From positions 1 through 35,493 of IMG/VR virus record IMGVR_UViG_3300021061_000041: a DNA stretch of 35,493 nt, one strand, 5' to 3'. Below the pieces are notes generated by a model that was given only the letters and a program-made list of their open reading frames with translations, had not been told where the DNA came from and made no database searches. Positions 1 through 35,493 of the stretch are shown piece by piece (positions within the stretch are counted from its first letter, which is position 1; each line of letters starts with the position of its first letter). Both the position numbers and the translations under genes were made by a program. This stretch comes from a virus.

Positions 1-561
1 TCTGAGGAGCGGCTTCCACTCCCACGTTGCGCGGACATAGAGAGACGGCGCGGCGCGATCGTGGATGCACATCGCCGCGAACTCCTCGGAGGTCACGATG
101 CGAACGTGATAGCCGCCTACGCCGCGACACCAGCCCCGCGGATGATCGCCGCCCTCGGTCAGCCATCGCGCGTACTCGGCCGCTTCGATGAAGCCCGTGT
201 CGCGCACCGTCACGTCCCACGGCGCGCCCAGCAGTTCCGCCAGCGTCGCGTGCGTGAAGCTGTGGTCACCGAGATCGGCGAAGTCCTCGCACTCGTCCGC
301 GCACTCGTGGCCCATCGCCGGAACGGGCAGACCGACCGGACAGAACGCCGTGCGGTCGATGTCGAGCGGCAGCCCACGCTCCGGGAACTGCGGGGTGATG
401 ACGAAGCCGTCGCCGTTGCGGACGTCGGCCAGCAGTGCGAACGCGTAGTAGTTGCGCGCGCCCGGCCACGGATCCACGCCGCAGCCGGGGACCGCACCCG
501 GAACGAAGCGCCAGCCATCGCCGGTGCGACGCTCGACGCGAAGATGAATGTCGCAGCCCAT
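1..561 (-). CDS. MGCDIH-type phage protein, truncated by the window edge
   Basis: 187 codons are open from the ATG at 559-561 to base 1, with no stop. The N-terminus MGCDIHLRVE resembles a widespread family of phage and metagenomic hypothetical proteins that begin MGCDIH; their function is unknown to me. The sequence is acidic and rich in Trp, Cys and His (for example GWCRGVGGYHVRIVTSEEFA). The start shares one base with the stop of the upstream gene (TGATG), so translation is probably coupled. If the window ends are joined, the frame continues for 13 codons from 35493 and stops at 35452-35454, in an ATGA overlap with the next small gene. Confidence 0.85.
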   Translation of the reverse strand, partial: MGCDIHLRVERRTGDGWRFVPGAVPGCGVDPWPGARNYYAFALLADVRNGDGFVITPQFPERGLPLDIDRTAFCPVGLPVPAMGHECADECEDFADLGDHSFTHATLAELLGAPWDVTVRDTGFIEAAEYARWLTEGGDHPRGWCRGVGGYHVRIVTSEEFAAMCIHDRAAPSLYVRATWEWKPLLR

Positions 562-926
562 CACGTCCCTCCAAAGCTCCGCATCGCCTCGGGGCGGCGG
601 CGGAAGTAGCTGCGCATCACGCGGCGGTGCTGCGCCTCGGGGTTGCTCTCCACGGTCCACTTCTCCCGCGCGATCTGCACGGCCTGCTGCTTCTCCGCGT
701 CGTTCAGCGCGTACCGCTTGCGCGCCCACGGGTCGCCGGGGTGCGTCGGCACGACCGCGCCGGCGTCCTCGACCTCGCAGTCCGCGCCGTCGCACTCCGC
801 GTCCACCTCGACGTCGCGCTCGTCGCACCAGTCGAGCGGGCAGGTACGGCACCCCACCACGCCCCACCGACGCCCGTGCTCGCGGCACACCTCCAGGCCG
901 GGGAGGGTGACGAGGAGGCGGGTCAC
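561..926 (-). CDS. Small Cys-rich, zinc-ribbon-like phage protein
   Basis: A 121-residue protein with a Cys/His cluster near the N-terminus (CREHG, then CRTCPLDWCDE, residues about 14-35) that looks like a zinc-binding knuckle. A Cys/Asp/Glu stretch (AECDGADCEVEDAG) follows, then a helical basic C-terminus. I do not recognise the family. It overlaps its upstream neighbour by 4 bp (ATGA) and the downstream MGCDIH gene by one base, so it belongs to the same early operon. Function unknown; binding of nucleic acid or a host protein is only a guess from the metal-ligand pattern. Confidence 0.75.
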   Translation of the reverse strand: MTRLLVTLPGLEVCREHGRRWGVVGCRTCPLDWCDERDVEVDAECDGADCEVEDAGAVVPTHPGDPWARKRYALNDAEKQQAVQIAREKWTVESNPEAQHRRVMRSYFRRRPEAMRSFGGT

Positions 927-1165
927 TTCGACGCCTCCTTGCCATCCCGCGCAGGCGCCTCATCGTCGGGGATGTCGTACTTCGCCACGACGCGCCCGCA
1001 GTTGTCGCAGTAGAGGTAGGGACCGAACCCGCCGCCTGCGAGGCCGAAGCCTTGCTCGCACGCGCCACCGCAGTTCGGGCAGCGGTCGCCCTCCACCTCG
1101 GACAGATCCGCGATGTCCTCGCGAATCGGGCCGCCGCAGCAGATCACCGTCGGCTTCTCAGCCAC
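923..1165 (-). CDS. Small zinc-ribbon protein
   Basis: An 80-residue protein with two CxxC knuckles, CPNCGGAC (about residues 31-38) and YCDNCGRV (about 52-59). This is the four-Cys layout of a small zinc ribbon. An extra Cys pair lies near the N-terminus (ICCGGP), and the C-terminus is charged. Such proteins are common in phage early regions; the role is unknown. It starts inside the last codons of the upstream gene (8 bp overlap) and runs into the next gene through ATGA. Confidence 0.78.
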   Translation of the reverse strand: MAEKPTVICCGGPIREDIADLSEVEGDRCPNCGGACEQGFGLAGGGFGPYLYCDNCGRVVAKYDIPDDEAPARDGKEASK

Positions 1166-1334
1166 AGCACACCTCCCGCACCCGCGCGAGCCGCGCTTCG
1201 AGCTCCGCGATGTGCCGGTCCTCGAGGCTCACGTCGCAGCCCGCAGCCGCCGCGCGCTCACGCTGGTCGCGCACCACGTCGAGGCGCGCACGCAGCACCG
1301 CGGCGAGGGTCGGGCGCAGGGCGGGCAGGGTCAT
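1158..1334 (-). CDS. Small helical protein, unknown
   Basis: I chose the ATG at 1332-1334 because it forms an ATGA overlap with the upstream stop. The longer open frame upstream would run deep into the neighbouring gene. The 58-residue product (MTLPALRPTLAAVLRARLDV start) is almost wholly alpha-helical, with heptad-like spacing in DRHIAELEARLARVREV, so a coiled-coil pair is plausible. No family recognised. Confidence 0.65.
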   Translation of the reverse strand: MTLPALRPTLAAVLRARLDVVRDQRERAAAAGCDVSLEDRHIAELEARLARVREVCCG

Positions 1335-1816
1335 CGGCGAGCCTCCGGCGCAGCGAAGATTGCCGCCCTGTGACCGCTGCGTCCGAGCCGATACCCGGCG
1401 ACGACCGCTCGGCCGCGCTTCACCCTGTGGCGCAGCAGGAGCATGACGCAACCCGACGCGGACGAGCGGTCGCGCGCATCAAGCCCTGGCCGCAGATGGT
1501 CCACAACATCACCCGCAGCAAACCGGCGCCCTGCGGCGAGCCATTCGTCGACAGTCGACGCCCACGGCGTTAGCGACGGAACGGCGGGCGCAGCGGGAGG
1601 GACGGCGGTGCCGGCATTGAGGTGCGCCGTCACGGCCTCGGCCATGACCTGTGAGAGCCCGCGGTTGTTCGCGGCGCAGTAGACCGCCACGCGCCGAGCG
1701 AGGCCCTCGTCCAGCGTCACCGTCATCACGCGCACCAGGTCGCCACCCTTCCGCGGCCGCGTGCGCGACGTGCCGCCTCGCGGACCGTAGACGACGGGTT
1801 GCGGCTTCGCGCTCAC
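1331..1816 (-). CDS. Ribbon-helix-helix DNA-binding protein with C-terminal domain
   Basis: A 161-residue product starting at GTG 1814-1816, in a GTGA overlap with the upstream stop. Residues about 28-68 (VRVMTVTLDEGLARRVAVYC and onward to TAHLNAG) have the strand-helix-helix pattern of Arc/CopG-type ribbon-helix-helix regulators. An Ala/Pro linker leads to a second domain (STVDEWLAAGRRF to the end) with a possible winged-helix-like helical part and a basic tail. An early-operon repressor or a partition/copy-control type DNA-binding role is possible. The RHH call is from pattern only. Confidence 0.7.
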   Translation of the reverse strand: MSAKPQPVVYGPRGGTSRTRPRKGGDLVRVMTVTLDEGLARRVAVYCAANNRGLSQVMAEAVTAHLNAGTAVPPAAPAVPSLTPWASTVDEWLAAGRRFAAGDVVDHLRPGLDARDRSSASGCVMLLLRHRVKRGRAVVAGYRLGRSGHRAAIFAAPEARR

Positions 1817-2004
1817 GCCGCACCTCGCAGGCTGTCGCGCAGGGCCACGGCCTCCATCACCTCGCGGTAGATGTCCGCGTGCTCCGCAGCGTTGAGGTGA
1901 CCGCACGCCAGCGCGCGATCCGCCTGCTCCATCACGGCGCGGAGGCGAGCGTCAGCCACCTCCGCAGGCACCCGCGGCAGGTCGGCGGTGAGGGGGGCGG
2001 TCAT
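1813..2004 (-). CDS. Small helical protein, unknown
   Basis: A 63-residue product from the ATG at 2002-2004 (ATGA overlap with the upstream stop). It is predominantly helical and rich in Ala and acidic residues; MEQADRALACGHLNAAEHAD has the look of a short helical hairpin. No family recognised. Its place between the beta-solenoid protein and the RHH protein, with 4-bp overlaps at both ends, makes it a member of the early operon. Confidence 0.65.
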   Translation of the reverse strand: MTAPLTADLPRVPAEVADARLRAVMEQADRALACGHLNAAEHADIYREVMEAVALRDSLRGAA

Positions 2005-2876
2005 GCGACCTCCTGCGATGGTTCCGCCGCGGGCTCGGCCTCGACGAACTCGCCGGCATTGGTGACGCGGTAGGCGACGCCTGGCTTGAGTCCGCCATCG
2101 CCGACCTCGTGGGCACGCAGCGGATATCCGGGCTTGTTCCATGCGGTCGCGACGGCGACGCTGCCGTAGCCGGCCTTGACCGTGCTGCCGTCGCCGGCCT
2201 TGACCGTGCTGCCGTCGCCGGCCTCGACCGTGCTGCCGTCGCCGGCCTCGACCGTGCTGCGGGCGCCGGCCTTGACCGTGCTGCCGTAGCCGGCCTTGAC
2301 CGTGCTGCGGGCGCCGGCCTTGACCGTGCTGCCGTCGCCGGCCTCGACCGTGCTGCCGTCGCCGGCCTCGACCGTGCTGCCGTCGCCGGCCTTGACCGTG
2401 CTGCGGGCGCCGGCCTTGACCGTGCTGCCGTCGCCGGCCTCGACCGTGCCATCAGCAGGCACCGTGACCAGCGCTCCGACGATGCGCCGGCCGGCGCCGC
2501 CGTGCTCCGCGATGTAGCGCGTCGCGCTGTAGCGGTCGCCGCAGTGGACAACGACACCGCGCGGGAACTTGACCTTGTCGCCGAGGCTGACTATCAGGTT
2601 CTCGTCGACTTCGACGACGAGCCAACGCGCGGCGGCATCCCACGACAGGCGCTCGCCGTTGCCCTCGCCCCACAACAGGCCGTGCAGGCCGTTGCCGCAC
2701 TCGGCGCGCGGACTCCAGTCGGCGCACTCGACCGGGCCCGACGCGGGCCACTTGAACCCGCCCCATGCGGTCATGTCCGCCGCGCAGGTGCGCAGCACGA
2801 GGACGTACCCGGGGCGGGGAATGGACGGAACCGCCTTGCTTGCGCGCGGCTTCCGCGTGCTTCCCTTGCTGCTCAT
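2001..2876 (-). CDS. Beta-solenoid protein with GSTVxAGx octapeptide repeats
   Basis: A 291-residue protein in three parts. A basic N-terminus is followed by a globular domain (about 22-140) with motifs such as DMTAWGGFKWP, CGNGLHGLLWGEGNG and FPRGVVVHCGDRYSA, which resembles an unnamed phage/bacterial domain usually found in front of such repeats. Then come 13 tandem octapeptides (142-245), mostly GSTV(K/E)AG(D/A/Y). Finally there is a short beta-rich tail. The octapeptide closely resembles the AGYGSTxT repeat of bacterial ice-nucleation proteins, so a right-handed parallel beta-solenoid is the likely fold. The early-operon position argues against a virion fibre. Function unknown. The near-identical 24-bp units suggest recent repeat expansion. 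Confidence 0.82.
   Translation of the reverse strand: MSSKGSTRKPRASKAVPSIPRPGYVLVLRTCAADMTAWGGFKWPASGPVECADWSPRAECGNGLHGLLWGEGNGERLSWDAAARWLVVEVDENLIVSLGDKVKFPRGVVVHCGDRYSATRYIAEHGGAGRRIVGALVTVPADGTVEAGDGSTVKAGARSTVKAGDGSTVEAGDGSTVEAGDGSTVKAGARSTVKAGYGSTVKAGARSTVEAGDGSTVEAGDGSTVKAGDGSTVKAGYGSVAVATAWNKPGYPLRAHEVGDGGLKPGVAYRVTNAGEFVEAEPAAEPSQEVA
2142..2453 (-). repeat. Tandem 24-bp coding repeat, 13 units
   Basis: Thirteen in-frame 24-bp units encode the octapeptides of the solenoid protein. The first and last are degenerate and eleven follow (G/R)STV(K/E)AG(D/A/Y). Variation is almost confined to three codons (Gly or Arg at unit position 1, Lys or Glu at position 5, Asp, Ala or Tyr at position 8). 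That pattern suggests slippage or unequal crossover together with selection on the fold. Confidence 0.95.
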
Positions 2877-3139
2877 CGCGTCGTCTCCGTGGCGGGGGTG
2901 GGCCAGAGGTCGGTGATGCGGCGGCGGAGGCGCTGTGCCACCGCGGCCTTGATGCGCCGGCCGGAATTGGGGTCCGGGTCGTCGATCGCGAAACCGACGC
3001 GCGACGGCACGACGGGCGGCTTGATGGCCCGTCCGATCTCAGACTGCGTGACCCCAGCCTGGACGAGCAGTGACCGTATGTCGTTGCGCTTCGGATGCTT
3101 TTTCGGCATACGCTTGGTGGTCCGTGTGAAAAGCTTCAT
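2873..3139 (-). CDS. Ner/Cro-like HTH regulator
   Basis: An 88-residue product from the ATG at 3137-3139. A GTG at 3145 and an ATG at 3109 (78 residues) are alternative starts. The core IRSLLVQAGVTQSEIGRAIK is a helix-turn-helix opening (TQSEIGRAI is the usual helix 2). The C-terminal RRIKAAVAQRLRRRITDLWP has the basic helix plus LWP ending typical of phage Ner/Nlp-type regulators. It is divergent from the C1-like repressor and heads the early operon (ATGA overlap into the solenoid gene), which is the usual place of the lytic-side regulator. Family known; its targets here are inferred. Confidence 0.82.
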   Translation of the reverse strand: MKLFTRTTKRMPKKHPKRNDIRSLLVQAGVTQSEIGRAIKPPVVPSRVGFAIDDPDPNSGRRIKAAVAQRLRRRITDLWPTPATETTR

Positions 3140-3141
3140 GT

Positions 3142-3202
3142 TCACAATGCGAAAGCTTACTCACGTTGCGACGGGAGTCAACAGAAATTTTTCACGAAGC
3201 GA
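3142..3202. promoter_or_regulatory. Switch-region operators, TCACRWWGCGA x3
   Basis: Three copies of TCACRWWGCGA lie between the divergent regulators: TCACAATGCGA (3142-3152), TCACGTTGCGA (3161-3171) and TCACGAAGCGA (3192-3202). A fourth identical to the last is at 3432-3442, inside the repressor gene. Each is an imperfect palindrome (TCRC-N3-GYGA), as expected for dimeric HTH repressors. A further inverted repeat TGTGAA-N10-TTCACA spans 3125-3146. These are probably the binding sites of the C1-like and/or Ner-like proteins. Confidence 0.6.
3154..3181 (-). promoter_or_regulatory. Candidate early promoter for the Ner-like operon
   Basis: On the minus strand TTGACT (3176-3181) is followed by a 16-bp spacer and TAAGCT (3154-3159). 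The -35 is good and the -10 weak (3 of 6). The start site would fall near 3147, almost on the GTG at 3145, so the message may be leaderless or nearly so. Operator-like sites at 3142 and 3161 overlap this promoter. Confidence 0.45.
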
Positions 3203-3639
3203 AAGCGGGAGCTGAAAAGCCTTACGCCGCGGAGGGTTCACGTCTTCGTGAGGCGATGGAGCGTGACGGCTACACCATCACGCGGCTCGCGCAGCGGCTT
3301 GGCACGGGCACGGGCAAGGTGAGCAACTACGTCTCCGGCGCGCGTTTCCCGCGGTCGGACGAGTGGGCGAAGCTGGCGGAAGCGCTGCCCTCACTCGACA
3401 TTCACTACGTGGTGACCGGGCAGCGGCGCGCTCACGAAGCGAAAGGCAACGGTGTTGCGCACGCCCCGACGCCGCGCACGCTCGCGGAGGTCATCGGCGA
3501 CGTGACGCGCGTGATGCAGGCGGGCGGCGGCGAAGCGCTGGCCGTCGCGGGTGTGGTTGACGCGCTACGCCCGCGGCCCGAACAGCGCGCTATTGACGAG
3601 CCGGGACCCGTCCCAAAAGCGAAGGGCCGGGCGTCATGA
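3166..3639 (+). CDS. C1-like XRE-family repressor
   Basis: A 157-residue product if read from TTG 3166. The only in-frame ATG near the N-terminus, at 3256, would cut into helix 1 of the HTH. Residues about 25-86 form a Cro/C1-type HTH (TITRLAQRLGTGTGKVSNYV, then LPSLDIHYVVTGQ, the usual end of the XRE fold). A linker and an Ala-rich helical C-terminus follow (TLAEVIGDVTRVM...). No LexA-like peptidase Ser/Lys signature is obvious, so induction may not be by self-cleavage. Divergent to the Ner-like gene, it is the likely immunity repressor. Start uncertain. Confidence 0.82.
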   Translation: MRRESTEIFHEAKAGAEKPYAAEGSRLREAMERDGYTITRLAQRLGTGTGKVSNYVSGARFPRSDEWAKLAEALPSLDIHYVVTGQRRAHEAKGNGVAHAPTPRTLAEVIGDVTRVMQAGGGEALAVAGVVDALRPRPEQRAIDEPGPVPKAKGRAS

Positions 3640-3830
3640 CGTCCGTGACACGACCCAGGGAGGGGCGGCCCATGCGGCACGACGACGACAAGGGAAACGT
3701 GTTGCCGCGTGCGAATGATTCAGTCTGGAACACCGTACTCATTCGGTGGGATCCACCCGGCCGGCCGCCGTACATGGCGGAGTTGCTTCGCCAACTCGCC
3801 GGCCGCCCCGAGCGCGACGATGGGCTCTGA
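3636..3830 (+). CDS. Small hypothetical protein
   Basis: A 64-residue product whose ATG (3636-3638) overlaps the repressor stop as ATGA, so the two are probably cotranscribed and coupled. The sequence includes KGNVLPRANDSVWNTVLIRW and PPYMAELLRQLAGRPERDDG. No family recognised. Other frames over this stretch are Arg/Ala-rich shadows, which favours this one. Confidence 0.6.
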   Translation: MTSVTRPREGRPMRHDDDKGNVLPRANDSVWNTVLIRWDPPGRPPYMAELLRQLAGRPERDDGL

Positions 3831-3922
3831 CTGCGCTCCGGCGCGGGCCGCGCGGTCGGGCGCGGCATGTTGCGAAACCAGCCTCAGAGGGTCCGCAAGG
3901 TGGTCAATCCAGTCGGGGAACC

Positions 3923-4147
3923 GTGATCGATTCGAGCTCGAGCGGCCATACACCGTCGCCTGACCTCTTCGACATCTGGCAGCGCCGCAACGGCGACACG
4001 GTGAGCGCGGCGCGGTGGGAGTTGCGCGGCTGCGGGCTGTCGGCCGAGGAAGCGGCGCGCGTGGCGGACTACTGGCGCAGGGTGCATCCACACCGGGCCA
4101 TCGACGTCCGGCCGCACCTGAGCGGGGGGCCGGGGAGCGCGCGGTAG
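3923..4147 (+). CDS. Small hypothetical protein
   Basis: A 74-residue product from GTG 3923-3925, preceded by CGGGGAACC, a plausible ribosome site. The upstream part of the open frame is low-complexity and was not used. The core PDLFDIWQRRNGDTVSAARW and GCGLSAEEAARVADYWRRVH looks like a small helical fold. No family recognised. It lies between the repressor unit and the two-helix membrane protein. Confidence 0.6.
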   Translation: MIDSSSSGHTPSPDLFDIWQRRNGDTVSAARWELRGCGLSAEEAARVADYWRRVHPHRAIDVRPHLSGGPGSAR

Positions 4148-4161
4148 TGGTACCGTGAGCC

Positions 4162-4677
4162 ATGCTCACGTACGACCAGATCCGCACGCCGAAGGCGGCG
4201 GCGTTCGATGCAGCGGTCAACTGCCGCGTGAACATGCGCTACTACGAGCGGCTGATCCGCTACCTCGGCATCACCGACCTGTCACTGCGGATCGCGGGCG
4301 CAATTGCCAGTTCCGCCGCGTTCGCGACTGCGCTCCAGTCTATGCGGCACGGACCGCTGGTGATCGCCATCCTGAGCGCCTTCGCCGCCGTCGCTGCCGC
4401 AGCCGGTCCCGTGCTCGCGCTGTCGGAGCGGGCGCGGATTGCGACGGGACTGCATACCGGCTACCTCACGGTGCTCCAGCGGCTCGAGCAGCTCTTCGAG
4501 GAAGGTCGCTTGCGCGACGACAGTGAGTACACCGACGAGCTGCGCGCAATCATGCAGGAACTCCACGCGGTCGAGCGTCGCGAGGCCGAGGGAATGCCGA
4601 CTCGCTTCCTGTGGCTGTTCCGGCGCACCGAGGCCGCGGCGCACCGCGAGATGACGCGCACGCCCACGCCGGCATGA
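4162..4677 (+). CDS. SLATT-like two-helix membrane protein
   Basis: A 171-residue product. A short soluble N-terminus (YDQIRTPKAAAFDAAVNCRV, then YYERLIRYLG) is followed by two hydrophobic segments (about 41-60 and 66-90, ending AAAAGPVLALSERARIATGL). A long charged helical tail (LQRLEQLFEEGRLRDDSEYT... ELHAVERREAEGMP) suggests a coiled coil. This layout resembles SLATT/DUF4231-type membrane proteins, which in bacteria occur with nucleotide-signalled immunity systems and in phages often sit near the repressor. Superinfection exclusion or host defence is an inference from type and position. No nucleotide-synthase partner is present here. Confidence 0.68.
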   Translation: MLTYDQIRTPKAAAFDAAVNCRVNMRYYERLIRYLGITDLSLRIAGAIASSAAFATALQSMRHGPLVIAILSAFAAVAAAAGPVLALSERARIATGLHTGYLTVLQRLEQLFEEGRLRDDSEYTDELRAIMQELHAVERREAEGMPTRFLWLFRRTEAAAHREMTRTPTPA

Positions 4678-4781
4678 GCGAACCGAAGAAGCCGCCGCCG
4701 GCACCGGCGCCGCCCGATCGCTTCACGTCGAACCCGTCGCGGCCGCCGCCAACACCGGCGCCAGCGCCTAAGCCGAAGTGA
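4674..4781 (+). CDS. 35-residue proline-rich peptide
   Basis: A short ORF whose ATG overlaps the stop of the two-helix membrane protein (ATGA) and which ends in a GTGA overlap with the next membrane protein. Product: MSEPKKPPPAPAPP, then DRFTSNPSRPPPTPAPAPKP, then K; about 40% proline, with lysines at both ends. The double coupling supports translation. A Pro-rich peptide between two membrane proteins could be a periplasm-spanning or membrane-associated linker, but there is no signal sequence. Confidence 0.55.
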   Translation: MSEPKKPPPAPAPPDRFTSNPSRPPPTPAPAPKPK

Positions 4782-5096
4782 CGCGACGAATGAACGACCC
4801 CTTCGAGATAGCCAGATCGGCGCAGGAACAGACGAGACGCGCTGTGGAGACGACGAAGCAGATGGATCTCGCCGTCCGGCTGCTCGTAGGGGCCGGCTGC
4901 ATCGCGTTCGCCGTGTGGTTCGTGATCGCGACACGCACCTCGTCGCCTCCTGGTGACGACGGCATCGACTGGCCCACCGCGTTCGTTTGCATTGCCGCGA
5001 TCGGCAGCGGCGCAACAGCCGGGGGGGCGGGCGATCGGGGAACTGATGAGAGGCGTCGCCTGCGTCATCGACAAGCTGCGCGAGAAGAAGCCATGA
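4778..5096 (+). CDS. Small membrane protein interrupted by a +1 shift at a G7 tract
   Basis: Reading starts at GTG 4778 (GTGA overlap) or ATG 4790. An amphipathic start (MNDPFEIARSAQEQTRRAVE) leads to one clear transmembrane segment (LAVRLLVGAGCIAFAVWFVI) and a second hydrophobic stretch (TAFVCIAAIGSGATAG). Seven G's follow at 5021-5027. As written, the frame runs on into the next gene. With one G fewer it gives RAIGELMRGVACVIDKLREK-KP and stops at 5094-5096, overlapping the next ATG (ATGA). The intended product is then 101-105 residues and holin-like in size. A real mutation, sequencing error or slippage could all explain it. Confidence 0.6.
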
Positions 5097-5380
5097 AGCG
5101 CCCCGACCCACCGCGCCCGCCTCGCCGCACCGTGCCGCATGTCGTGCCCGTCGCGCCGTGGATCGACGCGGCGCTCGCGAAGATCGACCCGGGCGCACGC
5201 GACGCGCTCTATCGGCAGTTCGAGACGATCGCGCGCCGCCACCTCGCGGCGTTCGGCCTGCGCGCGCCCGCGCAGGGCCTCGTGCTCAGCGCCCGCTACG
5301 TGGAGGATGATCCGCCGGCACGTAGCGACGGAAGAACGTCCGCAGCGACACGCGCGACTCCAGACCGCTCGCGCCGGTGA
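5093..5380 (+). CDS. Small hypothetical protein
   Basis: A 95-residue product from the ATG at 5093-5095, overlapping the shift-corrected stop of the membrane protein. The N-terminus is Pro/Arg-rich (MKRPDPPRPPRRTVP). A helical core follows (PWIDAALAKIDPGARDALYR, then QFETIARRHLAAFG). The last 30 or so residues lie antisense to the convergent minus-strand gene and look less natural, so the C-terminus may have lost an original stop. No family recognised. Confidence 0.5.
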   Translation: MKRPDPPRPPRRTVPHVVPVAPWIDAALAKIDPGARDALYRQFETIARRHLAAFGLRAPAQGLVLSARYVEDDPPARSDGRTSAATRATPDRSRR

Positions 5381-5651
5381 CCACGACCCACTCCTGCGCG
5401 CCGCGCCGCACGTAGCCGCGCACCGTCACGGCTCTGCCGTCGCCCTGCGCGACCCACGCCGAGCCCGCGCGCACGTCCTCGGTGCGGCACTCGTACAGGT
5501 AGTCGTGGCGCGGCCCGTGCGCCGTCACCTCCCGCGGCCCCGTGCGCGGGTCGTCCATCACCGTCAGCGACACGTCGCGGCGCGAGCGCGTCTGCGGGCG
5601 CTCGACGTAGAGCACGACGCGGCGCGGGTGGCGGGAGCGGAGGATCTTCAT
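5286..5651 (-). CDS. Small beta-rich hypothetical protein
   Basis: A 121-residue product from ATG 5649-5651; upstream is AGGAGGGGTGTCCG, a clear ribosome site. Basic and beta-rich (RRVVLYVERPQTRSRRDVSL, then HDYLYECRTEDV, GRAVTVRGYVRRGAQEWVVV). This could be an OB- or SH3-like small barrel, but I recognise no family. It converges with the plus-strand gene ending at 5380 and follows the coiled-coil gene on the same strand after a 71-bp gap. Confidence 0.65.
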   Translation of the reverse strand: MKILRSRHPRRVVLYVERPQTRSRRDVSLTVMDDPRTGPREVTAHGPRHDYLYECRTEDVRAGSAWVAQGDGRAVTVRGYVRRGAQEWVVVTGASGLESRVSLRTFFRRYVPADHPPRSGR

Positions 5652-5722
5652 CGGACACCCCTCCTGACGCCGCAAGCCCGCGCCTGGGTAGGCAGCGGGC
5701 CGGAGGCGCGGGCGGTACCGCG

Positions 5723-5965
5723 TCACGCGGGAGGCAGACCCAGGTGCTGCTCCAGCTTGCGGAGGCGGTCTTCGTGATCGCGCCAGTGCGCGCCGGTGTT
5801 CTCGATGATGCGGTCGAGCCGCGCAACGATTTGCGTTTCAATACGCTCGGCGAGCGCTTCATCGCGACGCACGAGGAACTGCGTGGTCTCCTTCTGCGCC
5901 GTGATGCTCTCGCGAAGCAGTCCCTTGATCTCTTCGATGTCGTTCTTGATGTCGTTGATGTTCAT
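5723..5965 (-). CDS. Coiled-coil protein with leaderless promoter
   Basis: An 80-residue acidic helical protein (MNINDIKNDIEEIKGLLRES ... LVRRDEALAERIETQIVARL ... HEDRLRKLEQHLGLPPA) with heptads throughout, so probably an oligomeric coiled coil. It has its own near-consensus sigma-70 promoter whose predicted start is the A of the ATG, so the transcript is probably leaderless. It stands apart from the main operons, on the opposite strand to its flanks. A prophage-expressed function is possible. Confidence 0.75.
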   Translation of the reverse strand: MNINDIKNDIEEIKGLLRESITAQKETTQFLVRRDEALAERIETQIVARLDRIIENTGAHWRDHEDRLRKLEQHLGLPPA

Positions 5966-5971
5966 GAGCGC

Positions 5972-6000
5972 AGTATCGCTCCGCTTGTTTTTGTCGTCAA
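5972..6000 (-). promoter_or_regulatory. Sigma-70-type promoter, leaderless
   Basis: On the minus strand TTGACG (5995-6000), exactly 17 bp of spacer, then GATACT (5972-5977). The ATG begins 6 nt after the -10 box, so transcription should start at or next to the start codon. The surrounding 93-bp divergent gap (5966-6058) is clearly more AT-rich than the rest of the window. Confidence 0.7.
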
Positions 6001-6058
6001 GGATATTACCGCTGCCAAGTCGCTTTTTCTTGTCGAGCTTTTGTGCTACATCCAGGGG

Positions 6059-6256
6059 ATGCCACGCCGCGTGAAGCCCGGTCCCGGGCGCCCCCGCAAG
6101 CCCGACGCCGAGAAGGTCGCGACGTACACGCTCAGTGTCCCCGTTCCGGTCATCGAGGCACTGCGCGCGGATCCCGAGCGCCGCGTGATGGCCAACGCCG
6201 CCGCGGTGCGCGCGCTCGTTCGCGGCGCCGCCCGCAAGGAGACTCGACGTGGATGA
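6059..6256 (+). CDS. Small basic DNA-binding protein (AT-hook/RHH-like)
   Basis: A 65-residue product from ATG 6059-6061, with AGGGG directly before it. The N-terminus MPRRVKPGPGRPRKPDAEKV holds a GRPRK AT-hook-like motif. The rest (VATYTLSVPVPVIEALRADP, then MANAAAVRALVRGAARKE) has the strand-helix-helix run of a ribbon-helix-helix regulator. It heads the plus-strand conversion island, divergent from the coiled-coil gene, and may control that island. Confidence 0.65.
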   Translation: MPRRVKPGPGRPRKPDAEKVATYTLSVPVPVIEALRADPERRVMANAAAVRALVRGAARKETRRG

Positions 6257-6449
6257 GCCCGCCGCCTACGAAGCCGACCGGCGCGAGCGCGACCGCGCGA
6301 TGGTTCTGGCGGGGCGGCGCGAGGCGGCGCGCAGCGCCCTGCTCGGCGAGGTTCGTCTGCTGGTCCGCCCGACGGACTCGCGTGTGCTTTTCCCGTTCCT
6401 GGGCGGCGCCCCGCGACACGTCCCCCGCGAGGAATGGTACCCCGGATGA
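6249..6449 (+). CDS. Small hypothetical protein
   Basis: A 66-residue product from GTG 6249-6251, overlapping the previous gene by 8 bp. The first half is a charged helix (DEPAAYEADRRERDRAMVLA, then GRREAARSALLGEVRLLVRP) and a short hydrophobic/Pro tail follows (VLFPFLGGAPRHVPREEWYP). No family recognised. The stop overlaps the next start as ATGA. Confidence 0.6.
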   Translation: MDEPAAYEADRRERDRAMVLAGRREAARSALLGEVRLLVRPTDSRVLFPFLGGAPRHVPREEWYPG

Positions 6450-6572
6450 CCCGCCCGCCTCTGGCAGATCGTCAGCGCCCTGCTCGGCGCGCTGCTGCTG
6501 CTCGTGTCGTGGCTCGGCGCGACCGTGTCACAGCCCTTTGGACGCGCGTCGGCGGGTCGGCGCCCGGTGTGA
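6446..6572 (+). pseudogene. Frameshifted single-span membrane peptide
   Basis: The ATG at 6446-6448 overlaps the upstream stop. As written it gives a 51-residue Arg/Ala-rich product that looks like a shadow frame and ends at TAG 6599-6601. Skipping one C in the CGCCCGCC run (6452-6459) gives a 41-residue protein with a perfect transmembrane segment: MTRRLWQIVSALLGALLLLV, then SWLGATVSQPFGRAS, ending at TGA 6570-6572. This needs a shift in the same direction as the G7 case at 5021. It could be a decayed gene or a base-call error. Confidence 0.45.
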
Positions 6573-6847
6573 TTCGCCTACCGCGCGCGGGCGAAGCGTA
6601 GACCCCTCGCTGGGTAAGCGCGCTGCCGGGGCATGATCCCGGGGTGCCGCCATCCGGCACCGCTCCAACAGCCCTTTCGCGCGACGAACGCGGGATGGTC
6701 ACGGGTTCGGCTGTCCCCAGCGAGGGGGCACGCGAAGTCTACCACCGTGACCCCCATCACCGCACGCTGACGCCTCGGTGCGTACATTGCGCGCGTGACT
6801 TCAGCTTCAGCCGCCGTCCGTGCATCATTCCCGCGGAGGAACAACCT
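6573..6847. other. Non-coding stretch with two GC-rich hairpins
   Basis: No convincing gene lies here. Two adjacent hairpins occur at the left: CCGGG-N7-CCCGG (6626-6642) and the perfect 7-bp stem GGTGCCG-CCATC-CGGCACC (6643-6661). Neither has a T-run, so a Rho-independent terminator is not supported, but they could separate the transcripts of the flanking plus-strand genes. The right end carries the ribosome site GCGGAGGA (6833-6840) of the next gene. No clear -35/-10 pair was seen. Confidence 0.5.
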
Positions 6848-7351
6848 ATGCGGATGTGCGCGGCTTTCGCGGTCGGGGTGGCCTCGTGTGCCTGTGCGTG
6901 CGCGCCGGTCGTCGCTCGGCACTCAGGGGGCACGGACAGGTACGGCTGCCACAACGGGCCCACGGGCAACCACTGCCACAACGAAGGGGACGGCGGAGGC
7001 GGAGGCGGTAACGGCGGCGGCGGACTCAGCGACGGCGCCGCGGTGGCGCTCGGACTGCTCGCCGTTGCGGGCGTGGTCGGGGTCATGGCGCTGATCGTCG
7101 CGAACAGTGATGCGCCGAGCTCGCCGGAGCCTGAGTCCCGTGCGTTCCATCCCGTCGTGCCGTTCGCGGACGGAACGTGTCCGCCGGAGGCGCCGGTCAA
7201 GAGATTCCCGAGCGGTGACATCTGGCGCTTCGCTGCGCCGCGCGACCCCGGCTATGCCCAGGTCTTCGCGGAGTGGTGCGACCGCACGCCCGAAGAAGCT
7301 CGTGCGCAAGGCGCGTGGCCGTTCGTCGGTTCGAAAGGACAGACGCCGTGA
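6848..7351 (+). CDS. Secreted YHYH-type protein with membrane segment
   Basis: A 167-residue product from ATG 6848-6850 with a good ribosome site (GGAGGA). The N-terminus (MRMCAAFAVGVASCACACAP) looks like a signal peptide. It is followed by HSGGTDRYGCHNGPTGNHCH, the YHYH/Excalibur-like Cys-His motif found in extracytoplasmic bacterial proteins. A Gly-rich linker leads to a transmembrane segment (VALGLLAVAGVVGVMALIVA), and the C-terminal domain has two more Cys (GTCPPEAPVKRFPSGDIWRF ... EWCDRTPEEARAQG). This is not a usual phage structural protein; with the two lipoproteins that follow it looks like envelope cargo expressed in the lysogen. The motif may bind metal. Confidence 0.75.
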   Translation: MRMCAAFAVGVASCACACAPVVARHSGGTDRYGCHNGPTGNHCHNEGDGGGGGGNGGGGLSDGAAVALGLLAVAGVVGVMALIVANSDAPSSPEPESRAFHPVVPFADGTCPPEAPVKRFPSGDIWRFAAPRDPGYAQVFAEWCDRTPEEARAQGAWPFVGSKGQTP

Positions 7352-7602
7352 AGATCAAGATCGCCGCCTTGTTTCTCGCCGGACTGCTCGCCGGCTGCGC
7401 CTCGCGAACCGTCTACAGCGTGCCCTCGACGGCGGAGGGTAACGAATGCAGGCGGCAGTGCCAGGGCATCCTGCATCAATGCCGTGCTGGATACGGCGAC
7501 GCGAAGGATTTTGTTACAGAGCGCGCGTGCCAAGATGAGGAGCAGGCATGTCTCTCGACGTGCCCGGGTGCCACCGGACGGCAGCAGCGGTCATGTCTGT
7601 AG
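7348..7602 (+). CDS. Small Cys-rich lipoprotein
   Basis: An 84-residue product from GTG 7348-7350, overlapping the upstream stop as GTGA. It has a textbook lipoprotein signal: MKIKIAALFLAGLLAGCASR with lipobox LAGC, so lipidated Cys at residue 17 (first residue read as Met). The mature part has paired Cys (NECRRQCQGILHQCRAGYGD, ACQDEEQACLSTCPG) that probably form disulfides in the periplasm. Length and lipobox would suit an outer-membrane spanin, but it is not proline-rich and does not lie with the endolysin. A lysogenic-conversion lipoprotein is more likely. Confidence 0.75.
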   Translation: MKIKIAALFLAGLLAGCASRTVYSVPSTAEGNECRRQCQGILHQCRAGYGDAKDFVTERACQDEEQACLSTCPGATGRQQRSCL

Positions 7603-7901
7603 CGCGCACACTATTCGTCTTATTGCTCGCCTCGGGATGCGGCGACGAGGATCGCTACCCCGAGCGATGCATCCAGATAGCGAAGGCCATTTGCGCCCGG
7701 ATTTCTGGCGCCTGCTGGGATGGCGACGGCTGCGTTCGGGAACTGCTCACGGCCGCGACCTGCGCTGACGCCGACAGGCTCGCTCACGCTGAGTGGTTCA
7801 AGCCGTGCATGAATGCTGCGGTGAATGCCAGTTGTGTGTCACGCGACGCGTTCACGATGGACTGGGATGCCTGCGAAGGCGTCTTTGAACTGCGCGAGTA
7901 G
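7593..7901 (+). CDS. Cys-rich lipoprotein
   Basis: A 102-residue product from ATG 7593-7595, overlapping the previous gene by 10 bp. The N-terminus MSVARTLFVLLLASGCGDED is a lipoprotein signal with lipobox LASGC. About eight further Cys are spread through the mature part (PERCIQIAKAICARISGACW, DGCVRELLTAATC, WFKPCMNAAVNASC, WDAC), the style of secreted Cys-rich lipoproteins common in myxobacteria and relatives. That style is my main, weak hint about the host. It ends 6 bp before the convergent stop of the fibre gene. Confidence 0.72.
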   Translation: MSVARTLFVLLLASGCGDEDRYPERCIQIAKAICARISGACWDGDGCVRELLTAATCADADRLAHAEWFKPCMNAAVNASCVSRDAFTMDWDACEGVFELRE

Positions 7902-7907
7902 AGGCCT

Positions 7908-9233
7908 TCATCCGGCCCGTAGCGGCACCATCACGTTGTCGATGAGGAGCGCGTACACGTCGAGCTCGCTGGCGTAGCCGGTGATGTAGACGGACTGGCT
8001 CGCGCCGGCGGGGTCCTGCCGCACTCGCGCGCCGATGGTCTGCAGCCAGTAGCCCGACGCCAGGCCGCCCGAACCACCTGCGAGGATGCGCGCGAACGGC
8101 ATCAGCGTCGGCCCCAGCGCCTTCGCGTAGTCGAGCTGTGCCTCCGTCGCGCTTGTCGACGTCACCGCCGTGACGCGCGCCCGCGCCCAATACAACTCCG
8201 TCGTGTTGCCGCCGTTCGTCGTGCGCTCCCATCCCGCAGTCGGGATGTCCCACACATTGAAGCGGTGCGTCCCCGCCGACTCCTGGAACGCCGTCACCTG
8301 CTGCCCGTTCGTCAGGAACGTGTGCGCCGAGTATGACGTGCCGCCCGTCGACCACTCCCACGCCACGGTTAGCGAGTGCCCGCCGGCGACGTTCGTGTCG
8401 ATGAGCATCCCAGACGGGGGCGTGACGAAGCCGAAGTAGATGATGTCTCCGACCTGCTGCGGGTCGAGAAAGATCTTGTCGCCCGTGCCGTTGTCGCTCG
8501 AGTAGTTGGTGAGCTGCGTCCAGGTCGGGCCAGAGGCGTCGTAGCGCCAGACCTCGGTGACGTCGCTCAGTCCCTCGACGCGCGCCCAGTCGTCGCGCTC
8601 GCGCACCGACGCTGCGCCGTAATCGGGAAAGTCTGCATCGTTCGCCTCGATGAGCCCGCCCTGCGTCACCTGCCGCGCCGTGCCCATGAGGCTGATCGTG
8701 AATCCGGTGGTCTGCACCGCGACCGCGACGAGGTTCTCGCCGGTGCTGGTGGCGCGAATGGGGAAGCGCCACGTTCCCTCCGTGCTCGGATACGTCGCCG
8801 CCGAACCGGAGCCCGCCAGCGTCACCACGCCGAAGTCACTGTCCGTCGAGCGCAGCCCGAGGTTCCAAGCCTGCTCATTCGTGATCGGCATGATGTAGGC
8901 GCTCTGGCCGTTCGCGAGCTTGGCGCGGACGTCCAACTCCAACTGCTCGACGCCAGGCGGCACCACGATCGGCGTCCACGGCACGAGGAAGGTCCACGCG
9001 CCGCGTGGCGCGTTCACGCGCCACGACAGTTTCGATTCGGCGATGCGATCGCCCCACGAGTCCTCGAGGTCGTAGCCGCGCGAGACACACGGCTGAAGCC
9101 CGCGCTTCGTAATGTGGTTGGCGTTCTTCGCCAGTTCACGCTGCGGCAGCGCCCCCCACTCGTTGCTCTGCGTGGCGAGCGTGCTGTCGAGCGTGCGCAG
9201 CGGGTTGTTTTCGAACGTCTCGATGCTGCTCAT
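7908..9233 (-). CDS. Tail fibre or appendage protein with beta-sandwich domain
   Basis: A 441-residue beta-rich protein, the last gene of the minus-strand structural array, where receptor-binding appendages usually sit. The middle holds a domain (from about GDIIYFGFVTPPSGMLIDTN to ELYWARARVTAVT) with W-W pairs, a GTHRFNVWDIPTAGW turn and a YWARARVTA strand. The same pattern is in the tail-tube gene (16325-17752). This kind of domain is common in phage tail tubes and fibres and may bind carbohydrate. The C-terminal part (GYWLQTIGARVRQDPAGASQ, YITGYASELDVYALLIDN) resembles a tip. No chaperone gene follows. Confidence 0.7.
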   Translation of the reverse strand: MSSIETFENNPLRTLDSTLATQSNEWGALPQRELAKNANHITKRGLQPCVSRGYDLEDSWGDRIAESKLSWRVNAPRGAWTFLVPWTPIVVPPGVEQLELDVRAKLANGQSAYIMPITNEQAWNLGLRSTDSDFGVVTLAGSGSAATYPSTEGTWRFPIRATSTGENLVAVAVQTTGFTISLMGTARQVTQGGLIEANDADFPDYGAASVRERDDWARVEGLSDVTEVWRYDASGPTWTQLTNYSSDNGTGDKIFLDPQQVGDIIYFGFVTPPSGMLIDTNVAGGHSLTVAWEWSTGGTSYSAHTFLTNGQQVTAFQESAGTHRFNVWDIPTAGWERTTNGGNTTELYWARARVTAVTSTSATEAQLDYAKALGPTLMPFARILAGGSGGLASGYWLQTIGARVRQDPAGASQSVYITGYASELDVYALLIDNVMVPLRAG

Positions 9234-9236
9234 GCT

Positions 9237-9923
9237 CTACGCCCCGGCGGTGTCGGTGATGACGGCCTCGTGGACCAGCAGGCCCGTGAGGCGCGTCAGG
9301 TCGCGCTCGGTGCCGCTATTCTTGAGGTACAGCGTCGCCGTGTAGTTGCGACCGATGGCTGCATCCGGTCGGTAGGTCCAGCGCGCGACAAGCGGCACGG
9401 CGTCGAGGTGGCTGATGTCTGCCACGCGACGGCCGCCGCCTTCGCCACGTCGCCACGGCGTGAATCCGGTGACGACTTCGATCTGGTGCGCCTCGCGCTC
9501 CATCATCGCGAGGCCGTCCGCGCCGATCCCGAGGCTCGACAGGTCGACCGCTTCGGGCTGGATTTCCTCGAGCACCTGCGAGGCGGACGCGCCGCCCGCG
9601 ATGTTGTCCTCCGCGACGCTCAGCGTCAGCCGCGCGTCCGTGCGGCCGTAGCCCCACAGCACCACCGTGATCTTGCGGCCCGTCGCGCCGCTCGATGAGC
9701 GCTGCCCGTAGAACTGCCAGAGCGGCACCAGCGTGTTGCCGAAGTTGCGCGCGATCTCACGCTGCGTCGTGATGTCCATCGACGCCACGAACACCTTGCA
9801 GCGATAGCCGTAGACGTGCGCGATCGCCGCTGCCGGCGCGGCGCCGTGGATCGCCTCCGCGCGTTGGCGTGCATAGGCCGCCGCCGGCGCCACCACTTCG
9901 GGCTCAGGGGGGATGAGCGGCAT
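9237..9923 (-). CDS. Tail tip/appendage-associated protein, unknown
   Basis: A 228-residue product; stop TAG, 3 bp before the fibre start. The N-terminus is helical (VAPAAAYARQRAEAIHGAAP) and the rest beta-rich (GRKITVVLWGYGRTDARLTL; ATLYLKNSGTERDLTRLTGL). No family recognised. From its place between two beta-rich tail proteins and its spacing of only 3 bp on both sides, it probably belongs to the tail tip or fibre complex. Confidence 0.6.
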   Translation of the reverse strand: MPLIPPEPEVVAPAAAYARQRAEAIHGAAPAAAIAHVYGYRCKVFVASMDITTQREIARNFGNTLVPLWQFYGQRSSSGATGRKITVVLWGYGRTDARLTLSVAEDNIAGGASASQVLEEIQPEAVDLSSLGIGADGLAMMEREAHQIEVVTGFTPWRRGEGGGRRVADISHLDAVPLVARWTYRPDAAIGRNYTATLYLKNSGTERDLTRLTGLLVHEAVITDTAGA

Positions 9924-9926
9924 GGT

Positions 9927-10505
9927 TCACGGCCCCGTGGGCATCGAAGCGAGCGGCACTTCGATCTCGTAGACGTAGATGCGGTGCAGCCTGCAGGAAC
10001 CGCCTACCGCCGCCTGCATTCGCACGATGCCGAGATAGGTCGTGTTCCCGTCGAGCGCGCCGAGCGATGCGGTCGCCTCGTACTCTGCAGCCGCACCGTT
10101 GTTCACCGTCACGTTGAGAGTCTCGATGTCGCCGCCGGTGCCCGCGCGGACCTTGAAGCCGATTTCGATCTTGCCGTTGCCGACTGACGCCTCGGCGCGG
10201 AGGTTCACGCGCACGAGGTTGTGGTTGTCGGGGATCGCACGGGCCCGGTAGAAGAAGTTGAAGCGGTCGACGAGCGAGCCCTGTGTGTCGTTCACGAGGG
10301 AGCCGACGCCCTGCAGCGCCGCGTTCGCGCCGTACTTGTGCTGCTGCAGATCCGCGCCCCAGATCGGCCGGCGGATCTGGCGTGAGTACAGGAAGTGGGC
10401 CGCTTCCAGCGGGTGCTGCATCTGGCGCACGACGGCAATGCGCCGAGCCGTGATGTCGGCGATCGGGTCGATGACGGTAACGGCGCTCGGGATGGTCTTC
10501 GCCAC
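9927..10505 (-). CDS. Tail-associated beta-sandwich protein
   Basis: A 192-residue product from GTG 10503-10505. A helical N-terminal stretch (VIDPIADITARRIAVVRQMQ, then HPLEAAHFLYSRQIRRPIWG) leads to a likely jelly-roll (NHNLVRVNLRAEASVGNGKI, GGDIETLNVTVNNGAAAEYE, TYLGIVRMQAAVGGSCRLHR). It looks like an adaptor helix plus carbohydrate-binding-type sandwich, as in tail-tip attachment proteins. That is inference from layout; no family recognised. Confidence 0.6.
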   Translation of the reverse strand: MAKTIPSAVTVIDPIADITARRIAVVRQMQHPLEAAHFLYSRQIRRPIWGADLQQHKYGANAALQGVGSLVNDTQGSLVDRFNFFYRARAIPDNHNLVRVNLRAEASVGNGKIEIGFKVRAGTGGDIETLNVTVNNGAAAEYEATASLGALDGNTTYLGIVRMQAAVGGSCRLHRIYVYEIEVPLASMPTGP

Positions 10506-10508
10506 GGT

Positions 10509-12908
10509 TCAGGCTCCCCACCGCTTGCCGGCGATGCCGGTGTCGATGAGCTGCGTCGCGTTCGCCGCGATGTAGAGGTAGTTGCGCATCTGGCTGCTCA
10601 CGGTGCCGCCGCTGACCGCCGCGTCGACCGTGGCCGTGTAGGGCGCGAGCCGCATCACCTTGTTCGCGGGACTCGTGTTCACGCCGCCTACCTTCGGCGA
10701 CGCGGACAAGCGCGCCACGCGCGAACTGTGCGTCAGCGTGACGAGCTCGATCGTGTCGCTCGCGTCGTTCCATCGGGACCCGTCGAGGTTGCAGAACTCG
10801 ACGAGACAGCCCGCGCCGCCCTGCGAGCCGTCGTCGCCGAAGGCCTTGATGTCGGAGTTCGGCACCTCGCCGAGCGTCGTCGTCGGGGTGAACTCGTTGG
10901 CGCTCAGCGTAGCGTCGAGGTTCACGCCGTCCCACGAGGACACGATCGCCGCCGGCCCGAAGCGCACGGCCTCGGCGTCGGCGCGCTGCGCGTGCACCAC
11001 CATGCGCGCCTCGTACGGCTGCACCTCGACAGAGAGCGCGCGCCAGTAGTCGGTCGTGACGCCGATCGTGCCCGCGGTGGGACTCGGCATCTGCGCGTCG
11101 GTGACGGCGAGCAGCGTGCCGGGGTTGATCTCTCGCGTGCCGGCGTGCGTGCGGTAGCTCAGCGTGAAGCGCGCCGTGGGCTGCGGGAACTCCTCGCGCT
11201 GGATGATCGCGGCCGCGCGCTGCGCCAGAAAGAGCCGCGTCCGATCGGTGGCGCCGGCACTCTTGATCTTGCGCGTCTTCACCTCCTCGCGGTGAAGGTT
11301 CGCGGCCCACGTGCTATTCGCGATGATGGTCCGCGGCGCGCCGTCCTCGTTGACGTATTCGATGATGACGCGGCCGGTGGTGTCCGCGACGTTCAGCGAG
11401 TAGTCGTGGTAGTCGCGCGACATGTCCGCGAGCGACACCGACACCGACGACTCGAATGGATAGCGGTCACCGACGCGGGCCAGCGCCAGGCGCCCGCTCG
11501 AATTCGTATAGACCGCGTAGCCGAGCAGCGTCAGCACTTCGCGGTTGAGCCACTCCATGACCGAGAAGCTGCCGTCCCAGCCAAGCAGGAACCGGGGGAA
11601 GCGCGCGCCAGGCGTCTCGGTGATGGCCCGCTCCCAACTCGTGAGGTCCAGTCGCGTTGCCGGTAGCGCCAAGCCCCACGGCGCGGGCAGCACGTCGTAG
11701 TTGTTGTCCCCCGCCGTCTCGTAGTTCGTGAGGTCGCCGGTGCGCGACAGGATGAGGCAGAGCGCGGCGCGCAGCGGATGGTCGCTGGCGACGAGGTCCC
11801 CGTACGTGTACCCGCCGTCGTGCGGCACATGCCCGATCCGCGGCGTGTTGATGCGCGGATGCGTCGGCAGGATCTCGACGAACTCCTCGCCGGGCCCGTG
11901 CGACGACTCGCCCGTGCTGAAGGCGCCGCGGGTCACGACGTGCGCGAGCGTGTAGTCCGCGGTGTTGGTGTTCATCTGCAGCTCGACGGCTTCATCGCCG
12001 AGCCGCATCCACACGCGGTCGCCTACGTCGGTGAAACTCGGCCGCCGGGCGTTCGTCTCGCCCGTGGGCAGCGCGTTGATCCACGAGATCCCGCCGCCAA
12101 CGGCGTTCATCGACCGCAGCGTGGCGCGGTAAGCACCGAATGCGGCGTGGCGTGCCAGTGTGCCCAGGTAGGAGTCGGCCTTGATCTGCCAGTGCACGCG
12201 GCCGCCGGTGGTGACGCGGCCGAGCTCGCGCAGCCGAAACACATAGGGGCCGCGCTCGTTACTGGCGCTGACGTCGGCGTGATCGAACCCGAGATAGAGC
12301 GCGATGATCCGGTTACGCCACACGCGCGGGTGCGAGTAGATATCGTCGGGGTAAGGGTCCGACGTGCTCGAGGCGGTGTGCGCGCGCTCGGGACTCTTCG
12401 CGGCGTTGGTGCCGCGGCGGATGTTCGGCGTGGTGGTCGAGGCCTGCGCGACGAACGTCTCGTCCGCGAGGAAGTAGGCCGTGCCCGCAGTGAGCGCCGA
12501 CACGACGTTGATGCTCGTGGCGGTAGCGGTCAGGCTCGCGTTCAGCGACGTCACGCGCGAGCTCGTCTTCAGCGCCGCGAAGAGGTTCGCGAAGTAGTCC
12601 GTGGGGTCGATGAACTCGGCGGTCAGGGAGCCGAGCGACGAACTGCCGGCGACGGGGTCGTACTTCTCACCGAACGTCGACAAGCGCTGCAGGACCTGGC
12701 GATAGCCGACCTTCTGCTGTGCCGTGTAGTTGTCGGGGATGCGCGAGACGATCGACACCGGCTTGACGCTGTAGGCGGTCGAACCGTCGCCGTCCGCGCC
12801 CGCATTGCTGATGCTGGAGAGCTTGTGCGGGATGCCCCACAGCTCGAGGCGCACGACGGGCGTGGTGCCGGCGGGCTCGGCTGTGAGGGTCGCGTAGGTC
12901 TGCGCCAC
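10509..12908 (-). CDS. Large tail tip/hub protein
   Basis: A 799-residue product from GTG 12906-12908, the largest tail protein apart from none other in this block. The early part (RLELWGIPHKLSSISNAGAD, VGYRQVLQRLSTFGEKYDPV, SLTAEFIDPTDYFANLFAAL) and the repeated DETFVAQ/GDEAVELQ-type strands resemble tip-attachment and hub proteins of siphoviruses. The central region (SGRLALARVGDRYPFESSVS, VIIEYVNEDGAPRTIIANST, FRLRELGRVTTGGRVHWQIK) is beta-rich. It lies downstream of the tape measure and a distal-tail candidate, the standard place for the hub. No lysozyme or peptidase motif was seen. Confidence 0.7.
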   Translation of the reverse strand: MAQTYATLTAEPAGTTPVVRLELWGIPHKLSSISNAGADGDGSTAYSVKPVSIVSRIPDNYTAQQKVGYRQVLQRLSTFGEKYDPVAGSSSLGSLTAEFIDPTDYFANLFAALKTSSRVTSLNASLTATATSINVVSALTAGTAYFLADETFVAQASTTTPNIRRGTNAAKSPERAHTASSTSDPYPDDIYSHPRVWRNRIIALYLGFDHADVSASNERGPYVFRLRELGRVTTGGRVHWQIKADSYLGTLARHAAFGAYRATLRSMNAVGGGISWINALPTGETNARRPSFTDVGDRVWMRLGDEAVELQMNTNTADYTLAHVVTRGAFSTGESSHGPGEEFVEILPTHPRINTPRIGHVPHDGGYTYGDLVASDHPLRAALCLILSRTGDLTNYETAGDNNYDVLPAPWGLALPATRLDLTSWERAITETPGARFPRFLLGWDGSFSVMEWLNREVLTLLGYAVYTNSSGRLALARVGDRYPFESSVSVSLADMSRDYHDYSLNVADTTGRVIIEYVNEDGAPRTIIANSTWAANLHREEVKTRKIKSAGATDRTRLFLAQRAAAIIQREEFPQPTARFTLSYRTHAGTREINPGTLLAVTDAQMPSPTAGTIGVTTDYWRALSVEVQPYEARMVVHAQRADAEAVRFGPAAIVSSWDGVNLDATLSANEFTPTTTLGEVPNSDIKAFGDDGSQGGAGCLVEFCNLDGSRWNDASDTIELVTLTHSSRVARLSASPKVGGVNTSPANKVMRLAPYTATVDAAVSGGTVSSQMRNYLYIAANATQLIDTGIAGKRWGA

Positions 12909-12914
12909 GGGTTC

Positions 12915-13712
12915 TCAGCTCGAGCTGATGCGCTCTCGCATCGGGACGCGGATCCGGTAGCGCTCGCCGCCCACGCCCGACATGACCTCGGCGGCGTTGC
13001 TCAATCGCTGCTTCCATGCGCGATCGGCGATCACCCAGCGCCCCACGGTCGACGTGTCGGTGTTGTCGGGGAAGTAGACGAAGTCGCCGCCGCCGCGCGC
13101 GTCCTCCCAGAAGTAATCGAACGCGAGGTGTGTGGCGGCCCGGTAGGCGTTCTTGACGTTGGCTCGGTCGACGAAGTCGAACGTGACGTCCTGCACGTCG
13201 TAGGTCGCAAGGGTGCGCGTATCGACGACGCCGGCGGTCGACTCGTCCTCGAGCACGACGGCCTCGGTATCGTTGTCGAGGAGGATGCCTTCCGTCTCGG
13301 GATACCAGAGTTGCAGCGGGCAGAGAGTGCCCGTGGCGCTGGTGCCGCTCGCGGTGTCCGTGTTCGTCGCGAAGCCCAGGTAGAGTTCGGGAAAGGATGC
13401 CGAGCCGCTCGACCACTTGAGGATGAAGGTCCCGGTGGCGCTCACGGTCTGGAAGCCGCGCGTGCTCCCCGAGTGCGAGGCAGCGGCGAGCGTGTACGTC
13501 AGTCCCGAGCCGCTGTTGTCGAGCGCCGTCTTCACGGCCACGGCAAGGTCGCCGCCGTCCGTGCTGCTCACGCCGTCGTTGCGCAGGAAGTAGTCGCCGG
13601 CGGTGACGGTCGCGTTGTAGTCCGAGCCGCCGACGCGCACGACGATCGTGTTGTTGGACGACGAGATCGTGAGCTTGTGATGAACGAAGCGGCCTTTGCT
13701 CGCGCTGCTCAC
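12915..13712 (-). CDS. Distal-tail-like protein
   Basis: A 265-residue product from GTG 13710-13712, overlapping the tape-measure stop as GTGA. Beta-rich N-terminal half (HHKLTISSSNNTIVVRVGGS, KWSSGSASFPELYLGF). The second half has a mixed fold with VQDVTFDFVDRANVKNAYRA and DYFWEDARGGGDFVYFPD. The position directly after the tape measure and before the hub is where the distal tail (Dit-type) protein is encoded in siphoviruses; the fold itself I cannot confirm. Confidence 0.65.
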   Translation of the reverse strand: MSSASKGRFVHHKLTISSSNNTIVVRVGGSDYNATVTAGDYFLRNDGVSSTDGGDLAVAVKTALDNSGSGLTYTLAAASHSGSTRGFQTVSATGTFILKWSSGSASFPELYLGFATNTDTASGTSATGTLCPLQLWYPETEGILLDNDTEAVVLEDESTAGVVDTRTLATYDVQDVTFDFVDRANVKNAYRAATHLAFDYFWEDARGGGDFVYFPDNTDTSTVGRWVIADRAWKQRLSNAAEVMSGVGGERYRIRVPMRERISSS

Positions 13713-15394
13713 TGCGTCCTCACGATGCGGGCGTCGAGGATGCCGAGGTCCACGGCGCGCTTCACTTGGAACGCCGTCGCCTGCGTCAGCACGTCATCGC
13801 TGCCGGCGGTGTTCACGTTGAGTTGCACCACGAGGGGCCGATCGCCGCCTGCCGCGTCTCTTCCACCGCGCCCGAAGTCGCCGCCGTTGCGGTCGACGTC
13901 GCCGCGGCCTTCCCGGGCCCGGCGCGCTGCGTCGCGCTCGCCGCGAAGGGCTCTACTCTCGTCCGCCGTCGCGCCGCGCGTCTGACCCAGCGCGTATGCC
14001 GCCGTGCCAGCGCTGCCGGCGATCGCAGCGAACTTGCCCGCCGCCGCGAAGTGCAGGCCTGCAGACGGCACGTTGCCGAGCGCCAGCGCCGCCAGTCCCT
14101 TCGCGGTTTCGATCGTGGCCTCGATGCCAGCCTCGATGGCACGCGCGGCGAGCGTCGCCTGTACCTTCTTCGCGATCGCGTTGGCGTACTCGGCTGCGTT
14201 CTGCCGGTCGGCCTTCGTCTGGTTGCGCGACGCGGTCGTGAACTGCACGAATGCGGACGTGCCCTCCTCGACGAGTGCATGGTGCGCGGACGCGCCGACC
14301 TCATCCATCGCGGCCGTGAAGCCCTGCGCCATCTCGAACGTGGAGTCGTTGAACAACGTCGACTGGTCGACCCACCAGCCGACGAACTCGCCGAGTGCGG
14401 CTCGGCGCTCCTCGATGATCGCGAGTTCCTTCGTGGCGAGGCTTCGCTGACCCTCCGCTTCCATCTCGCGCATCGCCTGCTGCACGCCGGCGAGCACCTG
14501 CGCCGCCGTTGCCGTGCGCTGGATGCGTTCGCGTGTCGCCGCCTCGGCCTCCTCCTGCACCGCCCACGCGTTCTCGAAGAGGTCGGTGATGTTCTCCATC
14601 AGCAATGCGTGCTGCTGGGCGGCCTGCCGCGCGCGCTCCAAGGCGCCGCTGTCCACGATCGTCGTGGCGTTCTTCACGCCGGCGGGGCGCACCGGACCCG
14701 CGCCGGCCTGACCCGTCTGCGCGTTGCTGAACTCGAACTTGAGATCGCGAACCTTCGCGATGGTGTCGTCGAGGCCCGTCGAAAGCGACTTGAGGTCGCC
14801 GGCCATGCCGGCGAACAGCAGACCCGCCTTGCCTGCGCCGCCGAGCGGCCCGGGCAGCGTGGAGGCCACGGCCGCGGCCTTGAGGACCCCCGCGCTCGTG
14901 AACACCTCAGCCGCCCGTGCGAGGCCGCTCGTGAAGGCGTCGAGCAACTGCAGGCCTTGCACGACCATCGTGCGCATCGCCGGGAGCACCGCGTTCTGAA
15001 TCACATTGCGGAAGCCCTGGCCCTCGACGCTCACACCGCTCAGGCCCTCGGCCAGCGCGTTGAACAACTGCGACGTCCCCTCGTAGAAGGACGTCAGCGC
15101 GCCGCTCTGGTTGATGATCCCGCCGAAGGCGGTCTCCGCGTTCTTCGCGGCGGTCGCCATCGTGTCGAACTCGATCGTGTTGCCGGCCGCCGCGTTGCTG
15201 GCGTCTACGAACGCACGCGCGGTGCCGCCGATGACGTTCGACAGGCCGCGCCACGCGACCATCCCGAGTTGCACGGCGCCGTTGAGCTCCGCGAAGCCGG
15301 TACGCAGCGTCTTGAGGTTGTCGCGGATCTCCTTGAGGACTCCGCTCGCCTCATCGCGCGCGCGTACGGCCATGCCTACGGTCGCGGTCGACAT
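13709..15394 (-). CDS. Tail tape measure protein
   Basis: A 561-residue product from ATG 15392-15394. It starts with the usual tape-measure N-terminus (MSTATVGMAVRARDEASGVL, KEIRDNLKTLRTGFAELNGA). Hydrophobic Ala/Gly-rich segments follow (VASTLPGPLGGAGKAGLLFA; LHFAAAGKFAAIAGSAGTAA) and long helices (RARQAAQQHALLMENITDLF ... EEAEAATRERIQRTATAAQV). The C-terminus is charged. It lies just after the two tail-chaperone frames, the canonical order. By the rule of thumb of 0.15 nm per residue the tail would be about 85 nm long. No lytic domain seen. Confidence 0.85.
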   Translation of the reverse strand: MSTATVGMAVRARDEASGVLKEIRDNLKTLRTGFAELNGAVQLGMVAWRGLSNVIGGTARAFVDASNAAAGNTIEFDTMATAAKNAETAFGGIINQSGALTSFYEGTSQLFNALAEGLSGVSVEGQGFRNVIQNAVLPAMRTMVVQGLQLLDAFTSGLARAAEVFTSAGVLKAAAVASTLPGPLGGAGKAGLLFAGMAGDLKSLSTGLDDTIAKVRDLKFEFSNAQTGQAGAGPVRPAGVKNATTIVDSGALERARQAAQQHALLMENITDLFENAWAVQEEAEAATRERIQRTATAAQVLAGVQQAMREMEAEGQRSLATKELAIIEERRAALGEFVGWWVDQSTLFNDSTFEMAQGFTAAMDEVGASAHHALVEEGTSAFVQFTTASRNQTKADRQNAAEYANAIAKKVQATLAARAIEAGIEATIETAKGLAALALGNVPSAGLHFAAAGKFAAIAGSAGTAAYALGQTRGATADESRALRGERDAARRAREGRGDVDRNGGDFGRGGRDAAGGDRPLVVQLNVNTAGSDDVLTQATAFQVKRAVDLGILDARIVRTQ

Positions 15395-15403
15395 TCAGCT
15401 ACC

Positions 15404-15808
15404 TCAGCCTGCGGCGCGCTTCGCCTCGAGCGCCTTGCGCCACTTGTCGGTCATCGCGGCGTTCACCGAGCGGCGCAGGCGCAGCACATCGACCACCCAG
15501 GCCGGCTGAGCCCACAGGCCGCCCGGCAGCGGCAACGCGCCCGTGTCCTCGATGTCCGCCGCGAGCGTCAGCGCCTCGGCGACGAATGGGTTGTAGTCGT
15601 CGGTGTCCGCATTCAGCAGTGCTTTCGGGCAGCGGTCGCGGGGCTGCAGCGTGTCGTCGTAGTCCGACGTGAAGCGCACGGTCGGCGCCGGCCGCCGACA
15701 ACCCAGCATCACGCGGCGGTCCTCGCCGCAGCGCCGGCAGTCGTACTGCGGCGGTGCCGTGGTGGTGCTGATGCCGCTCCAAAACGCCGCCTCCGCTGCC
15801 CAGATCAC
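15404..15808 (-). CDS. Tail assembly chaperone, second frame (T-like)
   Basis: A 134-residue product if started at GTG 15806-15808 (GTGA overlap with the upstream gene). The segment CRRCGEDRRVMLGCRRP is a metal-binding-type Cys cluster. The C-terminal half (YNPFVAEALTLAADIEDTGA, SVNAAMTDKWRKALEAKR) is helical. It sits between the first chaperone and the tape measure, as the downstream part of a G/GT pair. The frame is -1 relative to the upstream gene and is open upstream of the GTG across a GGGGG run, so it may be made as a fusion by -1 frameshifting. Confidence 0.7.
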   Translation of the reverse strand: MIWAAEAAFWSGISTTTAPPQYDCRRCGEDRRVMLGCRRPAPTVRFTSDYDDTLQPRDRCPKALLNADTDDYNPFVAEALTLAADIEDTGALPLPGGLWAQPAWVVDVLRLRRSVNAAMTDKWRKALEAKRAAG

Positions 15809-16302
15809 AAAGGGCGGGCGGCCCCCAGGCCGGCGCAGTGCGCGAGCACGAAGTCGAACGCCTTGCCCGTGAACGTGGGTCCAAGTCGCACGAGGAGGTC
15901 GAGGCGCTCCGTTTCGTCAGCGGGCCACGTCAGGATCTCGCCGTCGCTCACGAGCCCTTCGGCCTTCACGACGAGGGCCGCGACCGTGCGCGCCGCGAAG
16001 TTGTTGAACTCGACGATTGCGCGCGTGGCGTCGGCAGACTGCGCAGGCGCGGCCGCGGCTCCGTCCGTAGCGGACTCCTGCGCGCCGCTCTCTGCTGCGT
16101 GCACGACTTGCTCGAGGCGCCGCGCCAGCTCCGCGTTGCGGTCGCTGAACTCACTGCGCTCGCCGTGCGTCATCGGCCGGAACACGAGCGCCGCCTGCGT
16201 CGGCGCGGCGCCCTCGCTCGCGATGATGTTGAAGGTGAACCGCATCGCCTGCGGCGTGATGCGGATCGTCAGCGGTGCCGCCGCGGTCTGCGTCTCTCCC
16301 AT
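15805..16302 (-). CDS. Tail assembly chaperone, first frame (G-like)
   Basis: A 165-residue product, RBS AGGGAGGATGAG just upstream of ATG 16300-16302. The N-terminus binds as a beta sheet (PLTIRITPQAMRFTFNIIAS) and the remainder is helical with an Ala-rich linker (ELARRLEQVVHAAESGAQES). The C-terminal part (EGLVSDGEILTWPADETERL, LGPTFTGKAFDFVLAHC) resembles chaperones that lie between tail tube and tape measure. The last codons include CTG GGG GCC, a possible slip site for -1 frameshifting into the next ORF. Confidence 0.7.
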   Translation of the reverse strand: MGETQTAAAPLTIRITPQAMRFTFNIIASEGAAPTQAALVFRPMTHGERSEFSDRNAELARRLEQVVHAAESGAQESATDGAAAAPAQSADATRAIVEFNNFAARTVAALVVKAEGLVSDGEILTWPADETERLDLLVRLGPTFTGKAFDFVLAHCAGLGAARPL

Positions 16303-16324
16303 CTCATCCTCCCTTCGTGCGTCA

Positions 16325-17752
16325 TCAGGTGAACAGCAGCGAGAACGTCGAGGTGCCGTCGCCGTTGTTCAGCGCGTACGTGACCTCGTAGTGCGCGATC
16401 CCGTTCGCCACCGTCTTCTTCGGGCGCGCCGCCACGTAGGCCGAGGTCAGCGTGAGCTGCGTCGTGTTGTTGTCCGCGGTGCCGACCGACAACGTGATGT
16501 TGCGCGCCGTGCCGTCCTCGAAGTCGTCCTCGGGATCGAAGGTCGCCGTCGCCTCCGTCTCGATGTTCAGCGTCAGCCGTGGCGCGCGGTCGACGATCAC
16601 GTACTTCTGCGCGCCGAAGCCATTGACGAGGTTCCAGCCCTGCGTGAGCAGCGGCTGCGTCGTGTACGTCGTGAACGCCGTGACGATCGCGCGTACCCAG
16701 TAGGCCGTGATGCTGTTGAGCGTCGTCGTGGCCCAGTCGGACGGGCGGCCCCACTCGTTGAAGTACGTGCCAGCCGTCTGCTGAAAGTTCGTGATGCCTT
16801 GGCGCCCGAAGGTGCTCAGGGTCGTCCACGACGAGCCGTTCCAATACTGCCATGTGACGGTGTGCGTGCCCGCGCCGGCCGTGCCGAGCGTGAGCTTCAC
16901 GCCGTCGAACGGGTGGCGCGAACCGAACGCGATGTAGTCGTTGAGATTCGTGCCGCCAGTGTTCGACGTGAACACGATGACGTCGCCCACGTCGGTGTCG
17001 TTGATGTCCGTCGTCTCGTTGACGAACGTCGTCGCGCTGTCGTCGTAGGTCAGGCAGCGGTAGACCGGCAGTTGCAGCAGCGCGATCTGCTGCTGCGGCT
17101 GCACGTCGTTGCCGAGGTCGAACGAGAACCCCGTGCATACCGGGCTCGTCCACGACCCGATTTCCAACGTCATCCGGTCGACCACCGGAGGCGCGATGAA
17201 GTCCTCCGAGAACGACGTGCCCGAGATCGCGTCCGACACGGCCGGGCGATAGACGCCCTTCATGCCGAACGTCATCTTCGACGGTTCGCCCGGACTGCCC
17301 GCCCACGTCATGTTGCCGGCGGCGCCGAACGTCTGCATCCAGAGCGGGCCGTGCGTCGACTCGATCGTGCACGTCTCGAGCGAGCCGCCCGTCTGCGGCG
17401 CGTACGTGCGCGTCCCCGCGGCCTGCGTCACCGACAGACCGCACGCGCGCAGAAGCGCATCGGCGCCGCGATCGTCCCAGTCCGTGTCGTCCGTGCCGCC
17501 CACGGCGGACGTGACGAAGTGGACGGGCCACACGATGCTCGCGCTGTAGCTGCCGTTGCCGCTTGCGAGCGGGCGCAGTTCGCCCATCGACGCGCGCGGG
17601 TAGCCCTTGCGGTCGACCGCGCCGCCCTCCGGGTTCATCTCCCACGACTCGCAGAGGAGCGAGTGCGCCTCCAGCGTCAGCGCCGCGGGCTGGCCCGAGG
17701 TCGACTCGATGCCGACTGCGATGCTCTCTTCGGTGCGGATGTTGATCGACAC
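16325..17752 (-). CDS. Major tail tube protein with inserted Ig-like domain
   Basis: A 475-residue product from GTG 17750-17752. The N-terminus (INIRTEESIAVGIESTSGQP) and the pattern of strands (GELRPLASGNGSYSASIVWP, FGAAGNMTWAGSPGEPSKMT, KGVYRPAVSDAISGTSFSED) are those of phage tail tube proteins. At about residues 245-365 it carries an inserted beta-sandwich (THTVTWQYWNGSSWTTLSTF, FQQTAGTYFNEWGRPSDWAT, ITAYWVRAIVTAFTTY) that would decorate the outside of the tail. A related domain is in the fibre gene. No tail sheath gene accompanies it, which is the basis for calling this a siphovirus. Confidence 0.78.
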   Translation of the reverse strand: MSINIRTEESIAVGIESTSGQPAALTLEAHSLLCESWEMNPEGGAVDRKGYPRASMGELRPLASGNGSYSASIVWPVHFVTSAVGGTDDTDWDDRGADALLRACGLSVTQAAGTRTYAPQTGGSLETCTIESTHGPLWMQTFGAAGNMTWAGSPGEPSKMTFGMKGVYRPAVSDAISGTSFSEDFIAPPVVDRMTLEIGSWTSPVCTGFSFDLGNDVQPQQQIALLQLPVYRCLTYDDSATTFVNETTDINDTDVGDVIVFTSNTGGTNLNDYIAFGSRHPFDGVKLTLGTAGAGTHTVTWQYWNGSSWTTLSTFGRQGITNFQQTAGTYFNEWGRPSDWATTTLNSITAYWVRAIVTAFTTYTTQPLLTQGWNLVNGFGAQKYVIVDRAPRLTLNIETEATATFDPEDDFEDGTARNITLSVGTADNNTTQLTLTSAYVAARPKKTVANGIAHYEVTYALNNGDGTSTFSLLFT

Positions 17753-17755
17753 GGC

Positions 17756-17938
17756 TCAGCACTCCTCGTCGTCTGCGGGAAGGGTCAGCGCTTCGGGCGG
17801 CGGCTTCTCGCCGGGCTCGAGGCACACGATCTCGAGGTCGATCGCGACCGTGGCCGAGCGCTCGCCCGGCCGCGGCGTTGGCGTCACGGAGGGCCGCGCG
17901 CGAGGCGCGGGATAACTGCGGCGTCCGTCGCTACTCAT
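17756..17938 (-). CDS. Small protein before the tail tube
   Basis: A 60-residue product from ATG 17936-17938. Basic, Pro-rich N-terminus (RRSYPAPRARPSVTPTPRP) and an acidic C-terminus (ATVAIDLEIVCLEPGEKPPP to DDEEC). It overlaps its upstream neighbour by 8 bp and ends 3 bp before the tail-tube start, so it is in the operon. Family and function unknown. Confidence 0.6.
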   Translation of the reverse strand: MSSDGRRSYPAPRARPSVTPTPRPGERSATVAIDLEIVCLEPGEKPPPEALTLPADDEEC

Positions 17939-18473
17939 AGGTCGTGATCACCGCCGTCACGCGCTCGGAGCAGCGGAAGCGCGACGTGACGAGCTTGACG
18001 AAGCCCCCGGTCTGCGGCGGAGAGATGCCACCGTCCTCGTCGCCCAGCCAGTCGACGTCGAACATCTGCCCGGTGTTGACCGCGGCGCTGTCCGTGCGCC
18101 CGTTCGTCAGCAGCGCGTGCGTCACCGCCGTCTGCGTGCGCCACGCAGCACGCGCCAGCCGCGCCGGGTCCGCGTTCATCACGTACACGTCGATCGCGAG
18201 CACGTGCGCCACGTCGCGAACGCCGGTGCCCGGCGACGCATAGCGCTTGACCTCCGATGTCTCGTGCCGCACCACGAGGCAGGGATAGCCCGCGCGCGAC
18301 ACGCTATTCGGTAACGCCTCGACGAACATGCGCGCCGAAGGCACCGTCGCCACCTCGTCCGTCGTGAGGTCGGGCAGGTTCGCGGGCGTCGTCGGCGTCT
18401 GGAGCTTGGCGATCTCCGTCGCGAGGTGCGTGCCGAGCGTGTCGATCACGCGCTGGATCACCTGCTCTCTCAT
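17931..18473 (-). CDS. Tail terminator/completion-like protein
   Basis: A 180-residue product from ATG 18471-18473 (ATGA overlap). A helical start (REQVIQRVIDTLGTHLATEI) is followed by a beta core (NSVSRAGYPCLVVRHETSEV, VLAIDVYVMNADPARLARAA, GGFVKLVTSRFRCSERVTAV). This fits minor tail and tail-terminator proteins that close the tail at the head side. It lies between the gpG-like morphogenesis gene and the tail tube, the usual place. The call rests on order and fold type, not on a recognised motif. Confidence 0.65.
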   Translation of the reverse strand: MREQVIQRVIDTLGTHLATEIAKLQTPTTPANLPDLTTDEVATVPSARMFVEALPNSVSRAGYPCLVVRHETSEVKRYASPGTGVRDVAHVLAIDVYVMNADPARLARAAWRTQTAVTHALLTNGRTDSAAVNTGQMFDVDWLGDEDGGISPPQTGGFVKLVTSRFRCSERVTAVITTYE

Positions 18474-19096
18474 GCGGCGAAGACCCTGCGCAACTGGTCA
18501 TGCGACGGACTGCGCCGTGCCGCTGCGATGCCGATGTGCGCTTCGATCCACGCCTGGTAGACGCGCACGATCTTGCGTGCCGCGATCGACAGCGGGCCGA
18601 CGATGGGCCGGCGCGGCACGGGGATGCCGTCCCATCGCTGGTAGCCGCCGCCGTGCTGGTGTTGCGCCGCGTACGGCAGCGACGTGCCCCAATCGAAGCC
18701 GGTGCGCGTGTTGATCCAGACGTGCGCCGGGTCGTTCAGGAACGCGAACGAGGGCCCGAGCCGTTCGCGGTCGGTCCACGGCGACGACTGCGCGCCCGTC
18801 GTCCAGCGCAGGACGGCCATGTTGCGGCGCGGCTGCGGGGTGCCACGGGGGCGGTCGCCGAAGAGGATGCCGCGCTTGTACCCGCGGTAATTCGGTTCGT
18901 CGTCGTAGCCCTTCCACTTCGGGCCGCTCACGAACATCGGCCGCCCGCGCATGAACGCGTGGTAGGCCTCCTTGTTCAACTCGTCGTGGATCGCCTCGTG
19001 CGGCTTGCGCGGATCGGTCACCGCATCGATCGCGAGCCCGAGGATCGCGTCGAACTCCTCCACGCCGTCGAGGCTGAAATTGAGGCGCGCCACCAT
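18470..19096 (-). CDS. Virion morphogenesis protein, Mu gpG-like
   Basis: A 208-residue product from ATG 19094-19096, sharing one base with the upstream stop (TGATG). The segment LGPSFAFLNDPAHVWINTRT, then FDWGTSLPYAAQHQHGGG and IPVPRRPIVGPLSIAARK, contains the characteristic YA-xxHQ-x-GG...R-P signature of the Mu gpG/HK97 gp10-like head-tail or tail-completion family. Upstream is a basic stretch (KWKGYDDEPNYRGYKRGILF). It acts in joining head and tail. Good confidence in the family, less in which partner it touches. Confidence 0.78.
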   Translation of the reverse strand: MVARLNFSLDGVEEFDAILGLAIDAVTDPRKPHEAIHDELNKEAYHAFMRGRPMFVSGPKWKGYDDEPNYRGYKRGILFGDRPRGTPQPRRNMAVLRWTTGAQSSPWTDRERLGPSFAFLNDPAHVWINTRTGFDWGTSLPYAAQHQHGGGYQRWDGIPVPRRPIVGPLSIAARKIVRVYQAWIEAHIGIAAARRSPSHDQLRRVFAA

Positions 19097-19581
19097 CAGG
19101 ACACCTGCGACCACGTACTGAGGGTGATCGGCGGGTCGTCGTCGTCGCCGCCGTCTTGCAGGCTCGCGGGGATGCCCGGCGCGGACTCCTGCGCGTTCGT
19201 CACGGCGCCGAAGTTGACGGTCCCCTCCTCGATGCGCCGCAGCCACGCGCGGAACTGCTCGCCGTACTGCTCGATCGAGTCGCCGCCGTTCTGCGCCGCC
19301 CCGGCCGCGAGCTCCTGCCCGACGAGGTACGCAGCGCCGAGGCCGTTGATGATCGACGCGAGGCGCAGGCCTGAGGTGTCCGCCGCGATGGCCGCCGTCG
19401 TGAGCCCGCGATTGAGCAGCAGGCCCTGCATCATCGCGAAGGCGTCGGTGATCGCAGCTTCCACGCGCGCGGTCGTGATCGGCGAACCCGGCGCGTCGAG
19501 GTGCGCGTTCAGGTTCGGGAAATACCGCGTCATCAGGTTCGCGGCGGAGAGGAATCCGTCGACCCCTAGTGAAATCGCCAC
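19096..19581 (-). CDS. Head-tail connector-like protein, unknown
   Basis: A 161-residue product from GTG 19579-19581. The N-terminal half (SLGVDGFLSAANLMTRYFPN, PITTARVEAAITDAFAMMQG) is mostly helical with an acidic tail (DGGDDDDPPITL). Length and order (directly before the gpG-like gene) suit the small helical adaptor that sits on the portal ring, but I see no diagnostic motif. It lies 2 bp after the amidase stop, in the same transcript. Confidence 0.6.
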   Translation of the reverse strand: MAISLGVDGFLSAANLMTRYFPNLNAHLDAPGSPITTARVEAAITDAFAMMQGLLLNRGLTTAAIAADTSGLRLASIINGLGAAYLVGQELAAGAAQNGGDSIEQYGEQFRAWLRRIEEGTVNFGAVTNAQESAPGIPASLQDGGDDDDPPITLSTWSQVS

Positions 19582-19583
19582 GG

Positions 19584-20210
19584 CTACGCCACCTCCGCGA
19601 GCCGCACGCCTTCGGCGTAGCAGTGCCGCACCACGCCCTTCGCGAGCGCGATCCCCACCGCCTGCTGCCACGCCTCATCGCGCATCTGTGCCGCGTCGGC
19701 GGGGTGATCGATGAAGCCGATCTCGACGAGCGCCGCCGCGCAGTTCGTGCGCCGCAGCACGTACAGGTCGCTGCGCTGGAAGAGGCCTGGCTGCCGCGGG
19801 AGCGAACCGCCCCACGGCATCACGCGGACCTCGCGCCGCAGCGCATCGAGCAGCACGCCCGCGAGGTGCGCGCCCTCGGTGTCGTTGCGGTAGTACATCG
19901 CCTGAGAACCGCGCGCCTTGCCCTTCCACGGGGAGAGCACGGGCGTCGCGTTGCAATGAACCGACACGAACAGCTTTCGCGTCTCCGGCCCGTGCCCGTT
20001 CGCGAGGTTCACGCGCTGCGCGAGCGTCACGTCCTCGTCGCGCGTCCGCGTCGGGAGCACGTAGCGCACGTGCGGCAGCACCGCGTCGGCGAAGTGCTGC
20101 GCCACGGCGAGGTTGATGTCGCACTCGCGCAGGCCGTGCCCACACGCCCCCGAGTCGCGCCCGCCGTGGCCCGGGTCGATCACGAGGCCGATGTCGAGGC
20201 GGGCGGTCAC
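19584..20210 (-). CDS. N-acetylmuramoyl-L-alanine amidase (endolysin)
   Basis: A 208-residue product from GTG 20208-20210 (GTGA overlap). It is a single Amidase_3 domain: VIDPGHGGRDSG with His15, GLRECDINLA with Glu29, FVSVHCNA with His85 as zinc ligands, and ALVEIGFIDHP with Glu163 as the catalytic acid. It cuts the amide bond between N-acetylmuramic acid and L-alanine of peptidoglycan. No signal peptide or wall-binding domain is visible, so release needs a holin, and the membrane proteins just upstream (20503-21309) are the candidates. The family is solid; the lysis cassette lies unusually between head and tail genes. Confidence 0.92.
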   Translation of the reverse strand: MTARLDIGLVIDPGHGGRDSGACGHGLRECDINLAVAQHFADAVLPHVRYVLPTRTRDEDVTLAQRVNLANGHGPETRKLFVSVHCNATPVLSPWKGKARGSQAMYYRNDTEGAHLAGVLLDALRREVRVMPWGGSLPRQPGLFQRSDLYVLRRTNCAAALVEIGFIDHPADAAQMRDEAWQQAVGIALAKGVVRHCYAEGVRLAEVA

Positions 20211-20506
20211 GCCTGCGGCCTCGCCTGTCCCGCCTGCCGGCGCAGGTCGCAGCCGTTCGCGTCCGGCACCGGGCAACGGCAAGAGGTGCGCGCGCCCAGA
20301 GGCGGCTGGAGCAGCCGGCAGTAGTCGAGGTTCACCCGGTAGTGCCGCTCCGGCTTGGGCGCCGCTACCTCGTCGCTCCACCCGAGCAGGTCGACTAGCT
20401 TGCGTACCGCCTGCAAGCCCTCGCGTACCTCGCGCACGACCGCCGGCGCCTCGCGCAGCACGGCACGTGCGGTCGCGATGGCGCGGAGCAGGGATAGAGG
20501 GCTCAC
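20207..20506 (-). CDS. Small lysis-region protein, unknown
   Basis: A 99-residue product from GTG 20504-20506 (GTGA overlap with the membrane protein upstream; its own stop overlaps the amidase GTG). A helical N-terminus (LSLLRAIATARAVLREAPAV, VREVREGLQAVRKLVDLLGW) could lie on the membrane as an amphipathic helix or coiled coil. The C-terminus has Cys pairs (LDYCRLLQPP, SCRCPVPDANGCDLRRQ). A helper of the lysis system, or an inner-membrane-spanin analogue, is possible, but there is no clear transmembrane span. Confidence 0.6.
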   Translation of the reverse strand: MSPLSLLRAIATARAVLREAPAVVREVREGLQAVRKLVDLLGWSDEVAAPKPERHYRVNLDYCRLLQPPLGARTSCRCPVPDANGCDLRRQAGQARPQA

Positions 20507-21000
20507 TGCCCCTCCGACTGAGACGCCGCCGCGCCGGGGGCCTGAGCGGGAGGGGTGCCCGGCGCAGCCGACGCGGCGGCGAAGTTGCGGCGCCCCATCA
20601 CGAGGTCGCGCACCGGTTCGAACAGCACCGCCCACGCCCCGCCTGCGGCGAGGCCGTTGAGCGCACTGCGCCAGAACGCGACGTCGATCGGCTTGCCGAG
20701 GTAGAGCGCGCTCGACAGGCCCGCGCCCACGCTGATGAGCATCGGCGCCCAGCGCACGAGCAGGTAGGTCGCGCGCGGGTAGCGCTCCGCGAGTTCACGC
20801 GCCTTCGCGGGATGCGCGAGCAGCCACCGCGCGCCCATGACGACGCACGTCACGCCGATCGCGAGCAGCACGCGCGCATCGCGGTCCACCGCCGCACGCC
20901 ACAGCGCGAGCGCGAACGCCGTAGGGTCTGCGGCCGGGTCGAGGATCGAGGCAGGCGTCGCGAGCTGCGCGATCAGGATGTCCGCGATCTCGAAGCCCAC
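20503..21000 (-). CDS. Multi-span membrane protein, holin candidate
   Basis: A 165-residue product from GTG 20998-21000, with GGGGGGATGAGCGC upstream. Three hydrophobic segments: RVLLAIGVTCVVMGARWLLA, VRWAPMLISVGAGLSSALYL and ALNGLAAGGAWAVLFEP. A Pro/Ala-rich hydrophilic tail follows. Membrane protein with about three spans, one small gene away from the amidase, so the best holin candidate. The tail is longer than in classical holins. No holin family recognised. Confidence 0.68.
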   Translation of the reverse strand: MGFEIADILIAQLATPASILDPAADPTAFALALWRAAVDRDARVLLAIGVTCVVMGARWLLAHPAKARELAERYPRATYLLVRWAPMLISVGAGLSSALYLGKPIDVAFWRSALNGLAAGGAWAVLFEPVRDLVMGRRNFAAASAAPGTPPAQAPGAAASQSEGQ

Positions 21001-21004
21001 GCGC

Positions 21005-21073
21005 TCATCCCCCCAGCGCCGCGGCGAGCCCGAGCAGGCCCCGCACGAACAGCGCGAGCGCCAGCGCGATCAC
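21005..21073 (-). CDS. 22-residue hydrophobic peptide
   Basis: A short ORF from GTG 21071-21073, in a GTGA overlap with the upstream stop; its own stop lies 4 bp before the holin candidate's start. The peptide (VIALALALFVRGLLGLAAAL-GG) is just one transmembrane segment. It may be a real micro-protein of the lysis region, or only a device that couples translation. Low confidence because so short. Confidence 0.4.
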   Translation of the reverse strand: MIALALALFVRGLLGLAAALGG

Positions 21074-21309
21074 GAGTCGTCCTCGAAACGCAGCGTCGCG
21101 CGCAGTCGAATCGGCGCCGAGAACGAGCCGTCGTCCGCCTCGATCTGCGCGATCACTTCCAGCTTCGCGGGCAGCGCCAGCGGGCCACCCTTCGGCCGGC
21201 TGCGACGCCGCCACCACGAGACCACCTGCGATGCCGCGACCGCCGCCGCGCCAAGCACCAGCACCGCGTTCGCGGCCAGCGTCGCGAGGCTGTTCACATC
21301 GTTCTGCAA
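21070..21309 (-). CDS. Single-span membrane protein of the lysis region
   Basis: A 79-residue product from TTG 21307-21309 (GTG 21297 is an alternative). One clear transmembrane segment (LATLAANAVLVLGAAAVAAS) is followed by a basic cluster (WWRRRSRPKGG) and a small beta-type tail (AKLEVIAQIEADDGSFSAPI). N-out/C-in by the positive-inside rule. Could be an antiholin or a spanin-like component; position only two genes upstream of the amidase supports a lysis role. Confidence 0.6.
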   Translation of the reverse strand: MQNDVNSLATLAANAVLVLGAAAVAASQVVSWWRRRSRPKGGPLALPAKLEVIAQIEADDGSFSAPIRLRATLRFEDDS

Positions 21310-21328
21310 GCCCGCCCCGCATGCGACA

Positions 21329-21640
21329 TCAGCCGATGGACTCGACGAACACGAAGCAGTGCTCGCGCGGCCCGTCCATGTTCTCGGGCCACTTCGGCGC
21401 GATCACCACCGTGTACTCGTCCGCCCCCGGCCCCGCGCGCACCGCGCCCAGCGTCTCGTCGTGCAGCTCGGTGTAGTAGTCGACGCCCTCGAGCGGCGCG
21501 CGCTGGCGCACCACCACGCGCACCGCCGCGAGGTCCAGCATGGACGCGCACGGGAAAGCGCCGGTCCACGCCCAGGGTACCTCCGATCCTTCCGGGGGGC
21601 GGGTCAGCGTCACGTCGTTGAAGCGCGCGAGCAGGGCCAT
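21329..21640 (-). CDS. Small hypothetical protein
   Basis: A 103-residue product from ATG 21638-21640, starting 3 bp after the upstream stop. Beta-rich: LARFNDVTLTRPPEGSEVPW, LAAVRVVVRQRAPLEGVDYY, ADEYTVVIAPKWPENMDGPR, then HCFVFVESIG. No family recognised. It lies between the exported Cys-rich protein and the lysis genes. Confidence 0.65.
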   Translation of the reverse strand: MALLARFNDVTLTRPPEGSEVPWAWTGAFPCASMLDLAAVRVVVRQRAPLEGVDYYTELHDETLGAVRAGPGADEYTVVIAPKWPENMDGPREHCFVFVESIG

Positions 21641-21643
21641 GCG

Positions 21644-22528
21644 TCACTCTCCGGTGGTGCACTGGTAGGCGTAGGTGCGCGCTGAGTCGTCGACCGACCC
21701 GCCGCTGTAGGTGCGAAACGTCACCGTGATCGCGCCGGCGCCGGCGTCGGCGCCCGCGATCGCGAGGTCGTCGTGCATCGCACCGGGTCCCATGACCGTG
21801 CAGGTGTAGGCCGTGGTGAGCCCGGTCACGCTGCAGGTCTGCGTCCCCGGCGTCGATGACACGCTCGGCGGGTCCATCGAGCACGTGCCACGAAGCGGCG
21901 TGGTGCTCGCGGGGCACACGGTCGTGGTGCCGATCGCGCCGCCGAAGACGTTGCGCCACGCGTACGAGTTGTCGGTGTCGTCCACCGCGCAGATACAGAT
22001 GCGCGTGTCACGCACCGTGTCGCTGTACGGGAGGTGCGCGATCGTGCCCTGGAGCGTCTCGGCGCACGTGGCCAGCGACGCCTCCTGCGTGAGCAGGATG
22101 CCGTAGCGGCTGATCGACATGCCCGAACTGCCGTCCGGCCGATGGAAGTCGAGCGTCGTGTACGCGCTCGCCGCGTCGTCCGCCGACGCGTAGATGCCCC
22201 ACGTCGCCGCCGTGCTCGCGCTGCCGTTCCAGTAGTGCGCGACGAACTGGAGTTTTCCGCTCGACTGCTCCTGCGTGCCGGAGGACGCCGCGGGACCGAG
22301 GATCTTCGCGACCACCGTCTCCGCCGTCGTGGCCGTCAGCGACACCGCGAGCGCTGCGCCCGAGTAGCTGAGCTGGCACGTCGCGCACAGCGTGACGTTC
22401 GCGTTGAACGTGGTGGCGACGCCGACCGTGGACGGCGGTCCCCCGAGCCCATCGCCGTCGCTGAACTGCGCAGCCGCCGACGCGGGCGCGAGCATCGCGG
22501 CCACGATGACCGCGGCGCGCCGCATCAC
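21644..22528 (-). CDS. Exported Cys-rich protein in the structural operon
   Basis: A 294-residue product from ATG 22526-22528 (ATGA overlap). The N-terminus MMRRAAVIVAAMLAPASAAA, then QFSDGDG, is a textbook Sec signal peptide with AxA cleavage site. The mature part is beta-rich with about a dozen Cys in pairs (LCATCQLSY, LATCAETLQG, TRICICAVDD, TQTCSVTGLTTAYTC). The segment with ICICAVDDTDNSYAWRNVFG resembles a module seen in fibre-like phage proteins. A virion protein would not need secretion and would not form disulfides in the cytosol, so this looks like an envelope or extracellular factor. Function unknown. Confidence 0.72.
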   Translation of the reverse strand: MMRRAAVIVAAMLAPASAAAQFSDGDGLGGPPSTVGVATTFNANVTLCATCQLSYSGAALAVSLTATTAETVVAKILGPAASSGTQEQSSGKLQFVAHYWNGSASTAATWGIYASADDAASAYTTLDFHRPDGSSGMSISRYGILLTQEASLATCAETLQGTIAHLPYSDTVRDTRICICAVDDTDNSYAWRNVFGGAIGTTTVCPASTTPLRGTCSMDPPSVSSTPGTQTCSVTGLTTAYTCTVMGPGAMHDDLAIAGADAGAGAITVTFRTYSGGSVDDSARTYAYQCTTGE

Positions 22529-22956
22529 AGCGACCCCTTGAACTCGCTGACCTTGAGGCTCACGGTGCCCGACGACGACAACGCCTTCACCGTGATGCCG
22601 TCATCGAGTCGCTCGCACCACTGCTGGCCGCCTGTGAGCGCGACGAGGTGCGCGGTCGCGCTCGGCGCGCCCGTCGAGATGTACAGCGTCGCCGTCACGT
22701 CGGGCAGCAGGTAGAGGCATAGGCGCGCCCGGCCCGTCAGTGCCGACGACACCACTGCCGTGCCGCCCACCGTCGTCGGGATGTTGGTCTGCGTCTCCCT
22801 CACGCCCTGGTAGCCGAGCGAGTAGATCTCGGCGGCGCGGATCTCGATCGCGGACGCGGCCCACGCCAGCGGCACGGACGCGAACGCGCACACGAGCACC
22901 GCGGTGAGCGCAGCGCGCGCGATATGCTCGCCGACCTTGCGCAGTCCCTGCAGCAT
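22525..22956 (-). CDS. Exported small beta-rich protein
   Basis: A 143-residue product from ATG 22954-22956. A basic start (MLQGLRKVGEHIARAALTAV) leads to a hydrophobic core and AxA site (LVCAFASVPLAWAAS), a likely Sec signal peptide. The mature part is beta-rich (GTAVVSSALTGRARLCLYLL, PDVTATLYISTGAPSATAHL, DGITVKALSSSGTVSLKVSE), like a small fibre-knob or sandwich. It lies between two other proteins with Sec-type N-termini, directly downstream of the capsid genes. Function unknown. Confidence 0.7.
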   Translation of the reverse strand: MLQGLRKVGEHIARAALTAVLVCAFASVPLAWAASAIEIRAAEIYSLGYQGVRETQTNIPTTVGGTAVVSSALTGRARLCLYLLPDVTATLYISTGAPSATAHLVALTGGQQWCERLDDGITVKALSSSGTVSLKVSEFKGSL

Positions 22957-22963
22957 CGGCGCC

Positions 22964-23989
22964 TCAGTCCGTGTGCGAGTACGGGATGTAGAGTTGGCAG
23001 CCGGCGATCGTCGCGGGGTCAGCCGACGCGTTGAAGTAGAAAGCCGTGGCCGCCGCGATCGTGTTCGCTGCCAGAGTCGTCGTGCGCTGCGGCGCGTTGG
23101 CGCCCGAGTTGAGGTTCAGCGCCGACGAGATCGCGCTGCCGCCGCCGTTCGCCGCCGTGCGCAGCGTCGCCGTCAGAGGGCCGCCCTCCAGCGTCGCGCA
23201 CGTCGCCACGACGTCGTGAAGGATGACGGCATGCGTCGCGGGCGTGGTCAGGATGACGTCGTTATTGGCGCCGAAGTCCGCCGCGGCGAAGTTCAGGCGC
23301 ATCGCCATCAGCGGCACCGCGCGCAGGGTCGACGCCGTGTTGGCGAGGCCCTCCAGCTTGAGCACCGACACCGCGCCGTTGGCGAGGTCGCCTGTCGCGA
23401 TCGTCGCGTCGAGGATCTCGGTGCTGTCCACCGCGCCCGCCGGCATGGCGATCTCCCCCGTGCCCGTGCCGTCGACCGTGAACGTCACGCTTGTCACGTC
23501 TGCCGAGCCGACCGTGATCGCGTTCGCGCCGCCCGCGTCGTAGGTGCAGGCGCCCGTGCACGAGAACGTCGTCGAGGCCGTCGCCGCCGTGTCGAGCAGC
23601 ACCGTGCCCGTCGTCGCCGGCACCGTGACGGTCTTGTCGCTCGAGGCCGGGTCGCCGAACGTGACGAGCAGTTCGATGGCGTCGGCCGTCGCGCCTTCGC
23701 AGATGAAGCCGGTCGTCGAGAAGTAGCATTCACTCGCGGCGTACGCGGGGTTGCCAGCGAGCGTCGCGGAGTTGTTGATGTCGCCGACCGCCACCGTGTC
23801 GTCGAGGATCTCCGCCGACGCCACCGCACTGGTTGCGAGTTGGTCGGCGGTGATCGTGCCGGTCATGATCTTGGCGCCGTTCAGGCGCTCGCCCACCGCC
23901 TCGGCGAGCCCGGGCACGAGCGCCAGCGTGAGCACGATCGCGGCGATGAAGATGCCGAGTACGGCAGCGGTCCTGCGAATGAGCCTCAC
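22964..23989 (-). CDS. Membrane-anchored or exported fibre-like protein
   Basis: A 341-residue product from GTG 23987-23989 (GTGA overlap). The N-terminus has basic residues and a hydrophobic segment (RLIRRTAAVLGIFIAAIVLT, then LALVPGLAEA), a signal peptide or anchor. Then come fibre-type modules: ITADQLATSAVASAEILDDT, AVGDINNSATL, and a second copy TEILDATIATGDLANGAVSV. A beta-rich middle carries Cys (STTFSCTGACTYDAGG). The C-terminal knob ends CQLYIPYSHTD. Fibre-like repeats behind a Sec-type signal are unusual in a virion operon. Head fibre, or surface protein of the infected cell, are the alternatives. Confidence 0.7.
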   Translation of the reverse strand: MRLIRRTAAVLGIFIAAIVLTLALVPGLAEAVGERLNGAKIMTGTITADQLATSAVASAEILDDTVAVGDINNSATLAGNPAYAASECYFSTTGFICEGATADAIELLVTFGDPASSDKTVTVPATTGTVLLDTAATASTTFSCTGACTYDAGGANAITVGSADVTSVTFTVDGTGTGEIAMPAGAVDSTEILDATIATGDLANGAVSVLKLEGLANTASTLRAVPLMAMRLNFAAADFGANNDVILTTPATHAVILHDVVATCATLEGGPLTATLRTAANGGGSAISSALNLNSGANAPQRTTTLAANTIAAATAFYFNASADPATIAGCQLYIPYSHTD

Positions 23990-24393
23990 GATGCGAACTC
24001 CTTGCGCCAGCGGTAGAAGTCGGGCGGCGCGATGCGGCGCTCGGACAGCCACGCACGAAGGCCCATTGCGGGCGCCTCTGCGACCAGCCGGCGCCGCTCG
24101 TCGTCGGTGAAGGACCGGACCCCTGCGCCGGCCTGCGTGTCGGGCGCGGCATTGCTGCCGCTGTGCTCGGTGGCGTCGCTCGACACGCTGGCGTCGGTGC
24201 GCTCTGGCGCGGCGCACGGGTCCGAGGGGGCAAAGGGCGCGCCGCGGCGCGGCGCGAGCAGCGCATCAACGGCGCCCGGGAAGCGGCGGTCCAGCACCCA
24301 TCGCGGAATGCCGCGACGCAGAGCGCTCTGAATGACCACCGCGAGCCCGGGGTTACGCAGGAACGCCGGGCCTCTATCCGGCGCCGCGCTCAT
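23986..24393 (-). CDS. Hypothetical protein after the capsid gene
   Basis: A 135-residue product from ATG 24391-24393 (one-base TGATG overlap with the capsid stop). N-terminal helical part (FLRNPGLAVVIQSALRRGIP, RWVLDRRFPGAVDALLAPRR), a Ser/Ala-rich linker, and a C-terminal helical domain (SFTDDERRRLVAEAPAMGLR, AWLSERRIAPPDFYRWRKEF) that looks like a small HTH. No family recognised. A virion accessory or adaptor role is suggested only by place. Confidence 0.6.
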   Translation of the reverse strand: MSAAPDRGPAFLRNPGLAVVIQSALRRGIPRWVLDRRFPGAVDALLAPRRGAPFAPSDPCAAPERTDASVSSDATEHSGSNAAPDTQAGAGVRSFTDDERRRLVAEAPAMGLRAWLSERRIAPPDFYRWRKEFAS

Positions 24394-25373
24394 CAGGTGA
24401 TGACGTTCTGCCAGAAGAAGCCGAGTTCGGCCGCGACGAGCTCGAAGTCGAGGTCGATGTCGGCCTCCACGTAGAACGAGCCCTCGAGCAGTCCGTCGTC
24501 CGTGTAGGTGCGGGTGTAGAGCGGCTTGTTCACGAACGTGCACGCCGCCGTCGGCTTCTGGAGGTCGAACGGCGCGGGGTTCACGTGCAGCACGAGGAAG
24601 CCGTCGCCGACGATGTCCGCGCGCGTCTCGCTGCCGGCGCCCTCGCGCGAGGTCACCTTGTTGGCGTTCGAGACGTAGATCGCGTCGAGACCGAGCTTCG
24701 CGGCGACCTGCTCGCGGCTGTTGAACAGCGCGTTCTTGGCGATGTCGCCCTGCGCGTTCGCGACACCGCCCCAGTCGACGAGCTCCGGGTGCATCTCGAG
24801 GTGAGAGAACGCCGTGGCGCCGCAGATGCCGATGAGGTGCATCGGCTCACGGCCGAGCACGGCGCGGATCGCGTCGCGCGCCTGCCGGATGTCCGCACGC
24901 GGCGAGCCCGCGAGCGTCGCGTTCCAGCCCGTCGAGGGCGTCGAGTCGCTGCCCGTTGCGGTCCAGACGCCGGTGGTGAAGAACTCCGTGGCCCACCGGT
25001 CCTCCATGATGCGCAGCACCATGTTGGCTTCGGCCGCCGAGTAGAGCGCCTTGGCATCGTAGATGCCGCCTGCGCTCGCGACCTCGTCCGCCGTCACGAG
25101 GTGGCGCGAACTGATGTGCTCGCACGCGTAGGTGTCGGTGCCGAGGCCGTACTCCGTGCCCTTCGCGTAGCCGTCCGCCGCGCGCCGGCCATCATGCTGG
25201 ATGCGCTGCATGTCGGCCCGCGTGAACACGTAGTAACTGCCCTCGCGCTTGCCCTGCGTCGGGCGCGTCGGGAACGCCTCCATCGACACGACGCTGCCGA
25301 GGTCGAGGGCGTAGCCCTGCGCGCCCTGGCTGATGGCGTTCTTGACGAAACTGCCCTGGTGGATCTTGGCCAT
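24393..25373 (-). CDS. Major capsid protein
   Basis: A 326-residue product from ATG 25371-25373, with TGAGGACC upstream. No signal peptide. The sequence (SFVKNAISQGAQGYALDLGS, GKREGSYYVFTRADMQRIQH, YACEHISSRHLVTADEVASA, MVLRIMEDRWATEFFTTGVW, PMHLIGICGATAFSHLEMHP, TYTDDGLLEGSFYVEADIDL) matches the HK97-fold capsid proteins that follow DUF2190-like decoration proteins in phage operons. It comes after protease/scaffold and decoration genes, the normal order. It should build the icosahedral shell after removal of the scaffold. Confidence 0.85.
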   Translation of the reverse strand: MAKIHQGSFVKNAISQGAQGYALDLGSVVSMEAFPTRPTQGKREGSYYVFTRADMQRIQHDGRRAADGYAKGTEYGLGTDTYACEHISSRHLVTADEVASAGGIYDAKALYSAAEANMVLRIMEDRWATEFFTTGVWTATGSDSTPSTGWNATLAGSPRADIRQARDAIRAVLGREPMHLIGICGATAFSHLEMHPELVDWGGVANAQGDIAKNALFNSREQVAAKLGLDAIYVSNANKVTSREGAGSETRADIVGDGFLVLHVNPAPFDLQKPTAACTFVNKPLYTRTYTDDGLLEGSFYVEADIDLDFELVAAELGFFWQNVIT

Positions 25374-25388
25374 GTGGTCAGGTCCTCA

Positions 25389-25799
25389 TCAGCTCGCGCG
25401 CTGCGCGAAGTTGCCGAGTTGGCACGAGAAGAACTCGCCACTCGCCGCGGCCTCGATCGCGGTGCCCACGAGGCGATCCGCATCCGCCGTCTTTGCGACG
25501 AGGGTGCCGTCGCTGTGCGTGCCGACGAGATCGCCGATCGCGATCGTCCCGCCCGCGAGGCACTTGACCGTCGCGCCGGTTCCCAGCGGCACGACCTCGA
25601 CCGTCAGGCCGCTGGTCGCCGTGCCGCTGGCGTTCTTCCAGACGACGCCGAGCACCACGTCGGTCGTCGCGTTGCAGACGGTGACCCGGCCCTCGGTCGC
25701 GCTGAGCTCGACGCACTTGCCCCGCGCCGCGCTCAGGTCCGCGCCGACCTCCCACGCGCGGATGTCGCTGGGATCTACCTGTACTCCGTGTGCCGGCAT
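25389..25799 (-). CDS. Capsid decoration protein, DUF2190-like
   Basis: A 136-residue product from ATG 25797-25799. The pattern GADLSAARGKCVELSATEGR, then GTIAIGDLVGTHSDGTLVAK and ADRLVGTAIEAAASGEFFSC, is that of DUF2190-type head decoration proteins (paired beta domains, GD-x-VG and GxAxEAAxxGE signatures). These sit on the outside of the capsid and stabilise it. It lies between the protease/scaffold and the capsid gene, as in related phages. Confidence 0.82.
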   Translation of the reverse strand: MPAHGVQVDPSDIRAWEVGADLSAARGKCVELSATEGRVTVCNATTDVVLGVVWKNASGTATSGLTVEVVPLGTGATVKCLAGGTIAIGDLVGTHSDGTLVAKTADADRLVGTAIEAAASGEFFSCQLGNFAQRAS

Positions 25800-25941
25800 C
25801 GCTTGTGCCCTCGTGTTGAGGCGCGGCCGGCAGTCCGCGAGGTCGGCAGTCTGTCACTCCAGAACCAGGCTCACAGGGGCCGACTGCCGCGGCTTTCGTC
25901 GCCAGGTGCCCCCGGCGCCGCTGTGAGCTTGAAAGCTTGGG
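25800..25941. other. Intergenic block with repeated CGGCAGTC sites
   Basis: The 142-bp gap between protease/scaffold and decoration genes holds CGGCAGTC at 25828-25835 and 25844-25851 and its inverted copy GACTGCCG at 25882-25889. The second pair can form a stem of 8 bp with a 30-nt loop. A separate short palindrome AGCTT-GA-AAGCT is at 25926-25937. There is no T-run. It may be an RNA structure before the highly expressed decoration and capsid genes (processing, translation control) or a regulator site. Confidence 0.5.
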
Positions 25942-27213
25942 CTACGCCGCGGCGCGGCCCCCCTTGCGGCCGCCGGAGTCCGAGAAGGCGCTGAACAGCC
26001 GCTTGCCCTCGTCGGTCGCGAGCGCCGCCTCCTGCCGCTCACGGGGCGTGTCGCCCTTCTGCGAGTCGCGGAACTTGAGCCACGCAGCCTCGGGCGTTCC
26101 CGCGCTGTCGCCGCTCGGCCCCCCACCGTGCCCGCCCTGGTAGGTGCCCTGCCACTTCTCGGGGCGGGCCTTGATCTGCTTCTCGGCGAACGCCCAGCCG
26201 GCGCCGCCCGCGATGCAGAGCTCGACGAGCTCGGGCACCTCGGCGGGAACGACGCGCGCGCCGAAGGCCTGCACCGTCGCCTCGGCCTCCTTGCGCTTGA
26301 TGCTCGCCTCGAGGTCGCCGACGCGCTTCGCCAGCTCGCCGGCCTGCGCGGCCTCGCCGCCCAGGCGCTTGACCTCGGCCTGGAGCTTGGCGACCTCGGC
26401 CTTCGCGCCGTCACGCTCGCCGGTCAACTTCTCGACCGTCGCCCGGTGCGTCGCGCTCATCTGCGCGACCGCGGCCTCGGCCTCGCCGCCGCCCTCCGCC
26501 GCCGCCTTCGTCATCTCGGCGCACTTCGCGGCGACCTGCTCATCGGTCGCGTCCGCGGGGAGGTTCAGCAGCTTGAGCAGTTCGGCCTTGTAGTCCATGC
26601 GCGAAGCGTTCAACGGTTCCTGACGGTTGTCAACAGTTTTCGCCGCGATACCAGTAGTGTCACGTATGGCATCGAAGTTGGTGTTCGCCGCGATCTGGTG
26701 CTGCTGCGGCTGGCACGACAGGAGACCGACGCCGACCAGCACGGCGCCGAGTGGCGTGTCGGGCTGATCCTTGCGGTAGAAGGTCTGCGCGAACTCGGCC
26801 GAGATCGCCGGCCGCTCGCCCGCGCGCATCTGCTCCGCCGCCGTCGCGGTGTAGGCCATCTCGCCGGACAGCGCGCCGTTCTCCACGCGCAGTGTGTCGT
26901 GGCGCACGAGCCCCGCCGCGGGGGTGCCGACGCCCTCGCCCGCGCGGTGGTCGTAGTTGATCGGGATGAGGTCGAGGTAGGCCGCATTCGCGACCATCTC
27001 GCGCAGCATCGCCTCGGTGACCTCGACGCGCTCCGTCCCGTCGTCGCTCCAGTACTCGCGGCCGGCGTACAGCAGGATCTGCCGCGGCCCGCGCACGTAT
27101 CGGATGTCGCGATAGGTGACGTACCCGGCGTCGCCCGTGACCTCGGCCGGCGCGGCGGATGGCACCTCGCCGCGGAAGCGGATGGCGTTCGGGAGCTTCG
27201 TCTCTGCACTCAC
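25942..27213 (-). CDS. Prohead protease/scaffold, Mu gpI-like
   Basis: A 423-residue product from GTG 27211-27213 (GTGA overlap). The N-terminal half is a protease of the Mu gpI type: IPINYDHRAGEGVGTPAAG carries the His, and ERPAISAEFAQTFYRKDQP the presumed Ser, followed by GAVLVGVGLLSCQPQQH. From about residue 206 it is a scaffold: KAELLKLLNLPADATDEQVA, a long coiled coil (VEKLTGERDGAKAEVAKLQA, VKRLGGEAAQAGELAKRVGD) and a basic Gly-rich tail. The internal Met at residue 206 (26596-26598) could start a separate scaffold protein, as gpZ does within gpI of Mu. Confidence 0.8.
   Translation of the reverse strand: MSAETKLPNAIRFRGEVPSAAPAEVTGDAGYVTYRDIRYVRGPRQILLYAGREYWSDDGTERVEVTEAMLREMVANAAYLDLIPINYDHRAGEGVGTPAAGLVRHDTLRVENGALSGEMAYTATAAEQMRAGERPAISAEFAQTFYRKDQPDTPLGAVLVGVGLLSCQPQQHQIAANTNFDAIRDTTGIAAKTVDNRQEPLNASRMDYKAELLKLLNLPADATDEQVAAKCAEMTKAAAEGGGEAEAAVAQMSATHRATVEKLTGERDGAKAEVAKLQAEVKRLGGEAAQAGELAKRVGDLEASIKRKEAEATVQAFGARVVPAEVPELVELCIAGGAGWAFAEKQIKARPEKWQGTYQGGHGGGPSGDSAGTPEAAWLKFRDSQKGDTPRERQEAALATDEGKRLFSAFSDSGGRKGGRAAA
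26605..26633 (-). promoter_or_regulatory. Possible internal promoter before the scaffold part
   Basis: On the minus strand a perfect TTGACA (26628-26633), 17-bp spacer and the weak AACGCT (26605-26610) lie just upstream of the internal Met at 26596-26598, in a locally less GC-rich stretch of the protease gene. It could give a message for the scaffold portion. The -10 box is poor, so confidence is low. Confidence 0.3.
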
Positions 27214-27437
27214 GCCTGCGCCTCCTTGCCCTCGGCCTGCGCCACCGCCCGCATCTTCGCCAGCGCCGCATGCGCGCGGCACGACGGGCAGCACAGCGCG
27301 TCGGCCATGCCGAGGTCGTTGCAGATGGCCCGCCCCGTCGAGATGAGTTGCGGCACGTCCCGCTGGCACCGCAGCGCTGCGATGCCCTCCAGCGTCCGCT
27401 GCGCCGTCTCCAGTTGCAGGATGCGGGTCGAGTCCAT
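27210..27437 (-). CDS. Small CxxC protein, unknown
   Basis: A 75-residue product from ATG 27435-27437 (TGATG, one base shared). Helical, with ILQLETAQRTLEGIAALRCQ and a Cys cluster ALCCPSCRAHAALAKMRAVA that may bind zinc. A further Cys pair is in AICNDLG. No family recognised. Runs into the protease gene by GTGA. Confidence 0.6.
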   Translation of the reverse strand: MDSTRILQLETAQRTLEGIAALRCQRDVPQLISTGRAICNDLGMADALCCPSCRAHAALAKMRAVAQAEGKEAQA

Positions 27438-27649
27438 CACCGGTACCTCGCGGGCTCGGACGCGAAGGCGGTGTGGAGGGTGGCGTAGGTGGGCGGAGAC
27501 TCCGGCGCGGGCGCGCTGGTGATGTGAGCCCTCGCCGTCAGCGGCGACACGTACACCGTCACCTCGCTGACGCCCCGCCACGGCCACCGCGCCCACTCCT
27601 TGCACTTCCCCTCGTGATACCCCGCGCCCTCGCAGTTGCAGCAGCTCAC
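27437..27649 (-). CDS. Small Cys-rich protein, unknown
   Basis: A 70-residue product from GTG 27647-27649 (GTGA). N-terminal Cys cluster SCCNCEGAGYHEGKCKEWAR, metal-ligand-like. Then a beta-type segment (GVSEVTVYVSPLTARAHITS) and a Pro-rich tail. No family recognised. Confidence 0.58.
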   Translation of the reverse strand: MSCCNCEGAGYHEGKCKEWARWPWRGVSEVTVYVSPLTARAHITSAPAPESPPTYATLHTAFASEPARYR

Positions 27650-27912
27650 GCCCCATCCTCCCGCGGCATCTCCCACACGACGCGGTGCGCGAACCGCGCC
27701 CGCTCGCGCTCGCGCCGCAGCGCTGCGTTCACCCGCCACGTCACGAAGTCCCGATCGCCATCGGGCCAGTGCTCGACCTCGACAGGCGAGGCGCTGCGAC
27801 GCTCGGGAACGGCGGGCGCTTCCCCCGGGGACGCTGGCCGTGTCGGCGCCGCACACAGTCGCGCCGCGACCTGCGCGAGCCAGAGGGCGAGGCGGAGGCG
27901 AAGCAGCGTCAC
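27646..27912 (-). CDS. Small hypothetical protein with hydrophobic N-terminus
   Basis: An 88-residue product from GTG 27910-27912 (GTGA). The N-terminus (TLLRLRLALWLAQVAARLCA) is an amphipathic or weak signal/anchor helix, followed by a Pro-rich linker. The C-terminal part is basic (DRDFVTWRVNAALRRERERA). No family recognised. Confidence 0.55.
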   Translation of the reverse strand: MTLLRLRLALWLAQVAARLCAAPTRPASPGEAPAVPERRSASPVEVEHWPDGDRDFVTWRVNAALRRERERARFAHRVVWEMPREDGA

Positions 27913-28193
27913 GGCCGCTCCAGCACAGGACGCAGGCGGACCGTCCCGACTCGCTCCATGTCATAGTCGCCGCGACCGTCCATCGCGTGCGGGTTCCATT
28001 CGAGCAACCGCATGATCTCCGCGGTCGAGGCTGCGCCGTACGCATCCACGGGGCGCAACAGGGCCTCGCCGGCTGCGTGGGCCGCGCCTTCGATCGTCGC
28101 GTAGTTGCCGTACGCGCCGCGATACGAACCGTCTGCCGGGACGATGCGGTACGCGTACCCCTTCACCGCGGCCTCCGCTTCGCGTTCGCCCAT
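27909..28193 (-). CDS. Small hypothetical protein
   Basis: A 94-residue product from ATG 28191-28193. The longer frame upstream overlaps the neighbour heavily and was not used. The sequence VKGYAYRIVPADGSYRGAYG, NYATIEGAAHAAGEALLRPV looks like a small alpha/beta domain (WGR- or DUF-like fold); helical end EIMRLLEWNPHAMDGRGDYD. Overlaps the upstream gene by 31 bp, longer than typical here. No family recognised. Confidence 0.58.
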   Translation of the reverse strand: MGEREAEAAVKGYAYRIVPADGSYRGAYGNYATIEGAAHAAGEALLRPVDAYGAASTAEIMRLLEWNPHAMDGRGDYDMERVGTVRLRPVLERP

Positions 28194-28321
28194 GCGTAGT
28201 AGAACCGCGTTGCCACCTCGCGCAGCCGCACGCGCTCGCGGTCGATGCGCGCGCCGCGTCGCTGCGGCCGGCTGCGCTGATCGATCCACGGGTGGTCCGG
28301 CTCGGGGGCGTGGCGCTTCAT
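28163..28321 (-). CDS. Small basic protein
   Basis: A 52-residue product from ATG 28319-28321 (ATGA). Very basic: KRHAPEPDHPWIDQRSRPQR, RGARIDRERVRLREVATRFY, YAWANAKRRPR. Possibly a nucleic-acid-binding peptide. The coupling with the upstream gene supports translation; the 31-bp overlap with the next gene is against the exact end or start chosen for one of them. Confidence 0.5.
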   Translation of the reverse strand: MKRHAPEPDHPWIDQRSRPQRRGARIDRERVRLREVATRFYYAWANAKRRPR

Positions 28322-28542
28322 GCCGTCGCCGGCTCCGGGATCGCCGGCATCGCCACCCGCCACGGCGCCGACCACGTGTGCTGCGGGCAGGTCGTGCCTT
28401 TCACGAGGCAGGTGCAGTGAGGTGGCGGGGCCGCGGTCGAATCGAACGCCACCGCGTCAGACGGGGCACGCCGACGGGCAGCTTGCGCGTGCGCCCGTCT
28501 CCCCGCTGCGCTCCTCCCCAGGGAGCCCCGTAAGGTCTTCAC
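28318..28542 (-). CDS. Small hypothetical protein after the portal
   Basis: A 74-residue product from GTG 28540-28542, overlapping the portal stop as GTGA. Arg/Ala-rich N-terminus, and a Cys/His cluster HCTCLVKGTTCPQHTW near the middle-end that might bind a metal ion. No family recognised. Confidence 0.5.
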   Translation of the reverse strand: MKTLRGSLGRSAAGRRAHAQAARRRAPSDAVAFDSTAAPPPHCTCLVKGTTCPQHTWSAPWRVAMPAIPEPATA

Positions 28543-30968
28543 GCCGCTTCCTCACTGCCCAGCGGGATCGCACTCTCGCGCCGCTGGAAGATGCGAATGC
28601 ACCGGCAGCGCCCGCTCCCCGCGCACCCCTGCCCCGTGACCGGGTTGGGCTTGAGCGGCGGACTCAGCGCACGGTCGAGCGACCCGTCGAAGGCGTAGAA
28701 CCCGCCCGCGTCCTCGCTCGCCTTCGCCGCGGCCGCGCAGAACTCGCAGGTGTTCTCGTCCGCGAGGTCGGAGTACGAGACGACGAACTCCTCTTCCTCG
28801 GCGAGCTCCCGCGCCCGCTGCTCCCGGCCCGTGGCGAACGCCTGCGAGATGCCCTGCGAGGCCGCCGCCGCCGCCCGGTTCTCCGCCCGCTTCGCCAGCA
28901 TCTCGCGCAGCACGCGGAAGAAGTCGGCCGTGGCGCCACCCAGCGTGCCGCTCTTCCCCGGCGCGTTGAGGGCGCGCAGCGCTTCGTCCTGCGCCTCGCC
29001 TTCCAGCGGCGCGATGGCCGCGTCCGCCATGCGCCGCGCCTGCTCCCGCAGCAGCGCGTCGGCGTTCTCGAGGGCGGACGGCGGGGCGTCCTCGTCGATG
29101 AAGCGGTGTCGCTCGCCCGTCGCACCCGGCAGCGAGGACGCGAAGCGCACGTACGCCACGCGCGCATCCATGTCCGCCGTCGTGCTCGCACCCCACCCGG
29201 ACAGCCGAGTTCGTACTTCCGCCCGGTTGACCTCGCGCGCCACGCTGCGCCGGCCCTCGTCGCGCACCTCACGCAGCACGTTCGCGAAGGCGTCGCGGTA
29301 CTCGCCGCGCAGGCCCGGCGGCGCCGCGATGCTCTGCACCGCGTTGATGTCGCCGGCCTCCACCACGTCGAGCACCTGCGCCGTCAGCGCGTCGACGAGC
29401 GCCCGTTGGTGCCGCGCCGTCGCCCGCTGCGCTGCGTCCGTCGCGTCGTCCTGCGTCCGCACGATCGCCGCGAAGTCGACGCACCGTTCGGGCCCGCGCG
29501 GCTCGCGCCGGTACTGCCACCGCGGGCGCACGGCGAAAGCGGTCTGCTCCTGCTGCGCGGGCACGGGCGTCGCGCTCGTCGCCCCACCCTGCGGCGGCTG
29601 CGTCCCTGTCGTCTCGCCACCCACCGGCGGCAGCGGCGCAGCGACCTCCGCGGCCTCGGCCGGCAGGCCCAGCTTCTCGCGCACGAGGCTCACCACCTGC
29701 TCGCCCACCTCGCCGAGCACCCCGCCCTGCGCGGCGCGGATCGTCACGTCGAGCCACTCCTTGAGCGGCTGGCGGCGCAGGTCCGCGTGCTTCAACTTCG
29801 GCGGCCGGCACCCGAAGCCGAAGTTGTCGACCACGAGCCGGTCCACCATCTGGTGCTGAATCGTCCCGGCGAGCCACCGCGCCGCGTACTCCAGCGCGTC
29901 GATGTAGCCGCCGACGAGCTCCGTCGCCATCGCCCACGAGCCCGCGCTGCCCGCCGTCCCGAGCAGCAGGTGCGGCACCTGCAGCGCCAGCGCGATGCCC
30001 TCGCGGTACATCCTCGCGATCGGCGTCAGGTCGAAGCTGTTCGACGGCTCGAGCAGCCGCGTCGTCTGCCCGGGGTACTCCAGCACGTACCCCTCGTGCG
30101 ACGAGCGGTAGCGCTTGAGCGCGTCCGCGTACTGCGTCAGCTCCGCGCTGCCCGCCTGGAGCTCGCCCACGTTGCCCACGAGCATCGGCACGCCGTAGCG
30201 CTGCGCCGCGAGCGACGCGTAGAGCATCACCCGGTCCAGCAGGTACTCCTCGCGGTAGACCGCGCGCAGACCGCTATTGCCGTCCGGCAGGCCCTGGTCG
30301 TCCCACACGGCATGGATGCACTGGTCGAGGCGCATCTGCGCGGGCTTGCGCCCGCCCATCGTCGCCATCGGCGTCTGCTCCACCGCCACAACCCGCCCGT
30401 CCTCCCACACCCACGGGCGCGGCGCCTGAACGATGCTGTACGGGTGGCGGTACTCGAAGCCGAGCGGGCGGATGTAGCGCCCCACCCGGCCGAAGCGCCC
30501 CTCCAGCACCGCGAACCCGTAGCGGAAGGCCTCCAGCGTCCACGACGCCACGCGCTCGAAGGGCGTGTACGGGTCCTCGATCCACGCCTCCTGGCACTCC
30601 TCGGTCGCGGCCTGCTCGACGGGCGTCGCGTCGGTGGGCTCCTCGAAGAACCACTCGGCCTGGACGATGGGCTGCGTGCGCTGGACGAGCGCCGCGAACA
30701 CCACCGGCTCGCGCCGGGGCATGAGGTCGAGCGCCTCAATGCGCGTGCGCGGGTCGGCCCACTTCGCGTTGTGCTCGCCCGGGTTCTCGACGTACTGCCA
30801 GCGCTCCTCGCCGCCCGGCGTGCCGGCATAGGACGAAGACCAGCGAGGCAGCGATGTCGGCGCCGCCTCCGCGAACGCGTGCGCGACCTCGCCGTCAGCG
30901 CCGAACAGGATGCGCTGCCGCCGGCCGCGATCGTCGTACAGCGTCGGCAGACGTGCGCCCATCGCCAC
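28539..30968 (-). CDS. Portal protein fused to MuF-like minor head domain
   Basis: An 809-residue protein. The N-terminal half (about 60-440) is a portal of the Mu gp29/DUF935 type: LMPRREPVVFAALVQRTQPI, VASWTLEAFRYGFAVLEGRF, HAVWDDQGLPDGNSGLRAVY, RVMLYASLAAQRYGVPMLVG, IALALQVPHLLLGTAGSAGS. After a Pro/Gln-rich linker (PPVGGETTGTQPPQGGATSA) comes a MuF-like head-morphogenesis domain ending in a Cys cluster (SDLADENTCEFCAAA at about 733; GQGCAGSGRCRCIR), as in gp7/MuF proteins. Portal and MuF are usually separate genes; here they are one. Start GTG 30966-30968 or ATG 30960-30962. Preceded by a 191-bp repeat-rich gap. Confidence 0.85.
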   Translation of the reverse strand: MAMGARLPTLYDDRGRRQRILFGADGEVAHAFAEAAPTSLPRWSSSYAGTPGGEERWQYVENPGEHNAKWADPRTRIEALDLMPRREPVVFAALVQRTQPIVQAEWFFEEPTDATPVEQAATEECQEAWIEDPYTPFERVASWTLEAFRYGFAVLEGRFGRVGRYIRPLGFEYRHPYSIVQAPRPWVWEDGRVVAVEQTPMATMGGRKPAQMRLDQCIHAVWDDQGLPDGNSGLRAVYREEYLLDRVMLYASLAAQRYGVPMLVGNVGELQAGSAELTQYADALKRYRSSHEGYVLEYPGQTTRLLEPSNSFDLTPIARMYREGIALALQVPHLLLGTAGSAGSWAMATELVGGYIDALEYAARWLAGTIQHQMVDRLVVDNFGFGCRPPKLKHADLRRQPLKEWLDVTIRAAQGGVLGEVGEQVVSLVREKLGLPAEAAEVAAPLPPVGGETTGTQPPQGGATSATPVPAQQEQTAFAVRPRWQYRREPRGPERCVDFAAIVRTQDDATDAAQRATARHQRALVDALTAQVLDVVEAGDINAVQSIAAPPGLRGEYRDAFANVLREVRDEGRRSVAREVNRAEVRTRLSGWGASTTADMDARVAYVRFASSLPGATGERHRFIDEDAPPSALENADALLREQARRMADAAIAPLEGEAQDEALRALNAPGKSGTLGGATADFFRVLREMLAKRAENRAAAAASQGISQAFATGREQRARELAEEEEFVVSYSDLADENTCEFCAAAAKASEDAGGFYAFDGSLDRALSPPLKPNPVTGQGCAGSGRCRCIRIFQRRESAIPLGSEEAA

Positions 30969-31059
30969 GTATCGTCACGCGATGTATCGTCACCGTCAAG
31001 CGGCGGCGAATGGTTGCGCTCGGATTGTTCGGCGGCGGCGAACTATTCGGGCGTGTTGA

Positions 31060-31092
31060 GTTCCTGCCGAATTGTTGCCGAGTTTCTGCCGA
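31060..31092 (+). repeat. Three tandem 11-bp repeats
   Basis: Contiguous units GTTCCTGCCGA (31060-31070), ATTGTTGCCGA (31071-31081) and GTTTCTGCCGA (31082-31092). All share the TGCCGA end. A helical-turn spacing (11 bp) places them on one face of DNA, as for iterons or cooperative regulator sites. Confidence 0.75.
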
Positions 31093-31101
31093 GAAGCCCG
31101 T

Positions 31102-31139
31102 GCTACGCGCGATGTAGCAGGTGCTACAAAACATGTAGC
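31102..31139. repeat. Two tandem GCTAC-N7-GTAGC palindromes, 21-bp period
   Basis: GCTAC at 31102-31106 pairs with GTAGC at 31114-31118, and GCTAC at 31123-31127 with GTAGC at 31135-31139. Each arm pair has a 7-bp spacer and the two copies are 21 bp apart (two helical turns). The inner arms also form TGTAGCA-GG-TGCTACA. This arrangement is typical of a dimeric regulator binding cooperatively. Confidence 0.75.
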
Positions 31140-31159
31140 GGCACCGGCACGGCGGGCAC

Positions 31160-32524
31160 TCAGAACCTCCCCGGCGCGAGGATGTCCGCCCCGGGCGCCG
31201 AGGCTGCCGCGGCGAAGTGCGGCGCCATCGCGGCGGCGTCCGTCCGTCCGCCCGTCACGATCAGGTCGGTCAGCGCCCACACCAGCGCATCGAGCCGATC
31301 CGGCGACCGCTGCCCCGTCCCCGGCGACCATGTGCACAACTGGTCTTCGAGCTGCGCCAGCGCGTGCCCGACGTGGTGGACGCGCCCTTGCTCATACAGC
31401 GCCGATACCGGCTCGGCTCGCGTGGCCTTGCCGCGGCTCGCGTGGACTCGGCGCACCGGCACCGCCCGATCGACCATCCGCAGCGTGTGCTCGGCCATGT
31501 CGCCGCCTTGGTTGACCTCAATCACGATGCGGTCGCAGGCGTGCTCCCGATACGCCGCAATGGCACGCCGCGCCCACTCGCTCGGCGCGTACCGCCCACT
31601 GCGGTCGTCGATGACGTAGCCGTGCCCGTCCTTGCCGACGCCCGCCACGATGATGCCCGTCTCGTCGCTTTCAGCGCCAGCCGTCACCGCCGGGTCGATG
31701 GCGACCACGACGCGCACCAGCGGCGGACACGTTGCCACGCGGCACGCGTCGATCATCGCCTGCGACCACAGCGCGCCCTCGATGTCCTCCAGCACTTCGG
31801 CGTTGAGCTCCTGCCGGCCGAGGCGCGTGCCCTCGTAGCGCCTCAGCGTCACCTCGAGGAAGGCCGGCGCGAGGTTCGCCGCGTTCTCGTACGTGGTCGA
31901 CCTCGTGACCGCCGTCGCCTTGTGCGCCGCGAGCCCCTTCACGAGCGCGGTGGGGCGCGGCGTCGTCGTCACGACCACGCGCGGATCGTCGCCGAGGCGC
32001 AGGCCCATCAGCAGCATGTCCCATGCCTCGGGCCGTCGCCACGCCGCGAGTTCATCACCCCACGCCGCATCGTGCTGCGGGCCGCGCAGGCGGTCGGGCT
32101 CGTCGGCGCTGTACAGCGTCGCGATGGCACCGTTGGACCACGTCACGCGCCGCAGGCTCGGGTTGTACGTCGGCCGATCCCACGGCGGCGAGCACGCGAG
32201 GATGCCGCTGTCGCCCTCGACCATCACGTCTCGCGCGTCGGCGGCGGTCGGCGCCACGAGCGCGATGCGGCGCTTGCCGCTGTCCTTCTGCTCGCGCACC
32301 CACTCCGCACCAGCGCGCGTCTTCCCCGCGCCGCGACCGCCCAGGTACATCCACGTCCGCCACTCCCCCGCGGGCGCCAACTGCGCGGGCCGCGCTAGGC
32401 GCCTCCAGTCGTAGGCGGCGCGCTCCTCCTCGCTCGGCCCGGTGTCCTGCTCCGCCCGCCCCTCCGCCAACTCCTTCAGCGTCGGCGCGCGGTCAAACCA
32501 AGGCGTGAGGGCGCGGAGGATCAC
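31160..32524 (-). CDS. terL: Terminase large subunit
   Basis: A 454-residue product from GTG 32522-32524 (GTGA). ATPase: Walker A GGRGAGKT (62-69), Walker B-type HDAAWGDELAAW (151-162, with Asp157-Glu158), coupling motif TTTPRP (186-191). Nuclease (RNase H-like): AIDPAV (Asp277), VIEVNQGGD (Glu336) and RLDALVWAL (Asp around 417). It cuts concatemeric DNA and powers packaging through the portal. Slightly short but complete. It is separated from the portal by the 191-bp repeat region. A small terminase is not obvious; the triple-HTH protein and the 198-residue protein at 34704 are candidates. Confidence 0.95.
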   Translation of the reverse strand: MILRALTPWFDRAPTLKELAEGRAEQDTGPSEEERAAYDWRRLARPAQLAPAGEWRTWMYLGGRGAGKTRAGAEWVREQKDSGKRRIALVAPTAADARDVMVEGDSGILACSPPWDRPTYNPSLRRVTWSNGAIATLYSADEPDRLRGPQHDAAWGDELAAWRRPEAWDMLLMGLRLGDDPRVVVTTTPRPTALVKGLAAHKATAVTRSTTYENAANLAPAFLEVTLRRYEGTRLGRQELNAEVLEDIEGALWSQAMIDACRVATCPPLVRVVVAIDPAVTAGAESDETGIIVAGVGKDGHGYVIDDRSGRYAPSEWARRAIAAYREHACDRIVIEVNQGGDMAEHTLRMVDRAVPVRRVHASRGKATRAEPVSALYEQGRVHHVGHALAQLEDQLCTWSPGTGQRSPDRLDALVWALTDLIVTGGRTDAAAMAPHFAAAASAPGADILAPGRF

Positions 32525-32835
32525 CCCTGCTCCTCGCGCAGCGCGGCGGCGATGCGGTCGCGGAGGCTGGCGAGCACGGGCTGCGCGTCGTAGGTGACAG
32601 AGGAGGGTGGCGTGGACGGTTGCAGCGCGCGAAGCACGCCGAGGGCCTCGCGCAGCAGCGTCCTTAGCCCATCAATCTCGGCAAGCAGCACAGCGACGTC
32701 GCGGTCCGCGCGCTCGTGTGTCGCTCGCCACTCGTCGGCGCTCGCAGCCATCGGGCGCACGCCGTTCGCGTCCGGTTTGCCCGGGGTGCAGCGCGCCCAC
32801 CGCTCCCGGATCGCGTCCAGTTCAGCCTGCGTCAT
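32521..32835 (-). CDS. Ea22-like coiled-coil protein
   Basis: A 104-residue product from ATG 32833-32835 (ATGA). The pattern ELDAIRERWARCTPGKPDAN, then ADRDVAVLLAEIDGLRTLLR resembles the common phage Ead/Ea22-type proteins (xRxRWxxxTPG ... D-x-x-LLAEIxxLR). These are of unknown function. Stop overlaps the terminase GTG, so terminase translation is coupled to it. Confidence 0.7.
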   Translation of the reverse strand: MTQAELDAIRERWARCTPGKPDANGVRPMAASADEWRATHERADRDVAVLLAEIDGLRTLLREALGVLRALQPSTPPSSVTYDAQPVLASLRDRIAAALREEQG

Positions 32836-33203
32836 CGGTTCCGCTCCATCGCCTCGAACGTCGCCCGTTGCTCGGCGCGATCGACGGCGTCATCGACCTC
32901 CCGCTCCAGCCGCGCCACCTCCGCCCGCAGCCTCCGCACCTCGGCCACGAGCGGGAGCGCGGCGTTGCAGGCGGCGGCAAGGAAGCGCACCTGCGCCTCG
33001 ATGCGTGCGTCTACCTCCGCATCGCCGGTGCGCCCCGTCTCCATCTCGACCCACCGATCGCCTGCGTCGAACTCCAGCGTGACGGTGCCGTGCTTGTGCC
33101 ACGACTCCTCGCCATGCCTCGTAACGTCGACTCGCCCAGGTGTCAGCGTCGCCGCCTTCGCCAGCGCTTCGAGGGTGTCGAGGTCGAGATCGAGGTCAGC
33201 CAT
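32832..33203 (-). CDS. Ea22-like coiled-coil protein
   Basis: A 123-residue product from ATG 33201-33203. LEALAKAATLTPGRVDVTRH at the front, and RFLAAACNAALPLVAEVRRL, RAEVARLEREVDDAVDRAEQ at the end, follow the Ead/Ea22-type layout (TPG motif, then FIAAAxxALPALLAExxRLR and coiled coil). It is a paralogue in style of the next gene down. Function unknown. Confidence 0.72.
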   Translation of the reverse strand: MADLDLDLDTLEALAKAATLTPGRVDVTRHGEESWHKHGTVTLEFDAGDRWVEMETGRTGDAEVDARIEAQVRFLAAACNAALPLVAEVRRLRAEVARLEREVDDAVDRAEQRATFEAMERNR

Positions 33204-33369
33204 CGCGCTTCACCTCCTCGTTCAGCAACCGCACGAGTTCCTCCGGCGGCATCGACAGCAACCACCGCAGGCCATTCTCGTTCAGCTCCACCCGAACCAA
33301 TTCCCCTGCCGCCGCCGCGTCCTCAAGCGCCACGCCTATCGGGGCCTCGGGGTCGAACGCCGCACTCAC
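33196..33369 (-). CDS. 57-residue helical protein
   Basis: A short ORF from GTG 33367-33369 (GTGA with the upstream stop), overlapping the next gene by 8 bp. Acidic: SAAFDPEAPIGVALEDAAAA, GELVRVELNENGLRWLLSMP, PEELVRLLNEEVKRDG. It looks like a small beta-alpha unit with a C-terminal amphipathic helix. The overlaps on both sides and the natural composition support it. No family recognised. Confidence 0.6.
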   Translation of the reverse strand: MSAAFDPEAPIGVALEDAAAAGELVRVELNENGLRWLLSMPPEELVRLLNEEVKRDG

Positions 33370-33638
33370 TTCACCCTCACGAAGCGGCGGACCTCGCGCA
33401 GGCCGAGGGCGGTTGCCACCTCAAGCATTTCGTCGGTGTCGAGCGACTCCCCCTCCGCAAACGCCGCAAGCCGCGCCCCGAACCCGCTCCGCATCAGCCG
33501 GCATGACCGCGACGCGACGTGAGCTGCGGCAGCAGTCGCGTCCCATGACTCCCGGCGCGCGCCCTCCGTCGCAAGGTAAGCCGCCAGCATCCGCCGCACG
33601 TCGTCCAGCGTCAGGTACTCCGGTTGCGTCTCGCTCAC
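33366..33638 (-). CDS. Small hypothetical protein
   Basis: A 90-residue product from GTG 33636-33638 (GTGA). Helical: SETQPEYLTLDDVRRMLAAY, LATEGARRESWDATAAAAHV, MRSGFGARLAAFAEGESLDT, DEMLEVATALGLREVRRFVR. Possibly a small HTH-like domain at the C-terminus. No family recognised. Confidence 0.62.
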   Translation of the reverse strand: MSETQPEYLTLDDVRRMLAAYLATEGARRESWDATAAAAHVASRSCRLMRSGFGARLAAFAEGESLDTDEMLEVATALGLREVRRFVRVK

Positions 33639-33880
33639 GATGCACCTCCCCGCGCGGGCATCACGCACCCGCGCGTCGCCCCGAACGGGCCCTCCGCTGT
33701 CACGGCCCATGTTCCGCCCGCGCGCCGGCACTCCGCCTGCGCCGCGGCCAGCTCGGCCCGCTTCTCCATCACGACAGCCCCCGCGCTCACGGCCAGCGCC
33801 GCAACCAGCGCGTAACAGAACCACGTCACCACCACGGCCGCCCACCGGCGCCACGGATGCAGATACGCCGTTCTGCTCAC
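33635..33880 (-). CDS. Single-span membrane protein
   Basis: An 81-residue product from GTG 33878-33880, preceded by GGGAGGACGGAC, a good ribosome site. One transmembrane segment (WAAVVVTWFCYALVAALAVS), a short helix (VMEKRAELAAAQAECRRAGG) and a Cys-bearing C-terminus (TWAVTAEGPFGATRGCVMPA). Two Cys could pair if this end is periplasmic. Function unknown. Confidence 0.65.
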   Translation of the reverse strand: MSRTAYLHPWRRWAAVVVTWFCYALVAALAVSAGAVVMEKRAELAAAQAECRRAGGTWAVTAEGPFGATRGCVMPARGGAS

Positions 33881-33899
33881 GTCCGTCCTCCCTGCGTTG

Positions 33900-34139
33900 T
33901 CACGCGGCGGTCTTGATGCCGAACTCCGGGATCGCCGTGTCGCCGTCACGGAACCGCTTCGTCAGCTTCGCGTGCTCGAGTTGGATGCCGATCACCTTCG
34001 CCGCCGTTGCCAGCAGCCGCGCCTCCGCGTGCGCCTGGGCCGCGTCGCTGTCGCCCTCGACGAGCCTCTGGTGCGCGTCCTGGATTTCCGCCAGCAGTTC
34101 CGTCGACGACGCCCATCCGATCCGCTTCGCTCTTGCCAT
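33900..34139 (-). CDS. Small helical protein
   Basis: A 79-residue product from ATG 34137-34139. RKRIGWASSTE-type start (MARAKRIGWASSTELLAEIQ), DAHQRLVEGDSDAAQAHAEA, RLLATAAKVIGIQLEHAKLT. Helical hairpin-like. Its sequence is more natural than the frame of the upstream gene that overlaps it by 194 bp. Might be a terminase-associated helical protein; no family recognised. Confidence 0.65.
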   Translation of the reverse strand: MARAKRIGWASSTELLAEIQDAHQRLVEGDSDAAQAHAEARLLATAAKVIGIQLEHAKLTKRFRDGDTAIPEFGIKTAA

Positions 34140-34707
34140 TCTGCTTCTCCTTGATGCGGCGGCGCAGAGCCGCCAGTGCCACGTACACATCGACCAACTC
34201 CACCGCTGCCCCGTGCCTTTCCACCGCGTGGCTTGCCGCTTGATTGCACGCGGCCGAACACCGGATGTTGCTGTCGCGCGTCGCCTTGAACGCCTTTCCG
34301 CACGCACAACGCCGCACACCCTGCCAACGCTTGATGCCGTGGTGGTTTCGACGACACGCGATGTACGCCGGCCTCACGCCCAGGCGGGCGGCGATTACGC
34401 GATCGGGCTCGTCGCCCAGTTCCGCGGCGTCCCATTTGCGCCGCGTGCTCGGAATGCCCAGTCTCCGCCGTGCCCTCGCCACGGTCGTAGCTGAGACACC
34501 GCATTCCCTCGCCACGTCTCCGTCGCGCCGCTTCCCCAGCACGCCTGCGAGCGCACCTGCATCGAACGGCCGCCGTCCGTGCGGTATCCCGCGACGAGCG
34601 CGCGCCGAACGAACCACGCCCTCGCCAACGCCGAGCGCTCGCGCTATCGCCGCGTCAGTCGTCTGGCCCAACGGTTGCGCATCCCAGTCGATCGTCACGC
34701 GCCTCAC
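33946..34707 (-). CDS. Triple HTH-repeat protein with zinc cluster; C-terminus doubtful
   Basis: A 253-residue frame from GTG 34705-34707 (GTGA). Three similar HTH repeats: DAAIARALGVGEGVVRSARA (ends RRGIP), RDGDVARECGVSATTVARAR (ends RRLGIP) and PDRVIAARLGVRPAYIACRR (ends NHHGI). Then a Cys4-type cluster (CACGKAFKATRDSNIRCSAA, CNQ). Repeats of this type occur in phage DNA-binding proteins, including small terminases and HNH-related proteins, but no HNH motif is seen. The last 64 residues lie over the next gene and are Arg/Gly-rich, so a stop has probably been lost or the real end is near 34139. Confidence 0.68.
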   Translation of the reverse strand: MRRVTIDWDAQPLGQTTDAAIARALGVGEGVVRSARARRGIPHGRRPFDAGALAGVLGKRRDGDVARECGVSATTVARARRRLGIPSTRRKWDAAELGDEPDRVIAARLGVRPAYIACRRNHHGIKRWQGVRRCACGKAFKATRDSNIRCSAACNQAASHAVERHGAAVELVDVYVALAALRRRIKEKQNGKSEADRMGVVDGTAGGNPGRAPEARRGRQRRGPGARGGAAAGNGGEGDRHPTRAREADEAVP

Positions 34708-35300
34708 CGCCCGCCTCCCTGCGCCACCAGCCGGCGCATCTCACCGTTGAACCGCTCGCGCACCTCGCCCTCGTCGAGCTTGTAGTGCGCCGCCACCTTC
34801 GCCAGCGCCACGTCCACCGCCGCGCGGAACGCCCACAGCACTTCGCCGCCGGGGCCCAGCGCCTTCACCTTCGCGTTGATGGCGTCCGTGTGCCGCTTCT
34901 CGAACGTGTCGAGCACGCCGCCGAGCCCCACGATCGCGGGCTCGCCATCCGGCCCCACGCCCATCTCCAGCGCGACCTCGATGTACGCCCGGGTCCGCGC
35001 CGTCTGCTCGTCGGCCATCGCGATCGCGGGTCGGTTCGTGTGCGCCTCGACGAGCTGCCGGAACGCAGGGCGCCGCATCGGGGCGTGGAGCGCGGCAGGG
35101 ACGCCGACGCCGGCCAGCGCGGGGTCTTGCTTGTCCCCCTCCCGCACCCGGCGCTGCGTGCCGCTGCCGTGCATCGGGCACCGCTTCGTCGTCGTCAGGC
35201 GTCGGCACGTCCCTCCCGCCGTCGTCTTCGCCCCGCACGGGTGCGACTTCGGGTGGGCGCCCGCATCGGCTTCCGGCATCAGGAGGGGGCCCCCGCTCAC
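34704..35300 (-). CDS. Zinc-motif protein, possible small terminase-like
   Basis: A 198-residue product from GTG 35298-35300 (GTGA); an ATG at 35277-35279 is an alternative. N-terminal motif HPCGAKTTAGGTCRRLTTTK, then RCPMHGSG, is the CxxKTxxGxxC...CxxHG knuckle seen in many phage proteins near the terminase. The rest is helical (RRPAFRQLVEAHTNRPAIAM, EKRHTDAINAKVKALGPGGE, VDVALAKVAAHYKLDEGEVR, ERFNGEMRRLVAQ). Similar proteins are often labelled terminase small subunit, but this is weak. Two genes separate it from Ea22-like proteins and more from terL. Confidence 0.65.
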   Translation of the reverse strand: MSGGPLLMPEADAGAHPKSHPCGAKTTAGGTCRRLTTTKRCPMHGSGTQRRVREGDKQDPALAGVGVPAALHAPMRRPAFRQLVEAHTNRPAIAMADEQTARTRAYIEVALEMGVGPDGEPAIVGLGGVLDTFEKRHTDAINAKVKALGPGGEVLWAFRAAVDVALAKVAAHYKLDEGEVRERFNGEMRRLVAQGGGR

Positions 35301-35455
35301 CGCCCCTCTCCCCCGAATCGCGCAACTCGCAGCCCTTTCCTGCGTGTGCGCGTGCCCGCGTAAGACAGAGCAGCGCTGCGGCCAGTAGCCTTGCGCTCCT
35401 CCCTCGCCCCCTCCCTGCCTCCCTCGATCCTGCCTGATCCACGGCGATTCGTCAT
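35297..35455 (-). CDS. Small basic protein
   Basis: A 52-residue product from ATG 35453-35455 with an excellent ribosome site (GGAGGGGAAGAG). Very basic and Gly/Arg-rich (TNRRGSGRIEGGREGAREER, ALSYAGTRTRRKGLRVARFG). The composition is low-complexity, so I am cautious. Its ATG overlaps the stop of the left-end gene when window ends are joined (ATGA), and its stop overlaps the next GTG. Confidence 0.5.
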   Translation of the reverse strand: MTNRRGSGRIEGGREGAREERKATGRSAALSYAGTRTRRKGLRVARFGGEGR

Positions 35456-35493
35456 CTCTTCCCCTCCAATCCTACTCCGCCCGCGCACCCCGG

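Follow-up and report, generated by a model that had tools for sequence, protein, structure and literature searches.

Three consecutive late genes with predicted Sec signals, two of them encoding virion-type domains, in a phage head operon

Particle assembly in tailed phages is normally treated as a cytosolic process. The described systems nearest to the locus considered here, three consecutive genes that we call P1, P2 and P3, are those of the cultured Myxococcus phages Mx8 and Mx9. In these phages, signal-bearing genes for fibre-type proteins (p64 and p66 in Mx8, p14 and p15 in Mx9) form a row immediately ahead of holin-like and endolysin genes, as P1–P3 do. Mx8 p64 and Mx9 p14, the latter annotated as 'putative tail fiber protein', share 79% identity and have identical signals, and Mx8 p66 has a Cys motif in common with P3. 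Unlike P1–P3, the Mx8 and Mx9 genes are not beside a capsid gene, and neither phage has a direct homologue of P1 or P2. The Mx8 record, which may be incomplete, lists p45, p48, p49, p56 and p57 as virion proteins and does not list p64 or p66. Mx9 p15 (L326:6467-7192) consists of a signal and a small domain followed by a part that is like Mx8 p67 (L095:38819-39367), an apparent fusion or domain swap. Signals were absent among the sampled Mx4 proteins and likewise from three genes near the capsid gene in the Microcystis phage Mae-JY22.

Other known systems share single features with this locus. The neck fibre gp82 of the Anabaena phage A-1(L) is part of a fibre made of several proteins from one operon (PMC10966104, PDB 8KEG); its outer domain, gp82C, is matched by the profile of a parallel, capsid-adjacent family discussed below, and PMC10966104 makes no mention of signal peptides. 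T4 Spackle (gp61.3) is, like the predicted P1–P3, an exported phage protein: it reaches the periplasm, its signal is cleaved and it binds a virion protein (PMC7650644). It is unlike them in being an inhibitor of the gp5 lysozyme that is thought to exclude superinfection (PMC7650644). The tail fibres of Pelagibacter phages Kolga and HTVC008M carry the EGATAD repeat of P1; unlike P1, about 138 of the 147 distinct ORFs with this module among the matches listed have no signal peptide. In Phage_cement_2 (PF09956), one member of the signal-bearing parallel family scores above the cut-off, whereas the PF09956 protein of our own locus and nine remote relatives of the family lack a signal, and P1–P3 do not match.

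The window, by which we mean the whole stretch of DNA analysed, is an entire virus record of 35,493 bases with about 70% G+C. Its late genes lie on the minus strand in the order terminase, portal, protease, cement, major capsid, P0, P1, P2 and P3, followed by a 103-aa gene, two membrane proteins, an Amidase_3 endolysin and then neck and tail genes. An ORF check found P1–P3 on the minus strand exactly where a preliminary description had placed them. The features around them are as follows.

25389-25799, minus: cement protein without a signal, upstream of the capsid gene (PF09956, 25.6 bits; cut-off 24)
24393-25373, minus: major capsid protein (phrog_1005, E 5e-30)
23986-24393, minus: P0, 135 aa, between the capsid gene and P1, without a signal
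22964-23989, minus: P1, 341 aa; predicted signal 1-31, tail-fibre repeat about 94-131, Cys-containing C-terminal part
22525-22956, minus: P2, 143 aa; predicted signal 1-33, small mature domain with two Cys
21644-22528, minus: P3, 294 aa; predicted signal 1-20, Cys-rich middle, C-terminal domain 214-288
21329-21640, minus: 103-aa gene, no assignment
21070-21309, minus: 79-aa protein with one predicted membrane segment (hydropathy maximum 2.07)
20503-21000, minus: 165-aa membrane protein, holin candidate preceding the endolysin (hydropathy maximum 2.07)
19584-20381, minus: Amidase_3 endolysin (PF01520, 9e-36; phrog_435, 1e-32)
18470-19105, minus: neck/tail completion protein on the far side of the slot (phrog_26, 8e-7)

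The coupled array reported to follow the capsid genes is borne out, with one gene (P0) intervening before P1: the P0–P1, P1–P2 and P2–P3 spacings measure -4, +7 and -4 nt, with a Shine-Dalgarno motif ahead of each start (AAGGAG for P1, GAGG for P2 and AAGGGG for P3). The C-terminal part of P0 resembles, by eye, the helix-turn-helix of transposase OrfA (RRLVAEAPAMGLRAWLSERRIAPPDFYRWRKEF), which is odd for a head operon.

All three proteins begin with the basic and hydrophobic segment previously noted. With a rule-based scorer that considers a basic n-region, an uncharged hydrophobic core and the -3/-1 rule, P1, P2 and P3 score 7.7, 6.2 and 5.6, which makes them the sole strong Sec-signal candidates among the 38 genes of the window (next best, 3.2). 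As background, 21 of 1,797 crude gene calls in related contigs (1.2%) reach 5.3 with a length of at least 100 aa, a score of at least 5 occurs in 0.6% of random internal segments, and three hits in a row among about 38 genes are expected some 6e-5 times (36 x 0.0117^3). An AxA cleavage site had been claimed for two of the proteins, an undercount, as all three carry an AxA-type site: AEA|VGE in P1, AWA|ASA in P2 and AAA|QFS (or ASA|AAQ) in P3. Each thus has the basic n-region, uncharged core and AxA-type c-region of a signal peptidase I substrate, and none has a Cys at its predicted cleavage site, so that the lipobox of a lipoprotein or o-spanin is absent. From these features, export of P1–P3 through Sec is strongly predicted.

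The mature parts of P1–P3 match nothing in Pfam or PHROGs, and hence no virion-protein family, PF09956 included, nor any enzyme domain of the sort that a signal-arrest-release endolysin would carry. Direct comparison is more informative for two of them. P1 carries the EGATAD repeat known from phage tail fibres, EG(A)TAD..E...DP..D.T.T.P..TGT, with a best phmmer value of 4e-19 in a set of 21,246 ORFs; these came from fetched loci, many of which had been chosen for the module. The middle of P3 matches Mx8 p66 at 2e-10 pairwise, though at just 0.08 against the whole phage collection, and its C-terminal domain (214-288) is common to signal-less post-capsid proteins of two contigs, L202 and L231. 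On this homology, we regard the mature parts of P1 and P3 as virion-type. The earlier characterization of the mature parts as fibre-like is borne out by homology in the case of P1 and by the C-terminal domain in the case of P3; for P2 it depends on a beta-rich structure model (N-terminal helix 3-26, then strands) of low confidence (pLDDT 54). The P3 model has a pLDDT of 33. Cys pairs had been singled out in one protein, but Cys enrichment covers the set: the mature parts contain 6 (P1), 2 (P2) and 10 (P3) Cys, amounting to 2.59%, whereas 15 other virion genes average 0.94% (Fisher p = 7e-4).

Foldseek matches of P2 were set aside because of the low pLDDT of its model. No relative of P2 could be demonstrated in homology searches, with 198 genomes scanned, and a kinship to small beta proteins of L197, L202 and Mx9 that had been suspected by eye was unsupported by comparison. 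Exact-peptide searches of IMG/VR returned no close relatives of P1, P3 or the capsid protein. Mx8 itself was the sole match to the P3/p66 domain in IMG/VR and the genome contigs, and none turned up in a scan of 297 genomes from the G004 phylum; an EBPR siphovirus match to p66 was discarded as antisense.

The two contigs with signal-less relatives allow the same head slot to be compared with and without export signals. In L202 and L231, 114-aa proteins matching the P3 C-terminal domain (5e-9 for L231 and 6.5e-9 for L202 against the 21,246 ORFs; 3e-10 pairwise) lie directly after a homologous capsid gene and have no signal. The capsid proteins of the window and L202 are 29% identical (4e-27), and the window cement protein matches its L202 homologue at 4e-7. 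A P1-repeat protein, also without a signal, occupies the same slot there (47% identity over 38 aa, 5e-7, for L202). The P1 and P3 domains thus appear to be virion-slot domains that carry a signal in the window and none in the other lineage.

Signals on fibre-type proteins are found beyond the window. IMG/VR scans were confined to the best 80 loci each, and gene starts on contigs come from a crude gene caller. Among the EGATAD ORFs, the scorer gives a strong signal for eight, and a ninth (L224) was recognized by eye; by contig G+C, those with a signal make up 0 of 117 under 45% and 7 of 9 above 52%. Several of the signal-bearing genes lie directly or one gene downstream of a profile-confirmed capsid gene (in L187, Phage_capsid_4; L191, Phage_capsid_2; and L190). 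A related fibre in L185/L186 starts like an anchor and lacks a cleavage site. Elsewhere, several of the signal-bearing fibres contain little Cys, which weakens a need for disulfides as a general reason for export.

Some of these and other contigs contain longer runs of such genes. In L197 (3333-7579), four consecutive signal-bearing genes of 113, 889, 284 and 116 aa lie downstream of a profile-confirmed capsid/major head gene, the last with a lipobox-like site, and in L195 (15-8208) at least four signal-bearing beta-type proteins surround an SLT-like endolysin and membrane genes. In contigs of low G+C, a small signal-bearing family of about 180 aa lies next to fibre genes but is encoded on the opposite (minus) strand (L120:433-978, L124:290-829, L131:158-706, L133:51-623, L148, L151, L169 and L199). 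In a bacterial genome, a fibre-type protein (L323:634-2430, minus) has a Sec-like signal followed by an N-terminal domain (QQFHDANGNPLNGGKLYTYLAGT...) that looks like the head-binding domain of a tailspike.

A second, parallel family occupies the position next to the capsid gene more strictly. Using the mature N-terminal domain of the L187, L188, L189 and L190 proteins as query, a scan returned 58 loci. A Sec signal is present in each of the 48 close members whose N-terminus is complete (38 of them distinct), and nine remote relatives have none. Within one alignment of 29 members, identity is 19% over the signal region and 57% over the mature region; Ala occupies -1 in 27 of 29 members and Ala or Val -3 in 28 of 29, and the conserved mature start falls right at the cleavage site. 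Low identity in the signal together with retention of the -3 and -1 residues points to selection for the property of being a signal rather than for particular letters. The gene immediately before the family member is a protease-capsid fusion in 32 of 37 distinct loci; on sufficiently long contigs, neck-type genes come next. Some loci have a second small gene of the L188 type, whose start is then hydrophobic and signal-like (8/8, partly by eye).

The family profile matches residues 133-238 of the A-1(L) neck fibre gp82 (within gp82C; PDB 8KEG) at 1.1e-6. The L310 member passes the Phage_cement_2 cut-off (27.9 bits against 24), and 14 of 29 members match PF09956 at E values up to 0.1, so that membership is firm for one and weak for the others. 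Profile comparison showed no homology between the family and the window cement protein; the family therefore represents the same phenomenon in the same slot and not kinship with P1–P3. A host search of 395 + 149 + 297 genomes gave five matches, and the proteins seen were not clear members. The comparison with related phage operons that the preliminary description had called for thus finds export signals recurring in the capsid-adjacent slot. Judged by sequence, a slot between capsid and neck genes that holds a Sec-exported fibre or cement protein would be a feature of a wider phage class, of which the window is one instance.

We propose, with a probability of roughly 45%, that P1–P3 are virion-type fibre or decoration proteins that have acquired Sec signals, are exported and attach to progeny particles after lysis. 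As suggested by the coupled array, P1–P3 would be co-transcribed late with the head genes. They would then pass through Sec and be cleaved by signal peptidase I, a step strongly predicted by sequence, and would fold outside the cytosol, P3 probably with disulfides given its Cys content. The neighbouring lysis genes would free them together with the finished particles, to whose heads, necks or tails they could then attach, and the fibres might change what the particle sticks to. Attachment to progeny is the least certain step; by analogy, it draws on the binding of the parallel family's domains to virions in other phages. Because that domain binds heads or necks elsewhere, and because capsids stay in the cytoplasm until lysis, post-lysis attachment would be the simplest use of an exported copy. 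Several points speak against this proposal: P1–P3 themselves match no virion-protein family, P2 lacks a demonstrable relative, the Mx8 record does not list p64 or p66 among the virion proteins, and dilution of a secreted protein at lysis would make late decoration expensive. The Cys-poor signal-bearing fibres count against disulfide folding as the general purpose of export. The more general notion that some tailed phages export a part of their own virion through Sec and mount it only after lysis is one that we advance tentatively and consider doubtful.

P1–P3 had been taken for a possible envelope or extracellular set as opposed to virion proteins. Export during late growth agrees with that idea; the opposition itself is blurred, because the P1 and P3 domains sit in a virion slot and have signal-less relatives in L202/L231. 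Among the roles suggested, action on particles outside the cell agrees best with the parallel family's homology to cement and neck-fibre proteins. The main rival to post-lysis decoration is masking of surfaces or receptors, in which exported fibre-derived domains would coat the infected cell, block superinfection or cover receptors on debris and so spare the progeny. We judge it possible, if on the unlikely side. Export itself (the signal scores and the 48 of 48 family loci) suits it as well, as do the occurrence of the P1 module in tail fibres and the precedent of T4 Spackle, a phage protein that is exported and binds a component of the virion (PMC7650644). However, the cement/neck-fibre domain of the parallel family binds heads or necks rather than receptors, that family is placed strictly after the capsid gene, and P1–P3 belong to a late virion array and not to an early or lysogenic unit.

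It is improbable that the N-terminal segments are uncleaved membrane anchors or virion-embedding tails that tether the proteins at the inner membrane or particle. The long hydrophobic core of P1 (hydropathy maximum 2.7) and the anchor-like L185/L186 fibre would accord with tethering, but the -3 and -1 residues of the parallel family, and its conserved mature start at the site, are unexpected for an anchor. Exported morons in late operons are established (lambda lom and Gifsy sodC are examples), and a position near lysis genes is permissive for them. That P1–P3 are unrelated lysogenic-conversion or accessory genes that chanced into this operon nonetheless seems slightly less probable still: they stand in a row of three, two of them carry virion-type domains, homologues without a signal fill the same slot in L202/L231, and the parallel family keeps its slot across diverse phages. 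Although the array runs straight into membrane proteins and the Amidase_3 endolysin, a role as spanin, antiholin or signal-arrest-release lysis proteins is very improbable, as P1–P3 have no lipobox, C-terminal membrane segment or enzyme domain, and their sizes and fibre homology are a poor fit.

That a family next to the capsid gene is conserved and strictly retains its export signal would imply either completion of the virion outside the cell or the use of capsid and fibre domains as extracellular tools. The window ties this question to three genes in one operon, and Mx8 and Mx9, whose Myxococcus host is a laboratory organism, open it to direct testing. Open-access literature on signal peptides of virion, fibre, decoration or cement proteins in tailed phages, and on Mx phage virion proteins, yielded no account of this class, a scope that makes the absence weak evidence of novelty for exported virion-type proteins.

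The terminase (31160-32524) shares 45-58% identity with terminases of phages whose head genes are unrelated, among them phages of Microcystis, Brevundimonas and Arthrobacter, which indicates that it has moved between phage groups; in the best 80 loci with terminase relatives, it travels alone, and homologues of P1–P3 are absent. Long plus-strand ORFs of up to 1393 aa (e.g. 13766-17947) run antisense to the tail genes and are most likely a by-product of the G+C content.
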